Shown here in pieces: positions 1 to 64,000 of a stretch of DNA of 64,000 nucleotides; the stretch's first letter is position 1, and every line of letters begins with the position of its first letter. The translations under genes and the position numbers were made by a program. The stretch is from Bacilli bacterium. Lineage in GTDB: Bacteria > Bacillota_I > Bacilli_A > RF39 > UBA660. Location of the stretch: positions 62,001 through 126,000 of the forward strand of contig JAFZKH010000007.1 in NCBI GenBank assembly GCA_017553685.1, written 5' to 3'. The notes beneath the pieces are model-generated. The model was given only the letters and a program-made list of their open reading frames with translations. It was not told where the DNA came from and made no database searches.

Positions 1-2
1 CA

Positions 3-641
3 TTATCTGAATTATCTAGAATATTTAAGGGATATATTGAAGAAAAAGATTTTTATGTTGAATTTGGTAAAGGCCCTTCTAAATCTGAAGAAAATGATAA
101 GGTCAATGCATTATTAGAATCTCCTTATAATTTTAATTATAGAAGAATAGGAACTAGCCATGATCCATTTAGAATACATGCTATTCATAGATATTCTAAA
201 TTATTAAATGAACTTGGATTTGGAACTGGTAATATTATGTTTTTTGGAGCAATAGGCCCTGTTTTTGATGATACTAAAGGTCCTACTTACCAAAAGGTAG
301 GAAAAAGAACTATTGATGCTATTGGTTATAATAATCAAGAATCAAAATTAAATAGTAGTTTTGATACAATAGAACATATTACAAGAAGATATATTCCTGC
401 ATTTTTACTTAGTGATGATGACAAAAAAAGAGTAAAAGAAGGTAAATTTTCTTCAAAAGATAAAGCTACTGGGAAAAATAGAAGTATAGGAGATAAAGAA
501 TATTTCTTATTTGATTCTCTTGATGATAATTCAAAGAATAATGTAATAACATATTTAAAACGATATTTTACTATTCAATCTCAATATATGTTTAATATAA
601 TGAAAGAATATGATGATATAAAAGATAAATCTTTTAATTAA
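3..641 (+). CDS. Hypothetical protein, 5'-truncated by window edge
   Basis: The reading frame is open from the first bases of the window to the TAA at 639-641. The ATG at 237 is therefore probably internal, and the gene starts to the left of the window. About 212 residues are visible. They are soluble in character, with no membrane segment or signal peptide, and contain scattered acidic, Asn- and Lys-rich stretches. A feature near the middle is Gly/Pro-rich (GAIGPVFDDTKGPTYQKVG). I do not recognise the family. The gene ends 10 bases before hemW, so the two may be co-transcribed. Confidence 0.6.
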   Translation, partial: LSELSRIFKGYIEEKDFYVEFGKGPSKSEENDKVNALLESPYNFNYRRIGTSHDPFRIHAIHRYSKLLNELGFGTGNIMFFGAIGPVFDDTKGPTYQKVGKRTIDAIGYNNQESKLNSSFDTIEHITRRYIPAFLLSDDDKKRVKEGKFSSKDKATGKNRSIGDKEYFLFDSLDDNSKNNVITYLKRYFTIQSQYMFNIMKEYDDIKDKSFN

Positions 642-651
642 TGGAGTTATT

Positions 652-1713
652 ATGATTAAATCATGTTATATACATATACCTTTTTGTAAGAAAATATGCT
701 CTTATTGTGATTTTTGTAAAATATTTTATAATGAAATATATATTAATAAATATTTAGATGCATTAGAAAATGAAATTAATAAATATTACAATAATGATTT
801 ATTAGAAACTATTTATATAGGAGGAGGTACACCTTCTTCTTTAAGTTTAGAAGAATTAAATAGATTATTTAATATAATTGATAAATTAAATAAATCAAAA
901 GATTTAGAATTTACTATAGAATGTAATATAGAAGATATTACTGAAGATAAATTAAAACTATTTAAAGATAGAGGCATTAATAGACTTAGTATAGGCGTTG
1001 AATCTTTTAATGAAAATAATTTAAAATTTATGAATAGACCCAGTATTGATTTAGATAAACTTAAATATGCTAAGAAATATTTTGATAATATAAATATAGA
1101 TCTTATTTATGCTTTACCTAATGAAACTTTAGAAATTTTAAATGAAGATTTAAATAAAGTATTAGATTTAGATGTTAAACATATATCTATTTATTCATTA
1201 ATAATAGAACCTAATACTAAGATAATGGATTTAGAACCTATAGATGATGAATTAGATTATGAAATGTATAAACTAATATGTGATAGATTATCTAATTATA
1301 ATCATTATGAAATTAGTAACTTTGCTATTCCTGGATATGAATCAAAGCATAATTTGACATATTGGAATAATGAAGAATACTATGGTTTTGGTATGGGAGC
1401 ATCTGGTTATGTAAATGATGTTAGATATACAAATACTAAAAGCATTAATAACTATATTAAAAATGAATTTAATAGAGTAGAGGAACATTTAACTACTTTA
1501 GATAAAGAAAAATATGAGTTAATAATGGGCTTTAGAAAATTATCTGGAATTAATATTGATAAGTATAAAGAAAAATATAATAGAGATTTATTGGATAATG
1601 AAACTATTAAAAGACTATTAAATGAAAATAAGCTACAAATTAAAGATAATAATATATTTATAAACAAAGAATATATTTATTTACAAAATGAAATATTATT
1701 ACAATTGATATAA
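652..1713 (+). CDS. hemW: Radical SAM heme chaperone HemW
   Basis: HemW is a radical S-adenosylmethionine protein of the HemN-like family. It binds heme and is thought to deliver it to membrane respiratory enzymes; it is not itself an active coproporphyrinogen oxidase. The N-terminus shows CxxxCxxC (C12, C16, C19) for the 4Fe-4S cluster, followed by C22, and a GGGTPS SAM-binding motif at residues 57-62. The 353-residue length is slightly below the usual 370-380. The ATG at 652 is preceded by GGAG, and the family-typical start (YIHIPFC) sits right at the N-terminus. In many Bacillota hemW lies just upstream of hrcA, as it nearly does here. The function is from family knowledge; the substrate is not shown by sequence. 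Confidence 0.9.
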   Translation: MIKSCYIHIPFCKKICSYCDFCKIFYNEIYINKYLDALENEINKYYNNDLLETIYIGGGTPSSLSLEELNRLFNIIDKLNKSKDLEFTIECNIEDITEDKLKLFKDRGINRLSIGVESFNENNLKFMNRPSIDLDKLKYAKKYFDNINIDLIYALPNETLEILNEDLNKVLDLDVKHISIYSLIIEPNTKIMDLEPIDDELDYEMYKLICDRLSNYNHYEISNFAIPGYESKHNLTYWNNEEYYGFGMGASGYVNDVRYTNTKSINNYIKNEFNRVEEHLTTLDKEKYELIMGFRKLSGINIDKYKEKYNRDLLDNETIKRLLNENKLQIKDNNIFINKEYIYLQNEILLQLI

Positions 1714-1733
1714 TTTATAAAATATAGTATAAT
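1705..1733 (+). promoter_or_regulatory. Sigma-A-type promoter
   Basis: A -35 box TTGATA (1705-1710) and a -10 box TATAAT (1728-1733) are separated by 17 bases. The -35 overlaps the last codons of hemW. It would drive the small membrane protein that starts at 1760. Confidence 0.6.
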
Positions 1734-1759
1734 TATTAAAAGAATAGAGGGTGATATAT

Positions 1760-2116
1760 TTGAATCCAGAAAATAATAGTGACAAGAATATGTCACTACC
1801 TTTTGAAAAGATAAATACTGAGGGAGAAGACATTGAGATTCTAAAAGATCCAAGAAGGAATCCTATAGAAGTCTTAAGTGATACAGAAAAGTCTTTAAAT
1901 AATAAAGTAGATCAAATTAAAACTAATATACAAAATAATGATATATATGAAACTAGTGTAGATATTCCTATTATTAAACAAAAAGAACCTAAAAAGAAAA
2001 TGGAAACTGTACTTAAAGTTCAAATTATATTAGTTATATTATGGGTAGTTTTAACTGTAAGTATATACTTCTTTGGTTATAAATTATTTGAGCCAATAAT
2101 TCCAATTAGTTATTAA
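1760..2116 (+). CDS. Small single-pass membrane protein, unknown function
   Basis: The product is about 118 residues, with a polar acidic N-terminal region (roughly residues 1-78) and one strongly hydrophobic segment near residues 84-106, followed by a short tail ending in Tyr. The frame opens with GTG at 1751, but the ribosome-binding site GAGGGTGA occupies 1747-1754. The better start is therefore TTG at 1760, with a 5-base spacing. Topology is probably N-in with a C-terminal anchor. I recognise no family. It has its own promoter (TTGATA-17-TATAAT) and ends just before the CIRCE element of the heat-shock operon. Confidence 0.65.
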   Translation: MNPENNSDKNMSLPFEKINTEGEDIEILKDPRRNPIEVLSDTEKSLNNKVDQIKTNIQNNDIYETSVDIPIIKQKEPKKKMETVLKVQIILVILWVVLTVSIYFFGYKLFEPIIPISY

Positions 2117-2127
2117 AAATACGTAAA

Positions 2128-2154
2128 TTAGCACTTGACTATTGACAGTGCTAA
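2128..2154 (+). promoter_or_regulatory. CIRCE operator (HrcA binding site)
   Basis: The inverted repeat TTAGCACTT-N9-CAGTGCTAA matches the CIRCE consensus TTAGCACTC-N9-GAGTGCTAA, with one change in each arm. CIRCE is the operator for the repressor HrcA, which is encoded immediately downstream. The -35 box of the hrcA promoter lies inside the element, so bound HrcA would block RNA polymerase. Confidence 0.95.
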
Positions 2155-2170
2155 TTTTTTGTTTTATAAT
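2142..2170 (+). promoter_or_regulatory. Consensus promoter of the hrcA-dnaK operon
   Basis: A perfect TTGACA (2142-2147) and a perfect TATAAT (2165-2170) have a 17-base spacer. The -35 box overlaps the spacer and right arm of CIRCE. The expected transcript start, near 2177, is downstream of the upstream-most in-frame TTG at 2170, which rules that codon out as the hrcA start. Confidence 0.9.
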
Positions 2171-2196
2171 TGTATCTAGTGTTAGAGGTGATGTTA

Positions 2197-3174
2197 GTGT
2201 TAGATACTAGAAAAGAAAACATCTTAAAACTAATAGTTGAAGAATATATTAAGAATATTAGACCAGTTGGTTCTAAGAGTATCTGTGATACATTAAATGT
2301 TTCATCAGCTACTGTTAGAAACGAAATGATGGCACTAGAAAATGAAGGGTACTTAGAAAAGACTCATACATCTTCTGGTAGAGTTCCATCTGAAAAAGGT
2401 TATAGATATTATGTAGATAATATTATGAAACCTAAAGATATTACTGGTGAAGATATGTTAAAACTTCAAACTATATTTAGTAATAATCAATTAGCACTGT
2501 CAAATACAATTGAAAAGAGTTTAAGTATTATTTCTGAAATGACTAATTATACTGCTGTTGTTTTAGAAAGCAAAGGTATTAATGATGAATTAAAAGAAGT
2601 ATCTATTTTACCTATATCAGAAGATAAAATAGTAGCACTTGTTATTACTTCATCTGGTCATGTTGAAAATAAGACTATTGATATTAAAAATACTAATTTA
2701 GAAGATGTTAAGAAGATAGTTGAACTAATTAATAAATTAATAGTAGGAACTCCAATAAATGAAGTTTCAAGCAAATTAGAGTTCGAAATTAAGCCAATTA
2801 TTGGTGAATATATAATGAACTATGAAATGGTTTATTCGGCTTTCTATAATGCTTTTAATGACTTTAGAGATAATAATCAGGAAGAAGTTATTATTAAAGG
2901 TAGAGATAAGATATTACAATTACCTGAATTTAATAATGTAAATGATTTAAAGAAAGTTATAACTGCTTTAGATGAAGATAAAATAAAACATCTAAAAGAA
3001 GAATCTGAAGATATAAATATTTATATTGGAAAAGAAAATGAACTTGATGAAAATCTATCTGTTATTAAAACTAAAATTGGAGATAGTACACTCGCTATAG
3101 TAGGACCTAAAAGAATGGATTATGACTTTGTTGTAGGTCTTATGGAATATATTAAGAATAATATTGAGAGGTAA
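2197..3174 (+). CDS. hrcA: Heat-inducible transcription repressor HrcA
   Basis: HrcA represses the chaperone operons by binding CIRCE and depends on a chaperonin for folding. The product from GTG 2197 is 325 residues and begins MLDTRKENIL, like other HrcA proteins. AGAGGTGA at 2184-2191 sits five bases upstream. In-frame TTG 2170 and GTG 2179 are too close to or upstream of the transcript start, and ATG 2191 overlaps the ribosome-binding site. The N-terminal third is a winged helix (residues about 1-70, with SSATVRNEM in the recognition helix region), followed by the GAF-like inserted domain. It is the first gene of an operon with grpE two bases downstream, and it is autoregulated through CIRCE at 2128-2154. 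Confidence 0.95.
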   Translation: MLDTRKENILKLIVEEYIKNIRPVGSKSICDTLNVSSATVRNEMMALENEGYLEKTHTSSGRVPSEKGYRYYVDNIMKPKDITGEDMLKLQTIFSNNQLALSNTIEKSLSIISEMTNYTAVVLESKGINDELKEVSILPISEDKIVALVITSSGHVENKTIDIKNTNLEDVKKIVELINKLIVGTPINEVSSKLEFEIKPIIGEYIMNYEMVYSAFYNAFNDFRDNNQEEVIIKGRDKILQLPEFNNVNDLKKVITALDEDKIKHLKEESEDINIYIGKENELDENLSVIKTKIGDSTLAIVGPKRMDYDFVVGLMEYIKNNIER

Positions 3175-3176
3175 TT

Positions 3177-3674
3177 ATGCAAGAAGAAGTTAAAGAAACA
3201 AAGAAAGAAAAGAAAAATAAAGAAAAAGAGTTAATTGAAGCATTAAATCTTAAAGTAAAAGAACTTGAAGATAAAAATCTTAGAATAAGTGCTGAAATGA
3301 TAAATTCACTTAGAAGAAAAGATGAAGATAATGCTAGAGTTATGAAGTATGCTAATGAATCTTTAATTGATGATTTATTAAATGTAGTTGATAACTTTGA
3401 TAGAGCTTTAAATCAAGCATCTACTAGTGAAGATGTAATTAATTATCAAAAAGGAATGCAAATGATTCGAGATAATTTAATTAGTATTTTAAATAAATAT
3501 GAAGTTAAAGAAATTGAAGCATTAGATAAACCATTTGATCCTACTTACCATCAAGCAGTAATGACTGAAAAAGTTGAAGGTAAAGAATCAAATATAGTTG
3601 TTGAAGTACTTCGTAAAGGTTATATGTATAAAGATAAAGTAATTAGACCTGTAATGGTTAAAGTTAGTGAATAA
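3177..3674 (+). CDS. grpE: Nucleotide exchange factor GrpE
   Basis: GrpE promotes ADP release from DnaK. The 165-residue product has a charged, coiled-coil N-terminal half (residues about 5-75, Lys/Glu rich) and the family core: DDLLNVVDNFDRAL, then GMQMIRDNLISIL and a C-terminal beta domain with the typical FDPTYHQAV and GYMYKDKVIRPVMVKVS strings. The start is ATG 3177, two bases after the hrcA stop. The ribosome-binding site GAGAGG overlaps the end of hrcA, suggesting translational coupling. It is 18 bases from dnaK. Confidence 0.97.
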   Translation: MQEEVKETKKEKKNKEKELIEALNLKVKELEDKNLRISAEMINSLRRKDEDNARVMKYANESLIDDLLNVVDNFDRALNQASTSEDVINYQKGMQMIRDNLISILNKYEVKEIEALDKPFDPTYHQAVMTEKVEGKESNIVVEVLRKGYMYKDKVIRPVMVKVSE

Positions 3675-3689
3675 GAAAAGGAGAAATGA

Positions 3690-5510
<1,821 letters not shown>

Positions 5511-5514
5511 AAGA

Positions 5515-5543
5515 AAGTTCTAGTAAGCTAGAACTTCCTTTTC
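5515..5543 (+). terminator. Attenuating terminator after dnaK
   Basis: The stem AAGTTCTAG / CTAGAACTT (5515-5523 with 5528-5536) has a TAAG loop and is followed by a short CCTTTTC tract. The U-tract is weak, so partial readthrough into pepF and dnaJ is likely. Confidence 0.7.
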
Positions 5544-5560
5544 TATGTTAAGGAGTTATT

Positions 5561-7348
5561 ATGAATAAATATAAATCTAGAAGTGATGTTCCTGAAAAAT
5601 ATAAATGGGATCTTAGTGATTTTTTTAAGAATAATGAAGAATTTGATAAAGAATTAGAATCTGTTACTAAAGATTTAGAAGTTTTAAAAGAATATCCTGG
5701 ATGTACAAAAGATAGTAATATATTATTTGAATTTTTAAATAAATTAATAGAACTTGATAATAGAATTGCAAATTTATATGTTTATTCTCATTTAAAGAAT
5801 GATGAAGTACTTGGTGTAGAAGAAAATCTTAGTAGATTTAATAAAGCTTATAATCTATTTGGGATTTTTTCTAACTATACTAGTTTCTTTTCACCAGAAT
5901 TAACATCTTTATCTAAAGAAGATTATGATAAATTATTTGAAAATAAAAAACTAGATACATATAAATTTATGCTAGATGAAATTTATAAAGATAAAGAACA
6001 TATATTACCTGAAAATGAAGATAAGATTGTTAATGATTTATTGACATCTTCAGGTCAATATGAAGATATACTATCAAATTTAATAAATAGTGAACATGAT
6101 TATGGAACTGTTATGATTGATGGGGAAGAGACTATTATTACGTCTACAAACTATAGATTCTTACTTAAAAATAAAGATTCTAAAGTTAGAAAAGAAGTGT
6201 TTAATAAGTTTAGAGGACTTCGTAATCAATATGCAGGAACAGCAGCTTCACTTTTAGATTCATATGTTAAAACAAATAATACTATAGCTAAAATACATAG
6301 ATTTAATAATGCATGGGATAGTAAATTATTTGGTAATCATATGCCAAATGAAGCTTATGATGCATTAATTAATACAGTTGAAAGTAATACTGAATCTGTT
6401 AGAAGATATATAGATTTATATAAATTAACTACTGGTTTAAAAGAAGTAAATGAATATGATTTAAATCTTGATTTAGCTGATTCTGATAAAAAATATACAA
6501 TTGAAGAAACTCAAGATTTAATTAGAGAAGCTCTTAGACCTTTAGGAGACAACTATATAGAAAAATATAATAGAATAATTGATAATCATTATATAGATTA
6601 TTGTGAATATAAAGGAAAACAATCTGGTGGTTATTCTAGCAGTAGTGCTGATCATGAATCTAGAATATTACTTAGTTTTAATGAAGATTTACAATCTGTT
6701 AGTACAATTGCACATGAATGTGGTCATAATGTACATGATCAATTTATAATGGCTAATAATCCTTCGCATTATGTATATGTTTCTACATTAGTAAGTGAAG
6801 TAGCATCATTAACTAATGAATGTTTATTATCAAACTATTTAGCTATTAATGGTACTACTAAAGAAGAAAAATTAGCAGGTATTGGTAATATGATTGATGT
6901 AATATTAGGCAATTTATTTGGTACTGTTAGAGAAGGTAAAAATGAAATAGATTTTAATAAATACTCTAATGAAGGCAATACTTTGACTAAAGAATATTTA
7001 AATAAATTATGTTATGATTCATTAATAAAGTATTATGGAGATAAAGTTAAATTTAATGAGAATTATTGCTGTGAATGGGTAGGTAGATCACATTATTTCT
7101 GTGATTACTATTTATTTGATTATGCTTTTTGTGTATCAGTAGCATCTGCTAATGCTATGAGAATATTATTGGGTGATAAAGATGCTCTTGATAGATATAT
7201 TAAGTTCTTATCACTTGGATCAGATATTTATCCAATTGATGCATTTAAAGTATTAGGATTCGATTTAACAAATTCAAAAGTATATGAAGAAGCTATTAAA
7301 TATTTTAATAGTTTAATTGATGAATTTAATAAAATAAGTAAGGAGTAG
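5561..7348 (+). CDS. pepF: Oligoendopeptidase F (M3B zinc metallopeptidase)
   Basis: PepF cleaves medium-sized peptides in the cytoplasm. The 595-residue length and the helical N-terminal half fit the M3B family. The zinc motif HECGH lies at residues 385-389 (H385, E386, H389), with a following glutamate-rich stretch (VSEVASLTNE) that supplies the third ligand in this family. The start ATG 5561 has AAGGAG upstream. Its place between dnaK and dnaJ is unusual: most Bacillota have dnaK and dnaJ adjacent. This suggests that peptide turnover is induced together with the chaperones by heat. No signal peptide is seen. Confidence 0.95.
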   Translation: MNKYKSRSDVPEKYKWDLSDFFKNNEEFDKELESVTKDLEVLKEYPGCTKDSNILFEFLNKLIELDNRIANLYVYSHLKNDEVLGVEENLSRFNKAYNLFGIFSNYTSFFSPELTSLSKEDYDKLFENKKLDTYKFMLDEIYKDKEHILPENEDKIVNDLLTSSGQYEDILSNLINSEHDYGTVMIDGEETIITSTNYRFLLKNKDSKVRKEVFNKFRGLRNQYAGTAASLLDSYVKTNNTIAKIHRFNNAWDSKLFGNHMPNEAYDALINTVESNTESVRRYIDLYKLTTGLKEVNEYDLNLDLADSDKKYTIEETQDLIREALRPLGDNYIEKYNRIIDNHYIDYCEYKGKQSGGYSSSSADHESRILLSFNEDLQSVSTIAHECGHNVHDQFIMANNPSHYVYVSTLVSEVASLTNECLLSNYLAINGTTKEEKLAGIGNMIDVILGNLFGTVREGKNEIDFNKYSNEGNTLTKEYLNKLCYDSLIKYYGDKVKFNENYCCEWVGRSHYFCDYYLFDYAFCVSVASANAMRILLGDKDALDRYIKFLSLGSDIYPIDAFKVLGFDLTNSKVYEEAIKYFNSLIDEFNKISKE

Positions 7349-7354
7349 GTATAA

Positions 7355-8485
7355 ATGGCAAAAAGAGATTATTATGATGTCCTTGGTGTTGATAGATCAG
7401 CTTCTGAAGCAGAAATTAAATCTGCTTTTAGAAAGAAAGCTAAAGAATATCATCCAGACTTAAATAAAGCCCCAGATGCTGCAGAAAAGTTTAAAGAAGT
7501 TCAAGAAGCATATGATGTTCTTTCTAATGAAAGTAAAAGAAAAACATATGACCAATTTGGACATGCAGCATTTGATCAGGCATCAGGTTCTGGATTTGGA
7601 GGTAATTATCAAGGAGGATTTAATTCATCATCATTTGATTTTGGTGATATAGATCTTGGTGATATATTTTCTAATATGTTTGGTCAAGGCTTTGGTTTTA
7701 GTGGTAGAAAATCTAATAGACCATCAAAGGGTAAAGATATATTATATAGAGTAAATATTGATTTAGAAGATGCTATATTTGGTGGGGAAAAAGATATCAA
7801 GATAGAAATGTATGATAAATGTCCTGACTGTGATGGTAAAGGTGGAGATAATCCTAAAACATGTCCTGAATGTCATGGTTCTGGAAGAGTAACAAGAAAT
7901 CAAAATACAATGTTTGGTACTATTCAAACTACTGTTACTTGTGAGGAATGTTCCGGTACAGGTAAATCATTTGAACATAAATGTTCTTCTTGTAAAGGTT
8001 CTGGTAATGTTTGGACAAAGAAAAATATATCTGTAAATATACCTAGAGGCGTCGATACAGGCACAAGAGTTAGAATTAAAGGAAAAGGTGAACCTGGAAG
8101 AAATGGTGGCGAAAATGGTGACATTTACGTTGAATTTAATGTAGTAGAACATGATATATATAAAAGAGATGGTAATGATTTATATATGGAAGTTCCTATT
8201 ACTATTACAGATGCTGTTTTAGGATGTGAAAAGGATATTGAAATACCTGGTTCTATTATTTCATTAACTATTCCTGAAGGATCACAAAACTTAGATAAAT
8301 TAAGAGTTAAAGGAAAAGGAGTTCCATATATGGATTCTAATAAAGTAGGAGATCTATATATAGTACTTAATGTAGTTGTACCTACAAAACTTAATAGAAA
8401 ACAAAAAGAATTATTTAGAGAACTTGCAGAAACAGATCTTGATGGTGACGGTATTATTAAAAAATTCTTAAAAATGTTTAAATAA
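7355..8485 (+). CDS. dnaJ: Chaperone protein DnaJ (Hsp40)
   Basis: DnaJ is the co-chaperone that stimulates DnaK ATPase activity and presents substrates. All type I domains are present: a J domain with HPD at residues 33-35, a Gly/Phe-rich linker (about 73-115), a zinc-finger region (about 149-206) with four CxxCxGxG-type repeats, and a C-terminal substrate-binding domain. The length is 376 residues, as expected. It is the last gene of the CIRCE operon, six bases after pepF, with GGAG upstream of ATG 7355. A strong terminator follows at 8484. Confidence 0.98.
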
Positions 8486-8512
8486 GAATAGTTTATTGAC
8501 TATTCTTTTTTG
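8484..8512 (+). terminator. Terminator after dnaJ
   Basis: The stem AAGAATAG / CTATTCTT (8484-8491 with 8500-8507) is followed by a T-run. The stem overlaps the dnaJ stop codon, and the loop contains the -35 box of the next promoter. Confidence 0.85.
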
Positions 8513-8524
8513 TTATTTTATAAT
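8496..8524 (+). promoter_or_regulatory. Promoter nested in the dnaJ terminator
   Basis: TTGACT (8496-8501) and TATAAT (8519-8524) have a 17-base spacer. The -35 box lies in the loop and right arm of the terminator hairpin, and the terminator T-run forms the spacer. Confidence 0.75.
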
Positions 8525-8547
8525 AACAACTTATATAGGAGATTATT

Positions 8548-9531
8548 ATGGGTAAAAAGCAAAATAGAATTATAGAGGCATCATATATTGAAAAAATAAA
8601 ATATAGAGAGTTTATTAAGAATAATGATGCTGATAATGCAATTATTGAACTTAAAAAATTATATAAAAGATATCCAAATGATAAATCTATTATTTTTGAT
8701 TTAGCTTCTTTATATGTAGCACAAGATATTAATTTTTCTGAAGGTAGTTTATTATTTGAATTAATTAGAGATGAAAGAAATACTTTTGCTATAGATTATG
8801 AATATGGTAGATATTATTTAAATAAAGCTATGTTTGATGAAGCTGCAGTATATTTCAGAAGACTTTTAGATGGTTCTAGAACAATTAAATGTAAAGGATT
8901 AATAAATCTAGTTAAGATTTATTCTAGAATAGGTTATTATGGTTCTGCATTAGATTGTTATGAAGAATTAACTAGGATTAGTAAAGAATGTGATTTTGAT
9001 GTTCAATATCATTCTAATGCATTATTTTATTTATTATATATGAATGGTAAACTAGGTTTAGAAAAACAAGAGGAATATAATGCATCTAATTATTATGCTA
9101 GACAAGTAATGAATTATAATGCAGAAGAAGTAATATCTCATATTAAAGAAGATAATAGTCCTAATCATGCAAATCAAATATTCTTGCAAGGTTATTCCGT
9201 TATTAATAGTGATATAGATATAGCTGAATTATATAAAACATGTGAAGATGCAATTCAATATATTGAACCTGTTGGTTATAGTATTACAGGAGATTATTAT
9301 TTAGTTCCTCTAGGAACAATAGTAGGGAAATCTATTACAAAAGAATATGCTTCAAGTGTAGAAGTATTTACATTACCTAATACTAAATGCATTTTAACTA
9401 TGCATCCTACAACAGATAAACATATAAATAAAAGATTTGAAGACTTTGATACAACTAAGACTAAAACACTTGCTCCATCAAATAAGAAACCTAAAAAAGA
9501 TGATGAAGTACCATTTATAATTGAAGAATAA
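8548..9531 (+). CDS. TPR-like repeat protein, unknown function
   Basis: The 327-residue protein is cytoplasmic in character, with no signal or membrane segment. Residues about 20-160 look like consecutive helical hairpins of tetratricopeptide type: alternating Ala/Tyr/Leu positions and NDKSIIFDLASLYVAQ, YGRYYLNKAMFDEAAVYFRRL and YYGSALDCYEEL segments. The C-terminal half (about 220-300) is a mixed alpha/beta region with VGYSITGDYYLVPLGT, followed by a charged Lys-rich tail. The specific function is not recognisable. It has its own promoter and is separated from the convergent Clp-like gene by a bidirectional terminator. Confidence 0.7.
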   Translation: MGKKQNRIIEASYIEKIKYREFIKNNDADNAIIELKKLYKRYPNDKSIIFDLASLYVAQDINFSEGSLLFELIRDERNTFAIDYEYGRYYLNKAMFDEAAVYFRRLLDGSRTIKCKGLINLVKIYSRIGYYGSALDCYEELTRISKECDFDVQYHSNALFYLLYMNGKLGLEKQEEYNASNYYARQVMNYNAEEVISHIKEDNSPNHANQIFLQGYSVINSDIDIAELYKTCEDAIQYIEPVGYSITGDYYLVPLGTIVGKSITKEYASSVEVFTLPNTKCILTMHPTTDKHINKRFEDFDTTKTKTLAPSNKKPKKDDEVPFIIEE

Positions 9532-9558
9532 AAAAGATACTCAATAGAGTATCTTTTA
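9532..9558. terminator. Bidirectional terminator between convergent genes
   Basis: The stem AAAAGATACTC / GAGTATCTTTT (9532-9542 with 9547-9557) has an AATA loop. A-runs on one side and T-runs on the other suit termination from both directions. Confidence 0.9.
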
Positions 9559-9560
9559 TT

Positions 9561-10574
9561 TTAATCATCTAATATTGTTCCTTCTTTTTCTACCCATTCT
9601 TTAAATGTATTTTTAAACTCAGGAAGAGCCTTTTCAACTACATCTGGATATATTAATCTAGTATTCTTAATTGCTTCGTATATATACTTAAAATTAACTT
9701 CTTTAGCATTATCAAATCTAGCAAATGTAAAACAAGAAGAGAATAGTGATAAAGCAATATCTGGATAGTTAGATCCAGTTTCTGCTCTTCTTTTATATTT
9801 AGATGTAATACTAACTAAGAATTTAGCAATATGTTCTAGTAAATAATCACTATATGGGAATATAACTCCTGTAGCTAATTCTATTTTCTTTTTAGTACCC
9901 ATAACTATCTTTACAGTTGTTTCTTCATCTGGTTCAGGAATTTCTACTTTTTCAAAACGTCTAATAAATGCCTTATCTTTAAGTAAGAATTCTTCATATT
10001 CTTTAGTAGTAGTGGCTCCAATTATTTTTAAGTCACCTCTATCTAAACAAGGTTTTAACATATTTAAGAAGTCTACACCAGAACCATTCTTAGCAGCAGT
10101 AACTAAAGTATGAACTTCATCTATAAATAAAATAGTATTCTTTTTATCTACAACTTCATTTATTAATAATTGTAATTTAGATTCTACAATACCATCATGT
10201 TCATAATTACCTAGTAGAGAAGAAGTATTAATCTTATATATCTTATAATTTTGAAGTACATTTGGAACTTTATTTTGTTGAATCATTAAAGCAAGTCCTT
10301 CAACTAATGAAGTTTTACCAACACCAGCAGGACCAGTAAGTACTACAGATTTTTCTGGACTTAGTAATATAAGAATCATATCTTTTAATTGTTTTTCTCT
10401 TGATATAGCAGGATTAGTTACATATGTTTTAGCAGTTAATTCATCTGAGTAGTTTTCAAGTATACTCATAGCAACTTTCTTACCATTATCATTTTTTATT
10501 TCTACGCTTTGTTCATCAAAGATATTATCATCGTTTGATTCATAAAAATCATCTGAAATATATTCGTTATTCAT
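9561..10574 (-). CDS. Single-module Clp-type AAA+ ATPase
   Basis: This 337-residue protein matches only the first AAA module (D1) of ClpB/ClpC-type unfoldases. Walker A is GPAGVGKT at residues 81-88, Walker B is ILFIDE at 148-153 followed by VHTLV, a sensor-1 region reads IIGATTTKEY, and there is an Arg-finger pair at R205-R206. The usual Clp N-terminal repeat domain and the second AAA module are absent; instead there is an acidic unstructured leader of about 50 residues. It may be a dedicated adaptor-like or stand-alone ATPase. The start ATG has AGGTGA upstream. It is transcribed alone on the minus strand, between two plus-strand genes. Confidence 0.8.
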   Translation of the reverse strand: MNNEYISDDFYESNDDNIFDEQSVEIKNDNGKKVAMSILENYSDELTAKTYVTNPAISREKQLKDMILILLSPEKSVVLTGPAGVGKTSLVEGLALMIQQNKVPNVLQNYKIYKINTSSLLGNYEHDGIVESKLQLLINEVVDKKNTILFIDEVHTLVTAAKNGSGVDFLNMLKPCLDRGDLKIIGATTTKEYEEFLLKDKAFIRRFEKVEIPEPDEETTVKIVMGTKKKIELATGVIFPYSDYLLEHIAKFLVSITSKYKRRAETGSNYPDIALSLFSSCFTFARFDNAKEVNFKYIYEAIKNTRLIYPDVVEKALPEFKNTFKEWVEKEGTILDD

Positions 10575-10716
10575 TATTTATCACCTAAATTGATTATAAC
10601 ATAGTTAGATATTATAAGTAAATTAATAATTTTTTAAAAAAATGTAAAAAATAGTGTTAATTTTTGTTCGATTTATGATATTATAAGTTTAGTCAATATT
10701 AGTAGAGGGTGAAGTT

Positions 10717-11358
10717 ATGAAAAATATTATTTATATGTATAATGGATTAGATAGAAACAACAAGTTACTAATAGTAATAATTCTCATAATTGTTGCCTTA
10801 TTAGTTATTATAGGATTATATAATTTAATCTCATCTATTGTTACTAAAATTAAGTATAAAAAGAGAAATAAAAATATAGATGAACAAATTAATAATGAAT
10901 ATAAAAAACAAGAAGTAAAAGTTGAACCTGTAGAACCTGTTTATACAGAAACTAAAGAAGAAGTAATTGAAAAGTATGAGAAAACTGTTAGTGAAGAGAT
11001 GGAAGAAATTGAAACTCTTGATGAAACTTGTACTGATTTAGATGAAATCTTAGTAGAAATGATGAATATTGGTGCACAGGAAGAATTTGATTTAACTGAT
11101 TTTGAAAGAGAACAAGAAGAAAATGCTATTATTAGTTATGGGGAACTATGTAAAAAAGCTGGTGTAGAACAAATAGTTTATCCAAAAAAAGAAATTAATA
11201 AAGAAGTAGAAGAAAAAATAGATAAAGAAGTACACACTTCATTTAAACCATCTACTGTTATATCACCAATATATGGTGTTCAAAAAGAAGAATCTGAAAA
11301 AGAAGAGGAAGAAAACGACTTTTTAGGAAGATTAAAAGAATTTAGAAGTGGTCTATAA
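10717..11358 (+). CDS. Membrane-anchored acidic protein, unknown function
   Basis: The 213-residue protein has one hydrophobic segment near residues 17-40, a short basic cluster (KIKYKKRNK) just after it, and then a long, strongly Glu/Lys-rich tail. The positive-inside rule puts the tail in the cytoplasm. Residues about 95-150 form the only region with mixed composition (LDEILVEMMNIGAQEEFDL). The overall plan, an N-terminal anchor with a charged rod, resembles cell-division or scaffold proteins of the EzrA/ZipA type, but no sequence match supports such a call. GAGGGTGA precedes ATG 10717. It is 23 bases from the next gene. Confidence 0.6.
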   Translation: MKNIIYMYNGLDRNNKLLIVIILIIVALLVIIGLYNLISSIVTKIKYKKRNKNIDEQINNEYKKQEVKVEPVEPVYTETKEEVIEKYEKTVSEEMEEIETLDETCTDLDEILVEMMNIGAQEEFDLTDFEREQEENAIISYGELCKKAGVEQIVYPKKEINKEVEEKIDKEVHTSFKPSTVISPIYGVQKEESEKEEEENDFLGRLKEFRSGL

Positions 11359-11381
11359 GATCACTTTTTTAGGAGGATCCT

Positions 11382-11915
11382 ATGAAAAAGAAAATATTTA
11401 TGGGTGTTATTATTGGTTTATTTTCATTATTTATAACTGCCTATGCATATGTATCTATTGAAAACTTTTTTATAAAATCATTAGATATAATAGATGAAAA
11501 CTTAGATGAAAAAGCAATAATAATATTTGAAGAAACAATTGAAGATGATTCTATATATGGTAAATACTTATTAAATGATGGAACTATTTATTCATATAAT
11601 TATAAATATAAAGAAGTAGATTCTTTTGAAGATAAACTTACTTTAATTGAAGACAGTAAAGGAAATAAAATAGAAAAGATAAAAAAGAAAGATAAAGGAT
11701 ATCTTAATATGTTTAATCCTAAATTAAAGAATAAATACTTTAAAAGGACTGTTAGTAAATCTGATAGACCATCTAAATATATTTATTATGTAGATTATAA
11801 TAAAAGTAGATTTATTACAATTATTTCATCTGGTACAGAAGTATATAAGAATAAGAGTTTTACTTCTGCTAGAGTTATTTCAATACTTAAAAAGTATTCT
11901 ATTAGAGTTGACTAA
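11382..11915 (+). CDS. Exported or membrane-anchored protein, unknown function
   Basis: The 177-residue protein begins with MKKKIFMG and a hydrophobic stretch (residues about 5-28), an uncleaved signal anchor or signal peptide without a lipobox cysteine. The rest is polar, with alternating Lys/Asp/Tyr residues typical of secreted beta-rich domains in this genome. AGGAGGATC lies before ATG 11382, an excellent ribosome-binding site. It is probably in an operon with the preceding membrane-anchored protein. The last codons form the left arm of a terminator hairpin. No family is recognised. Confidence 0.6.
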   Translation: MKKKIFMGVIIGLFSLFITAYAYVSIENFFIKSLDIIDENLDEKAIIIFEETIEDDSIYGKYLLNDGTIYSYNYKYKEVDSFEDKLTLIEDSKGNKIEKIKKKDKGYLNMFNPKLKNKYFKRTVSKSDRPSKYIYYVDYNKSRFITIISSGTEVYKNKSFTSARVISILKKYSIRVD

Positions 11916-11943
11916 TTAAGTTAAATCTAATAGAATATTTTTT
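11895..11943 (+). terminator. Terminator overlapping the gene end
   Basis: A 12-base stem (11895-11906 with 11926-11937, TATTCTATTAGA and its complement) encloses a 19-base loop and is followed by a T-run. The left arm is coding sequence. Confidence 0.7.
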
Positions 11944-11961
11944 CATGAAAAGAGGGTTATT

Positions 11962-13251
11962 ATGAAAGTAGCTTTTTGTACTTTAGGTTGTAAAGTTAAT
12001 TCTTATGAATCTGAAGTAAATATGGAAATCTTTAAAAATAATGGTTATGAAATAGTACCTTTTACAGATAAAGCAGATGTATATGTTATTAATACATGTT
12101 CTGTTACTAATACAGCGGATCAAAAAAGTAGAAAAATGATTAGAGAAGCTGTTAAAAGAGGAGAAGGAGCTATAGTTATAGTTATGGGATGTTATTCTCA
12201 AATTAAATATCTAGAAGCATCTTCTATACCTGGAGTATCCATAGTTATTGGTAATTCTAATAAAACTAAATTACTTGATTTAATTGATGAATATAAAAAG
12301 ACTAAAAAACAAATAGTTAAAGTATTTGATTTAAAAGATATTAGTTTTGAAAATATGGAACTAGATTCTTTTGAAACTCATACTAGGGGCTTTGTTAAAA
12401 TACAAGATGGATGTAATAACTATTGCACATATTGCATTATTCCATATACTAGAGGTAATGTTAGATCTAAACCTAAAAAGGAAGTTATTAATGAAATTAG
12501 TAACTTAGCAAATAATGGCTATAAAGAAATAGTTTTAACTGGTATTCATACAGGTCATTATGGTAAAGATTTAAAAGAATATGATTTCTCTGATTTACTT
12601 TCTGAAATAGAAAAAATAGACGGTATAGAAAGAATTAGAATATCATCTATAGAAATAGTAGAACTAGATAAAAAGTTCCTAGAAACACTTAAAAATAGTA
12701 AGAAAATAGTTAATCATATACATATTCCTCTTCAAAGCGGATCAAATACTATATTAAAAAAGATGAATAGAAGATATCTAATGGATGACTTTATTAATAA
12801 AATAAATGAAATAAGAACTATTAGACCAAATATTGCTATTACTACTGATGTAATAGTAGGTTTTCCAGGAGAAACAGATGAACTATTTAATGAAACAGTA
12901 GAATCTATTAAAAAGATAGGATTTACTGAATTACATGTATTTCCATATTCTAAAAGAGAAGGTACTCCTGCAGCAATTATGCCTAATCAAGTAGATGGTA
13001 ATATATCTAAAGAAAGAGTTAAAACTCTAATAAATTTATCTAATGAACTAAAGAATAATTATTACTCTAATCTAGTTGGTACTTCTGAATATTTACTTAC
13101 AGAAACTTATATAGATGGATATTTATATGGTCATCTAACTAATTATGGTTTTTGTAAGATAAAATCTAATGAAAGAGATATAAATCAAATATTTAAAGTT
13201 AAACTGATTAGCTATGAAGATGACTGCTTTTTAGGAGAAGTAATAAAATAA
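11962..13251 (+). CDS. mtaB: tRNA (N6-threonylcarbamoyl-A37) methylthiotransferase MtaB
   Basis: MtaB converts t6A37 to ms2t6A37 in ANN-decoding tRNAs. The 429-residue protein has the three methylthiotransferase domains: an N-terminal UPF0004 domain with cysteines C10, C46 and one in MGCYSQ; a radical SAM core with CxxxCxxC at C151, C155 and C158 (CNNYCTYC); and a C-terminal TRAM-like RNA-binding region. The opening VAFCTLGCKVN and NTCSVTNTAD match MtaB (YqeV) better than MiaB or RimO. The start ATG 11962 has GAGGG upstream. In many Bacillota mtaB lies near the dnaK operon and rpsU, as here. Confidence 0.93.
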   Translation: MKVAFCTLGCKVNSYESEVNMEIFKNNGYEIVPFTDKADVYVINTCSVTNTADQKSRKMIREAVKRGEGAIVIVMGCYSQIKYLEASSIPGVSIVIGNSNKTKLLDLIDEYKKTKKQIVKVFDLKDISFENMELDSFETHTRGFVKIQDGCNNYCTYCIIPYTRGNVRSKPKKEVINEISNLANNGYKEIVLTGIHTGHYGKDLKEYDFSDLLSEIEKIDGIERIRISSIEIVELDKKFLETLKNSKKIVNHIHIPLQSGSNTILKKMNRRYLMDDFINKINEIRTIRPNIAITTDVIVGFPGETDELFNETVESIKKIGFTELHVFPYSKREGTPAAIMPNQVDGNISKERVKTLINLSNELKNNYYSNLVGTSEYLLTETYIDGYLYGHLTNYGFCKIKSNERDINQIFKVKLISYEDDCFLGEVIK

Positions 13252-13261
13252 ATAAAAAATG

Positions 13262-13290
13262 TTGATAAATAAGAATTATAGTGATATAAT
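13262..13290 (+). promoter_or_regulatory. rpsU promoter with extended -10
   Basis: TTGATA (13262-13267) and TATAAT (13285-13290) have a 17-base spacer, with TG one base upstream of the -10 (TGATATAAT). Confidence 0.85.
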
Positions 13291-13323
13291 CAGTTTAGTT
13301 CTTGAATGAAGGGAGGGACAAAA

Positions 13324-13518
13324 TTGACAAAAGTAGTAGTAAAAAATGGTAACGTTGATGGTGCATTAAAGAAATTTAAACAAAAAGTTGCTAAAAGTGG
13401 ACTTCCTTCAGAATTTAAAAAGAGAGAACATTATTCTAAACCAGGTATTCAAAGAAGAGAAGCTAAAAAAGCTGGTATTAAGAATAGTAGAAAAAGACAA
13501 GCAAGAGAAAGAGATTAA
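13324..13518 (+). CDS. rpsU: 30S ribosomal protein S21
   Basis: bS21 is a small basic protein of the 30S subunit needed for initiation. From TTG 13324 the product is 64 residues and begins MTKVVVKNGNVDGALKKF, aligning with other S21 proteins. An ATG at 13306 is in frame, but it would translate through the ribosome-binding site GGGAGG at 13311-13316, so TTG is the preferred start. The C-terminal half is Arg/Lys rich, as expected. It has its own strong promoter and ends in a terminator. Confidence 0.93.
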   Translation: MTKVVVKNGNVDGALKKFKQKVAKSGLPSEFKKREHYSKPGIQRREAKKAGIKNSRKRQARERD

Positions 13519-13530
13519 TTCTCTTTTTTT
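13503..13530 (+). terminator. Terminator after rpsU
   Basis: The stem AAGAGAA / TTCTCTT (13503-13509 with 13519-13525) is followed by T-rich sequence. It overlaps the last rpsU codons and the stop. Confidence 0.75.
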
Positions 13531-13577
13531 AATGCTTAAATTGTGATAGAATAAAAGAAGAAGAAAAGGGAAATAAT

Positions 13578-14192
13578 ATGATACAAGATACATTACAAAG
13601 AGTTTTTACTGAAAATTATCCAATGCTTATAATATTTACAGTAGTAATAGTAGCTATTAGAATAGCTTATTTAATTATAAATAAAAAAGAATTTGTTTTT
13701 TATAGAGAATTATTTTTATTAGCATTTGTAGTATATTCAATTAGTTTATTTTATGTAGTTACTTTTGAAGATAATAACTATGGTACTAATAATTTTATAC
13801 CATTTAGAGAAATAACTAGATATGAGTTTTTATCTTCATATTTTATTAAAAATGTTCTTGGTAATGTAATATTATTTTTACCATTTGGATATTTTGTATC
13901 AACATTAATTAAAACTAGAAAACCATATGCTATACTGCTTATATCTATAATAACTTCTTTAACTATTGAAATAACTCAATATTTAATAGGAAGAACATTT
14001 GATATAGATGATATTATTTTAAATGTTATAGGATGCGTACTTGGATATTTATTCTATTTAGTAATATATGTTTTAGAAAAGAATATAAAAATATTTCAAA
14101 AGAATTATATTAAAAATATATTAGTTATTATAATGATTATTTTACTTGGTATATTATATTGGAAAACTAGTTTATGGGGGATTTTAAGATGA
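13578..14192 (+). CDS. VanZ-family membrane protein
   Basis: The 204-residue integral membrane protein has about five hydrophobic segments (roughly residues 14-33, 45-63, 90-112, 117-135 and 147-200, the last region long). The VanZ signature is visible: a polar loop with NNFIPFREI, then GNVILFLPFGYF, and then ITQYLIGRTFDIDDIILNVIGCVLG. VanZ homologues are linked to teicoplanin resistance and envelope function, but their biochemistry is unclear. The stop TGA overlaps the ybeY start by four bases (ATGA), so the two are coupled. Confidence 0.85.
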   Translation: MIQDTLQRVFTENYPMLIIFTVVIVAIRIAYLIINKKEFVFYRELFLLAFVVYSISLFYVVTFEDNNYGTNNFIPFREITRYEFLSSYFIKNVLGNVILFLPFGYFVSTLIKTRKPYAILLISIITSLTIEITQYLIGRTFDIDDIILNVIGCVLGYLFYLVIYVLEKNIKIFQKNYIKNILVIIMIILLGILYWKTSLWGILR

Positions 14193-14632
14193 TTACAATC
14201 ACTAATTTAACTAATGAAACTATTGATGAATTAAAAGTATTAGAAAAATTATCTAAATATTTACCAAAATATTTAAAAGAGAAAAATGTTTCTTATGATG
14301 TAATAATAGTAGATGAAGATAAAATAAAAGAATTAAATAAAAACTATAGAGGAAAAGATTCTGTTACTGATGTAATATCATTTGCTTTAGAAGATAATGA
14401 AACTATTGAAATGCCTGAAAGATGTTTAGGAGAAATCTATATATGTTTAAATAGAGCCAAAGAGCAAGCAAATGAATATGGTCATAGTTTAAAAAGAGAA
14501 TTATGTTTTCTTTTAACTCATGGTTTTCTTCATTTAAATGGTTATGATCATATGACTAAAGAAGATGAAGAAGTAATGTTTAGTTTACAAGATGAAATAC
14601 TTAATAGTTTTGGAGTAACAAGGAAGGATTAA
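14189..14632 (+). CDS. ybeY: Endoribonuclease YbeY
   Basis: YbeY is a zinc-dependent RNase for 16S rRNA 3'-end maturation and ribosome quality control. The signature HGFLHLNGYDH gives the three zinc-binding histidines, and the earlier YRGKDSVTDVISFAL block is typical. ATG 14189 is preferred over ATG 14174: GGGGGA at 14176-14181 then serves as ribosome-binding site with a 7-base gap, and the ATGA overlap with the upstream stop supports coupling. The product is 147 residues. The gene order ybeY-era-recO is a common Bacillota cluster. Confidence 0.95.
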   Translation: MITITNLTNETIDELKVLEKLSKYLPKYLKEKNVSYDVIIVDEDKIKELNKNYRGKDSVTDVISFALEDNETIEMPERCLGEIYICLNRAKEQANEYGHSLKRELCFLLTHGFLHLNGYDHMTKEDEEVMFSLQDEILNSFGVTRKD

Positions 14633-14633
14633 T

Positions 14634-15518
14634 ATGAAAGTAGGATATGTTTCAATAGTAGGTAGACCTAATGTAGGTAAATCTACTTTAACTAATGCTT
14701 TAATTGGTTTAAAAGTAGCTATTACATCAGATAAACCTCAAACTACTAGAAATAATATAAGAGGTATTTATAATGATTCTGATAGTCAAATAGTATTCTT
14801 AGATACTCCAGGTATTCATAAACCTAAAAGTAAACTTGGAAAATATTTAAATAAATCTAGTTATTCTTCTCTTGATGAAGCAGATCTTGTTTTATTTATG
14901 GTAAATGCTAAAGAAAAACTTGGTACTGGTGATGAATTTGTACTTGAAAAAGTAAAAGAATCTGGTAAGAAAGTATTCTTAATTATTAATAAAGTGGATT
15001 TAATTAAAAAAGAAGATTTAATAGGTATTATTAATGAATATAATGAATTATATAAGTTTGATGAAATCATTCCTATATCAGCATTAAAAGAAAAAAATAT
15101 TGAAGAATTAATTAAAACTATTAAAGAATATTTACCTGAAGGTGAAAGAATATATGATGAAGATGAATATGTAGATAAACCAGTTAAATTCTTAGTTCAA
15201 GAATTAATAAGAGAAAAAGTACTTAGAAAAACAAATGAAGAAGTACCTCATGCTGTAACTGTAGTTGTAGAAAACTATGAAGAAAATAAAACTTCAGTTC
15301 ATATTAATGCTCTAGTTATAGTAGAAAGAGAATCTCTAAAGAAGATACTTGTAGGTCATTCTGGATCTATGATTAAAGATATTGGAATAGATGCTAGAAA
15401 AGATATAGAAGAGTTAGTTAATAAAAGAGTATACCTAGATCTTTTAGTTAAAACAGTTAATAACTGGAGAGATAGAGATAAATATTTAACTGAATTTGGT
15501 TTAACAGAAGAAGAATAA
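14634..15518 (+). CDS. era: GTPase Era
   Basis: Era is a GTPase that binds 16S rRNA and assists 30S assembly. The 294-residue protein has G1 GRPNVGKS (about residues 10-17), G3 DTPG followed by IHKPKSKLG, and G4 NKVD. The C-terminal third is the KH RNA-binding domain with GHSGSMIKDIGIDARKDIE, close to the conserved GxxGxxIKxIG motif. The start ATG 14634 follows AAGGA and lies one base after the ybeY stop, indicating tight coupling. Confidence 0.97.
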   Translation: MKVGYVSIVGRPNVGKSTLTNALIGLKVAITSDKPQTTRNNIRGIYNDSDSQIVFLDTPGIHKPKSKLGKYLNKSSYSSLDEADLVLFMVNAKEKLGTGDEFVLEKVKESGKKVFLIINKVDLIKKEDLIGIINEYNELYKFDEIIPISALKEKNIEELIKTIKEYLPEGERIYDEDEYVDKPVKFLVQELIREKVLRKTNEEVPHAVTVVVENYEENKTSVHINALVIVERESLKKILVGHSGSMIKDIGIDARKDIEELVNKRVYLDLLVKTVNNWRDRDKYLTEFGLTEEE

Positions 15519-15519
15519 T

Positions 15520-16257
15520 ATGGAAATAACTAAAGTAAGAGGAATAGTTGCAGGAGAAAAACCATATAATGAAACAAGTAAACTTGTTTATGTTATTACT
15601 AAAGAATATGGTTATATATCTTTAATTGCTAAAGGAGCAAAATCTCTAAAAAGTAAACTTAGATCTATAACTACTAAACTTAGTTACTGTGACTTTCAAA
15701 TTAATTATAAAGAAGGAAAATTAAGTACTTTAATAGATGGAGATATAGTTAATAATTATAATAATATTAAATCTGATTTAGTTAGAATTAGTTATGCTTC
15801 ATATTTAGTAGAATTAACTACTCAAGTTATGAAAGAAAACTATAATGAAAAGATATTTGATTTATTAGCTAGTATTCTAGATAAAATGGAATCTGGTTTA
15901 GAACCTAAATGTTTAACTAATATACTAGAACTTAAATATTTATCTTATTTAGGTATTAGTCCCGAATTAAATGAATGCTCTATATGTGGTAATAAAAAAG
16001 TAATTACATTATCTACTGAAAAAGGTGGATTTATTTGTTCTAATCATCATACTAATGAAAAGATAGTAGATCCTAAAACATTAAAAATGATTAGGCTTTT
16101 ATATTACATAGATATAGATAAAATAACTAAAATAGATGTGTCTGATAAAGTACAAAGAGAAATTGATGAATTTATAATAGAATACTATGATAGATATTCT
16201 GGTATGTATTTAAATACTAAAAAGTTTTTAAATAAGATTAAAAATGTATACATTTAA
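15520..16257 (+). CDS. recO: DNA repair protein RecO
   Basis: RecO works with RecF/RecR to load RecA at gaps. The 245-residue product opens with an OB-fold (VRGIVAGEKPYNETSKLVYVITKEYG) and has a helical middle. Its C-terminal zinc-binding site shows CSICG and a later CSNHH, fitting the four-cysteine type with the last ligand changed to His. It starts one base after the era stop; no strong separate ribosome-binding site is seen, so translation is probably coupled. It ends just before the promoter of the glycine T-box. Confidence 0.92.
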   Translation: MEITKVRGIVAGEKPYNETSKLVYVITKEYGYISLIAKGAKSLKSKLRSITTKLSYCDFQINYKEGKLSTLIDGDIVNNYNNIKSDLVRISYASYLVELTTQVMKENYNEKIFDLLASILDKMESGLEPKCLTNILELKYLSYLGISPELNECSICGNKKVITLSTEKGGFICSNHHTNEKIVDPKTLKMIRLLYYIDIDKITKIDVSDKVQREIDEFIIEYYDRYSGMYLNTKKFLNKIKNVYI

Positions 16258-16265
16258 ATTATTTG

Positions 16266-16274
16266 TGATATAAT
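16266..16274 (+). promoter_or_regulatory. Extended -10 promoter of glyS leader
   Basis: The string TGATATAAT gives a full -10 with a TG extension. No convincing -35 is visible 16-18 bases upstream. The predicted transcript start is near 16281. Confidence 0.7.
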
Positions 16275-16280
16275 TTAATT

Positions 16281-16411
16281 GTATAAGAAAAGCGATGACT
16301 AGGGTTGGAATCCTAAGAGCTATATAATATAAAGATGATTCTAATAGAATAAGTAAGGTGGAACCGCGGTAATAATCGTCCTTACATTTAGTAGAATTAT
16401 CTTTTTTTCTT
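16281..16411 (+). promoter_or_regulatory. Glycine T-box riboswitch with ultrashort Stem I
   Basis: The T-box core AAGGTGGAACCGCGG lies at 16355-16369. The variable base in UGGAACC is A, which pairs with the U73 discriminator of tRNA-Gly. Stem I is only 31 bases (16291-16321): a basal AGC/GCT, a GATGA...GAG kink-turn-like element, a 4-bp TAGG/CCTA helix and an 8-base loop with GGA at 16307-16309. The distal AG-bulge and T-loop part of Stem I is missing. A Stem III hairpin (ATTCT AAT AGAAT) follows. A U-tract at 16402 follows TAGAATTATC, which can pair with GATGATTCTA at 16334-16343. Downstream is glyS. Confidence 0.88.
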
Positions 16412-16426
16412 AATAAGGAGGAATTT

Positions 16427-17800
16427 ATGGAAGAAGTAAAAATGGAAAAGATTGTTAATTACTGCAAACAATATGGTTTTGTATTCCCAGGAAGTGATAT
16501 TTATGATGGATTTGCTAATACTTGGGATTTTGGACCACTTGGAGTAGAACTTAAAAACAATGTTAAAAAATGTTGGTGGAAGAGATTTGTTCAAGAAGAT
16601 AAAGATACTTATGGAGTAGATGCTGGTATTTTAATGAATCCAAGAGTTTGGGAAGCATCAGGACATGTTGCATCTTTCTCAGATCCTAAAATGGATTGTA
16701 AAAAATGTAAACAAAGATTTAGAGCAGATAATTTAATTGAAGAATTCTCTAAAGGAGAAGTAGCTGCTGAAGGTATGACTAATGAAGAGATGGAAAAATA
16801 TATTGAAGACAATAATATTAAATGCCCTCATTGTGGATCTCATGATTGGTCTGAAATCAAACAATTTAAATTAATGTTTGAAACAAGTAGAGGTACAGTT
16901 GAAGGAAATAAAGATACTGTTTATTTAAGACCTGAAACATGTCAAGGAGAATATGTTAATTTCTTAAATGTGCAAAGAACTACTAGAGCTAAAGTGCCAT
17001 TTGCTATAGCTCAAATAGGTAAGTCATTTAGAAATGAAATTACTCCAGGTAATTTCTTATTTAGAACTATAGAATTTGAACAAATGGAACTTCAAAAGTT
17101 CTGCAAAGATACTGATTCTATGGATATATATAATAACTATAAAGAAAGAGCATTAGAATTTGTTAAAGACATGGGATTAGATCCTGATAAATTAAGATTT
17201 CATGATCATGATAAGTTAGCTCACTATGCTAAAGCTGCATGTGATATTCAATATAAATTTCCAATAGGATGGGAAGAACTTAACGGTATACATCATAGAG
17301 GAACTTGGGATTTATCTAGACACACTGAATTTAGTGGTAAATCACTAGAATACTTAGATCCTGAAACTAATGAAAAATATATACCTACAGTTATTGAGTA
17401 TTCTATTGGTGCAGATAGATTAACTCTTGCTTTATTATGTAATTCTTATGAAGAACAAACATTAGAAAATGGTGAAACTAGAGAAGTAATGCATTTATTA
17501 CCAGCTTTAGCACCATATAAAGCATGCATTTTACCATTAATTAAGAAAAGTCATAGTGATAAAGCTCTAGAAGTATTTAATACATTATCTAAATACTTTA
17601 TGGTTTCATATGATGAATCTGGTTCTATTGGTAAAAGATATAGAAGAAATGACGCCATTGGAACACCATTCTCTATTACAATAGATGATGAAACACTTAA
17701 TAATAATACAGTAACTATTAGAGATAGAGATACTATGGAACAAATTACATTACCTCTAGACGAAGTAGTAGACTATATAAATAAAAAGATACAATTTTAG
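16427..17800 (+). CDS. glyS: Glycyl-tRNA synthetase, homodimeric type
   Basis: This is the class II alpha2-type GlyRS that charges tRNA-Gly, unrelated to the bacterial GlyQ/GlyS alpha2beta2 enzyme. Motifs include GFANTWDFGPLGVELK near the N-terminus, FRNEITPGNFLFRTIEFEQM (motif 2 region) and a C-terminal anticodon-binding domain from about residue 360. A CxxC...CxxC pair lies around residues 88-145. The 457-residue length is typical. AAGGAGG precedes ATG 16427 by five bases. It is controlled by the glycine T-box directly upstream and ends in its own terminator. Confidence 0.97.
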   Translation: MEEVKMEKIVNYCKQYGFVFPGSDIYDGFANTWDFGPLGVELKNNVKKCWWKRFVQEDKDTYGVDAGILMNPRVWEASGHVASFSDPKMDCKKCKQRFRADNLIEEFSKGEVAAEGMTNEEMEKYIEDNNIKCPHCGSHDWSEIKQFKLMFETSRGTVEGNKDTVYLRPETCQGEYVNFLNVQRTTRAKVPFAIAQIGKSFRNEITPGNFLFRTIEFEQMELQKFCKDTDSMDIYNNYKERALEFVKDMGLDPDKLRFHDHDKLAHYAKAACDIQYKFPIGWEELNGIHHRGTWDLSRHTEFSGKSLEYLDPETNEKYIPTVIEYSIGADRLTLALLCNSYEEQTLENGETREVMHLLPALAPYKACILPLIKKSHSDKALEVFNTLSKYFMVSYDESGSIGKRYRRNDAIGTPFSITIDDETLNNNTVTIRDRDTMEQITLPLDEVVDYINKKIQF

Positions 17801-17811
17801 TATCTTTTTTC
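17784..17811 (+). terminator. Terminator overlapping glyS stop
   Basis: The stem AAAAGATAC / GTATCTTTT (17784-17792 with 17800-17808) is followed by T residues. Its right arm starts at the last base of the stop codon. Confidence 0.85.
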
Positions 17812-17889
17812 TTTACATTTAATATTTATTATATCTTTATTTTTATGTAAATATATGGTAATATGTATATAGTAATGGAGGATAAAATT

Positions 17890-18288
17890 ATGGGATTATT
17901 CGATAAAATATTAAAAGATCCAGTTGATCAAAATGGAATGGATGAAGATCAATACTATACAATGAGTGCTGAAGAAGCATATAAAGATCAAAACTCTGAA
18001 GGTAATAAAATGATATTGCTAGAACCAAGAGCATATTCAGAGAGTCAACAAATAGCAGATCATTTAAAAAGAAGAAATACTATTGTTGTTAATTTAAAAA
18101 GAGTTACTTCTGAACAAGCTAAAAGAATTATAGATTTCTTATCTGGAACTCTATATGCTATTGGTGGTAATATGCAAAAACTTGGACCTGGTATATTCCT
18201 TTGTACTCCAAAGAATATAAATGTTCAAGGTAAAATGACTGAAGAAGAAGATAAAAAGGCAAAATCAAAAGACGAGGACGAAGAATAA
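17890..18288 (+). CDS. sepF: Cell division protein SepF
   Basis: SepF polymerises into rings, binds FtsZ and tethers it to the membrane. The 132-residue product from ATG 17890 starts MGLFDKIL, the amphipathic membrane-targeting helix, followed by an acidic linker. The SepF core comes next (MILLEPRAYSESQQIADHL, then VNLKRVTSEQAKRIIDFLSGTLYAIGG and a GPGIFLCTP strand). GGAGG at 17877-17881 fixes this start rather than the in-frame ATG at 17863. It lies next to divIVA and ileS, as in the end of the Bacillota division cluster, although yggT and ylmH are missing between them. Confidence 0.95.
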   Translation: MGLFDKILKDPVDQNGMDEDQYYTMSAEEAYKDQNSEGNKMILLEPRAYSESQQIADHLKRRNTIVVNLKRVTSEQAKRIIDFLSGTLYAIGGNMQKLGPGIFLCTPKNINVQGKMTEEEDKKAKSKDEDEE

Positions 18289-18345
18289 TATTGATTTTAA
18301 TATAAATTAGTGTTATTATATGTTTTAATTCTTGGAAGTGGTATT

Positions 18346-18696
18346 ATGAATAAGTTCAAAAAGAGCCTATTTGGATATAATACAAAAGAAGTAAATGCCT
18401 TTATAGATGATATTATTAAAAATGTAGAAAAAATAATTAAATCTAATAAAGAAAAAACTAATAAGATTCAGAAATTAGAAAATGAAATTACTTATTTGAA
18501 GAAATATCCAAATAATAATTTAGTTAAAAGTGAAGAAGAACTAAGTAAAACACTTAGTGATAGTATTCTTTTGACTAAAAATACTACTAAAACTATCCAA
18601 AAGGTAGAAGATGAAAGAATTAATATAATAAAAGAGAAGTTAGAAAAAACAATTGAAGAACAAAAGAGACTTCTTGAAGAATTAGATAAAAAATAA
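18346..18696 (+). CDS. divIVA: DivIVA-domain protein
   Basis: DivIVA proteins sense curved membrane at poles and septa and organise division. The 116-residue product opens MNKFKKSLFGYNTKEVNAFID, matching the DivIVA N-terminal signature, and continues as a coiled coil (residues about 25-116). This is shorter than typical DivIVA, so a GpsB-like role is possible. The ATG at 18346 is preferred over the upstream in-frame start at 18310, because the domain begins exactly there and GGAAG lies upstream. It is placed between sepF and the T-box of ileS, as in many Bacillota. Confidence 0.85.
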   Translation: MNKFKKSLFGYNTKEVNAFIDDIIKNVEKIIKSNKEKTNKIQKLENEITYLKKYPNNNLVKSEEELSKTLSDSILLTKNTTKTIQKVEDERINIIKEKLEKTIEEQKRLLEELDKK

Positions 18697-18698
18697 AT

Positions 18699-18901
18699 GA
18701 TGAAGACGAATATTTATAGATGTTTTTAGAGAGTTACTGTTTGGTGAAAAGTAATAGCTATATAAATATTAGATCACTTCTGATATCCTTATTTAAGTTA
18801 ATAGAATGAGGCGTTAAACGCGTTAAGTAATTAAGAGCATAGATATCTATGAAGTAAGGTGGTACCGCTATTATTAGTCCTTACATCATAGATATTTTTT
18901 T
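18699..18901 (+). promoter_or_regulatory. Isoleucine T-box riboswitch
   Basis: The T-box AAGGTGGTACCGC is at 18856-18868. UGGUACC fits the A73 discriminator. A long Stem I is present: AATATTTATAG pairs with CTATATAAATATT, the distal loop reads GTTTGGTG and the AGAGAG element is present. The specifier ATC (Ile) is at 18773-18775, followed by A and CTTC, which pairs with GAAG at the base. CATAGATATCTATG, a perfect palindrome just before the T-box, forms Stem III. Its 3' half also pairs with CATAGATAT (18887-18895) before the U-run to make the terminator. No clear separate promoter is seen, so it may be read from the sepF-divIVA transcript. Confidence 0.93.
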
Positions 18902-18918
18902 ATATTATGGAGGTAAAA

Positions 18919-21900
18919 ATGGAATTTAAGAAACTAGACAAAAGAGAAAACTATTTAAAAGAACAAGAACAAGTAGAAAAATGGAAATCTGAAGATATCT
19001 TAAATAAAACAATTGAAAATAGAAAAGGATGCGATAATTGGGTTTTCTATGATGGACCTGCTACTGCTAATGGTAATCCTGGATTACATCACATGGTTGC
19101 TAAACTAATTAAAGACTCTTTCTGTAAATATCAAACTATGAAAGGTAAAAGAGTACTTAGAAAAGTTGGATGGGATACTCATGGACTACCTGTTGAAGTT
19201 AATGTAGAAAAACAATTAGGATTCACTGGTAAATCAGATATTGAAAAATATGGTATAGAAAAATTCAATAGAAAATGCAAAGAAAGTGTTTGGGAAAATG
19301 AAACTGCTTTTAGAAATCTTACTGAAAAGATGGGTCAATTTATTGATCTAGATAATAGATATATAACATATGATAATGATTATATAGAAACTGAATGGTG
19401 GATCTTAAAGAAATTCTTTGATGAAGGTTTATTCTATGAAGGAGTTAAAATTATGCCTTGGTGTCCTAGATGTGGTACAGGACTTGCTTCACATGAAGTT
19501 GCTCAAGGATATAAAGAAATAACTGCTAATACTGTTATTGTTCCATTTAAATCTAAAGATGATGATTCATATTTCTTGGTATGGACTACAACACCATGGA
19601 CATTAATATCAAATGTAGCATTATGTGTTAATCCAAATGAAGAATATGTTAAAGTTGAATCTAAAGGATATAAATTTATACTTGCTAAAGCATTAGTTAA
19701 TAGTGTTTTAGGAGATGAATATACTATTCTTGAAACATATAAAGGTAAAGATTTAGAATATAAAGAATATGAACAATTAATACCTAGTTTAGAAGTTAAT
19801 GGTAAAGCATTTTTTGTTACATGTGATGATTATGTAACTATGTCTGATGGTACTGGTATAGTACATATAGCTCCTGCATTTGGTGAAGACGATGCTAAAG
19901 TTGGAAAGAAATATAAATTACCATATGTTAATCCAGTAGGTGAAGATGCCATTTACACTGATGGATTATGGAAAGGTATGAATATATTTGATGCAGATTT
20001 AGAAGTAGTTAAATATTTAGCAGCTAATGATAAATTATTTAAGAAACAAAAGATGGTTCATGAATATCCTCATTGTTGGAGATGTGATTCACCACTTGTT
20101 TATTATTCAAGACCATCATATTACTTAGAAGTTACTAAACTTCAAGATAAGATTATTAAAGCTAATAAAACAGTTAACTGGTATCCAGAATTTGTTGGTG
20201 ATAAGAGATTTGGTAACTGGCTAGAAAATATGAATGACTGGGCAATATCTAGAAACAGATATTGGGGAACACCACTTCCTCTTTGGAAATGTGAATGTGG
20301 TCATATGGAAATGATTGGTTCTAGAGAAGAACTAAAAGAAAAAGCAATTGAAAAAGTAGATCCTAAAACAATTGATTTACATAGACCTTTTGTAGATGAT
20401 ATTCATATTAAATGTCCAGATTGTGGTAAAGAAATGCATAGAGCGCCAGAAGTTATCGATTGTTGGTTTGATTCAGGTGCTATGCCATTTAGTCAATATC
20501 ATTATCCATTTGAAAATAAAGAATTATGGGAAGAACAATTTCCTGCAGACTTTATAGCAGAAGGTATAGATCAAACTAGAGGATGGTTCTATTCATTATT
20601 AGTTATATCAGTATTTGTAACTGGTAAATCTCCATATAAAAATGTATTAGTTAATGACTTATTATTAGATAAAAATGGTCAAAAAATGCATAAATCTAAA
20701 GGAAATGCAGTTGAACCATTTACTACTATGAAACAATATGGAGCAGACGAAGTAAGATGGTATTTACCATATACTTCTCCTACATGGACTCCTATTAAAT
20801 TTGATGAAGAAGGTATTAAAGAAGTACATTCTAAGTTCTTTAATCCATTAAAGAATACTTATACTTTCTTTGAAACATATGCTAATATCGATAAAATTGA
20901 TATAAATGATAGTAATATTCCATATGAAGATAGAGAAGAAATAGATAAATGGCTTCTATCTAAATATAATAAATTAGTTAAGAATGTAACTAATGCTTAT
21001 GATGAATATGATTTAAATCAAGTAACTAAATATATTACAAACTTTGTATCAGAAGACTTATCTAACTGGTATATAAGAAGAAATAGAGATAGATTTTGGG
21101 GATCAGCTATAGATAATTCTAAAAAGTCTGTATATATAACTACATATGAAGTATTATCTGGTTTATGTAAATTAATTGCTCCAATAGCATCATTTACTGC
21201 AGAAGAATTATATAGTAACCTTGGTTATGAAAAATCAGTTCATTTAGAAGACTTCCCAGTAGTTAATGAAGACTATATTAATAACGAAATAGAAGAGAAA
21301 ATGGACTTAGTAAGGGATTTAATTAGTCTTGGTAGAAATGCTCGTGAAGAAGCTAAAATTAAGGTTAGACAACCTATTAGTAAAATAGTTCTTGATGGTA
21401 ACAAAGAAGAAATTCTTGGTGATTTAAAATCTCTAATAAAAGAAGAATTAAATGTTAAAGATATAGAATTTACTAAAGAATTAGATAAATATATGACATT
21501 TGAAATAAAACCTAACTTTAAAGTATGTGGTAAAGAATTTGGACCATCTATTAAAGAATTACAAGATAAATTATTAAATCTTGATGAATCTAATAAGAAT
21601 AAAGTTATTAATAAAGAAAATATAACATTAAATATAGCAGGATCTGATAAAGAAATAACTCCTGAAATGGTAGATATTAGAATAAATGCTAAAGAAGGAT
21701 TTGATGCAGCATTTATGAATAATAACTTTGTTATAATTGATACAGTATTAACTGATGAATTAATTAATGAAGGTATTGTTAGAGAATTAATCTCTAAAGT
21801 ACAAAATCTTAGAAAAGAAAAAGATTTCAATGTAATAGATAGAATTAAACTAATCTATTCTGGAGATATAGCTTATATAATTGATAATTATAAAGAAATA

Positions 21901-22011
21901 ATTATGAAAGAAACATTAGCTAATGAAATAGAAGTTAATGATAAGTTAACTAAAGAATATGATTTAAATGGTAAGATCGTTAAATTAGATGTTAAAAAGA
22001 TTGATTTTTAA
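18919..22011 (+). CDS. ileS: Isoleucyl-tRNA synthetase, type 2, GLHH variant
   Basis: This class I synthetase charges tRNA-Ile. The product is 1030 residues. The N-terminal block ANGNPGLHH replaces the usual HIGH signature with GLHH, and the KMSKS motif reads KMHKS (about residues 589-593). KVGWDTHGLPVEV and the FTGKSDIEKYG string place it in the eukaryote-like type 2 group, which is less sensitive to mupirocin. The CP1 editing domain is present (residues about 180-390, with WTTTPWTL). Zinc-like CxxC pairs occur in the middle. GGAGG at 18909-18913 selects ATG 18919 over the in-frame ATG 18907. Expression is controlled by the isoleucine T-box. Confidence 0.96.
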   Translation: MEFKKLDKRENYLKEQEQVEKWKSEDILNKTIENRKGCDNWVFYDGPATANGNPGLHHMVAKLIKDSFCKYQTMKGKRVLRKVGWDTHGLPVEVNVEKQLGFTGKSDIEKYGIEKFNRKCKESVWENETAFRNLTEKMGQFIDLDNRYITYDNDYIETEWWILKKFFDEGLFYEGVKIMPWCPRCGTGLASHEVAQGYKEITANTVIVPFKSKDDDSYFLVWTTTPWTLISNVALCVNPNEEYVKVESKGYKFILAKALVNSVLGDEYTILETYKGKDLEYKEYEQLIPSLEVNGKAFFVTCDDYVTMSDGTGIVHIAPAFGEDDAKVGKKYKLPYVNPVGEDAIYTDGLWKGMNIFDADLEVVKYLAANDKLFKKQKMVHEYPHCWRCDSPLVYYSRPSYYLEVTKLQDKIIKANKTVNWYPEFVGDKRFGNWLENMNDWAISRNRYWGTPLPLWKCECGHMEMIGSREELKEKAIEKVDPKTIDLHRPFVDDIHIKCPDCGKEMHRAPEVIDCWFDSGAMPFSQYHYPFENKELWEEQFPADFIAEGIDQTRGWFYSLLVISVFVTGKSPYKNVLVNDLLLDKNGQKMHKSKGNAVEPFTTMKQYGADEVRWYLPYTSPTWTPIKFDEEGIKEVHSKFFNPLKNTYTFFETYANIDKIDINDSNIPYEDREEIDKWLLSKYNKLVKNVTNAYDEYDLNQVTKYITNFVSEDLSNWYIRRNRDRFWGSAIDNSKKSVYITTYEVLSGLCKLIAPIASFTAEELYSNLGYEKSVHLEDFPVVNEDYINNEIEEKMDLVRDLISLGRNAREEAKIKVRQPISKIVLDGNKEEILGDLKSLIKEELNVKDIEFTKELDKYMTFEIKPNFKVCGKEFGPSIKELQDKLLNLDESNKNKVINKENITLNIAGSDKEITPEMVDIRINAKEGFDAAFMNNNFVIIDTVLTDELINEGIVRELISKVQNLRKEKDFNVIDRIKLIYSGDIAYIIDNYKEIIMKETLANEIEVNDKLTKEYDLNGKIVKLDVKKIDF

Positions 22012-22050
22012 TAAAAAATAGAATATAATCTTACTTGCTGGAGAAAAATT

Positions 22051-22494
22051 ATGAATATAAGTTTAATAAAATTATTTTCAAATTCAGTAGATAAACTTGA
22101 TATCAATGAAGAAATTAATATTCCAGAAGAATATTATACTTATGATATTGATAGTATTAGTCCTGTAAAATTAAATGGGTATTTATATTTAAATGAAATT
22201 GATGAATTATCTATAAATTTAAATGTTAAATGTAATTTAAAATTAAAATCATCAATTAATTTAGATATTATTGATTATCCAATAGATATTGATATTACAG
22301 AATTAGATTTTGATGATGAAAATAATAATAAAATAACTAATTCTATTGATTTATTACCAATAATATGGCAAAATATATTACTAGAGATCCCAATTAGGGT
22401 ATCAAATTCATCAGATACAATTGATGAAAAATATATTGCTAAAAAAGAATTTGATGAAAGATTATCTAAACTAAAAGAATTTTTAGATGAATAA
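22051..22494 (+). CDS. YceD/DUF177-family protein
   Basis: The family is encoded next to rpmF in nearly all bacteria and is linked to 23S rRNA metabolism. The 147-residue protein lies 15 bases upstream of rpmF. It has a beta-rich first half (LNGYLYLNEIDELSINLNVKCNLKL) and an acidic C-terminal half ending in FDERLSKLKEFLDE, both typical. Overall conservation is low and the usual cysteine cluster is reduced to one cysteine, so the call rests largely on gene order and general pattern. Confidence 0.8.
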   Translation: MNISLIKLFSNSVDKLDINEEINIPEEYYTYDIDSISPVKLNGYLYLNEIDELSINLNVKCNLKLKSSINLDIIDYPIDIDITELDFDDENNNKITNSIDLLPIIWQNILLEIPIRVSNSSDTIDEKYIAKKEFDERLSKLKEFLDE

Positions 22495-22509
22495 GGAAGG
22501 AGTGAAATT

Positions 22510-22701
22510 ATGGCAGTTCCATTTAGAAAAGTATCTAAAACTAGCGGAAGAATGAGAAGAACTCATTATAAATTAGAAGCAACAAGTACAGTTAAATGTC
22601 CAAATTGTGGTGCAGCTATTAAAGCACATAGAGCATGTAAAGAATGCGGATATTATAACGGAAAAGAAGTTGTAAATAAGAGTGAAAAAGAAACAAAATA
22701 A
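22510..22701 (+). CDS. rpmF: 50S ribosomal protein L32
   Basis: bL32 is a small zinc-ribbon protein of the large subunit. The 63-residue product begins [21 protein letters not shown] and contains CPNCG and CKECG, the two zinc knuckles. AAGGAGTGA lies before ATG 22510. It is transcribed with the YceD-like gene and is followed by a terminator overlapping its stop codon. Confidence 0.97.
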
Positions 22702-22714
22702 TTGTTTCTTTTTA
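22688..22714 (+). terminator. Terminator after rpmF
   Basis: The stem AAGAAACAA / TTGTTTCTT (22688-22696 with 22702-22710), with a five-base loop that includes the stop codon, is followed by T residues. Confidence 0.85.
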
Positions 22715-22756
22715 TTTTATTTATAGTATAATATACTTAATAGGAATGGTGATAAT

Positions 22757-23878
22757 ATGAAGAAAAAGATTGAAAAAGAGGATGAAATTAAATATTATGG
22801 CACTAAAGTATTAAAAATATTATTATTTTTATTATTTATCATAGCTATTTATGCCATTTTATTAATTAATAAACAATTAGGATTAACTAAGATAATATGG
22901 AGAATATTAACTGTTATATCGCCACTTTTCTTTGGTGTTTTAATAGCTTATATATTAAATCCTTTAATTACTAGAATGTCTAAAGGTAAACTTAATAGAT
23001 TTATATCTACTAGTATAGTTTATCTAGTAATAATAGGTATTATTTATTTAATTGGAGCTTATTTAATACCATCTCTTGGTAAAGAAATAGCAGAATTATT
23101 TAAATATGTTCCAAATGTATTTAATACAGTAACTGAATCTATTACTAGTTTATTTAAAAAATTAAACTTTAGTGAATCATTTTCAAGTACATTAATTAAA
23201 TCAATTAAGACATTTGGTACTAATTATGTAAATACTGTTACTACAACTATTCCTGATCATGCTATATCATTTACAACTAAATTAGTTTCTAGAATAGGAA
23301 CAATATTAATTAGTTTAATTATTAGTTTCTATCTATTAATAGATTTTGATAGAGCAGCAGATTATATTTATATATTTGTTCCTAAAAAGTATAAAGAAGG
23401 AACACATAAATTATTAACTACTATATCTGAACAAGTATTCTCATTTGTAAAAGGTACTGGTTTAATTGCTATACTTGTATTTATAGTATCATGTATAGCA
23501 TTTATGGTATCTGGTTTAAAAGGTGCTGTATTCTTTGCATTATGGAATGCAGTAACTAATATTATTCCATATATAGGACCATGGATTGGTGGTATTCCAA
23601 TAGTAGTATTTGCATTTGCTACAGACTTTAGACTTGGTATTATAGTATTAATAATTGTTATAGTTATTCAAGTACTAGAAAGTTATATACTTCATCCAAT
23701 AGTAATGAGTAAGACTATGAAACTTCATCCAGTAACAATAATAATTAGTTTATTGATATTTGGACACTTCTTTGGTATAATAGGAATGCTTTTAGCAACA
23801 CCTATTGTAGCTATTTTAAAAACAATAGTAATTTACTTAAATGATAGGTATAAAATTACAGAAAGATTAACAAAATAA
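22757..23878 (+). CDS. AI-2E (PerM/YtvI) family transporter
   Basis: The 373-residue polytopic membrane protein has an N-terminal pair of hydrophobic segments (about residues 15-40 and 48-70), another near 85-105, and a cluster of four to five near 180-340. The family-specific blocks are visible: ISPLFFGVLIAYILNP, SFVKGTGLIAILVFIVSCIAF and WNAVTNIIPYIGPWIGGIP, and the C-terminal GHFFGIIGMLLATPIVAIL. Members export signalling molecules or act as Na+/H+ antiporters, and the substrate cannot be read from sequence. It lies just upstream of the alanine T-box and has its own TATAAT at 22727-22732. Confidence 0.9.
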   Translation: MKKKIEKEDEIKYYGTKVLKILLFLLFIIAIYAILLINKQLGLTKIIWRILTVISPLFFGVLIAYILNPLITRMSKGKLNRFISTSIVYLVIIGIIYLIGAYLIPSLGKEIAELFKYVPNVFNTVTESITSLFKKLNFSESFSSTLIKSIKTFGTNYVNTVTTTIPDHAISFTTKLVSRIGTILISLIISFYLLIDFDRAADYIYIFVPKKYKEGTHKLLTTISEQVFSFVKGTGLIAILVFIVSCIAFMVSGLKGAVFFALWNAVTNIIPYIGPWIGGIPIVVFAFATDFRLGIIVLIIVIVIQVLESYILHPIVMSKTMKLHPVTIIISLLIFGHFFGIIGMLLATPIVAILKTIVIYLNDRYKITERLTK

Positions 23879-23884
23879 TATAAT

Positions 23885-24068
23885 AGAAAAGTAATTAATT
23901 ATTAATTTAAAGAGAGTTAGTGGTTGGTGTAAACTAATAATTATAATTAATGAAAGCTACTATTATTAATGCATGAAAACATGCCGGGTATCCGTTATAA
24001 TAATTAAGTAAAACAAAGGATGGTACCGCCTTAAGGCTCCTTACAAAAGGAATACCATCTTTTTTTGG
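23885..24068 (+). promoter_or_regulatory. Alanine T-box riboswitch
   Basis: T-box AAAGGATGGTACCGCC is at 24015-24030. Stem I is full length: AATTAATTAT pairs with ATTATAATTAAT, and AGAGAG plus GGTTGGTG lie in its distal part. The specifier GCT (Ala) is at 23956-23958, followed by A. Two small hairpins follow (GCATG...CATGC and CGG...CCG). The terminator pairs GATGGTA (24019-24025) with TACCATC (24053-24059) before seven T residues, so it directly hides the tRNA acceptor-binding bulge. A TATAAT box lies at 23879-23884. It controls cmk, alaS and probably mltG. Confidence 0.93.
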
Positions 24069-24077
24069 AGGTAAAAT

Positions 24078-24719
24078 ATGATAATTGCAATTGATGGACC
24101 AGCAGGTTCTGGTAAAGGAACTGTAGCTAAAATATTAGCAAATAAACTTGGATATTTATATATAGATACAGGTTCTATGTATAGATCATTAACTTATTTA
24201 GTTCTAAGAGATAATATTGATACTAATAGTGAAATAGATATCTATAATGCATTTAAAAATAATGATATAGAAATTACTCCAGATAGTAAAAATCTATTAA
24301 ATGGAGAAGATATTTCATCTAAGATAAGAACTGAAGAAATTAATATTAATGTAGCTAAAGTAGCAGGATATCCAACAGTAAGAGAACTTATGAGAGAAAA
24401 ACAAAGAGATTTTGCAAGTAAATATAATATAGTAATGGAAGGAAGAGATATAACTACTGAAGTATTTCCTGATGCAGATTACAAGTTTTACCTAGATGCA
24501 TCTATTGATGAAAGAGTTAGAAGAAGAGTTAAACAAAATGAAGAAAAAGGTCTTGAATCAAATTATGAAGAAATATACGAAAGTATAAAAAATAGAGATA
24601 CTAGTGATATGACTAGAGAATATGGAGCTTTAAAAAGAACTACTGAACAAATATATATTGATTCAAGCAATATGACTATAGATGAAGTAGTCGAATATAT
24701 GATGGAGGTAATAAAATGA
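24078..24719 (+). CDS. cmk: Cytidylate kinase
   Basis: Cmk phosphorylates CMP and dCMP using ATP. The 213-residue protein has the P-loop GPAGSGKGT near residues 6-14, the LGYLYIDTGSMYR block and the GRDITTEVFPDAD motif, all diagnostic. The lid region contains RVRRRVKQNEEKG. It is the first gene after the alanine T-box, and its TGA overlaps the alaS ATG (ATGA). In other bacteria cmk usually lies with rpsA or der, so this placement under amino-acid control is unusual. Confidence 0.97.
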   Translation: MIIAIDGPAGSGKGTVAKILANKLGYLYIDTGSMYRSLTYLVLRDNIDTNSEIDIYNAFKNNDIEITPDSKNLLNGEDISSKIRTEEININVAKVAGYPTVRELMREKQRDFASKYNIVMEGRDITTEVFPDADYKFYLDASIDERVRRRVKQNEEKGLESNYEEIYESIKNRDTSDMTREYGALKRTTEQIYIDSSNMTIDEVVEYMMEVIK

Positions 24720-26449
24720 ATTTAAAAAAATTATATATAGATTTTTTTGTATCAAAAGGGCATAAACAAATACCAAGTGCTCCAATAGTACCTGAAAATG
24801 ATCCATCAGTACTATTTAATACAGCAGGTATGCAACCATTAATACCTTATTTAATGGGCGAAAAGCATCCATATGGTACAAGACTATGTGATTATCAAAA
24901 ATGCGTTAGAACTAACGATTTAGATAATATAGGAGATAGTTATCACCATACATTCTTTGAAATGCTTGGTAATTGGTCTTTAGGAGACTATTTTAAAGAA
25001 GAATCTATATCTTGGAGTTATGAATTTTTAACTACAGTTTTAAATATACCAAACGAAAGATTAGCAGTTACTGTATATGCTGGTTCTGATGGAATACCAT
25101 TTGATAAAGAAGCACATGATTTATGGATTAAAATGGGTATACCAGAAGAAAGAATTGCTAAAACAGTAGAAGATAACTTCTGGATAGCAGGAGAAACAGG
25201 GCCATGTGGACCTGATACTGAAATATTCTACTTTAGATCAGAAGATCCAATTCCAGAAAAATTTGACCCAGAAGATGATAGATGGGTAGAAATTTGGAAC
25301 AATGTATTTATGCAATATGAAAAGCATGAAGATGGTTTTTTTACTGAACTTCCTAAGAAAAATGTAGATACAGGAATGGGTGTTGAAAGAACTACTGCTA
25401 TACTTGAAGAAAAATATGACAACTATACATCAAGTATATTCATGCCTTATATAAATGTTCTTGAAAAGATTTCTAATAAAAGTTATAATGATTATAGTAG
25501 AGAGATGCGTATTATAGCAGATCATATTAGATCTTCTGTATTTATAATTGCAGATCCTGCTAAAATAGTTCCATCTAATACAGATCAAGGATATATCTTA
25601 AGAAGATTAATAAGAAGAATTATTAGATATATTAGAAAATTAGATATAGATATTAATACTTCATGGGAAGATGAATTAATTGATCTAGTAATAGATAATT
25701 ATAAAGAATATTATAGTGAACTAGATAATAGAGAATATATTAAAGAAGTATTTAAAAATGAAAAGATTAAGTTTAATAGAACTCTAGAAAAAGGTTTAAA
25801 AGAGTTTGAAAAGATTAGTAATACTGATATTGATGGAGAACATGCATTCCATTTATATGATACTTATGGATTCCCAATAGAATTAACTTTAGAGTTAGCT
25901 TCTGAAAAAGGAATAAAAGTAGATGAAAATGGATTTAATGAATACTTTAAAAAACATCAAGAATTATCTAGAACATCATCTCAAGGTAAATTTAAAGGCG
26001 GACTAGCATCTACTGGTGAAATAGAAACTAAATATCATACTGCAACACATTTACTTAATGCAGCATTAAAAATAACTGTTAATCCTGAATCTCATCAAAG
26101 AGGATCAAATATTACTTCTGAAAGAATGAGATTTGATTTTAACTGTGATCATAAATTAACTGATGAAGAAATTAAAAATACAGAAGATTTAGTTAACAAA
26201 TGGATAGGGGAAGGATTAACTGTTACTAAAGAAGAAATGCCTAAAATGGAAGCAGTAGAAAAAGGTGCTGAATGTATGTTTATTGAAAAGTATCCTGATA
26301 TCGTTACAGTATATAAAATAGGAGATGTTTCTATAGAAATATGTGGTGGTCCTCATGTTAGTAATACTAGTGAATTAGGACACTTTAAAATAGTTAAAGA
26401 AGAAGCTTCTTCTGCTGGTATAAGAAGAATTAAAGCTATATTAGAATAA
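24716..26449 (+). CDS. alaS: Alanyl-tRNA synthetase, compact form
   Basis: AlaRS charges tRNA-Ala. The class II catalytic core is intact: FFVSKGHKQIPSAP, NTAGMQPL, CVRTNDLDNIG, TFFEMLGNWSLGDYFK, and GPCGPDTEIF. After the helical tRNA-recognition region (about residues 250-420), the usual beta-barrel of about 130 residues is missing and the chain runs straight into the editing-like core (YHTATHLLNAAL, and later ICGGPHVSNTSELG). The C-terminal DHHA1/C-Ala domain is also absent, giving 577 residues instead of about 870. The zinc-binding His/Cys pattern of the editing site (HTATH, C-x3-H) is kept. The alanine T-box upstream supports a functional AlaRS. Confidence 0.93.
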   Translation: MNLKKLYIDFFVSKGHKQIPSAPIVPENDPSVLFNTAGMQPLIPYLMGEKHPYGTRLCDYQKCVRTNDLDNIGDSYHHTFFEMLGNWSLGDYFKEESISWSYEFLTTVLNIPNERLAVTVYAGSDGIPFDKEAHDLWIKMGIPEERIAKTVEDNFWIAGETGPCGPDTEIFYFRSEDPIPEKFDPEDDRWVEIWNNVFMQYEKHEDGFFTELPKKNVDTGMGVERTTAILEEKYDNYTSSIFMPYINVLEKISNKSYNDYSREMRIIADHIRSSVFIIADPAKIVPSNTDQGYILRRLIRRIIRYIRKLDIDINTSWEDELIDLVIDNYKEYYSELDNREYIKEVFKNEKIKFNRTLEKGLKEFEKISNTDIDGEHAFHLYDTYGFPIELTLELASEKGIKVDENGFNEYFKKHQELSRTSSQGKFKGGLASTGEIETKYHTATHLLNAALKITVNPESHQRGSNITSERMRFDFNCDHKLTDEEIKNTEDLVNKWIGEGLTVTKEEMPKMEAVEKGAECMFIEKYPDIVTVYKIGDVSIEICGGPHVSNTSELGHFKIVKEEASSAGIRRIKAILE

Positions 26450-26460
26450 AAGGAGAATAT

Positions 26461-27573
26461 ATGAAGAAAAGATATTTGTTACCAATAATAACAATTATAG
26501 TAGTGCTTGCATTAGTTGGAGGTTGTTACTATCTAACTATGCCTGTTCAAGGACAAAGTGAGAAAGTAGAATTTAAAATTAATGATGGAGATCATGCAAG
26601 AGCAGTCATTAAAAACCTTAAAAAAGCAAAACTAATTAAAAGCGAATATTTTGCTTTACTATACTATAAGATGAATAGTACTACTAAACATCCTATATCA
26701 TTTAAAGCAGGAGATTATGATTTAAATAAAGCTGATAGTTTAAGAGATATATTTGATACATTAAATGATTCTACTGCTGCTATAGATAAAGATTCAAAGA
26801 AAGTTACATTTCCTGAAGGTGGAAGATTAACTGATTTTGCATCTAAAATAGCTAGTTCTTATGGTATTGAAGATGTTAATTCAGTAGTAGCTCAAATGGA
26901 TGATCCTGAATTTGTACAAAAAATGATTGATAAATATGATATAGTTACTGCTTCAGTATTAAATGAAAATATTAAACATCCACTTGAAGGATATTTATAC
27001 GGAGATACATATTATCTTAAGAAAGATGCAACAGTTCAAGAAATAACTGAAAAATTAGTTAGTACTATGAATGATAAAGTATTAAGTAGTTTTAATGAAT
27101 ATAAGTATAAAGGTGTTAATTATCACGATATATTAGCAGTTGCTTCAATTGTAGAACATGAAGGCCCTTCTAAGAATACTGATAATTATAAAGAAGAACT
27201 ACAAGGTGTAGCTCAAGTATTCTTAAATAGAATAGCAATAGGTATGACACTTGGTTCTGATGTTACAACATATTATTCTGCTAATAAGAGAATTGGTTCT
27301 GATACTTTAACTTATTCAGATTTTAATATATGTGATGGTTATAATACTAGAGGTAATTGTGTACCTGGTATTCCAGTTGGTCCTATATCATCAGCTTCTA
27401 AAGATTCAATAGATGCTGTAGTTAAAGGAATAATGAAACCAATGGATAAATATAAAGATTATTATTATTTTGTTGCAGACAAAAATACTAATATACATTT
27501 TTCTAAAACAGATGCTGATCAACAAAAAGTAATTAAAGAATTAAGAAACAAAGGATTATGGCTTGAAGATTAA
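26461..27573 (+). CDS. mltG: Endolytic murein transglycosylase MltG
   Basis: MltG cleaves nascent glycan strands and is thought to terminate peptidoglycan polymerisation. The 370-residue protein has one N-terminal membrane segment (about residues 5-27), a LysM-like domain (EFKINDGDHARAVIKNLKKA) and the YceG catalytic domain with EGYLYGDTYYL, ASIVEHEG (catalytic Glu), LGSDVTTYY and the C-terminal YYYFVADKNTNIHFSKT. AAAGGAG precedes ATG 26461. It is 11 bases downstream of alaS, as in the Bacillus alaS-yrrL neighbourhood. Its presence is evidence for a peptidoglycan wall. Confidence 0.95.
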   Translation: MKKRYLLPIITIIVVLALVGGCYYLTMPVQGQSEKVEFKINDGDHARAVIKNLKKAKLIKSEYFALLYYKMNSTTKHPISFKAGDYDLNKADSLRDIFDTLNDSTAAIDKDSKKVTFPEGGRLTDFASKIASSYGIEDVNSVVAQMDDPEFVQKMIDKYDIVTASVLNENIKHPLEGYLYGDTYYLKKDATVQEITEKLVSTMNDKVLSSFNEYKYKGVNYHDILAVASIVEHEGPSKNTDNYKEELQGVAQVFLNRIAIGMTLGSDVTTYYSANKRIGSDTLTYSDFNICDGYNTRGNCVPGIPVGPISSASKDSIDAVVKGIMKPMDKYKDYYYFVADKNTNIHFSKTDADQQKVIKELRNKGLWLED

Positions 27574-27596
27574 ACCTACTAATGTAGGTTTTTTTA
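27572..27596 (+). terminator. Terminator after mltG
   Basis: The stem AAACCTAC / GTAGGTTT (27572-27579 with 27584-27591), with a TAAT loop, is followed by a T-run. Confidence 0.9.
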
Positions 27597-27649
27597 TTGC
27601 TATTGTATAAATAATATAGTAATATTGTATTAGTGTTCAGGAGGTTAAT

Positions 27650-28567
27650 ATGTTAATAAATACTAAAGAGGATACAGGTTTAGTTTCAATTACTAGATTT
27701 AGAGATGATATTGATAGCGAGTTATCAAAATTAAATTCATTTAATGAAAGAGAAGATAGAAGAATTAAATTAGATAAAGATACTCTAGATAAATTATTAT
27801 TTGATACATTTATTGATAAAGATGGAATAATGTTTAAAAGAGTAGCATTTTTTTCACATAATTTAGATAAATTAGATTTAAGTGAAGTATCTTTTGAAGA
27901 TGTTTCATTTGACGGAGATAATTATGATTTTCCAAAAGAAAAAAATATTTTTTGGTTAGATTTTGAATTTACTAATGCAAATATAGATTTTAGTAAATCA
28001 TATGAATATAAAAAAAATAAAAGATTATTAATTTCTAGATTTAATTTTATGGGAACAAATCTATCAAATAATAATTTAAATAAATTAACACAAAAGAATT
28101 GTGGCTTTATAAAACATTGTAATTTAAGTAATACTAATATAAGACTATCTTATAAAGGTAATGATGGTATGCAACTACCAGTATATTTAAAAATATATTA
28201 TACAGATTTAAGATTTCTTGACTTATCTGATGTAAGAATAGATATAGTAAATAAAAGAACATTAGATACTGAAATATCATTTAAATCATGTAATTTAACT
28301 GATACTAAAGCCCGTTTAGAATATTATGGTAGAGAAGATGAAATCATAAAAGCTTTAGAATCTGGTGAAGTTAAAATTGTAATTAATGATTTATTTAAAT
28401 CGCATTCAGATCTTGAAACAATGGCAAAGTATAGATATTTAAGTGAACATGTGCCTTCTTTAGAAGAACCAGAGGACTCATCTTACAAAATAAGTGATTT
28501 AAATAAAATAAAGACATATATAAGTAGCCAAATTAAAAAAATAAAAAGTGAGAGAACAGCTTATTAA
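27650..28567 (+). CDS. Pentapeptide-like repeat protein, unknown function
   Basis: The 305-residue protein is cytoplasmic, with no signal or membrane segment. Residues about 70-230 contain repeated short strings with Leu/Phe every fifth position (LDKLDLSEVSFEDVSFDG, FTNANIDFS, FNFMGTNLSNNNL, YTDLRFLDLSDVRI, SCNLTDTKARL), resembling a right-handed pentapeptide beta-helix, though the spacing is irregular. The C-terminal 60 residues are helical and charged. GGAGG lies before ATG 27650. It has its own terminators on both sides, so it is a single-gene unit inserted between mltG and ireB, which are neighbours in many Bacillota. Confidence 0.6.
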   Translation: MLINTKEDTGLVSITRFRDDIDSELSKLNSFNEREDRRIKLDKDTLDKLLFDTFIDKDGIMFKRVAFFSHNLDKLDLSEVSFEDVSFDGDNYDFPKEKNIFWLDFEFTNANIDFSKSYEYKKNKRLLISRFNFMGTNLSNNNLNKLTQKNCGFIKHCNLSNTNIRLSYKGNDGMQLPVYLKIYYTDLRFLDLSDVRIDIVNKRTLDTEISFKSCNLTDTKARLEYYGREDEIIKALESGEVKIVINDLFKSHSDLETMAKYRYLSEHVPSLEEPEDSSYKISDLNKIKTYISSQIKKIKSERTAY

Positions 28568-28571
28568 AAAT

Positions 28572-28600
28572 ACCTACATAAAAATATGTAGGTTTTTTTA
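28572..28600 (+). terminator. Terminator
   Basis: The stem ACCTACATA / TATGTAGGT (28572-28580 with 28585-28593), with an AAAA loop, is followed by seven T residues. Confidence 0.92.
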
Positions 28601-28608
28601 TTATTTTA

Positions 28609-28617
28609 TGTTATACT
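28609..28617 (+). promoter_or_regulatory. Extended -10 promoter of ireB operon
   Basis: TGTTATACT gives a near-consensus -10 with TG extension. It lies directly after the preceding terminator, whose hairpin occupies the -35 position. Confidence 0.55.
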
Positions 28618-28641
28618 ATATATTGTTAAAGAGGTGAAACT

Positions 28642-28887
28642 ATGACAGATCAAACAAATATTTTTGATCCTAAGGACGTTAACAATAATCTTGTAAAGGA
28701 AACTTTAGAAGATGTAAAAGAAGCTCTAGAAGAAAGAGGATATAATTCAGTAAACCAATTAGTAGGTTACTTAATTAGTGGCGATCCTGGTTATATATCA
28801 AATTACAAAGAAAGTAGACAAAAAATAACTAGAATTGATAGAACTGATATAATTGAATGTTTACTTAGATATTATTTAAATAAATAA
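28642..28887 (+). CDS. ireB: IreB-family regulatory protein (DUF965)
   Basis: In Enterococcus, IreB is a target of the PASTA kinase IreK and adjusts cell-wall stress tolerance. The 81-residue protein matches closely across its length: a Thr-containing N-terminus (MTDQTNIFD), then VKEALEERGYNSVNQLVGYLISGDPGYIS and a C-terminal RIDRTDIIECLLRYYL. GAGGTGA precedes ATG 28642. The stop shares a base with the ruvX ATG (TAATG), so the two genes are coupled. The order ireB-ruvX-DUF1292 is conserved in Bacillota. Confidence 0.94.
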   Translation: MTDQTNIFDPKDVNNNLVKETLEDVKEALEERGYNSVNQLVGYLISGDPGYISNYKESRQKITRIDRTDIIECLLRYYLNK

Positions 28888-29306
28888 TGAGATATTTGGG
28901 GTTAGATTTAGGTACTAAAACACTAGGTATTGCTAAAAGTGATTCTTTAGGTTTAATTGCTTCTTCATATAAACTAATTAAGTTTGAAAATGAAGACTAT
29001 GAATCATTAATTAATCCTCTAAAAGAGATAATTGATGAATTAAAAGTAGATAAACTAGTATTAGGATTACCTAAAAATATGGATAATTCATTAGGATTTG
29101 CTTCAGAAAGAAGTTTAAATTTTAAAAAACTTATTGAAGATAATATAAATATAGAAGTAATTCTTCAAGATGAAAGATTATCTTCTGTAGAAGCAAATAA
29201 TTTAATGATTATGGGTGATACATCTAGAAAGAATAGAAAGGAAAAAGTAGATGCTTTAGCAGCTACAATAATACTTCAAAGATATTTAGATCAAAGAAAG
29301 GATTAA
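28887..29306 (+). CDS. ruvX: RuvX/YqgF-family putative pre-16S rRNA nuclease
   Basis: YqgF is an RNase H-fold nuclease implicated in 16S rRNA 5'-end processing, and earlier proposed as a Holliday junction resolvase. The 139-residue protein shows the N-terminal GLDLGTKTLGIA motif, VLGLPKNMDNSLG and the acidic LQDERLSSVEA motif, plus a C-terminal DALAATIILQ. All expected acidic residues appear present. It starts within the ireB stop codon and is followed by the DUF1292 gene seven bases later. Confidence 0.95.
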   Translation: MRYLGLDLGTKTLGIAKSDSLGLIASSYKLIKFENEDYESLINPLKEIIDELKVDKLVLGLPKNMDNSLGFASERSLNFKKLIEDNINIEVILQDERLSSVEANNLMIMGDTSRKNRKEKVDALAATIILQRYLDQRKD

Positions 29307-29313
29307 TATCATC

Positions 29314-29568
29314 ATGAAAAAAGATATAATCACATTCATGAATAATAATGGGGAAATAACTAACGCAAGAATATTATATGCATATGAAAAATCGGGTGGT
29401 AAGCTAGGAATAGTTTATACTGATGATACTAAACTAGATAATGGTAGTATTAAAACATATGCTTCGGTATTTAATCCAAAAAGTAATAAATTAGAAAAAA
29501 TAACTAAAAAAGAAGAATGGGAATTCATATCTAAATTATTAGAAAGTTTAGAAAAAAAGGGGAAATAA
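29314..29568 (+). CDS. DUF1292-family protein (YrzB-like)
   Basis: This is an 84-residue small acidic/basic protein of unknown function, conserved in Bacillota next to ruvX. The opening IITFMNNNGEITNARILYAYE and the following strand GIVYTDDTKLDNGSIKTYASVFNP match the DUF1292 beta-sheet pattern. AAGGA precedes ATG 29314. It is only three bases from the methyltransferase gene, consistent with one operon. Confidence 0.85.
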   Translation: MKKDIITFMNNNGEITNARILYAYEKSGGKLGIVYTDDTKLDNGSIKTYASVFNPKSNKLEKITKKEEWEFISKLLESLEKKGK

Positions 29569-29571
29569 TAT

Positions 29572-30171
29572 ATGTATAAAGATATTATTAAACAAATGGA
29601 AAAATATGCAGATGAAGAAAATATTCCTATAATGGAGAAAAAAGGAATAGATTTCTTATGTAAGTTCGTAGAAAAGAATGAAATTAAATCTATTCTAGAA
29701 CTTGGAACTGCTATTGGGTATTCTGCTATAAGAATGGCTTTAACTTCTAAAGATGTTAAAATTACATCAATAGAAAGAAATCAAGATAGATATATGATGG
29801 CTCTTAAGAATGTTAAAGCATGTGATTTAGAAGACAGAATTACTTTAATATGCGGAGATGCATTAGATGTAGATATTAAAGAAAAATATGATATGGTATT
29901 TATAGATGCTGCTAAAGCACAAAATATTAATTTCTTTAATAAATATAAAGAAAATTTAAATAAATATGGAGTTATAGTTACTGATAATATTTCGTTCCAT
30001 GGATTTGTAGAATCTAAAGAAGAAATAGAAAATAAAAACTTAAGAGGTTTAGTTAATAAGATCAGAGATTATATAGAATTTTTAAAGAATCATCCTGAAT
30101 ATGAAACTAAATTTTATAAAGTTGGGGACGGTATAGCTATAACATATAAAAAGGAAGATATTAATGAATAA
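29572..30171 (+). CDS. trmR: tRNA 5-hydroxyuridine methyltransferase TrmR
   Basis: In Bacillus subtilis the homologue YrrM (TrmR) methylates 5-hydroxyuridine at tRNA position 34 to 5-methoxyuridine. The 199-residue protein is a class I SAM-dependent methyltransferase of the catechol O-methyltransferase-like family. Motif I is ILELGTAIGYSAIRMA, followed by TSIERNQDRYMMA, an ITLICGDALD block, and the metal-binding FIDAAKAQ. GGGGAAATAATAT precedes ATG 29572. It overlaps the next U32-family gene by eight bases. The adjacent trhP pair makes the tRNA role more likely than other substrates. Confidence 0.88.
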   Translation: MYKDIIKQMEKYADEENIPIMEKKGIDFLCKFVEKNEIKSILELGTAIGYSAIRMALTSKDVKITSIERNQDRYMMALKNVKACDLEDRITLICGDALDVDIKEKYDMVFIDAAKAQNINFFNKYKENLNKYGVIVTDNISFHGFVESKEEIENKNLRGLVNKIRDYIEFLKNHPEYETKFYKVGDGIAITYKKEDINE

Positions 30172-30988
30172 ATATTACATTACTAATCCAAATAATATTG
30201 ATAGATATATTAATTTAGATATATCTGGATTTATATTTGGTATAAAAAAATTTAGTAGTGAATTTAATAATTATTTATCTTTAAAAGATATTTCTTTAAT
30301 GTGTGATAAATGTAAAAATAATAATAAGGATATTATTATTTTTTTAAATAGATTATATTTTGAGCATGAAATAGATGAATTAAAAGAAACTATTAAAGAA
30401 TTATCTAAATTAGATATAATTATTGGATTTACAGATGATGCAGTATTAAATATATTAGATGAATTAGGATTCAAAGGTGAGAAATTACTTATTTCTAATC
30501 ATTTAGGTACAAATTCATATACCCTAGATTTTTATTTAAATAAAGGGGTTAAAAATGCCTATATAAGTACAGAAATAACTATAGATGAAATAAATGAAAT
30601 AAATAATCATACTGGTGCAAATATATTTATAAAAGGATATGGTTATTTAAATATGGCTACATCATCTAGAAAACTTTTAACTAATTATTTTAAGTTTATA
30701 AATAAAAATAAAGATAAAAATAGTTATACATTTAAAGACTTCGTTACATCTAAAGACTATAAAATAGTTGAAGAATATAATTCTAATTTCTATACTGGAG
30801 ATATATATTCTTCGTTAAAGTATTTAGATCAATTAGATAATTTAAGCATAATATTAGACAATTATATGATAGATGTAGAAGTATTCTATAAAGAAGTAAA
30901 TAATTTTATTAATCATAATATAAATAGTGAAGGATATACTGGATTCTTAGATAAAAAGACAGTATATAAGGTAGAAGACTATGAATAG
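30164..30988 (+). CDS. U32-family protein, YrrN/TrhP-like (first subunit)
   Basis: The 274-residue protein is the shorter member of a U32 pair. In Bacillus, YrrN and YrrO are needed for prephenate-dependent hydroxylation of wobble uridine in tRNA. Supporting strings are LISNHLGTNSYTLDFYLNKGVKNAYISTEIT and the later YGYLNMATSSRK, which resemble the TIM-barrel half of U32 proteins. The cysteine cluster of the longer subunit is missing. It overlaps trmR by eight bases and the next gene by eight bases, so all three are coupled. Confidence 0.82.
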   Translation: MNKYYITNPNNIDRYINLDISGFIFGIKKFSSEFNNYLSLKDISLMCDKCKNNNKDIIIFLNRLYFEHEIDELKETIKELSKLDIIIGFTDDAVLNILDELGFKGEKLLISNHLGTNSYTLDFYLNKGVKNAYISTEITIDEINEINNHTGANIFIKGYGYLNMATSSRKLLTNYFKFINKNKDKNSYTFKDFVTSKDYKIVEEYNSNFYTGDIYSSLKYLDQLDNLSIILDNYMIDVEVFYKEVNNFINHNINSEGYTGFLDKKTVYKVEDYE

Positions 30989-32177
30989 ACCAGAGTTATT
31001 AGCTCCAGCAGGAGACTTAGAAAGATTAAAATGGGCTATTGATTATGGTGCAGATGCTGTATATCTAGGAGGTAAAGAGTTTTCTCTTAGATCTAATGCT
31101 AAAAACTTTTCTATTGATGAAATTAAAGAAGGAGTTAAATATGCCCATGATAGAAATAAAAAAGTTTATGTTACAGTAAATATTTTATTTCATGAAGATG
31201 ATATAAATGGATTAATAAATTATTTAAAAAAATTAGAAGATGCAAAAGTAGATGCAATAATATCAAGTGATTTATTTATACTTGATTTAATAAAAAAAGA
31301 AAATATTAACTTAGAAGTACATTTATCTACTCAAAAATCTAGTTTAAATAGTGAAGCAGTTAAATTCTATTTAAATAGTGGTGTTAAAAGAGTAGTACTA
31401 GCTAGAGAATGCTCTCTTAGTGATATGAAATCAATTAAAGATAAAACTAATGCTGATATGGAAGTATTTATACATGGTGCTATGTGTATGGGTTATTCTG
31501 GTAGATGTACTTTATCTAATTATTTTACTAATAGAGATTCCAATAGAGGAGCTTGCGCTCAAATATGTAGATGGGTATTTGATTTATATGATGGAGATAA
31601 TAAAATATCAGATGAAACTAAATTCTCATTTGCTCCTAAAGATCAACAATTACTTTTATATATTAAAGAATTAATGGAAATAGGAGTTAATTCATTTAAA
31701 ATAGAAGGTAGAATGAAATCTATATATTATTTAGCTACTATATTATCAGTATATAGAAAAGTAATAGATGGTATATTAGATGGTACATATAAATATGATC
31801 CTCTAGATGAAATAATCTTAAGAAGATGTGCTAATAGAGAATCTTTACCTCAATATGTAAAAGAATTCCCTGGAGTAAATGAACAATACTATATAGGTAG
31901 AGAAGAAAAAACAAATCAAGACTTCCTAGGAGTAGTTCTAGGTTATGATGAAGAAAATAAAGAAATAATATTTGAAGAAAGAAATTATTTCTCTGTAGGA
32001 GATAAAATTAATATATTTGGTCCAGGTAATAGAAGTATCTTCCTAGATGTAAAATATATTAAAAATGAAGAAGGTAGTTTGGTAGAAAATGCTAACCATC
32101 CAAGAGAGATCTTAAGAATACCTTGTGATGCTAAAGTTAATGTAAATGACTTAATAAGAGTTGACTTTATCAATTGA
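30981..32177 (+). CDS. trhP: U32-family tRNA hydroxylation protein TrhP (YrrO-like)
   Basis: TrhP proteins hydroxylate U34 of tRNAs decoding NNY/NNR boxes, using prephenate as co-substrate. The 398-residue protein has the U32 hallmark regions: PELLAPAGDLERLKWAIDYGADAVYLGG at the N-terminus, the EVFIHGAMCMGYSGRCTLSNYF signature with cysteines, and SRDxNRGACAQxCRW-like NRDSNRGACAQICRW. These give the expected iron-sulfur cysteines. Annotated 'collagenase' activity for this family is probably not relevant. It ends in a terminator, closing the ireB-ruvX-trmR-trhP operon. Confidence 0.92.
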   Translation: MNRPELLAPAGDLERLKWAIDYGADAVYLGGKEFSLRSNAKNFSIDEIKEGVKYAHDRNKKVYVTVNILFHEDDINGLINYLKKLEDAKVDAIISSDLFILDLIKKENINLEVHLSTQKSSLNSEAVKFYLNSGVKRVVLARECSLSDMKSIKDKTNADMEVFIHGAMCMGYSGRCTLSNYFTNRDSNRGACAQICRWVFDLYDGDNKISDETKFSFAPKDQQLLLYIKELMEIGVNSFKIEGRMKSIYYLATILSVYRKVIDGILDGTYKYDPLDEIILRRCANRESLPQYVKEFPGVNEQYYIGREEKTNQDFLGVVLGYDEENKEIIFEERNYFSVGDKINIFGPGNRSIFLDVKYIKNEEGSLVENANHPREILRIPCDAKVNVNDLIRVDFIN

Positions 32178-32194
32178 TAAAGTCTTCTTTTTTT
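32163..32194 (+). terminator. Terminator overlapping the trhP stop
   Basis: The stem GACTTTATC / GATAAAGTC (32163-32171 with 32176-32184), with an AATT loop, is followed by T-rich sequence. The stem includes the end of the coding sequence and the TGA. Confidence 0.88.
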
Positions 32195-32202
32195 GGTATA
32201 AT
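32194..32202 (+). promoter_or_regulatory. Extended -10 promoter of ABC transporter operon
   Basis: TGGTATAAT is a full -10 with TG extension. It directly follows the previous terminator T-run. Confidence 0.6.
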
Positions 32203-32234
32203 TTAAGTTGTATGATAAAGGAGTTGAATAATAT

Positions 32235-34478
32235 ATGAGTTTATTAAAATTAGTAAATGTTTCTAAGTTTTATCATAATAAAAAGAATGTTTCAACTGGT
32301 TTTAATAAAGTAAATTTATCATTAGATCAGGGAGAATTCGTTGTTATTACAGGTGAATCAGGATCTGGTAAATCAACTTTATTAAATGTTATTTCAGGAT
32401 TAGACTCTTACGAAGAAGGAGAGTTATATATTAATGGTGAAGAAACAAGTCATTATACTGAAAAAGATTATGAAGACTATAGAAGAAAATATATAGGAAA
32501 TATCTTTCAAAACTTTAATCTAGTTAATAGTTATACAGTTTATCAAAATATTGAACTAGTACTTCTACTTAATGGAGAAAAGAAAAGAGATATTAGAAAG
32601 AAGATATTAGAAGTTATAGATTTAGTTAAATTAACTAAGTTTAAGAATACTAAAGCATCTAAATTATCTGGAGGTCAAAAACAAAGAGTAGCTATTGCTA
32701 GAGCGCTTGTTAAGAATACTCCAATAATAGTAGCTGATGAACCTACTGGTAATATAGATGTAGCAGCTGCTAAAGAGATAACTAAACTTCTATATGAAAT
32801 ATCTAAAAATAAATTAGTAGTTGTTGTTACTCATAACTATGAACAATTTGCAGAATATGCTACAAGACAAATAGTTATGCATGATGGAAGAATCATGATA
32901 GATAAGAAATTAAAAGAAACTGAAGAAGTAATTGATGAACCTCCTAAATATAAAAATATTAGGTTCTTTAATAAGCTATTGCTTGCTTTTAGAAATGCAT
33001 TTAATATTAAAATTAAGTTCTTTTTATTAGTATTAGTTTATTTAATACTTACAATATCAGTATTTTCTAACTATACATCATTAAGTATGTCAGCATACAA
33101 TAATCAAATGTTTAAAACAAGTATGATATTCCATGATTATAGTGAAAAAAGAATTATTATTAATAAAAAAGATAAATCTGCTTTTACAGAAGAAGAAATT
33201 GAAAAAATAAGTAAAATTAAGAATGTTACTGAAGTTGTTAAAGATGATATATTAATTGATAATTATACATACTTAGAAAATGATGAAGCAAAAATTTGGA
33301 ATTATATAAATATTAATGATATAGGTAATGTTAAGAAAGTTAAATATGGTCATTTACCTAAAGAAGGTGAAGATGATTATAATGTAGCTATTCTTAAGAC
33401 TGCTGGTAAAGTATCTAAATCAGAAGCAGAAAAGTATCTAAATAATACATTTAGATTGACTTCTAATAATGGTGGTATAGTATCACATGATTTAAGAATT
33501 ATAGGTATTTTAGAAGATACTTCTGAATCATCATTAACAGACATCGATACTTTATATGTTACAAATGACATATTAGATAATATTAGAACAGAAACTAATC
33601 TATTCTATAGTGATACAATTGTTACTCTAAATGATAAAGTTTATTCGTCAGAAGACTATACTTTAACATTTAATTTAAAGTCTAGTGACAAAGTACCATA
33701 TGGTGAAGCATATGTTTCTGAAGATATTAATATATATTGTAAAGATTATAATTGTTATAAAAAGAATCTAAATATTAGAGTTAAAAACAATTATTATGAA
33801 AATGGTTTTGATTTATATATTGGAGATACATTTAAAAAGAATACTATAAATAGAAAACTTGGATTTAATAAAGATGAGTATGATGAATATGCATTTACTA
33901 TATTTATAAATCCTGCTAATTATAAAGAATTATTTAATGAAAATACATATCAAATGAGTGTTTATGTAAAAGATGAAAAGAAGATAGATACTACAACTAA
34001 AGCACTTGAAAAAATGGATCTAAATGTATATAAAATGATGGATATGACATCAAATATATTTGGTCAAATATTAGGATTTGTAGTTTTATTTGGAAAAATA
34101 AGATTTATTATTTCAATAATAGTGTTATTCTTTATATGTTATTTCATTATTAAGTTAATACTTAAATCTAGAAATACATATTTTTCTACTATTAGAACAC
34201 TTGGTGGAAATAAAAAAGTATTAAATGATTTACTTAATATAGAATTATTAATAGATATTAATATAGCATATATCATATTTACTACAATATTAATATTAAT
34301 AAGACATAAGATAATACTTAAGATTGATTATATATATCAATTAAGTACATTCTTTACAGTTAAAGACTACATAATTATATATATAGTTTTAATGGTAATG
34401 TCTATTTTGATTGCTAATAGATATTCTAATAAACTATTTGGTGGTTCTGTAATGTCTAATTATAGGGAGAATGAATAA
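32235..34478 (+). CDS. MacB-like ABC transporter, ATPase-permease fusion (A)
   Basis: The 747-residue protein has an N-terminal LolD/MacB-type ATPase (residues about 1-225) with Walker A GESGSGKST, signature LSGGQKQR and Walker B IIVADEPT. It then has a MacB-type permease: a hydrophobic segment at about residues 255-277, a long extracellular domain of about 340 residues, and three membrane segments near the C-terminus (about 615-640, 670-690 and 710-735). MacB-like systems export peptides or lipoproteins or sense antimicrobials. The substrate is unknown. It is coupled to the second ABC gene, and the two probably form a heterodimer. Confidence 0.88.
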   Translation: MSLLKLVNVSKFYHNKKNVSTGFNKVNLSLDQGEFVVITGESGSGKSTLLNVISGLDSYEEGELYINGEETSHYTEKDYEDYRRKYIGNIFQNFNLVNSYTVYQNIELVLLLNGEKKRDIRKKILEVIDLVKLTKFKNTKASKLSGGQKQRVAIARALVKNTPIIVADEPTGNIDVAAAKEITKLLYEISKNKLVVVVTHNYEQFAEYATRQIVMHDGRIMIDKKLKETEEVIDEPPKYKNIRFFNKLLLAFRNAFNIKIKFFLLVLVYLILTISVFSNYTSLSMSAYNNQMFKTSMIFHDYSEKRIIINKKDKSAFTEEEIEKISKIKNVTEVVKDDILIDNYTYLENDEAKIWNYININDIGNVKKVKYGHLPKEGEDDYNVAILKTAGKVSKSEAEKYLNNTFRLTSNNGGIVSHDLRIIGILEDTSESSLTDIDTLYVTNDILDNIRTETNLFYSDTIVTLNDKVYSSEDYTLTFNLKSSDKVPYGEAYVSEDINIYCKDYNCYKKNLNIRVKNNYYENGFDLYIGDTFKKNTINRKLGFNKDEYDEYAFTIFINPANYKELFNENTYQMSVYVKDEKKIDTTTKALEKMDLNVYKMMDMTSNIFGQILGFVVLFGKIRFIISIIVLFFICYFIIKLILKSRNTYFSTIRTLGGNKKVLNDLLNIELLIDINIAYIIFTTILILIRHKIILKIDYIYQLSTFFTVKDYIIIYIVLMVMSILIANRYSNKLFGGSVMSNYRENE

Positions 34479-34479
34479 T

Positions 34480-36909
34480 ATGATAAAGTTAGTTAATGTA
34501 AATAAATATTTTAATAGATTTAAAAGCAATCAAATACATGTTATTAATAATACTACTTTAGATTTACCTGAAACTGGATTAGTAGCTCTTTTAGGTGAAA
34601 GTGGTTGTGGTAAAACAACCCTTCTTAATGCTATAGGTGGTCTTGATAAGATTAATTCAGGATCTATCTATATTAATGGAAAAAAGATGCCAAGAGGAAC
34701 TACTTATACTAAAGATAAACTAAGAACATTAAATATTGGTTATATATTCCAAAACTTTAATTTATTAGATAACATGACTGTTTTTGATAATATTGCAATA
34801 TCTTTAAAGATGATTGGTATCAAAAATAAAAAAGAAATTGAAAAAAGAGTATATTATGTTCTTGAACAAACTAATATGTATAGATTTAGAAATAGATTAT
34901 GTTCTGATTTATCGGGAGGTCAAAGACAAAGAGTAGCTATAGCAAGAGCTTTAGTTAAAAATCCATCTGTTATTATTGCAGATGAACCTACAGGTAATCT
35001 AGATTCTAAAAATACAATAGAAGTCATGAATATTATTAAACATATTTCTACTTCTAAACTAGTTTTACTAGTTACTCATGAAAAAGAAATAGCATACTTC
35101 TATGCATCTAGAATTATTAAACTAGAAGACGGAAAGATTATTTCTAATGAAGAAAATACAGATAATAATGAATTAGATTTAAGAATGGATAATAAAATCT
35201 ATCTTAAAGACTATAAAATACAAGATACTTTCCAAAAATATGGTTATAATTTTAATATTTATACTAATCATGAGATTAGTTTAGATCTACAAATAGCTGT
35301 TAAAAATGGAAATATCTATATTAAATCAAATAATAGTAATATAGAAGTAGTAGATGACAACTCAAATATAGAATTTGTAGATGATAATTATAAAGCTATT
35401 ACTAAAGAAGATTATGAAAAGAATACTTTTGATTTATCTAAACTAGACAATTCCAAACATAAAATTAGATATTCATCTATATATAGTTTACTTGGAGGTC
35501 TAATACTAGGATTTAAGAAAGTTAAATCATATACAGTACTTAAGAAAATACTATTAATAGGTTTTGTATTCTCAGTTATGTTTATTTTCTATGCTCTTAG
35601 TAATATATTTGGAATACTTGATATTAAAGATTCACAATTTGTTGAATATAACAAAAATTATTATGTAATATCATCATCAAAGAAAAATGTAGAACTATAT
35701 GAAAAATTAAAGAATATGGAATCAGTAGAGTATGTTATTCCTGGTAGTTCATCAGTTAATTTCTCATTTGTTAGTGAACTATATCAATATAAGTACAATA
35801 ATCCTATATATAAGGCCTCTATGGTAGCAGTTTCTACTATTACTGATAAAGATATCATTACAGGAAAACTCCCTGAAAATAGCCATGAAATTGTCTTAGA
35901 TAAGTTTATATATGAATCATATAAAAATAGTATGACTAGTCCAATAAACCAATATAATATTCTAAAATATGAAGATTTTGTTGGTAAACAAATTAAACTT
36001 GGAAAAGAAACTTATACTATAGTAGGAGTTTCAGATCAAAGTAGTCCATCTTTATATGTAGATTCTTCTGAATTTGTCAAAATTCTAAATAATAACGTAG
36101 AAAGTGAAAGTTATTATGATAGAGTAGATTCTAATCAAACTTATAAGAGTTATATAGATTCAGGAGTAACAGTTAAAAAAGGAAGACTTCCTGAAAATGA
36201 TTATGAAGTTATGATTAACTATAGTAACTATAATCCTTATGATAATACATATAAAATAGATAAAGAAACAAACTTTAAAATCAATGAAAGAAACTTAGTT
36301 TTAGTAGGTTTCTATGAATCTCCTAGAAATGAATCTACTTATTATGTTAATGAAAATATGATTAATGTATTAAATATATGTAAATTAAAAGACTTTACTA
36401 TATATCCAAAAGATGAAAAAGCATTTGTTGATGAAATAAAGAATATGGATATTAAATATAAGAAAACATATGATGCATCTAAAGAATCATTTAAAAAGAG
36501 TCAATTAAAACAAACAAGAAGTTCCATTATAATTGCATGTGTTTTACTTGGTATATCATTCTTAGAGATATATTTAATGATTAGATCATCATTTATATCT
36601 AGAATTAAAGAAGTAGGTACTATGAGAGCAATAGGAGTTAAGAAAACAGATATATATAAGATGTTCTCTAATGAAATAATAGCTATTTCTATAATTACTT
36701 CTATTCCAGGTATTTGGTTAATGTATAATATTTTAAAATCAATAACAGACCTAGAATTCTTTAAAAATAATTATATGTTAGATTATAAAGTTGCTCTTTT
36801 ATCTGGATTAATATTCCTAGTATTTAACTTAGTAGTAGGTTTACTTCCAGTAAAAGGAACTATTAGAAAATCGCCTGCATCAATACTATCTAGAAACGAT
36901 GTAGATTAA
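34480..36909 (+). CDS. MacB-like ABC transporter, ATPase-permease fusion (B)
   Basis: The 809-residue partner has the same order: an N-terminal ATPase with Walker A GESGCGKTT, signature LSGGQRQR and Walker B VIIADEPT, then a linker of about 100 residues, a hydrophobic segment at about 360-385, a large extracytoplasmic region and three C-terminal membrane segments (about 685-710, 735-755 and 770-800). The ATG at 34480 is chosen because GGGAG at 34465-34469 is ten bases away, whereas ATG 34471 is only one base away. It follows the stop of the partner by one base. A terminator closes the operon. Confidence 0.88.
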   Translation: MIKLVNVNKYFNRFKSNQIHVINNTTLDLPETGLVALLGESGCGKTTLLNAIGGLDKINSGSIYINGKKMPRGTTYTKDKLRTLNIGYIFQNFNLLDNMTVFDNIAISLKMIGIKNKKEIEKRVYYVLEQTNMYRFRNRLCSDLSGGQRQRVAIARALVKNPSVIIADEPTGNLDSKNTIEVMNIIKHISTSKLVLLVTHEKEIAYFYASRIIKLEDGKIISNEENTDNNELDLRMDNKIYLKDYKIQDTFQKYGYNFNIYTNHEISLDLQIAVKNGNIYIKSNNSNIEVVDDNSNIEFVDDNYKAITKEDYEKNTFDLSKLDNSKHKIRYSSIYSLLGGLILGFKKVKSYTVLKKILLIGFVFSVMFIFYALSNIFGILDIKDSQFVEYNKNYYVISSSKKNVELYEKLKNMESVEYVIPGSSSVNFSFVSELYQYKYNNPIYKASMVAVSTITDKDIITGKLPENSHEIVLDKFIYESYKNSMTSPINQYNILKYEDFVGKQIKLGKETYTIVGVSDQSSPSLYVDSSEFVKILNNNVESESYYDRVDSNQTYKSYIDSGVTVKKGRLPENDYEVMINYSNYNPYDNTYKIDKETNFKINERNLVLVGFYESPRNESTYYVNENMINVLNICKLKDFTIYPKDEKAFVDEIKNMDIKYKKTYDASKESFKKSQLKQTRSSIIIACVLLGISFLEIYLMIRSSFISRIKEVGTMRAIGVKKTDIYKMFSNEIIAISIITSIPGIWLMYNILKSITDLEFFKNNYMLDYKVALLSGLIFLVFNLVVGLLPVKGTIRKSPASILSRNDVD

Positions 36910-36913
36910 TATA

Positions 36914-36950
36914 AAATATAGTCACTAAAAAGTGGCTATATTTTTTTATT
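36914..36950 (+). terminator. Terminator after ABC operon
   Basis: A 13-bp stem, containing one G-U pair (36914-36926 with 36931-36943), has an AAAA loop and is followed by seven T residues. Confidence 0.92.
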
Positions 36951-36966
36951 ATCTAAATGAATTATA

Positions 36967-36995
36967 TTGACATTTATATCAAAATATAATACAAT
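36967..36995 (+). promoter_or_regulatory. greA promoter
   Basis: TTGACA (36967-36972) and TACAAT (36990-36995) are 17 bases apart. A second TATAAT at 36985-36990 is too close (12 bases) for this -35. Confidence 0.7.
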
Positions 36996-37035
36996 TTTAT
37001 ACGTTTAGTGCAACATTACATAAGGAGTGAATGAC

Positions 37036-37506
37036 ATGAACGAAAAGAAAGAAATATTTTTAACTAAAGAGGGTTTAAATGAATTACAAGAGGAGTTAAA
37101 AGATCTAAAAGAGAATAAACGTCCTGAAGTAATTAATCAAATAAAAGAAGCTAGAGCTCAAGGAGATTTATCTGAAAATGCAGAATATCATGCTGCTAAA
37201 GATAAACAAGGTCAAATTGAAGCTAGAATTAAAGAAATTGAATACTTAATTGATAATGCTACACTTATATCTAATACAAAATCAAGTACAGTTAAAATAG
37301 GTTCAACAGTTGAAATTGAATATGTAGATGATAAAGAAACTGATACATATCAAATAGTAGGTTCAACAGAAGCAGATCCATTTGAAAACAAAATATCTAA
37401 TGAATCTCCAATTGCAATTGCAATTATTGGTAAGAAAGTTGGAGAAGTAGTTTCTATTGAAAGTCCAAACGGAAGTTACGATATTAAAATCGTATCTATT
37501 AAGTAG
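37036..37506 (+). CDS. greA: Transcription elongation factor GreA
   Basis: GreA binds the RNA polymerase secondary channel and stimulates cleavage of backtracked RNA. The 156-residue product has an N-terminal coiled coil with EGLNELQEELKDLKENKRPEV and the acidic tip block DLSENAEYHAAKDKQG (conserved D and E), followed by the C-terminal FKBP-like domain (GSTVEIEYVDD...NESPIAIAIIGKKVGEVV). AAGGAG at 37022-37027 favours ATG 37036 over GTG 37027, which lies inside the ribosome-binding site. It is nine bases upstream of tig. Confidence 0.96.
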   Translation: MNEKKEIFLTKEGLNELQEELKDLKENKRPEVINQIKEARAQGDLSENAEYHAAKDKQGQIEARIKEIEYLIDNATLISNTKSSTVKIGSTVEIEYVDDKETDTYQIVGSTEADPFENKISNESPIAIAIIGKKVGEVVSIESPNGSYDIKIVSIK

Positions 37507-37515
37507 GAGGTATAT

Positions 37516-38757
37516 ATGAAAAATATTCATGAAATAGAAGTAGAATTCAAAGGTAAAAAATGGGAAGAAGCTATTGATAAAGCATTTAATGTAGCTAAAG
37601 ATAAAGTTACTATTCCTGGTTTTAGAAAAGGTAAAGTAACTAAAGAAGTATTTATTAAGAAATATGGTAAAGAAAGTCTTTACTATGATGCAATTAATGC
37701 TTTACTAAGTGTTGAATATCCTAAAGTATTAAAAGATAATAAATTAGAACCAATTATAAACCCTAATATAGATGTTCTAGAAGTATGTGATGATTGCTGT
37801 AAAGTTAAATTCACTATTACTACTAGACCAGAAGTTAAAATTAAAAAATATAAAGATTTAAAAGTTAAGAAAGATGAAGTTAAAGTTTCTAAAGAAGAAA
37901 TAGATGAAGAAGTTAAAAACTTACAAGCTAGAATGGCTGATATAGTTATTAAAGAAGGTAAGATTGAAAACGGAGATATTGCTATAATTGACTTTGAAGG
38001 ATTCAAAGATGGTGTAGCATTCGAAGGTGGTAAAGGTGAAAACTATTCACTAACTATCGGATCTAATTCATTTATTCCTGGTTTTGAAGAAGGTTTAATT
38101 GGTCTTAAATCTGGTGATGATAAAGATTTAAAATTAACTTTCCCAGAAAATTATCATTCTGAAGAATTAAAAGGTCAAAAAGTTGTATTTAAAGTTAAAG
38201 TACATGAAGTTAAGACTAAAAAATTACCTGAACTTAATGAGGATTTCTTCTTAGACCTTGGTATGGAAGGTGTTAAAGACGAAAAATCTTTAAAAGATGT
38301 TATTAAAGATCAAATATCTGCTAGAAAAGAATATGAAGCAGATAATAAATATATTGATGCTTTACTTGAAGAAATTTCTAAGAATACTGAAGTTGAAATA
38401 CCAAATGAATTAGTAGAAGAAGAAATTGATAAGATGATTGAAGAATATTCAAGAAATCTTCAAATGCAAGGAATGAGCTTAGATGCGTACTATAAGTATA
38501 CAAATAGTACTGAAGATGCTTTAAGAGAACAAATGAGAAATGATGCATCTATTAGAGTTAAATATAGATTTATGCTTGAAGAAATAGTTAAATTAGAAGA
38601 CATCAAAGTAACTAAGAAAGAAATAGATGAAGAAATAAAGAAAGCTGCTAAAGCTTATAATATTCCTGAAGAAGAATTCAAGGAACATATTGGTGGAACT
38701 GATATGATTGAATATGAACTTCAAATGAGAAAAGCAATTGATGTAATTAAAAAATAA
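37516..38757 (+). CDS. tig: Trigger factor (ribosome-associated chaperone)
   Basis: Trigger factor binds the ribosomal exit tunnel and assists nascent chains. The 413-residue protein has the N-terminal ribosome-binding domain with the signature GFRKGKVTKEVFIKKYG, an FKBP-type peptidyl-prolyl isomerase domain (NGDIAIIDFEGFKDGVAFEGGKGENY..FIPGFEEGLIGLKSGD), and a helical C-terminal substrate-binding domain. TAGGAGG lies before ATG 37516. It is co-transcribed with greA and ends in a terminator. The usual neighbour, clpX, is absent; lon follows instead. Confidence 0.97.
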   Translation: MKNIHEIEVEFKGKKWEEAIDKAFNVAKDKVTIPGFRKGKVTKEVFIKKYGKESLYYDAINALLSVEYPKVLKDNKLEPIINPNIDVLEVCDDCCKVKFTITTRPEVKIKKYKDLKVKKDEVKVSKEEIDEEVKNLQARMADIVIKEGKIENGDIAIIDFEGFKDGVAFEGGKGENYSLTIGSNSFIPGFEEGLIGLKSGDDKDLKLTFPENYHSEELKGQKVVFKVKVHEVKTKKLPELNEDFFLDLGMEGVKDEKSLKDVIKDQISARKEYEADNKYIDALLEEISKNTEVEIPNELVEEEIDKMIEEYSRNLQMQGMSLDAYYKYTNSTEDALREQMRNDASIRVKYRFMLEEIVKLEDIKVTKKEIDEEIKKAAKAYNIPEEEFKEHIGGTDMIEYELQMRKAIDVIKK

Positions 38758-38780
38758 GACTAAAAGTCTTATTTTTTTAT
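38752..38780 (+). terminator. Terminator after tig
   Basis: The stem AAATAAGACT / AGTCTTATTT (38752-38761 with 38765-38774), with an AAA loop, overlaps the stop codon and is followed by T residues. Confidence 0.88.
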
Positions 38781-38789
38781 GTTTTATTA

Positions 38790-38817
38790 TTGACTTATCT
38801 TTAGAATAATTTATAAT
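38790..38817 (+). promoter_or_regulatory. lon promoter
   Basis: TTGACT (38790-38795) and TATAAT (38812-38817) are separated by 16 bases. No CIRCE or CtsR-type repeat is visible nearby. Confidence 0.75.
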
Positions 38818-38850
38818 AAACAATGTTTGTTAATAAAGGAGGTAAAAGCC

Positions 38851-41157
38851 ATGATAAAAACTAAACTACCAGTAATCATCCTTAGAAATATGGTTCTTTT
38901 ACCCCTTGGAGAACTTAAACTAGAAATAGAAAATGAAGAAGATAAAGAAATAATTTATAATGCGGTCAATAAACATAATGGTTACTGTCTTCTTGTAACC
39001 CCAAAATATATTACTAATGATAATTTAAATACAAGTGATTTACCTAATATGGGAGTTATAGGTAAAATAACAAGTAATATAGTACTTCCAAATGAACATA
39101 TTAGAATTAATATAAGAGGTATTAATAGAGCAGATATCTATGAATATATTCAAAAAGAAAATATATTAGATGCTATTATAGGTCCTATTAAAATAGAGGA
39201 TATCTCTGAAGAAGAAAATGATGCATGTTTAAGAGTCATTAAAAAAGAATTTGCAAACTATGTTAATGTAATGCCTAATATTTCTAATATGATTATTACT
39301 AAAATAAATGAAGAAACATCATTAGAAAAAGTTACAGATATAATAGTTAATATATTACCTTTATCTTTTCAAAATAAATATTTATTCTTAACTACTATAA
39401 ACCCTATAGTAAGAGGCAATTATTTAATAGATTTACTAGTTAAAGAAGAAAAAGTAGAAAGATTAGAAAAGAATATTGAAACTGATCTTCAAAAAGAGCT
39501 AGATAAATCACAAAAAGAGTTTATTTTAAGAGAAAAATTAAATGTAATTAAAAAAGAACTTGGAGATAAAGATTCTAAAGAAGAAGATATTGATGAAATA
39601 AGAAAGAAAATAAATAATTTAGATGCTCCAAAGAATATAATTGATAGATTAAATAAAGAAGTAAATAGATTTGAAACAATACCATTTACTTCACCTGAAT
39701 ATACTATTACTAAGAATTATATAGATACTTTATTATCTATTCCTTTTGGAGAATATACTTTAGATGAAGAAAATCTTGATTCAATTAAACAAGTATTAGA
39801 TGAAAATCATAATGGACTAGAACCTATTAAAGAAAGAATTCTAGAGTATATCTCAGTTAAAAAATTAACTAATTCATTAACTAGTCCTATTATTTGTTTA
39901 GTAGGTCCTCCTGGAGTAGGTAAAACATCTTTAGCATATTCAATAGCTAAAGCTTTAAATAGAAACTTTGTTAAGATTTCCGTTGGAGGAGTATCAGATG
40001 AAAATGAAATTACAGGACATAGAAAAACTTATGTAGGAGCTATGCCTGGTAGAATTATTTCGTCTATTATTAAATCAAAGAGTATGAATCCATTATTCTT
40101 AATAGATGAAATAGATAAAATGGGTAAAGGTATAAATGGAGATCCTGCTTCTGCTATGTTAGAAGTCCTAGATAAAGAACAAAATAAGACATTTAGTGAT
40201 AATTATATAGAAGAAGGTATAGATTTATCTAATGTTATGTTTGTTTTAACTGCTAATAACATAGAAGACATTCCATATCCATTATTAGATAGATTAGAAA
40301 TAATAGAATTATCTTCATATACAGAATTTGAAAAGATAGATATAGTTAAAAATCATTTATTTGATATATTACTTAAAGAACATGGTTTAACTAATTCAGT
40401 TACTATATCTGAGTCTGCTATTAAATATATAATTAGTAATTATACAAAAGAAGCTGGAGTACGTGAACTTAGACGTGTTTTAAGCACTATTTTAAGAAAG
40501 ATTGCAAAGGAACAAGTAAATAATCAAAAGAAGATAAATATTACCTCTAAAGAGGTTAAAAAGTATCTTGGAAAAGAGAAATATAATTCTATTAATAATG
40601 AAGATCATGAAGCAGGTGTTGTTAATGGTCTTGGTTATACTCCTTTTGGAGGAGTTCTTCTTCCAATAGAAACTGACTTTTATGATGGAACAGGTAAAAT
40701 AATACTTACAGGTTCACTTGGAGAAGTAATGAAAGAAAGTGCTTCTGTAGCACTTGGTTACGTAAAAAGTAATTTAAAAGAGTTTAAAATTAATAAGAAA
40801 TTACTTGAAGAAAATGACTTGCATATAAATGCTTTAGAGGGTGCTACTAAGAAAGATGGACCATCAGCAGGTGTAACTTTAACAACTGCTATAATATCAT
40901 CTTTAACAGGCACTAAAGTATCTCATAAAATAGCTATGACCGGAGAAATTACTTTAAAAGGTAAAGTACTTAAAATAGGTGGTCTAAAAGAAAAAGTAAT
41001 TGGGGCATATAATAATGGAGTAGATACTATATTTATTCCAAAAACTAATGAAAATGATTTGGAAGAGATACCAAATGAAATTAAAAAGAAAGTAAATTTC
41101 ATATTAGTAGACAATTATAAAGATATATATGATAAAATCTTTCTAGGTGATAAATAA
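38851..41157 (+). CDS. lon: ATP-dependent protease Lon
   Basis: Lon degrades misfolded and regulatory proteins. The 768-residue product from ATG 38851 has the N-terminal substrate domain (LPVIILRNMVLLPLGELKLEI), an AAA+ module with Walker A GPPGVGKTS and Walker B LFLIDEIDK, and a C-terminal protease domain with the catalytic Ser in KDGPSAGVT and Lys in GKVLKIGGLKEK. AAGGAGG at 38836-38842 decides this start rather than the upstream ORF start at 38827. The stop shares one base with the next small gene (TAATG). Confidence 0.97.
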   Translation: MIKTKLPVIILRNMVLLPLGELKLEIENEEDKEIIYNAVNKHNGYCLLVTPKYITNDNLNTSDLPNMGVIGKITSNIVLPNEHIRINIRGINRADIYEYIQKENILDAIIGPIKIEDISEEENDACLRVIKKEFANYVNVMPNISNMIITKINEETSLEKVTDIIVNILPLSFQNKYLFLTTINPIVRGNYLIDLLVKEEKVERLEKNIETDLQKELDKSQKEFILREKLNVIKKELGDKDSKEEDIDEIRKKINNLDAPKNIIDRLNKEVNRFETIPFTSPEYTITKNYIDTLLSIPFGEYTLDEENLDSIKQVLDENHNGLEPIKERILEYISVKKLTNSLTSPIICLVGPPGVGKTSLAYSIAKALNRNFVKISVGGVSDENEITGHRKTYVGAMPGRIISSIIKSKSMNPLFLIDEIDKMGKGINGDPASAMLEVLDKEQNKTFSDNYIEEGIDLSNVMFVLTANNIEDIPYPLLDRLEIIELSSYTEFEKIDIVKNHLFDILLKEHGLTNSVTISESAIKYIISNYTKEAGVRELRRVLSTILRKIAKEQVNNQKKINITSKEVKKYLGKEKYNSINNEDHEAGVVNGLGYTPFGGVLLPIETDFYDGTGKIILTGSLGEVMKESASVALGYVKSNLKEFKINKKLLEENDLHINALEGATKKDGPSAGVTLTTAIISSLTGTKVSHKIAMTGEITLKGKVLKIGGLKEKVIGAYNNGVDTIFIPKTNENDLEEIPNEIKKKVNFILVDNYKDIYDKIFLGDK

Positions 41158-41513
41158 TGGAAATATTTGAAAAAATAAAAGAATATATTGGTCAAAAAGT
41201 AATTTTATATTATTATCATGGCGGTAATGTATTTGAAATAACTCAAGAGTTAAAAGGAGTAGAAGATTATTCAAATGTTACTCTTGCTAATACAAGTTAT
41301 CCATTTATAAATAAAGTATCAGGAATAGGTACTATTACCACTTTAGATGGAAAAGTAATATATAATAATCCAATAATAAATGAAGCATATATATGCAAAA
41401 CAGATGAAGAATTTGAAGAATGTAAAAAGCAAACTTTTGGAGAAGATTATCAAGAGAAAAAGAAGGCTTATAATCTTCAAAAACATACTGTAAAACCAAA
41501 AAGTGTTAATTAA
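41157..41513 (+). CDS. Hypothetical protein coupled to lon
   Basis: The 118-residue soluble protein is of unknown family. A beta-rich core (residues about 13-75: KVILYYYHGGNVFEITQELKG...VSGIGTITTLDGKVIY) is followed by a charged helical tail. It has no signal or membrane segment. Its ATG overlaps the lon stop by one base, so its synthesis is coupled to Lon; a role as a Lon accessory or substrate adaptor is possible but unsupported. A strong terminator follows. Confidence 0.65.
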   Translation: MEIFEKIKEYIGQKVILYYYHGGNVFEITQELKGVEDYSNVTLANTSYPFINKVSGIGTITTLDGKVIYNNPIINEAYICKTDEEFEECKKQTFGEDYQEKKKAYNLQKHTVKPKSVN

Positions 41514-41545
41514 GATATTATTTAAAAATAATATCTTCTTTTTTT
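41512..41545 (+). terminator. Terminator after lon operon
   Basis: The long stem AAGATATTATTT / AAATAATATCTT (41512-41523 with 41526-41537) is followed by C and a T-run. The tiny loop implies fraying of the top pairs. Confidence 0.88.
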
Positions 41546-41554
41546 ATTAAATTT

Positions 41555-41563
41555 TGATATAAT
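41555..41563 (+). promoter_or_regulatory. Extended -10 promoter
   Basis: TGATATAAT, with no clear -35, lies just after the preceding terminator. It would serve the gene at 41587. Confidence 0.6.
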
Positions 41564-41586
41564 TATACATGTAGGTGGTGATAAAG

Positions 41587-43518
41587 ATGTTTAAAAAATT
41601 AGTAGAAAATATTAACTTAACTAGAGCATCTTTATGCCTTGAAAAAATAACTACAGGTAATTATAAACAAAAAGTAAAAGCATATGATAAATTAAAGAAA
41701 ATACCTATAACTAAAGAAATAGGTCTAAGAATAATAGAAATATCTACTAAAAGATATAGTGATGAATTTAAAGACATGAATATTAATTCAATGTTATTAC
41801 TTCTATTATTTAATAATTTTGATAAAGAATTTTGTGATGAATTAAATAATATTTTTGATGATTTAGAAGAACAAACTAAATTAGATTTATTATCTTATTT
41901 AGCAGATTCCGATAATGTTGATGCAATACTATTATGGAAATATTTAGTTATATATAGATTTGATACTAAAGAGAATAAAATACCTATAGGTAAACTTGGA
42001 TCTAATAAAGAAAACTATGATTTATTATTCCCAGATTTATATAGTATATTTAAAACAGATGAAAAGAGATATTCTTTAATTATTTTATTAAATAGCTTTA
42101 TTAATCTTGGAGTAGTTCCAATAGATGATTTAAAAAAGAATAAGAAAAACTTAGTTAAGCATATATTAATGCCACTTGAAGAATTATCTAAATTTAAATT
42201 AAAAGCTAATGAAGATTATATGACTAACAAAGAATATTTGGGTTTAAGATATGTAGTAGAATGCACTTTAAACATTGAATATTATTGTAATAGTACTAAA
42301 ACTAAAACATTATTAGATAAATTATTTAAACATAAAGATAATCAATTAAAACTATTTGTTTTAGAATCATTCATTAAAAAGAAAAAGAAAATTAAAAGTC
42401 TTAACTTAACACCTATAGCTAAAGACTTAAGAAGTAGATATCTTTTATATAATTTATTATCTTTCTATGGCGAAGAAAAATTAATGCCAAAAAAATATAA
42501 TAATGAAAAAGATATTTATGAATCAGAATTATATAATATTTATGCAAATACTTATAATTATGAAAAAGAACCTGAATCTATTAAATTCTATAAACAAGTA
42601 GAAAGAGATGGAAAGAATTATTACCTATATAAATTTAAATCAAAGAAAGATTATAATTCAGTAGTTAAAGATTTTGCAACAGATTTTATATTAAAAAATA
42701 ATCATTTAGATAAATATTTAGAAAACATAGAAGAAACATATATTGGTATTGGTGGAGGAAGAGAAGATGGAGATCTTCTTACATTTAATCCTGAAATAAC
42801 TAAATACTTTGATGTTTATGATAAAAAGAAATCTATTGATGATTATTTAGATATATTCTTTAAAAAGGAAACTACTGAAGTACCAACTGTAGTAGATGAG
42901 CCTTCTATTAGAACTCCAGAAGGAGAATTAGAAGAAGCAAAGAATGCTAAACTAAAGAAAATATTTAATATGAATGTATTCTATATTTTCCAATCAGCAG
43001 TAATAATTATATTACTTGTAGTATTAATTTTATATATAAATGATATTAATATATTTAGATTAAATAAAGGTAAATATAAAGTGGATAATATTACATATAA
43101 ATCTACTGAATTTTCTAAAGTAACTGATTTTAATGAAATTAATGGACACGATATATATAATGGAGAAGATGAAGTATATTATGTATTAGTATTTAAATAT
43201 AAAGATTCTTCAGAATATTATACATTTATTAAAACTCTAATAGAAAACAACTATAAAGTATTCTATGTAGATTTAAGTAAAGAAGATAATATATTCTTAA
43301 AAGAACCAAATGAAACAGGATTAACTATTACTAAAGATAGATTTATAAAAGTTAATAATCATGATTTTGAATACTATGTAGATGGTAAAGAATTTATATT
43401 AAAAGAATTAAAATCTGAAACTAATGAAGTAATTAAACAAAATACTTTAAGAAAAATAGAAGAAGAAAATAAGAAAAAAGAAGAACAAGAAAATGTTGAA
43501 AATACTCCAAATGAGTAG
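41587..43518 (+). CDS. Large single-pass membrane protein, unknown function
   Basis: The 643-residue protein has a long N-terminal region (about residues 1-460) that is predicted cytoplasmic, helical and HEAT-like in texture (repeated amphipathic helices, Leu/Asp/Lys rich). One hydrophobic segment lies at about 464-487, followed by an extracytoplasmic domain of about 120 residues and a Glu/Lys-rich coiled tail. The start ATG 41587 follows AGGTGGTGA by five bases, so the upstream in-frame start at 41575 is rejected. No family is recognised. It precedes the valine T-box and does not appear to be controlled by it. Confidence 0.65.
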   Translation: MFKKLVENINLTRASLCLEKITTGNYKQKVKAYDKLKKIPITKEIGLRIIEISTKRYSDEFKDMNINSMLLLLLFNNFDKEFCDELNNIFDDLEEQTKLDLLSYLADSDNVDAILLWKYLVIYRFDTKENKIPIGKLGSNKENYDLLFPDLYSIFKTDEKRYSLIILLNSFINLGVVPIDDLKKNKKNLVKHILMPLEELSKFKLKANEDYMTNKEYLGLRYVVECTLNIEYYCNSTKTKTLLDKLFKHKDNQLKLFVLESFIKKKKKIKSLNLTPIAKDLRSRYLLYNLLSFYGEEKLMPKKYNNEKDIYESELYNIYANTYNYEKEPESIKFYKQVERDGKNYYLYKFKSKKDYNSVVKDFATDFILKNNHLDKYLENIEETYIGIGGGREDGDLLTFNPEITKYFDVYDKKKSIDDYLDIFFKKETTEVPTVVDEPSIRTPEGELEEAKNAKLKKIFNMNVFYIFQSAVIIILLVVLILYINDINIFRLNKGKYKVDNITYKSTEFSKVTDFNEINGHDIYNGEDEVYYVLVFKYKDSSEYYTFIKTLIENNYKVFYVDLSKEDNIFLKEPNETGLTITKDRFIKVNNHDFEYYVDGKEFILKELKSETNEVIKQNTLRKIEEENKKKEEQENVENTPNE

Positions 43519-43524
43519 TATAAT
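43496..43524 (+). promoter_or_regulatory. Promoter of valine T-box operon
   Basis: TTGAAA (43496-43501) and TATAAT (43519-43524) have a 17-base spacer. The -35 is inside the preceding gene and the -10 starts right after its stop codon. Confidence 0.75.
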
Positions 43525-43529
43525 ACATT

Positions 43530-43762
43530 TAACAAAGCGATGAGTAAGAGGAGTAAATTACTTAGTAATTACAAGAGATGAAAAGTCACTGGCTGAAAGC
43601 TTTTCTTAATAAAAAGTAATTGAAGGTAGCTTAGGAGCTTATTAATTGAACTAATAGTAAATTAATACGTTAACTTACGTTACAGTTTTAAGGTTATAGA
43701 AATATAACGAATTAAGGTGGTACCACGACTAGATCGTCCTTTTGGATGACTAGTCTTTTTTG
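43530..43762 (+). promoter_or_regulatory. Valine T-box riboswitch
   Basis: The T-box AAGGTGGTACCACG is at 43714-43727. UGGUACC fits the A73 of tRNA-Val. Stem I starts with GCGATGA, carries the AGTA loop-E motif on its 5' side and an AATTACTT / AAGTAATT helix, and has a distal CTGGCTGAAAG element. The specifier GTA (Val) is at 43626-43628, opposite the AGTA. Stem II/III sequences follow. The terminator pairs GACTAG (43727-43732) with CTAGTC (43750-43755), plus TCC/GGA, before six T residues, overlapping the antiterminator in the classical way. The first downstream gene is an HExxH protein and the second is valS. Confidence 0.94.
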
Positions 43763-43779
43763 TTTTAAAGGAGGCATTC

Positions 43780-44697
43780 ATGAGTGTAGAAGATATTATA
43801 CAAACACATGGTTATAATGAAGATATAGCTAATTATCTTAGAAAAGTATATCCATTATATGTAGAAGAATTTAAAAATGAAGTAATTGTATATAATGCTC
43901 TAATGAAAACCCCAATAGTATTATGTGATAATGTATATGAATGCCTAAAAGAACATGGCCACCTAGATGATAGAGAAGATAATGAAATGGTTCCATTAGA
44001 AACATTAAAAGTATCTTCAGGTGTATATGATTGTTCAGTAAAACTATCATATAATGAATTATCAAAAGAATATACAATAGTAAATGAAGATAGAATAGTA
44101 GCAATAAATGCATATTCTTTAAAATTAGATAGTAAAAAAAGTACAACTAGTCATGAACTAGGTCACTTAATAAAAGCATTATTTAATGAACATATTATTA
44201 AAGGTGATACTTTAATTGAAAGATCTGGTTTAATTACTAGAATATATCAATTATCACATGAAAATGGTAAAGTAAAGAAGACTCTTTGGAGTGAAACTGG
44301 TGTTGGACTAGAAGAAGGTTTAAATACAGTCTTAGAAGAAAGAATAATGTCTAGATTACTTGAAAAAGGGTTTGAATCATTGGGTTATCAAACAATGAAA
44401 GGACTAGCACTTAAAGTAATGAATGCATATAATATTCCTGATTTATGGGAGATATTTAAAGAAGCAGAACTATATCATGATAATTCAAGAATAGATAGTG
44501 TATTAGGAAATGTATTTTATGAATTAATTGAATTTGCTGATAAATTATATCCACTAAATGTTGAATTATTAAATATGAATACATCAAGTGAAAGACAAGA
44601 TGAAGTAAAGAAAGAAATGATTGAATTAATTAATGCAGAATATGCGCCAATATCAGAAAAATTAAAATCTATAGGACAAGGTTCTATAGAAATGTAA
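43780..44697 (+). CDS. HExxH putative metalloprotein, first gene under valine T-box
   Basis: The 305-residue protein is cytoplasmic, with no signal peptide or membrane segment. A zinc-protease motif HELGH lies near residue 125, followed about 45 residues later by ETGVGLEEGLNTVLEE, a typical position for the third glutamate ligand. These make a gluzincin-like metallopeptidase plausible, though the rest matches no family I know. AAAGGAGG lies before ATG 43780. valS follows 15 bases later with its own ribosome-binding site. Control by valine-tRNA charging implies a role tied to translation or amino-acid supply, perhaps peptide recycling. Confidence 0.7.
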   Translation: MSVEDIIQTHGYNEDIANYLRKVYPLYVEEFKNEVIVYNALMKTPIVLCDNVYECLKEHGHLDDREDNEMVPLETLKVSSGVYDCSVKLSYNELSKEYTIVNEDRIVAINAYSLKLDSKKSTTSHELGHLIKALFNEHIIKGDTLIERSGLITRIYQLSHENGKVKKTLWSETGVGLEEGLNTVLEERIMSRLLEKGFESLGYQTMKGLALKVMNAYNIPDLWEIFKEAELYHDNSRIDSVLGNVFYELIEFADKLYPLNVELLNMNTSSERQDEVKKEMIELINAEYAPISEKLKSIGQGSIEM

Positions 44698-44712
44698 GGA
44701 AGGAGAATAAAA

Positions 44713-47244
44713 ATGTTAGATACAAAATATAATCATTTAGAAATTGAAAAAAATAAATATAATACATGGAAAGAAAAAGGTTACTTTAAAGCAGATAATG
44801 AATCAAAGAAACCACCATATTGTATAGTTATACCACCTCCAAATGTAACAGGTAAATTACATATTGGACATGCTTATGATACTGCTATACAAGATGCAAT
44901 TATAAGATATAAAAGAATGAAAGGTTTTGATGCTTTATGGCTTCCTGGTATGGACCATGCAGCAATAGCTACAGAAGCTAAAGTAGTTAAGAAACTAAAA
45001 GATATGGGTATTGATAAATATGAGTTTGGAAGAGAAAACTTCCTAGAAGCTTGTTGGGATTGGACTCATGAATATGGAGATAATATTAGAAATCAATGGG
45101 CTGGTTTAGGTTTATCAGTAGACTATTCTAGAGAAAGATTTACATTAGATGAAGACCTTAATTATGCAGTTAGAAAAGTATTTGTAGACTATTATAATAA
45201 AGGACTTATTTATAAAGGTGAAAAGATAATAAACTGGGATCCTGCTGCTAAAACAGCTCTATCTAATGAAGAAGTAGAATATGCTTCTGAAAAGAGTGCA
45301 TTTTATCATTTAAAATATCAATTAGAGGGTTCAGATAAATACTTAGATGTAGCTACAACTAGACCTGAAACTTTATTTGGAGATACTGCAGTAGCAGTTA
45401 ATGAAAAAGATGAAAGATATAAAGATTTTGTAGGTAAGAATGTTATTCTTCCAATTATGAATAAACCAATACCAGTTATAACAGATGAACATGCTGATAT
45501 GGAAAAAGGAACTGGTTGTGTTAAAATTACTCCTGCTCATGATCCTAACGACTTTGAAGTAGGAAATAGACATAATTTAGAAAGAATTATCATAATGAAT
45601 GATGATGCTACTATGAATGAAAATGTTCCTGAAAAGTATCAAGGAATGACTAGAGAAGAGTGTAGAGATACTGTTCTAGAAGATTTAAAAGAACAAGGAT
45701 TATTACTTGAAGTAGAACCACTAGTACATGAAGTAGGGCACTCTCAAAGAACTGGTGTTATGGTTGAACCAATGGTTAAAAAACAATGGTTTGTTAAGAT
45801 GGCACCACTTGCAGAAAATGTATTAAAATTCCAAGATGATAAAGATAAAAAAATAAACTTTGTACCAAAGAGATTTGAAAAGATACTTAGACACTGGATG
45901 AATATATCATATGACTGGTGTATATCTAGACAACTTTGGTGGGGTCATAGAATACCTGCTTGGTATAAAGGTGATGAAATATATGTAGGAATGGAAGCTC
46001 CAGAAGGTGATGGATGGGTACAAGATGAAGATGTGCTTGATACTTGGTTCTCATCTGCATTATGGCCATTTTCTACACTAGGTTGGCCAAATAATACTAA
46101 AGATCTAGAAAGATATTTTCCAACTGATTGTTTAGTTACTGGTTATGATATTATATTCTTCTGGGTTGCCAGAATGGCTTTCCAGTCAGAATATTTAACT
46201 GGTTATAGACCATTTAAAGATTGTGTAATTCATGGACTTATAAGAGATGAACATGGTACTAAAATGAGTAAATCTCTAGGTAATACAGTAGACCCATTTG
46301 AAATGATAGATAAGTATGGAGCAGATTCTCTTAGATATTATTTAACTACTGAAGGATCTATGGGATTAGATCTTAACTTTAGTGAAATAAAATTAACTGC
46401 TACATGGAACTTTATTAATAAAGTATGGAATGCTTCTAGATTCGTTTTAATGAACATAGAAGACCTAAAAGAAATTAAATTAGATAATTTATCATCTATA
46501 GATAAATGGATTCTTACTAAGTATGAAAATACATTAAAAAGTGTTACTAAACACATGGATAAATATGAATTTAATTTAGCAGGTACAGAAATATATGAAT
46601 TCACATGGAATTATTTCTGCGATTATTATATAGAAATGGCTAAATATTCTATAGATAATGAATCTACTAAGAGTACTTTATGTTATATACTAACAGGTAT
46701 AATGAAGATGCTTCATCCATTTATGCCATTTGTTACTGAAGAAATATATCAAATATTACCAGTAAAAGATGCAGAGAGTATTATGATATCTTCATATCCA
46801 GAATATGATAAACATTTAGTATTTGCAAATGAAGAAATAATAGTAGATGATCAAATAGATTTTATGAAGAAATTTAGAAATATTAAACAAGAGAATAATA
46901 TGACTAAAGATCTAAAAATATTATTTGAAGATAGTATCTATAATGATCTAGTAATAAAAGTTCTAAGATTAAATGAAAACTTAATTAATGAACCATTAAG
47001 CATTAAATCTTATCCAGTTAATAGTAATAATATAAAAGCTACTATATATTTTGAAAAAGAAGAAACAAAAGAAGATATAGAAAATAAACAAAAACAAATA
47101 GAAGATTTAAAAGCATCTATTTTAAGAAGAGAAAAACTATTATCTAATGAAAACTATGTAAATAAAGCACCTGCTAACATAGTAGAAATGGATAGAGTTA
47201 AACTACAAGAAGAAAAAAATAAACTAGAAGAATTATTAAAATAA
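44713..47244 (+). CDS. valS: Valyl-tRNA synthetase
   Basis: ValRS charges tRNA-Val and edits threonine. The 843-residue protein has the HIGH motif (GKLHIGHA, about residues 47-54), the KMSKS motif at about residues 517-521, the CP1 editing domain with TTRPETLFGDTA and the GYDIIFFWVARM block. It has an anticodon-binding domain and a C-terminal coiled-coil arm (about 780-843). AAGGAGAATAAAA precedes ATG 44713. It is the second gene of the valine T-box operon, and its 3' end forms part of the terminator. Confidence 0.98.
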   Translation: MLDTKYNHLEIEKNKYNTWKEKGYFKADNESKKPPYCIVIPPPNVTGKLHIGHAYDTAIQDAIIRYKRMKGFDALWLPGMDHAAIATEAKVVKKLKDMGIDKYEFGRENFLEACWDWTHEYGDNIRNQWAGLGLSVDYSRERFTLDEDLNYAVRKVFVDYYNKGLIYKGEKIINWDPAAKTALSNEEVEYASEKSAFYHLKYQLEGSDKYLDVATTRPETLFGDTAVAVNEKDERYKDFVGKNVILPIMNKPIPVITDEHADMEKGTGCVKITPAHDPNDFEVGNRHNLERIIIMNDDATMNENVPEKYQGMTREECRDTVLEDLKEQGLLLEVEPLVHEVGHSQRTGVMVEPMVKKQWFVKMAPLAENVLKFQDDKDKKINFVPKRFEKILRHWMNISYDWCISRQLWWGHRIPAWYKGDEIYVGMEAPEGDGWVQDEDVLDTWFSSALWPFSTLGWPNNTKDLERYFPTDCLVTGYDIIFFWVARMAFQSEYLTGYRPFKDCVIHGLIRDEHGTKMSKSLGNTVDPFEMIDKYGADSLRYYLTTEGSMGLDLNFSEIKLTATWNFINKVWNASRFVLMNIEDLKEIKLDNLSSIDKWILTKYENTLKSVTKHMDKYEFNLAGTEIYEFTWNYFCDYYIEMAKYSIDNESTKSTLCYILTGIMKMLHPFMPFVTEEIYQILPVKDAESIMISSYPEYDKHLVFANEEIIVDDQIDFMKKFRNIKQENNMTKDLKILFEDSIYNDLVIKVLRLNENLINEPLSIKSYPVNSNNIKATIYFEKEETKEDIENKQKQIEDLKASILRREKLLSNENYVNKAPANIVEMDRVKLQEEKNKLEELLK

Positions 47245-47258
47245 TCTTCTAGTTTTTT
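47221..47258 (+). terminator. Terminator overlapping valS end
   Basis: A 16-bp interrupted stem (47221-47236 with 47240-47255) with an AAA loop is followed by T residues. The left arm encodes the last valS residues. Confidence 0.88.
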
Positions 47259-47269
47259 CTTTTATATTA

Positions 47270-47278
47270 TGATATAAT
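47270..47278 (+). promoter_or_regulatory. Extended -10 promoter
   Basis: TGATATAAT, immediately downstream of the valS terminator, serves the zinc-ribbon membrane protein. Confidence 0.6.
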
Positions 47279-47301
47279 TTTTTATAGAAAGTAGGGATTA
47301 T

Positions 47302-49653
47302 ATGAAATATTGTACTAACTGTGGTAACAAACTTAATCCAAGTAATAAGTTTTGTACTAACTGCGGTAAAGAAATTAAAAGTGAACCTGTAAAGAAAGAG
47401 GTTAAACAACCAAAAGAATTTAATGTAAATAATCTTATTCTTTATGTAGGTGTATCTTTAGTTATTTTAGCAACATTTATATTTGCTATTTGTACTTGGG
47501 AAAATATGTCTGGATTATTTAAGATATCATTCTTAACATTTGAGACATTACTATTCTTTATTATTTCTTTTACATTTGCAAAAATAAAGAATAATGGATT
47601 ATCAAAAGCATTTTATTTACTTGCTGTTATGATGATTCCAATAATTCTATATACTATTCCAGTATATGGTTTATTAGGAGACTATCTATCATATAAAGGA
47701 GCAGGTATATATGTATACTTAGCAATTTCAAATTTACTTTGTACAGGTATATATTTTATGTCATATATGCTTCTTAGAACTAAAGCATATACATTTATAT
47801 CATATACATTTGCTTATGGAACAATATTAAGTGCTTTCTTAGCGTTTGAAAGAAGTATATCATTTGTAATGATTGCTAGTTTAGTATTTATATTACTTGT
47901 AATAATACTTAACTTTATTCTTAGAAAAGATTCATTCTTTAAAAGATCACTTACATTATTTACAAGTATATTATTTTCAATATTAAGTGTATATATGATA
48001 TTTGCAATATTTATTGAATTTAATGATAGTTATATTAAAGGATTTGATTCAATAAATCTAAATCTAGTATTAATTGCAGTATTATATTTAGCAAATTCAT
48101 TCGTATTTATTTATCAAAATAGAAAATCTGTATATACATATGTATCTCCATTTGTAATATTACCAAATATATTTGTAATAATTGCTTGTTTAGTAAAGAG
48201 TACTTTATTAGGAGTATGTATATTTGCAGGTGCTGCATTAGTTATATATGTTTTATATCTATTATATAAAAATAAATATCTTAATATTACATCAAAGATA
48301 GTTACATATATAGCATTATATTTAATGTTACTATGTACTTTATCAGGAACTAATTATAATTCAGATATGTATATAGGAATGGCTATAGTAGGTGCTATAA
48401 CTCTTGGATTTAATATAATTAATAGATTTAAAGAAAACTTTAAATGGGTATCAGATGCATTAATACCATTCGCATGTATATTTATAGTATTTGGTACAGT
48501 TAAAACATTTATAGATTTCTCTAATATATTTATAGTATTATTACTAGCATCAGTTTATTTAGTAGTTTATATGTTCTTAAAAGCATTTAATAAACCAATA
48601 AATAAAATATATTATATATATGCTATATCATCAATGATTGTAGCTATATTAATGTGTACATATACTACAGGATCAATATATGTAATATTCTTAAATATAT
48701 TACTAGTATTATTATTTATATTTGTTTCATTTATGGAAAAGCAAAGTGCATTAAATATAATTACATTTATAGTTCTTGCTTGTTCATTATTAAAAATAAA
48801 ATTATTGTTTGATATTGATGAAAGAATAATATTTGCATGTATTTCATTAATTGCTATAGTAGTAGGTATTATTATTAGAAATACAAATAAAGTTTTAAGT
48901 AAGATTTACTTATATTTAGGTCAAATATTATCATTAATACTTGCTCTTACAATTAGTACTTATACTCAATATATAGTAACTGCATTAATTGGAGTATTAT
49001 ATGTAATTTCATTTGTATCTATTTGTTTATTTAATAATTCAAAACCATTTAGAATAATAGCAGAAATGGTTGGATTAATATTAATATTCTTAATTATAAA
49101 TTCAATTATTACAGTAACATTATTTAGTACAATTATTACATTATTTGTATACATGACAGTACTTGTAGTATTTGGATTAACAGGAAAAGAAAAAGCAGGA
49201 ACAAATATTATATTATCAACTGTTTGCTTAATTCCATATTATGATTATGTATTTAATAGTGGTAATACATTTGGAATAACTAATCAATTAGTAATTCTTC
49301 CATTTATAGTATATTTATTTGTACTAGCATTCTATTTCAAAATGTCAGATAAAGCTAGATTTCATGTTATATTATGGCCACTTCTAGTACTATCTACAAT
49401 TGCTATTAATACAACTACAGTAGGAGTAATATTTGCATTAACATTAGCTCTAGCATATATCTTTATAGGTATTATAAAGAAATATAGATATTTAGTTACT
49501 TATGGTATTATTTACATATTTGTAACTATAGTAGTAGAGTTAATGAAACTATTTGATAACCTTGCTTTATTAATTGCAGTATTGGCTTTAGGATTAATCT
49601 TAATACTATATGTAGTTATTAATGAAGTTTATAAGAGTAAAAAGAATAAGTAA
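47302..49653 (+). CDS. Zinc-ribbon polytopic membrane protein, unknown function
   Basis: The 783-residue protein starts with a double-cysteine zinc ribbon (CTNCGNKLNPSNKFCTNCG, residues 4-22), then a Lys/Pro linker, and then some 20-25 hydrophobic segments filling the rest to the C-terminus. The N-terminal ribbon resembles those in many Bacillota regulators and membrane proteins (zinc_ribbon_2 type). The membrane part resembles DUF2157/DUF2339-type polytopic proteins only in general character. The function is unknown. The TAGGG before ATG 47302 is a weak ribosome-binding site. Confidence 0.7.
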   Translation: MKYCTNCGNKLNPSNKFCTNCGKEIKSEPVKKEVKQPKEFNVNNLILYVGVSLVILATFIFAICTWENMSGLFKISFLTFETLLFFIISFTFAKIKNNGLSKAFYLLAVMMIPIILYTIPVYGLLGDYLSYKGAGIYVYLAISNLLCTGIYFMSYMLLRTKAYTFISYTFAYGTILSAFLAFERSISFVMIASLVFILLVIILNFILRKDSFFKRSLTLFTSILFSILSVYMIFAIFIEFNDSYIKGFDSINLNLVLIAVLYLANSFVFIYQNRKSVYTYVSPFVILPNIFVIIACLVKSTLLGVCIFAGAALVIYVLYLLYKNKYLNITSKIVTYIALYLMLLCTLSGTNYNSDMYIGMAIVGAITLGFNIINRFKENFKWVSDALIPFACIFIVFGTVKTFIDFSNIFIVLLLASVYLVVYMFLKAFNKPINKIYYIYAISSMIVAILMCTYTTGSIYVIFLNILLVLLFIFVSFMEKQSALNIITFIVLACSLLKIKLLFDIDERIIFACISLIAIVVGIIIRNTNKVLSKIYLYLGQILSLILALTISTYTQYIVTALIGVLYVISFVSICLFNNSKPFRIIAEMVGLILIFLIINSIITVTLFSTIITLFVYMTVLVVFGLTGKEKAGTNIILSTVCLIPYYDYVFNSGNTFGITNQLVILPFIVYLFVLAFYFKMSDKARFHVILWPLLVLSTIAINTTTVGVIFALTLALAYIFIGIIKKYRYLVTYGIIYIFVTIVVELMKLFDNLALLIAVLALGLILILYVVINEVYKSKKNK

Positions 49654-49669
49654 TGCTTATTCTTTTTTA
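49641..49669 (+). terminator. Terminator
   Basis: The stem AAAGAATAAG / CTTATTCTTT (49641-49650 with 49656-49665), with a five-base loop, is followed by T residues. It overlaps the preceding stop codon. Confidence 0.88.
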
Positions 49670-49698
49670 TTGTAATAAATATATATAAATGATATAAT
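49670..49698 (+). promoter_or_regulatory. proS promoter with extended -10
   Basis: TTGTAA (49670-49675) and TATAAT (49693-49698) have a 17-base spacer and a TG extension at 49690-49691. It starts at the end of the preceding terminator U-tract. Confidence 0.75.
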
Positions 49699-49720
49699 TT
49701 TTATGTGGAAGTGATTATAT

Positions 49721-51427
49721 ATGAAATTAAAAAATAGTTATTTTTATACTATTAGAGAAAATATAAAAGATGAAGATAGTACTTCAGGTAATTTACTTGT
49801 TAGAGCAGGTATGCTTAAGAAAACATCATCAGGTATATATATGTTTATGCCACTTGGATTTAAAGTACTAGAAAATATTCAAAAAATAATTAAAGAAGAA
49901 ATGGATAATGCTGGTGCATCAGAACTTTTAATGCCTGCATTAATACCTGCTGATGTATATGCTAGTGCTAATAGATTAGATGCATTTGGTAAAGATATGT
50001 TTAGATTAAATGATAGATTTAATAAAAACTATTGTTTAGGACCTACACATGAAGAATTATTTACTATGGCTGCTAAATGTAAAGTAAATTCATATTCTGA
50101 TTTACCATTTACTTTATATCAAATACAAACTAAGTTTAGAGATGAACCAAGGCCAAGATATGGACTAATTAGAGTTAGAGAATTTCTTATGAAAGATGCA
50201 TATTCATTTGATAAAGATGAAGAATCTCTTGATAAGAGTTATATAGCTATGTTTAATGCATATAAGAAGATATTTGGAAGACTTGGTATAGACTATAAAA
50301 TAGTTAGATCTGATGTTGGTGCTATGGGAGGTTCTTTATCAGAAGAATTCCAAGCAATTACTGATATTGGAGAAGATACTTTAGTCCTTTGTGATAGCTG
50401 TGATTTTGCATCTAATATGGATGTATGTGAGTGTGTATTTATAGATGATAAATCTAATGAGACTCCACTTGAAAAAGATTTAGTTTTAACTAAAGATGCA
50501 ACTACTAGAGAAAAGTTAATTGAATGCTTACCAGAAGCTAAAACTAAAGAAGTTAAAACATTAATATATAAAACTGCTGAAAATAAATATTATGCTGTTA
50601 TGCTAAAAGAAGAATCAGAAGTAAATGAAAGTAAACTTTGTAAACTTCTTGGAACTTCTTCAGTAGAATTAGCAGAAAAAGAAGTAGTAGAAAATAAACT
50701 TGGTACATATATTGGATTTGTTGGACCAATTGATTTAAAAATACCTGTAGTTATGGATAACGAAGTTAATAACATGGTTAACTTTGTAGTAGGTGCTAAT
50801 AAAAAAGATTACCACTATAAAAATGTTAATATAGGTGATTTTGAAGCCTCTATAATAGGAGACATTAGGAATGTTAAAGAATCTGATGTATGTCCATTAT
50901 GCGGAGCTAAATTAACATTTAAAAAAGGTATTGAAATAGGTAATACATTTAAACTAGGAACTAAATACTCTGAAGCATTAGATTTAATGTATCAAGATAA
51001 AGATAATAGTTTAAAACCTGTAGTTATGGGTTGTTATGGTATTGGTGTTGGAAGATGCCTTGCATCAATAGTAGAACAAAGATCTGATGATAAAGGTATT
51101 ATATGGCCTATGAATATAGCTCCATTTAAAGTAGCTATAGTAGTTATAGATACATTAAATACTGATCAAATGGATGCTGCTAATCATTTATATCAAGAAT
51201 TAACAGACTTAGGAATAGATACTATCTTAGATGATAGAGATGTTAGACCTGGTGTTAAATTCAATGATATGGATTTAATAGGCATTCCAATAAGAATTAC
51301 TATAGGTAAGAAAATAGTAGATCATATAGTAGAAATGAAAAGAAGAAACTCAGATGAAGTTAAAGAAGTTTCTATATTTGATGTAGTATATAATTTACAA
51401 GATTTAATTGAAGAAGAAAATATATAA
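49721..51427 (+). CDS. proS: Prolyl-tRNA synthetase, bacterial type
   Basis: This class II synthetase charges tRNA-Pro. The 568-residue length and the layout match the bacterial ProS with the inserted (INS) editing domain between motifs 2 and 3 (residues about 230-380). Visible motifs are AGMLKKTSSGIYMFMPLGFKVLENI, GPTHEELFT, RDEPRPRYGLIRVREFLMKDAYSFD, and GCYGIGVGRCLASIVEQ (motif 3), plus the C-terminal anticodon domain. Unlike the other three synthetases here, it has no T-box; only a short leader of some 16 bases precedes the ATG. Confidence 0.97.
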   Translation: MKLKNSYFYTIRENIKDEDSTSGNLLVRAGMLKKTSSGIYMFMPLGFKVLENIQKIIKEEMDNAGASELLMPALIPADVYASANRLDAFGKDMFRLNDRFNKNYCLGPTHEELFTMAAKCKVNSYSDLPFTLYQIQTKFRDEPRPRYGLIRVREFLMKDAYSFDKDEESLDKSYIAMFNAYKKIFGRLGIDYKIVRSDVGAMGGSLSEEFQAITDIGEDTLVLCDSCDFASNMDVCECVFIDDKSNETPLEKDLVLTKDATTREKLIECLPEAKTKEVKTLIYKTAENKYYAVMLKEESEVNESKLCKLLGTSSVELAEKEVVENKLGTYIGFVGPIDLKIPVVMDNEVNNMVNFVVGANKKDYHYKNVNIGDFEASIIGDIRNVKESDVCPLCGAKLTFKKGIEIGNTFKLGTKYSEALDLMYQDKDNSLKPVVMGCYGIGVGRCLASIVEQRSDDKGIIWPMNIAPFKVAIVVIDTLNTDQMDAANHLYQELTDLGIDTILDDRDVRPGVKFNDMDLIGIPIRITIGKKIVDHIVEMKRRNSDEVKEVSIFDVVYNLQDLIEEENI

Positions 51428-51442
51428 TTTTCTTCTTTTTTA
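51411..51442 (+). terminator. Terminator overlapping proS end
   Basis: The stem AAGAAGAAAAT / ATTTTCTTCTT (51411-51421 with 51427-51437), with an ATATA loop, is followed by T residues. Confidence 0.85.
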
Positions 51443-51477
51443 ATGGATATTACATTTACATAGAGAATAACATATAT

Positions 51478-52161
51478 ATGAATAATATATTAGTCAAAGA
51501 TATACCTCTTTTAGATAGGCCTAGAGAAAGATTACTTAAATATGGAGTAATTAATCTATCTAATGAAGAACTCCTCTCTATAGTGCTTAAAAATGGCACT
51601 AAAAATGAATCTGTAATGTCTTTATCATATAATATATTAAAAAGTATAAATAATATTACAGATTTAAAAGATATAACTATTAATAAACTAACTAAAATAA
51701 ATGGAATAGGGGAAGTAAAAGCTATTACATTACTTGCATCTATAGAACTAGGAAGAAGAGTATATCAAGAACAAAATAATATTAAAATATTATTAAATGA
51801 TTCTAAGTTAGTATTTAATTACTTACATGATGAATTATATGATAAAAAACAAGAATACTTTATAGTTTTATATTTAGATAATAAGAAATATCTAATAGAA
51901 AAGAAAATATTATTTATAGGCACTATTAATTATTCTACTGTTCATCCAAGAGAAATATTTAAATATGCTTATTTATTATCTAGTTCATCTATTATATTAG
52001 TTCATAATCATCCATCTGGAGATACTCTTCCTTCAAAAGAGGATATATCACTAACAAAAAACCTAATAGAAATAGGAAAATTAAATGGAATTCCCATAAT
52101 AGATCATATTATTATAGGAAATAATAATTATTATAGTTTCTATAAGAATAATATGTTATAA
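51478..52161 (+). CDS. radC: RadC-family JAB-domain protein
   Basis: RadC proteins carry a JAMM metalloprotease-like fold; their DNA-repair role is disputed. The 227-residue protein has an N-terminal helix-hairpin-helix region (KINGIGEVKAITLLASIELGRR, residues about 68-90) and the JAMM motif HNHPSGDTLPSKED. It starts PLLDRPRERLLKYG, as in other RadC proteins. The upstream sequence shows only a weak ribosome-binding site, so translation may be low. The stop overlaps the -10 of the next gene. Confidence 0.93.
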   Translation: MNNILVKDIPLLDRPRERLLKYGVINLSNEELLSIVLKNGTKNESVMSLSYNILKSINNITDLKDITINKLTKINGIGEVKAITLLASIELGRRVYQEQNNIKILLNDSKLVFNYLHDELYDKKQEYFIVLYLDNKKYLIEKKILFIGTINYSTVHPREIFKYAYLLSSSSIILVHNHPSGDTLPSKEDISLTKNLIEIGKLNGIPIIDHIIIGNNNYYSFYKNNML

Positions 52162-52185
52162 TGAAAGAGTAGGGAGGTTACGGTT

Positions 52186-53682
52186 ATGATAGTAATAGAC
52201 GGAAAAGAAATAAGAATAAATAGGGCAAACGTTGCAATATCAGAAATAGATGAAGTTTATATTAGCTTATGTCAAAATATTCTAGATAATGGTGTTGAAA
52301 CTGAAAATAGAACAGGTGTAAATACTAAAGCAATTGCAGGATGGTCACACACATTTGATATTAGTAAGTTTTTTCCAATTCCAGAAACAAAATTAGTAGT
52401 AGCATCAAACTTTTCTAAAGAAATCCAATGGATTCATCAAGAACAATTAAATGATGTTTCTTGGTTAAGAGAAAGAGACAATAATATTTGGGATGAATGG
52501 TGTATAGACTCTGATGGTATTTGGAGAGAATATATGCCAGTACAAAAAGACGAGTATGGAAAACCATTAAACGGTAATCCAGAAATAGAAGTCCCTTTAA
52601 TGAGACAGGTATTAAATCATAAAGATGTTGCTAAAAAAGGAGATATAAAAAGACAATTTGTGCATGATGGATTTGGCAAAAAAATTAATGTTAGGCCAGA
52701 TAAAGAATCACTTGAAAGATATATTAAAAAACATGGTGTTATGCCAACAATTAAAAGAGCAACATATTTTGGAGAAAAATATGCTAATACCATAGGTGAA
52801 CAATATGGATTTATTAATGCACTATATCAACAACCACAAATTGTTGAATATATGTTAAAGAATAATCCAACAGATAGAAGAATGATGATAAATCTATGGC
52901 AAAGAGCACATTTTGCTAAAGCAGTTCTCCCAAGTTGTGTATTTAATATATTATTTACAGTTATTGGTGATACATTACATGCATCAGTAATTCAAAGAAG
53001 TGCAGATGTTCCAGCAGGTTTACCATTTAATATAGCTCAATACGCGTTATTAGTTCATCAATTTGCAAAAGCAGCAGGATTAAAAGTAGGAACACTTACA
53101 TGGGAAATAATGAATGCCCATATATATGTAGATCAAGAAGAACCAATTAGACAACAAGTAAGAAGATATAAATATATGAAAGAATATGAAAAACTTATTC
53201 TTACATCTACAGATGAAACAGTAGAAAGAAGATATAATAGCGTTAAAAAGAAGTTTGAATTACTTAATACAAAAGTATTTGCAGGATTAGCATATTTATA
53301 TTCATCATCTGAACAATTTAAAAATAGAATAAGTGAATATACAAAAGGGGCAGATATTTTAACAGAAGAAATATTTAATAAAATACCAATGTCAAAAAGA
53401 TATATTATTCTAAATATTGCCTCAAAAGAATTTAATTTAAGATTAATGGAAAACAATAGTGAATATGAAGAGGCATTTGAAAGAAAGATAAGTTTTGAGC
53501 ATATGCTTACAAGAGGCAATCCAAAACTAGAGTTAGAAGATCATGATAGTATATTTGATTATTCTACAGAATATGTTAAAAAAGGAGATTCATATCTAAA
53601 AGAAAACCCTATTGGTAATAAAGAATTAGTACTAAAGGATTATCATCCAACTCCATTTATTGCTGTTCCTGTAGCCCAATAA
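52186..53682 (+). CDS. Enlarged thymidylate synthase-family protein
   Basis: The 498-residue protein carries ThyA hallmarks: an early NRTGVNTKAI block, NNIWDEWC, the catalytic Cys in LPSC (C251), the phosphate-binding DRRMM and QRSADVPAGLPFNIAQYALL, and AHIYVDQ. The usual CHxxxQFYV becomes CVFNILFTVI, and GD before AHIY becomes MN. Insertions of about 75-100 residues after DEWC (about 107-205) and of about 130 residues after AHIYVDQ make it nearly twice normal length. ThyA methylates dUMP; some relatives make 5-hydroxymethyl-pyrimidines instead, so the activity is uncertain. AGGGAGG precedes ATG 52186 by eight bases. Confidence 0.82.
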   Translation: MIVIDGKEIRINRANVAISEIDEVYISLCQNILDNGVETENRTGVNTKAIAGWSHTFDISKFFPIPETKLVVASNFSKEIQWIHQEQLNDVSWLRERDNNIWDEWCIDSDGIWREYMPVQKDEYGKPLNGNPEIEVPLMRQVLNHKDVAKKGDIKRQFVHDGFGKKINVRPDKESLERYIKKHGVMPTIKRATYFGEKYANTIGEQYGFINALYQQPQIVEYMLKNNPTDRRMMINLWQRAHFAKAVLPSCVFNILFTVIGDTLHASVIQRSADVPAGLPFNIAQYALLVHQFAKAAGLKVGTLTWEIMNAHIYVDQEEPIRQQVRRYKYMKEYEKLILTSTDETVERRYNSVKKKFELLNTKVFAGLAYLYSSSEQFKNRISEYTKGADILTEEIFNKIPMSKRYIILNIASKEFNLRLMENNSEYEEAFERKISFEHMLTRGNPKLELEDHDSIFDYSTEYVKKGDSYLKENPIGNKELVLKDYHPTPFIAVPVAQ

Positions 53683-53685
53683 TAG

Positions 53686-53714
53686 TTTACTTTTATAAAT
53701 AAAAATAGTATAAT
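53686..53714 (+). promoter_or_regulatory. mnmA promoter
   Basis: TTTACT (53686-53691) and TATAAT (53709-53714) have a 17-base spacer. Confidence 0.75.
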
Positions 53715-53740
53715 ACTTTCCAGTTTTGGTGGTGAAAAAG

Positions 53741-54847
53741 ATGAAAAAGGTTATAGTTGGTATATCTGGTGGTGTAGACTCAATAGTAGCTGCATATTTA
53801 CTTCAAAAGGAAGGATATGATGTAGAAGGTCTATTTATGAGAAACTGGGATTCATCTATTAATAATGATATTAAAGGTAATCCTACACTAAATGAAAATA
53901 TATGTACTCAGGAACAAGATTATAATGATGCTCTTGATGTATGTAATAAACTTGGTATTACACTTCATAGAATAGACTTTGTAAAAGAATATTGGGACTA
54001 TGTATTTACTTACTTTTTAGATGAACTAAAAAAAGGAAGAACACCTAATCCAGATATTATGTGTAACAAATATATTAAATTTGATATGTTTAAAAAAGAA
54101 GCAGATAAACTAGGAGCAGATTATATAGCTACTGGTCACTATGCTAGAATGATAGATGGTCATTTATATAAAGGTATAGACGATAATAAAGATCAATCTT
54201 ATTTCTTATCTCAAGTTAGTATAGATAAATTCTCTAACGTATTATTTCCTGTAGGAGACTTAAAAAAAGAAGAAGTAAGAAAGATAGCTGAAGAACTAAA
54301 CCTTTCAGTCGCAGACAAAAAAGACTCTACTGGTATATGTTTTATTGGAGAAAGAAACTTTAAAGAATTTTTAACTAATTATTTACCAAATACACCTGGA
54401 GATATCATAGATATAGATACTAATAAGAAAGTAGGAGAGCATATAGGACTTATGTATTACACTATTGGTCAAAGAAGAGGACTAGATATTGGTGGTAATG
54501 ATAAAAGACTATATGTTGTAGGTAAAAACCTAGATAAAAACGTATTATATGTATCTTTAGGAGATGATACTAAATATCTTCAATCTACATCTTGTATAGT
54601 TGAAGATATAAATTACTTATCCGACAAGAGACCTACATCTGCTAGCGCTAAATTTAGATATAGGCAAAAAGATATACCTGTTACTATAGAGTACTTAGAA
54701 GATGGTAATATAGAAGTCTTCTATGACAATGTTAAATCAGTAACTCCTGGGCAGGCATGTGTTATCTATGATGGTGATGAGTGCATCATTGGAGGTATTA
54801 TAAAAGAAGTTAGAAAAGATGGAAAGAAATTAGAATACTTATTATAG
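53741..54847 (+). CDS. mnmA: tRNA-specific 2-thiouridylase MnmA
   Basis: MnmA thiolates U34 of Lys, Glu and Gln tRNAs. The product from ATG 53741 is 368 residues. It has the PP-loop SGGVDS at the N-terminus, catalytic cysteines in NPDIMCNKYIKF and STGICFIGERNF, and the FLTNYLP and YTIGQRRGLDIGG blocks. GGTGGTGA before the ATG supports this start over in-frame codons at 53726. It follows its own promoter and ends in a terminator. The sulfur donor (a cysteine desulfurase) is not in the window. Confidence 0.96.
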   Translation: MKKVIVGISGGVDSIVAAYLLQKEGYDVEGLFMRNWDSSINNDIKGNPTLNENICTQEQDYNDALDVCNKLGITLHRIDFVKEYWDYVFTYFLDELKKGRTPNPDIMCNKYIKFDMFKKEADKLGADYIATGHYARMIDGHLYKGIDDNKDQSYFLSQVSIDKFSNVLFPVGDLKKEEVRKIAEELNLSVADKKDSTGICFIGERNFKEFLTNYLPNTPGDIIDIDTNKKVGEHIGLMYYTIGQRRGLDIGGNDKRLYVVGKNLDKNVLYVSLGDDTKYLQSTSCIVEDINYLSDKRPTSASAKFRYRQKDIPVTIEYLEDGNIEVFYDNVKSVTPGQACVIYDGDECIIGGIIKEVRKDGKKLEYLL

Positions 54848-54859
54848 TATTCTTTTTTT
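54832..54859 (+). terminator. Terminator overlapping mnmA stop
   Basis: The stem AGAATACT / AGTATTCT (54832-54839 with 54846-54853), with a TATTAT loop, is followed by T residues. Confidence 0.85.
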
Positions 54860-54860
54860 A

Positions 54861-54869
54861 TGTTATAAT
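54861..54869 (+). promoter_or_regulatory. Extended -10 promoter
   Basis: TGTTATAAT directly follows the mnmA terminator; the hairpin occupies the -35 region. Confidence 0.6.
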
Positions 54870-54884
54870 TTAAATGGTGATATT

Positions 54885-55403
54885 ATGATAAAACTAGTAC
54901 CTTTTAAAGATGAAGAAGAAAATTACATATTAATGCAAAGATGGTGTTCTCAAGAATTTATTTATGAATGGTTTGAACAAAGAATTCTTTCTTTAGATGA
55001 AATCAAACATAAATATAAAACTAAGCTTAACTTAATGGAACAAGATCTATTCTTTATACATTATAATGGTGAAAGAATTGGATATGTTCAAATATATAAA
55101 TATAATAATAAATTATATGGAGATTTATCTAAATATAATAATATATATGAATTAGATCTATTTATAGGAGAAGAATCCTATCTTTCTAAAGGAATAGGAA
55201 CCCATATTTTAAACTATATTACTGATTATATATATGATAAGTATAAACCAGAAACCATCGTTTTAAGGCCATTTAAACGTAATATCAGAGCAATTAAATG
55301 TTACCTTAAATGTAATTATGAAATAATAGATGAATATGATGGAGTAGACTCTTTAGGTAGGCCTGAAAGATATGCTGTTTTATCTAATGTAAAGGGAAAA
55401 TAA
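54885..55403 (+). CDS. GNAT acetyltransferase, AAC(6')-like
   Basis: The 172-residue protein belongs to the Gcn5-related N-acetyltransferase fold. The acetyl-CoA loop appears as EESYLSKGIGTHILNYI (Q/RxxGxG/A-type), preceded by an ELDLFIG strand and followed by ETIVLRPFKRNIRAIKCYLKCNYEI. The start (VPFKDEEENYILMQRWCSQEF) and end (DSLGRPERYAVLSN) resemble the aminoglycoside 6'-N-acetyltransferase branch. Resistance is not proven: many chromosomal relatives acetylate other amines. It has its own promoter and a terminator at its end. Confidence 0.78.
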   Translation: MIKLVPFKDEEENYILMQRWCSQEFIYEWFEQRILSLDEIKHKYKTKLNLMEQDLFFIHYNGERIGYVQIYKYNNKLYGDLSKYNNIYELDLFIGEESYLSKGIGTHILNYITDYIYDKYKPETIVLRPFKRNIRAIKCYLKCNYEIIDEYDGVDSLGRPERYAVLSNVKGK

Positions 55404-55430
55404 AAGAATACTTTTAGTATTCTTTTTTAT
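55402..55430 (+). terminator. Terminator after GNAT gene
   Basis: The stem AAAAGAATACT / AGTATTCTTTT (55402-55412 with 55416-55426), with a TTT loop, is followed by T residues. It begins inside the stop codon. Confidence 0.88.
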
Positions 55431-55438
55431 GCTATAAT
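55430..55438 (+). promoter_or_regulatory. Extended -10 promoter
   Basis: TGCTATAAT directly follows the GNAT terminator. Confidence 0.6.
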
Positions 55439-55462
55439 GAACTTAGAATAGGAGTGATAATT

Positions 55463-56341
55463 ATGCAAATTACAGGGCAAGGTATAGGACCATGTGCTAA
55501 TGTTCCTGCAATATTATATTATTTTGTACAAGGCATTACATTTATACGAATTGCTATTCCAATAGTATTAATTATTTGGGCAATTGTTAAATTAGTTTTA
55601 GTACATAAATCAAACGATAAAGAATTAATACAAGCAAATAAAAAACCTACTATAATTAAATTTGTTACTGCTTTACTAGTATTTATAATACCATGGTTAG
55701 CAAGTATAGCAATTGGATTTGCTTCAGATGAAACAAAACCAGATTGGAAAACTTGTTGGAAAGCAGCTTGGAGTTATAACACTGAACCAGTAGAATTTAA
55801 ACCTGTTATATATATTTATCCAGAAGAAGAAACTAATATAACTATTACTATACCTAATAGTGATAAGTTATTAGTATCATATCCAAAATACATTGATGGA
55901 TGGGATGTTAAAGCATATCCTGATGGTACATTAATTGATAATAAAACTGGCAGAGAATTATATTCACTATACTATGAATCAAACTATGATATAAAACCTG
56001 ATATGAATGTAGGATTTGTAGTAAAAGGAGAAGATACAATACCTTTCTTAGAAGAAAAACTAAATATTATAGGTCTTAATGATAAAGAAACTGAAGAGTT
56101 TATCATCTATTGGTTACCAATACTTCAAAATAATAAATATAACTATATATATTTTGCTAGTACTGAAGAATTAAACAAAACTATGCCTATAGAATTCTCT
56201 AAAGAACCAGATACATTAATTAGAACACTAATGATGTATAAACCATTAGATAAAGAAATTACTGTAAAAGAACAAGAATTAACTAAAGTAACTAGATCGG
56301 GTTATACAGTTGTAGAGTGGGGAGGTAGTTTAATAAAATGA
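55463..56341 (+). CDS. Membrane protein with KPVIYIYP-type domain
   Basis: The 292-residue protein has two hydrophobic segments near its N-terminus (about residues 22-48 and 64-86) separated by a short basic loop. This layout resembles small pilin-like or holin-like proteins. The rest is an extracytoplasmic domain starting FKPVIYIYPEEETNITITIP and containing GWDVKAYPDGTLIDNKTG and YSLYYES. These strings recall a widespread family of surface proteins beginning KPVIYLYP. The function is unknown. AGGAGTGA precedes ATG 55463, so the GTG at 55454 is rejected. The stop overlaps the next small gene (ATGA). Confidence 0.7.
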   Translation: MQITGQGIGPCANVPAILYYFVQGITFIRIAIPIVLIIWAIVKLVLVHKSNDKELIQANKKPTIIKFVTALLVFIIPWLASIAIGFASDETKPDWKTCWKAAWSYNTEPVEFKPVIYIYPEEETNITITIPNSDKLLVSYPKYIDGWDVKAYPDGTLIDNKTGRELYSLYYESNYDIKPDMNVGFVVKGEDTIPFLEEKLNIIGLNDKETEEFIIYWLPILQNNKYNYIYFASTEELNKTMPIEFSKEPDTLIRTLMMYKPLDKEITVKEQELTKVTRSGYTVVEWGGSLIK

Positions 56342-56508
56342 GAAAACCTAATAATAAATTAGATTATAAAAGAACTATTAAAATAATTGATTTTATAGCA
56401 ATAGGAATAATAATATTATTAATAATACTTTCAATACCACTTGGAATATTCTTTAATGAAGAACTACCAAGAACTATACATAGCAATCAAGATATTTTTT
56501 GGGATTAA
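56338..56508 (+). CDS. Small single-pass membrane protein
   Basis: This 56-residue ORF starts at the ATG that overlaps the previous stop by four bases and ends at TAA 56506-56508. It has a Lys/Asn-rich N-terminus, one hydrophobic segment (about residues 18-39, mostly Ile/Leu) and a short polar tail ending IFWD. A GGGGAGG lies 12 bases upstream, somewhat far. Translational coupling and the following terminator, which overlaps the stop, support it as a real gene. Its function is unknown; it may partner the preceding membrane protein. Confidence 0.65.
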   Translation: MRKPNNKLDYKRTIKIIDFIAIGIIILLIILSIPLGIFFNEELPRTIHSNQDIFWD

Positions 56509-56536
56509 AAAGAACATATTAAATGTTCTTTTTTAT
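56508..56536 (+). terminator. Terminator
   Basis: The stem AAAAGAACAT / ATGTTCTTTT (56508-56517 with 56523-56532), with an ATTAA loop, is followed by T residues. Confidence 0.9.
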
Positions 56537-56546
56537 TTACTTTTAC

Positions 56547-56575
56547 TTGACATTTACACTTTACTGACATATAAT
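56547..56575 (+). promoter_or_regulatory. Consensus promoter of the XRE-type gene
   Basis: Perfect TTGACA (56547-56552) and TATAAT (56570-56575) have a 17-base spacer, one of the two best promoters in the window. Confidence 0.9.
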
Positions 56576-56601
56576 TAAATTAATAATAGGAGGGTATGTT
56601 T

Positions 56602-57369
56602 ATGAACAGACTAAATGAAATATTATCAGAGATAGGGGTATCTAAAGTTAAACTAGCTAAATACCTAGGAGTATCTAGACAAATGGTATATAATTACTTA
56701 GAAATGGATAGTATAAGTGATTGGCCACTTGAGAAAAAAATGAAATTGTTTAATTTATTAAATATTAAATCTCAAGACGAAATAGATTCTATAGAAGTAG
56801 ATTCAGATTTTATTAAACATGCTAATAATTTAATTAATGATTCTACTTACTTCTCTACTTTACAAGAGAAAGGGAGGATCTCATTTAATGACCTTAATAA
56901 TAATGATCAAAAACTATTAAATGATATTATATCCCTACTTAAGGAAAAGATTGATGATGATGAAATTAATGGTAGAAATATGCTTAGATATTTATATTAT
57001 TTCTTAGAAGTATCTGAAAATAATGAAACTATTAATTATATGTTAGCATATGTAGCTAAGACTACAGGATTTATTAATGCAAATGAATATGTATTCAATG
57101 AAGATGAACAATTTGCATTTGAATCAATACTATATTCAGCTATGGTTATGTATCAATCTAAGAGTGCATCTAAAAATAAATTAATTGAAGTACATAAGAA
57201 GTTAGAAGATGAAATTAAAGAAAAGCATGAAGAAATACTATCCAGAACACAAGAATTAGTATCAGCTCAACAACAAGCTTTAAAAGAACTTGGATATACA
57301 GAAATAACACAAGAAAATAGTGCTGAAGTATATGCTAAGATGGCTGAAATTCAATCTAGAAATGCATAA
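56602..57369 (+). CDS. XRE-type helix-turn-helix protein with helical C-terminus
   Basis: The 255-residue protein opens with a helix-turn-helix (residues about 1-35, VSKVKLAKYLGVSRQMVYNYL), typical of Cro/CI-type DNA-binding domains. The remaining 200 residues are mostly helical, with a coiled coil near 185-235. No ligand domain is recognisable. AGGAGGG at 56588-56594 is seven bases from ATG 56602 and one base from ATG 56596, so 56602 is preferred. The strong promoter suggests an abundant regulator or nucoid-type protein. It is terminated by a bidirectional hairpin. Confidence 0.78.
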   Translation: MNRLNEILSEIGVSKVKLAKYLGVSRQMVYNYLEMDSISDWPLEKKMKLFNLLNIKSQDEIDSIEVDSDFIKHANNLINDSTYFSTLQEKGRISFNDLNNNDQKLLNDIISLLKEKIDDDEINGRNMLRYLYYFLEVSENNETINYMLAYVAKTTGFINANEYVFNEDEQFAFESILYSAMVMYQSKSASKNKLIEVHKKLEDEIKEKHEEILSRTQELVSAQQQALKELGYTEITQENSAEVYAKMAEIQSRNA

Positions 57370-57421
57370 GATATAATTTCATATAATAATTATTATGTTA
57401 ACTAATATAAATCTATAAAAT

Positions 57422-57449
57422 AAAAGACCTATTATTATAGGTCTTTTTT
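57422..57449. terminator. Bidirectional terminator between convergent genes
   Basis: The stem AAAAGACCTAT / ATAGGTCTTTT (57422-57432 with 57437-57447), with a TATT loop, has T-runs on both strands. It overlaps the stop of the minus-strand gene. Confidence 0.88.
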
Positions 57450-57926
57450 ATTACTCTTCCCTGCTAATGTTTTATTAATTAATCTAAGTATTTTAATATC
57501 AAAATATGTTACTGTTGCTAATGAATCTTCTTTTGGATCCATATCTGATTCAAACTTTAATACATCTAAAGAACGAATAGATTGCTTTTTATCATCATAC
57601 TTCTCTATTACTGTAATAGGTAACTCTTTACCATTATCATGCATTTCAGTATCAAATACTTTAGCATCCTTATAAGTATCCATTAAGAATCTTAATCTAT
57701 TATCATCAAATGAATAGATTTCTGAAACTACATTTATATCATCTAATAATATTTTAGATTTAGTATCATCTAATTTAGATATAGTACAAATATTACCAAA
57801 TCTGTGCTTATATCTTTTTCTACCTCTGTGAGGCATTATAAAGAATCTACTGCGTTCTAAAACATAACAACCATCAGGTGTAGTAATAGTAGCTTGTTTT
57901 TTAAACTTAATTGGTTGTTTATTCAT
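57435..57926 (-). CDS. Hypothetical protein
   Basis: The 163-residue cytoplasmic protein is of unknown family. From ATG at 57926 it begins MNKQPIKFKKQATI. The N-terminal third (residues about 10-60) is beta-rich and basic, with HRGRKRYKHRFGN, a nucleic-acid-binding type of composition. The C-terminal two thirds are acidic. The longer frame starting at 57986 would run through the promoter and through GGTGGGGG, which lies six bases before 57926, so the shorter form is preferred. A TTGACA-18-TATAAT promoter lies directly upstream. It follows a 520-residue unknown gene. Confidence 0.65.
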   Translation of the reverse strand: MNKQPIKFKKQATITTPDGCYVLERSRFFIMPHRGRKRYKHRFGNICTISKLDDTKSKILLDDINVVSEIYSFDDNRLRFLMDTYKDAKVFDTEMHDNGKELPITVIEKYDDKKQSIRSLDVLKFESDMDPKEDSLATVTYFDIKILRLINKTLAGKSNKKDL

Positions 57927-57957
57927 ATTAATCCCCCACCTTTCAAATGAAGATATT

Positions 57958-57987
57958 ATTATATAAAAAAAAGACCTAATTGTCAAT
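57958..57987 (-). promoter_or_regulatory. Promoter nested in the preceding terminator
   Basis: On the minus strand, TTGACA (57987-57982) and TATAAT (57963-57958) are 18 bases apart. The -35 lies in the loop of the hairpin at 57966-58005, and the T-run of that hairpin is the spacer. Confidence 0.75.
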
Positions 57988-58005
57988 TTTTTCGGTCTTT
58001 TTTTC
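57966..58005 (-). terminator. Terminator of the 520-residue gene
   Basis: The stem GGTC plus A/T-rich extension (57966-57976 with 57995-58005) has an 18-base loop. Read on the minus strand it ends in a long T-run. It overlaps the last codons of the gene. Confidence 0.7.
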
Positions 58006-59538
58006 AGTATTATGTTTCTTAAGTTTTATGTATGGACTAGTAGGATCTATTTTACCGCCATTATATATAGTAAAATTAATAGCATTTATAGATGATATAG
58101 ACTCTAAATTAGCTAATTCTAAAACACTATCTTGATAACTATCAGTAGTATGATATTTATGTAATAAATGCTTATTATTATCTTGATTCTTTATTACATA
58201 TTCTCTTAATCTTTTTAAATCACCATCTAGTTCCATATATATATCTAATGGAACTGCTATAACAGCAGAATTAATAGCAGGTACCATAAAATCATCAGTA
58301 GGTTTTCTTATTTCAAAGAATTTATCTATTACTATATGATCATTATCTAAGATAAATCCAATATAACCAGTACCATCTTGAGCATTTATATACATTCTAG
58401 AAACTATATGTTTACTAAAATCTGCACCATAAGAATAAAACTTTACTTTACTATTAAATTGTTTTTCTCTTATAAGTCTTTCTTTTTGTTCATCAATAGT
58501 TTTTGGTTCTCCCCCACTACATTCTTTATTCTTTTTATATGCAATGTATTCACCAAATTCTTTAGCATCAAATACAATATTTTTAGGTCCTATAGTTTCA
58601 TATATAGTAAATTTATTGTTATCTCTAAAACCTAATAATAAATCTATAAGATATTCATTATTTTTAACTGCATTTTCTAATTCATTATTAAATCTAAAGA
58701 ACATATCATCATATTCAATACCATTAACAATTAATGGATTTACACCAGGTAATCTAAGGCCTCTAGCAGTAGGTTTAGTACATTTTTCATAGAATTTATA
58801 AGGATAATATATATAATTATTCTTTCTAATAATATTTTTATCACTATTATAATATGATAAAGATTGTACTGCTATTAAGTTAGCTAAGTTTTCATAACTA
58901 ACTTTAATATCTTCTGATCTAAATGCATCAGCAATAGTACGATCATTAATTAATTCAAATATTTTATCAAGATTAGTCATAAAATCATGAATAAGAGTTA
59001 ATTGTTTATCTAAGCCTCTTATTGCTTTATATATTTCATCAAATTCAGGGCCTTTAGCTTTTTCTAAATTTACTTCATATGTAGTTCTTAAACTTGTACC
59101 AAATACATATGCTTTTTGTAATACATTTAAAACTAAAGTTCTTTGATAATCATAATCTATAGGATTTGAATAAGTAATATCAAGTTTTTCACCATCAAGG
59201 TGATTATTAGGGTTAATATGCAATTCTTTAAATAAATCACTTACTATTCTTCTAGGAGAGAATCCAATAAATAAGCAATCATTTTTATAATCTGGTATTA
59301 CACTTAAACAGATTTTTTCTTTTATTCTATCTCTAATTTCTTTATTAGTAATAAAACTTACTATTTCGTCTACTTTAGAATTATATATCTTTTTAAACAT
59401 AGGTAAACTTTGTTCGTCAATAAAATATTTATGACGACCATTACCTATAGGTACTTCTATCTCAGTAGCACTAATTAGATTAAAAGTTTTATCATAATCA
59501 AGCGCAAAATATCTACTAGAATTATCTATACATGCCAT
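57976..59538 (-). CDS. Large hypothetical protein
   Basis: The 520-residue soluble protein is of unknown function, with no signal or membrane segment. It is mixed alpha/beta throughout, with the opening MACIDNSSRYFALDYDKTFNL and an ending rich in Lys/Thr. A motif-like region GPKNIVFDAKEFGEYIAYKKNKECSGGEPK lies near residue 330. I see no catalytic signature. AAGGAGGGG precedes ATG 59538, and a perfect TTGACA-16-TATAAT promoter lies just upstream. The last codons hold the terminator of this gene and the promoter of the next. Confidence 0.6.
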   Translation of the reverse strand: MACIDNSSRYFALDYDKTFNLISATEIEVPIGNGRHKYFIDEQSLPMFKKIYNSKVDEIVSFITNKEIRDRIKEKICLSVIPDYKNDCLFIGFSPRRIVSDLFKELHINPNNHLDGEKLDITYSNPIDYDYQRTLVLNVLQKAYVFGTSLRTTYEVNLEKAKGPEFDEIYKAIRGLDKQLTLIHDFMTNLDKIFELINDRTIADAFRSEDIKVSYENLANLIAVQSLSYYNSDKNIIRKNNYIYYPYKFYEKCTKPTARGLRLPGVNPLIVNGIEYDDMFFRFNNELENAVKNNEYLIDLLLGFRDNNKFTIYETIGPKNIVFDAKEFGEYIAYKKNKECSGGEPKTIDEQKERLIREKQFNSKVKFYSYGADFSKHIVSRMYINAQDGTGYIGFILDNDHIVIDKFFEIRKPTDDFMVPAINSAVIAVPLDIYMELDGDLKRLREYVIKNQDNNKHLLHKYHTTDSYQDSVLELANLESISSINAINFTIYNGGKIDPTSPYIKLKKHNTEKKTEKIDN

Positions 59539-59566
59539 ATTATCCCCTCCTTTTAAATTTGAAAAT

Positions 59567-59594
59567 ATTATACTTTATTTACTTATTTTGTCAA
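59567..59594 (-). promoter_or_regulatory. Consensus promoter of 520-residue gene
   Basis: On the minus strand, TTGACA (59594-59589) and TATAAT (59572-59567) have a 16-base spacer. Both boxes are perfect. Confidence 0.85.
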
Positions 59595-59605
59595 ATAATT
59601 AGGGG

Positions 59606-59935
59606 TTATAAATTTCTATTAGGACTATCCTCAAATAGGGATTCTATGTCACCTAATGCATTTTTAGCTCTATCTCTAAATTCATCATTTATTTGAGAAG
59701 CAGCTGATAAATCTTCATCACTTAATTGACTTTTAAATTCTTCTACTTCTTTTTTATATTGTTTTAAAGCTTCTATTTTATCTTCAATACTATTCGAAAT
59801 AACTTCTACACTATCTAAAGAATTAATTTGATCTAGTGTAACATCATTGGAAGGATTACTATAAAGTCCTCTATTTTCAGCAGACTCATCTTCAATATAA
59901 TCTATTGGTCTTCCATTTAAATTTTCTAATTTCAT
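59606..59935 (-). CDS. Small acidic hypothetical protein
   Basis: The 109-residue protein is acidic and predicted mostly helical, with a coiled-coil stretch (residues about 50-75, IEDKIEALKQYKKEVEEFKS). The N-terminal 40 residues look disordered. No family is recognised. AAGGAG lies before ATG 59935, 14 bases after the phosphosugar mutase, so the two are probably in one operon with xerD. No terminator hairpin is obvious downstream before the next promoter. Confidence 0.55.
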   Translation of the reverse strand: MKLENLNGRPIDYIEDESAENRGLYSNPSNDVTLDQINSLDSVEVISNSIEDKIEALKQYKKEVEEFKSQLSDEDLSAASQINDEFRDRAKNALGDIESLFEDSPNRNL

Positions 59936-59949
59936 ATATATCTCCTTAT

Positions 59950-61542
59950 TTACTTATTTTTTTCAAATATTTGAGTAGTTTTATTTATTAAAGAATCAAG
60001 TCTATTTATAGACAATTCTTTAGTAATATCATTAACAAAATAATATACTTTGATTTTTTTTTCTGTTCCAGAAGGTCTAACCATTATATATTCATTATCA
60101 TTTATAATAAATTTTAATGCATTTGTTTGATTTTTATCTTCTTTTAAATAATCTAATTTCATTTCATAATTAATTAAATTATCATTTCTAAGTTTATTCA
60201 TAAAATAATCTTTATCATTAGGAATAACATCTATTGTTTTAAATGAATAATAACCATATTTAGTATATATTTCATTTAAATAATCATTAAATGTCATATT
60301 ATTTTTCTTTAAATAACATAGTATTTCAATGAGCATATTAATAGATGAAAAACCATTCTTATCATTAACAGCTATATTAAACATATAACCAAGTGATTCT
60401 TCAAATCCAAATAAATAATTATCACTATCAGTTATTTTTTCATTAGCTATATTTTTACATCCTGTAAGTACTTCTTTAACTCTAATTCTGTGTTCCATAC
60501 ATATTTTATCTACTAAATCAGTAGTAACAATACTTCTTACAACATATTTTTTAAAATAATCAGAGTTATTAATTATGTAATATAAGAATATAATTCCTAT
60601 CATATTACCATTTAGTAATTTATAAACATTCTCTTCTTTATACATTATACCTACTCTATCAGAATCAGGATCTGTAGCAATAATTACATCACTATTATTC
60701 TTTTTAGCATATTCTATAGGTAAATCAAAATTATCTATTATTTCAGGATTAGGTTTAGGAGCATATGTAAATAAAGGATCTATTACACATTGTTCCCCTA
60801 CTAGATTATATTTAATATTATATTTTTCTAATATATTAGGTACCACATTTATACCAGTTCCATGTAAAGAAGTATATGTTATTCTTAAATCTTTAGCATA
60901 CTCTAATAAATCTTTATTAATAAATACCTTTTCATTTTCTTTATCAAACTCTTCATAAATAATATCATCTACAATACTGTATTTATCATTATTTTGAGGG
61001 CCTTTTTTGACACTTTTATAATCAGTTATATCATTTATATATGGAGTTAATTCTGATGTCTCTATAGGCGTTAATTGGCCTCCAAATAAATTATATATTT
61101 TTATACCGTTATAAATATATTCATTATGTGATGAAGTAATAACTATTCCTCCATCTAAATTTAAATGTTTAACTGCAAAAGATACTAAAGGAGTACTAGC
61201 TATATCATCAAATATATAAGTTCTTACTCCATAAGCATTAAGAACTAATGCACATTCATTAGCAAACTTATAAGAGTTATTTCTAGTATCGTATCCTATT
61301 ACTACAGCAGGTTTATCACTCTTATTAAGTAAATAAGAAGCATAACCTTTCATAATCATACCAATATTATAAATATTAAGTCTATTAGTACCAATACCCA
61401 TTATGCCTCTTATACCTGCAGTACCAAAAGATAATGTATCTGTAAAACATTCTCTCTTTTCTTCTTCAGACATATTAAGCATTATTTCTTTATCTTCTTC
61501 AGAAACAAATTCTAACCATTTATCATAATTTTCTTTATACAT
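59950..61542 (-). CDS. Phosphosugar mutase (phosphoglucomutase/phosphomannomutase)
   Basis: This alpha-D-phosphohexomutase interconverts 1- and 6-phosphosugars, feeding UDP-glucose or GDP-mannose and cell-envelope synthesis. The 530-residue protein has GTAGIRG near residues 40-46, the phosphoserine loop TSSHN (S138; the usual form is TASHNP), the metal-binding DPDSDRVG, and the substrate loop GFEESLGYM (GEESGH-like). The C-terminal phosphate-binding loop is RPSGTEKKIK. It lies three bases after xerD. Glucose or mannose preference cannot be settled from sequence alone. Confidence 0.94.
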   Translation of the reverse strand: MYKENYDKWLEFVSEEDKEIMLNMSEEEKRECFTDTLSFGTAGIRGIMGIGTNRLNIYNIGMIMKGYASYLLNKSDKPAVVIGYDTRNNSYKFANECALVLNAYGVRTYIFDDIASTPLVSFAVKHLNLDGGIVITSSHNEYIYNGIKIYNLFGGQLTPIETSELTPYINDITDYKSVKKGPQNNDKYSIVDDIIYEEFDKENEKVFINKDLLEYAKDLRITYTSLHGTGINVVPNILEKYNIKYNLVGEQCVIDPLFTYAPKPNPEIIDNFDLPIEYAKKNNSDVIIATDPDSDRVGIMYKEENVYKLLNGNMIGIIFLYYIINNSDYFKKYVVRSIVTTDLVDKICMEHRIRVKEVLTGCKNIANEKITDSDNYLFGFEESLGYMFNIAVNDKNGFSSINMLIEILCYLKKNNMTFNDYLNEIYTKYGYYSFKTIDVIPNDKDYFMNKLRNDNLINYEMKLDYLKEDKNQTNALKFIINDNEYIMVRPSGTEKKIKVYYFVNDITKELSINRLDSLINKTTQIFEKNK

Positions 61543-61545
61543 AAT

Positions 61546-62424
61546 TTACTCCTTTTTACTCCTTGGATGAGCATTTTCATATTCTTCTTTTACCATATTA
61601 TTAGATACATGAGTATATATTTGAGTAGTCTCTATATTTTCATGACCAAGCATAGTTTGAATACTTCTTAGGTCTGCTCCATGATTTAATAAATGCGTTG
61701 CAAATGAATGTCTTAATGTATGAGGTGATAGTTCTTTTTTAATACCTTTATCTCTCGCTATTTCTTTAAGTATTTTAAAGAAACCTTGTCTACTAAGAGA
61801 TTCTCCCCTACTATTTAAGAATAATATATCATTTACTTTATTCTTTAATAATGTTTTTCTATATATATTAATATATTCATATAAATAAGATGTTGCTATC
61901 TCATTTATAGGCATTATTCTTTCTTTAGATCCTTTACCAAATATTCTTACTATATTTAAATCAAAATCTATATCATTTACATTTAGATTTAATAACTCAG
62001 ATACTCTAAGACCTGATGAATACATTAATTCAAGCATGGCTTTATTCCTATATTCAAATGCATTAGTAGGATTTATATCTAATAGTTTATCTATATCTTC
62101 TTCAGACAATACTCTAGGAATACTTTTCTTAGTTTTTAAACCAGTAATATCTTCACATGGATTAATATCTATTAATGAATTCTTCTCTAAAAAATTAAAA
62201 TAATTCTTTAAAGTAACTATATGTCTATTTATACTTTTAGGATTAATATCTAAACTAGAAATATAATTAATTATATCTTTCTTATCTACACCTTTATACC
62301 CTTTATTAACATAGTTAAAAAAGCTATATAAATCTCTTTTATAGGCATCTATTGTATTAGAACTAAGTTGTCTTTCAATTATAAGATAATTCATATAATC
62401 ATATATTTCTTTTTCTATGTCCAT
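61546..62424 (-). CDS. xerD: Tyrosine recombinase XerC/XerD family
   Basis: Xer recombinases resolve chromosome dimers at dif. The 292-residue protein has the N-terminal SAM-like DNA-binding domain (YLIIERQLSSNTIDAYKRDL) and the catalytic domain with Arg in SSGLRVSELLNL, a Lys in FGKGSKERIMPI, HTLRHSFATHLL (H and R), GHENIETT and Tyr in QIYTHV. All six catalytic positions are seen. The length and lack of neighbouring phage genes argue for a housekeeping XerD rather than an integrase. It is followed within three bases by the mutase gene. Confidence 0.92.
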   Translation of the reverse strand: MDIEKEIYDYMNYLIIERQLSSNTIDAYKRDLYSFFNYVNKGYKGVDKKDIINYISSLDINPKSINRHIVTLKNYFNFLEKNSLIDINPCEDITGLKTKKSIPRVLSEEDIDKLLDINPTNAFEYRNKAMLELMYSSGLRVSELLNLNVNDIDFDLNIVRIFGKGSKERIMPINEIATSYLYEYINIYRKTLLKNKVNDILFLNSRGESLSRQGFFKILKEIARDKGIKKELSPHTLRHSFATHLLNHGADLRSIQTMLGHENIETTQIYTHVSNNMVKEEYENAHPRSKKE

Positions 62425-62445
62425 GTTTGCATATCCTCTATTATA

Positions 62446-62474
62446 ATTATATCATAAAAATATTATGTAAACAA
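62446..62474 (-). promoter_or_regulatory. xerD promoter
   Basis: On the minus strand, TTGTTT (62474-62469) and TATAAT (62451-62446) have a 17-base spacer. The -35 overlaps the T-run of the upstream terminator. Confidence 0.65.
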
Positions 62475-62500
62475 AAAAGAACAACTATTGTTGTTCTTTT
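62475..62500 (-). terminator. Terminator between the last gene and xerD
   Basis: The stem AAAAGAACAAC / GTTGTTCTTTT (62475-62485 with 62490-62500), with a four-base loop, ends in T residues on the minus strand. Confidence 0.88.
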
Positions 62501-62502
62501 AT

Positions 62503-64000
62503 TTAATCATCAATATCTTCGTTTATATAAGCATCTAAACCATCTAAAAAATTATTTTTTAAAGTTTTAGTTTTTGGTTCTGCTGCTGAAGCTGTTTCTT
62601 CTATAACTTTTTTTGAAAATTCTAAAGCAATTCTATTTCTTTCTTCTTTTAATTTAGCAAAGTGTAATTCTGCAGGAGACATATTTCTTATTTCAGCTTC
62701 TTCATCAAAAGATGCTTCTCTAGCAATCTTTTCAGCTTCATTTATAGGTTCAAACATAGCACTAATAGCAGCATTCTCATAAATATAATTAATTAAATCA
62801 TCACCATTTAAATTAGTTAATAATAGTTCTTTATCACAATGTTCTACAAAAGCAAATTTTTTAATTTCTTCTATTTTTTTAGCTAGACGTTCATCATAAT
62901 CTTTTAAAGCAGCAGCACGATCTTTTTGTAAAGTAAGAAATTTTTGATGAACATCAGATATTGTTTTATATGTTTTTTCAATACCTTCTTTAGTTTCATC
63001 TAATAACTCTGGAAAATCAGGGTCATTTGGATCATCAAATTGACAAACTAAATCTTCTAAAGTGGCATTGTTACCAATAATATCAAGATTATCATATTTT
63101 TTCTTTAAGAATTCCCATAGTATTTTAAACATTTCTATTTGAGGTAAATATAATTCTTCTTTTAATTTTTTGATTGTTTTACGGTTAAAATATCCTTTAC
63201 TGCATTCACTTAATTTTACTGATATAGTTCCAAGTTTTGAAAGCAGTTTACCATTTTTTTCTTCCAACTCTTCACCATCAACCATAGAAAACCTACGAAT
63301 TAAAGATTGTATTAAATCATAATGATCTTCTGAAAAGTATTTAATTAATTCTTCCTCTTCTTCTGCATCAGTATGATAAAATGAACCTTTTTCTTTCTTA
63401 TCTTGAATTCTTAAGTATTCTAATAAATTACTAAAAGCAAAAGCACCTTTAAGAATAACTTTATATAAGTATTCATCAAACTCTTTCTTATCAAAATTAT
63501 AATTACTTAAAAATTCTTTAGTTAGTTCAACTGCAAGACCTATATCACATATAGTTTCAGATGTAGCTGAATAAACATTAGAGTTTTCAAAAATATCTTC
63601 TATAAAAGCTTTAGGCACATCAAGTTTTAAATAAGTTTGCTTTGGATATTTAGGATGAGTAGGATATGTTTCTACACTATATTTATGTAGACTCATCATC
63701 ATATATGCAAGATTTCTAACTTTTTCTGGATCATCTGAAACTTTCTCAAATAGTTTAAATGATTTTGCTTTATTTTTTATTTCTTCTTCTAGACTCATAG
63801 TAATTGAACTATAATCAATTGCTCCAATTAGAATTGATCTTAAAGCTTCATAATCTAAACTTTCTAAATCTTTCATTTTCTTTCTAACAACATCACGTTT
63901 TGAATGTAAATCAGCTAAAAACTTCTTAGCTTCATATATATCCAAATTTATTTTTTGACCACTATTTACTTTTTCATCTTCATCTTTTTTATTAGTTAAA
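62503..64000 (-). CDS. Large helical hypothetical protein, 5'-truncated by window edge
   Basis: The frame is open from the right edge of the window to the stop at 62503. A TTG at 63945 is in frame, but no ribosome-binding site precedes it and the frame continues upstream (an acidic, Lys-rich leader TNKKDEDEKVNSGQK). The true start is therefore probably outside the window. About 499 residues are visible, largely helical and charged, with long coiled-coil stretches (about 330-400 of the visible part). There is no membrane segment. I recognise no family. Confidence 0.6.
   Translation of the reverse strand, partial: LTNKKDEDEKVNSGQKINLDIYEAKKFLADLHSKRDVVRKKMKDLESLDYEALRSILIGAIDYSSITMSLEEEIKNKAKSFKLFEKVSDDPEKVRNLAYMMMSLHKYSVETYPTHPKYPKQTYLKLDVPKAFIEDIFENSNVYSATSETICDIGLAVELTKEFLSNYNFDKKEFDEYLYKVILKGAFAFSNLLEYLRIQDKKEKGSFYHTDAEEEEELIKYFSEDHYDLIQSLIRRFSMVDGEELEEKNGKLLSKLGTISVKLSECSKGYFNRKTIKKLKEELYLPQIEMFKILWEFLKKKYDNLDIIGNNATLEDLVCQFDDPNDPDFPELLDETKEGIEKTYKTISDVHQKFLTLQKDRAAALKDYDERLAKKIEEIKKFAFVEHCDKELLLTNLNGDDLINYIYENAAISAMFEPINEAEKIAREASFDEEAEIRNMSPAELHFAKLKEERNRIALEFSKKVIEETASAAEPKTKTLKNNFLDGLDAYINEDIDD

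Follow-up and report, generated by a model that had tools for sequence, protein, structure and literature searches.

A glycine T-box leader with a single-hairpin Stem I, no Stem II and a terminator strand complementary to Stem III in one family of Bacilli

Layout of the glyS leader

The window, a 64,000-nucleotide stretch of contig JAFZKH010000007.1 from the Bacilli bacterium assembly GCA_017553685.1, carries a glycine T-box at 16281-16411 in the leader of glyS (Table 1). The leader measures about 125 nt through the end of its U-tract and folds more stably than shuffled sequences (z = -2.3). Upstream lies recO, with its stop at 16257, and the extended -10 box of the predicted promoter ends 7 nt before position 16281.

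Table 1. Features of the glyS leader, and the ileS T-box downstream, in window coordinates
Feature	Position	Strand	Details and basis
Promoter	16247-16274	+	TATACA (-35), 16-nt spacer, extended -10 TGATATAAT at 16266-16274; predicted start about 16281
Stem I base, 5' strand	16291-16293	+	AGC; folds
Kink-turn, 5' strand	16294-16298	+	GAUGA, partner GA at 16317-16318; sequence and conservation
Stem I specifier hairpin	16300-16315	+	UAGG 16300-16303, 8-nt loop GUUGGAAU, CCUA 16312-16315; covariation
Specifier codon	16307-16309	+	GGA (Gly) in apical loop, pairs with anticodon UCC; always a Gly codon in relatives, tRNA-Gly(UCC) in genome
Stem I base, 3' strand	16319-16321	+	GCU, end of Stem I; folds
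Linker in place of Stem II	16322-16332	+	11 nt, single-stranded, A/U-rich; no structure in folds
Terminator, 5' strand	16331-16343	+	AAAGAUGAUUCUA, overlaps Stem III; duplex energies, folds
Purine string	16333-16337	+	AGAUG (RRRxG), 5' of Stem III; fits the RRRxG-Stem III-AA motif (PMC7583486)
Stem III	16338-16350	+	AUUCU-AAU-AGAAU, then AA at 16351-16352; folds; 5' strand doubles as terminator 5' strand
Helix A1, 5' strand	16353-16358	+	GUAAGG; 3' strand CCUUAC at 16380-16385; fold
T-box bulge	16359-16365	+	UGGAACC; UGGA pairs with tRNA U73-CCA; sequence, U73 in both tRNA-Gly genes
Helix A2	16366-16379	+	GCGGU/AUCGU, terminal G-U pair; fold
Terminator, 3' strand	16392-16404	+	UAGAAUUAUCUUU, runs into U-tract; duplex energies, folds
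U-tract	16402-16408	+	Seven U
Shine-Dalgarno	16415-16421	+	AAGGAGG; read from sequence; outside both structures
glyS	16427-17800	+	Dimeric-type glycyl-tRNA synthetase; NCBIfam NF003211, 623 bits
ileS T-box (Ile)	18688-18901	+	Stem III 18838-18851; terminator 3' strand UCAUAGAUAU 18886-18895; U-tract from 18896; Stem-III-type

The T-box core, consisting of helix A1, the 7-nt UGGNACC bulge and helix A2, is present at 16353-16385. The leader has the RRRxG-Stem III-AA string and, at A2, a terminal G-U pair, both listed as features of functional discriminators (PMC7583486). Folds of the linker at 16322-16332 contained no Stem II, and the distance between Stem I and Stem III is similarly short in relatives (13-17 nt in 57 of 64 leaders). 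The genome encodes tRNA-Gly(UCC) and tRNA-Gly(GCC), both ending in U73-CCA. GGA can form Watson-Crick pairs with the whole of UCC, and UGGA with U73-CCA, so that the variable position of the bulge (the A of UGGA) matches the discriminator base of its cognate tRNA. In the remaining T-boxes read in the window and genome, UGGU takes the place of UGGA. A preliminary description of the window, made from the sequence alone, had called the core intact and its UGGAACC a match to U73, and the two tRNA-Gly genes agree with this.

Stem I as a single covarying hairpin

Stem I is a single 31-nt hairpin (16291-16321), as read from the sequence and recovered in folds, neither of which contains an elbow-binding distal part or interdigitated T-loop motif (IDTM). 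The preliminary description had reported the same form, with about 31 bases, a kink-turn base, a 4-bp helix, GGA in the terminal loop and no distal part stacking on the tRNA elbow, and had suggested covariation analysis across related genomes as a check. By a protein search with glycyl-tRNA synthetase followed by reading of the upstream DNA, we collected 65 distinct leaders of this mini form, which come from many genera of the same bacterial family. Because helix lengths vary among these leaders, automatic alignment misplaced the codon loop, and Stem I statistics were taken from an anchored parse of all 65 leaders and from a subset of 13 leaders of equal length.

In the anchored parse, 86% of the cells of the Stem I helix are paired, compared with 57% when arms are exchanged (maximum 64% in 1,000 permutations; here and below, permutation values overstate independence since the 65 leaders are related members of one family), and 44 distinct helices occur among the 65 leaders. 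The equal-length subset has 96.2% paired cells, 23 of them doubly changed, with compensatory change in all four helix pairs; its score is 0.80 against 0.27 for shuffled leaders, none of 500 shuffles was as good, and arms slid against each other pair in at most 42% of cells. This covariation rules out a hairpin formed by chance. The loop codon specifies glycine in every leader (59 GGA, 3 GGC, 2 GGG and 1 GGU), in answer to the concern of the preliminary description that close relatives might lack a conserved GGA loop, and the kink-turn motif G[CU]GA[UA]GA .. [GUC]AGC is kept in nearly all 65.

We considered whether a longer transcript from an upstream promoter could bring a normal Stem I, a concern that the preliminary description had also raised. 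Transcription could run on from the era-recO genes in this genome, but the sequence 5' of Stem I is taken up by the promoter and then by recO coding sequence, leaving no space for a longer form. In other genomes the genes upstream of the leader differ, a -10-like box (at most one mismatch) near Stem I is present in 94% of related leaders against 77% in shuffles, and Stem I is in itself a closed, covarying hairpin. A longer transcript of this kind is thus extremely improbable.

Loss of the motifs reported to augment tRNA binding, together with loss of Stem III in some relatives, could also indicate a T-box in decay, one that has ceased to sense tRNA and provides only a constant level of termination. 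Against such decay, the codon, the kink-turn, the bulge with its U73-matching A and the Stem I helix are kept across many genera, the last of these under compensatory change, and we regard this explanation as quite unlikely.

A predicted terminator built on Stem III

In published accounts, the terminator forms from the 3' strands of A1 and A2 (PMC7583486). The 3' strand of the glyS terminator instead finds its complement in the Stem III strand, which lies 5' of the T-box, and pairing between them leaves the antiterminator helices intact. In effect it duplicates the 3' arm of Stem III, as strand exchange would predict. Across the 65 leaders, the 3' strand pairs with its own Stem III region at a mean of -13.3 kcal/mol, compared with -9.2 with the strands of other leaders and -5.0 with shuffled ones, and Stem III is the preferred partner in every leader. 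The complementarity is maintained as the sequence changes: for the 41 leaders whose Stem III is not of the majority type, matched pairing was better than in any of 20,000 permutations (p ≤ 5e-5). Examples of such Stem III/terminator pairs are GAUUCUUCAA/UUGAAGAAUC (L118), GAUUCUAUUAG/CUAAUAGAGUC (L142) and UGAUUCUUAUUUUA/UAAAAUAAGAAUCA (L164).

Minimum-energy folds of the full-length leaders contain the Stem III terminator in 64 of 65 cases and keep A1 in 64, the sole exception being a leader with a misplaced U-tract. When the window leader is cut at 16385-16395, it folds as Stem I, Stem III and A1/A2; when it ends at 16400-16404, the minimum-energy structure has become the terminator, in which A1/A2 persist (-16.4 to -27.7 kcal/mol). 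In shortened transcripts of all 65 leaders, Stem III and A1 each appear in the minimum-energy structure of only 50. Four of the 65 leaders (L159, L160, L167 and L220) have lost the Stem III hairpin and retain the terminator pairing at the same place.

The canonical terminator, with its 5' strand taken from the 3' strands of A1/A2, was rejected as a candidate. An ordinary class II glycine T-box of the Bacillus subtilis glyQS type with a canonical terminator, in which Stem I has merely been shortened, would share the glycine specificity and the absence of Stem II (PMC10482949), and glycine T-boxes with a long Stem I persist in the family (see below). Pairing between the T-box 3' strand and the downstream strand, however, has a mean energy of -3.7 kcal/mol, no better than the -3.8 of shuffled sequences, and none of the 65 leaders folds in this way, which makes the class II explanation very unlikely.

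Translational class III ileS T-boxes typically combine a short Stem I with a specifier in the apical loop (PMC10482949), and the leader could by analogy act on translation. This too is highly improbable: seven U follow directly after a helix with conserved, covarying pairing, the Shine-Dalgarno sequence takes part in neither structure, and Stem II, which class III requires, is absent. The covariation, the glycine codon and the terminator pairing instead support a glycine T-box that acts on transcription and has an ultrashort Stem I, a minimal form, as the preliminary description had proposed. That account was right about the U-tract and the glyS gene that follows it, but the terminator pairs with Stem III and not with the T-box 3' strand; the absence of Stem II, the use of Stem III by the terminator and the spread of the form through the family had been overlooked.

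Other T-boxes in the window, genome and family

The window contains three further T-boxes, specific for isoleucine (at 18688, codon AUC, ahead of ileS), alanine (23875, GCU, cmk-alaS) and valine (43531, GUA, ahead of an unknown gene and then valS). All three have a full-length Stem I, as previously described, and match Rfam RF00230 over the full model (121, 106 and 78 bits). Loss of the long Stem I is thus particular to the glyS leader within this genome, as the preliminary description had it, but not beyond: the mini form is found family-wide. The gene following the valine T-box (43780-44697) is a 305-aa open reading frame without an NCBIfam match.

The ileS T-box and four others in the genome have Stem-III-type terminators in which the partner is the 3' arm of Stem III, such that A1 is simply extended; the T-box of the valS operon and one more are canonical. 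The alanine T-box (23875-24070) lacks a clear Stem III. Its terminator seems to use the T-box as pairing partner (GAUGGUA with UACCAUC, ahead of the U-tract), which is a third geometry; L384, L441, L451 and L458 are similar cases.

Terminator types were assigned by a fold-based classifier; on inspection by eye, its Stem-III calls for L363, L367 and L384 look mistaken, and probably also that for L394. Of 63 non-glycine T-boxes classified from other genera of the family, about a third are of the Stem-III type (22 called, some of them wrong by eye). The preference for matched over swapped strands recurs here, with -11.0 versus -5.0 kcal/mol across 25 leaders (p ≤ 5e-5). Outside the family, terminators are canonical in 54 of 56 T-boxes; L394 is doubtful and L466 (genome G493) is clearly of the Stem-III type, with GUCUUCA/UGAAGAC before the U-tract. 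The Stem-III platform is thus rare outside the family, not unique to it. Separately, L345 (genome G468) is a T-box directly 5' of a methionyl-tRNA synthetase gene (a metG-like open reading frame), with a canonical terminator.

Phylogenetic distribution of the mini form

With a covariance model that leaves out the terminator, we recovered the element in roughly 208 of the order's 288 genomes (E < 1e-8; counted by hand). The model used (R1) was built from the automatic alignment and does not include Stem III. Among 392 genomes sampled at the phylum level, all listed ones belonging to the same class, every match of at least 67 bits lies inside the family, and the best two outside it (55 and 52 bits) are T-boxes with a long Stem I. 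The weak R1 matches outside the family (below about 56 bits) are ordinary long-Stem-I T-boxes by eye, where they could be parsed at the T-box core. One family member (G036) has a leader identical to that on contig CACYFN010000010.1, which is labelled 'uncultured Erysipelotrichaceae'.

Rfam RF00230 scores the window's glyS leader at 38 bits (E = 7e-5), short of its cut-off of 93, with the 5' part misaligned and only the core matched. It matches 17 of 20 relatives at 34-48 bits and the remaining three not at all. These low scores arise because the model expects a full Stem I, and since RF00230 misses the mini leaders at its curated cut-off, T-boxes of this form have probably been under-counted.

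A long Stem I persists in three of the family's glyS leaders (L151, L214 and L346), with distal AGUGA / UAGUGAAA loops resembling an IDTM, and by eye their terminators are of the Stem-III type. Stem I was thus probably trimmed at the specifier loop within this lineage, starting from a class II ancestor. In some relatives, several hundred bases to 1.5 kb, including another gene, separate the glycine T-box from glyS (L137; genomes G042, G049, G120 and G198).

Predicted mechanism and relation to known T-box classes

The glyS leader is very probably a transcription-attenuating glycine T-box pared down to the minimum, in which tRNA is sensed and Stem III is invaded by the terminator strand. As read from sequence comparison and predicted folds, the kink-turned mini Stem I would offer its loop GGA to the anticodon of tRNA-Gly(UCC) while the leader is being synthesized. 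Stem III and A1/A2 would fold next, and the UGGA bulge could then pair with an uncharged U73-CCA end. Uncharged tRNA-Gly bound in this way would hold Stem III and A1/A2 together with the tRNA 3' end as a single unit and so prevent invasion, allowing readthrough into glyS. If tRNA is absent or carries glycine, the 13 nt transcribed next (16392-16404) would invade Stem III by pairing with its 5' strand, and the resulting terminator helix, enclosing the still-folded A1/A2 and followed by seven U, would stop transcription. The discriminator depends on Stem III to hold the end of the tRNA (PMC7583486); with a terminator that takes a Stem III strand and spares A1/A2, the predicted competition would be with Stem III itself. 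Since its contacts to tRNA are just two and short, such an RNA may bind weakly.

Of the four described T-box classes, I and II have a long Stem I and III and IV a short or intermediate one, and class III requires Stem II; the 2023 paper that gives these classes attributes stronger tRNA binding to the Stem I IDTM, to Stem II or to the two combined (PMC10482949). Transcriptional T-boxes generally need the IDTM according to a review (PMC7583486), and TBDB mentions T-boxes with a truncated Stem I (PMC7778990). Compared with class II (B. subtilis glyQS), the glyS leader shares glycine specificity, the kink-turn at the base of Stem I, a linker in place of Stem II, transcriptional output, the discriminator of Stem III and A1/A2, and a UGGA bulge for U73; it differs in having no distal Stem I or IDTM, in carrying the codon in an apical rather than an internal loop, and in a terminator that uses a Stem III strand and not the T-box 3' strand. 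Class III (actinobacterial; Nocardia farcinica ileS) has a similar short Stem I without IDTM, an apical-loop codon and a kink-turn, but it possesses and requires Stem II (with its S-turn), is isoleucine-specific in its type case and is mostly translational, whereas the glyS leader has no Stem II, is specific for glycine and has a terminator. Class I (B. subtilis tyrS; in this genome ileS and valS) shares the discriminator and transcriptional output, and this genome's ileS shares the Stem-III terminator, while class I differs in its long Stem I with IDTM, its Stem II and its pseudoknot.

The glyS leader is a combination of the class III Stem I with the class II absence of Stem II, and thus has neither avidity motif of the four published classes. 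In a literature search that covered part of the comparative T-box genomics papers, we found no description of a form with neither avidity motif or of a Stem-III terminator. We think it likely, with less confidence than for the attenuation mechanism, that these leaders represent a fifth T-box architecture, in which tRNA would be read only through the codon-anticodon and 3'-end contacts, without IDTM or Stem II, and the terminator strand would invade Stem III while the antiterminator helices stay folded, on a platform common in one lineage and used with several amino-acid specificities. An element that lacks both IDTM and Stem II and is yet conserved across many genera tests how much RNA is needed at minimum to read a tRNA in the brief interval before a terminator, and its size would make it a convenient minimal model. 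The Stem-III terminator would be a second way to wire a T-box, with Stem III serving as the breakable part of the sensor.

A separate ultrashort form occurs in glycine T-boxes of 'uncultured Clostridia' metagenome-assembled genomes (L035, L036 and L039), which likewise have a short Stem I with a loop codon (GGC) and lie upstream of glyS, but differ from the leaders described here in that additional sequence or hairpins separate Stem I from the T-box and the terminator is, by eye, a canonical one from the T-box 3' strand.
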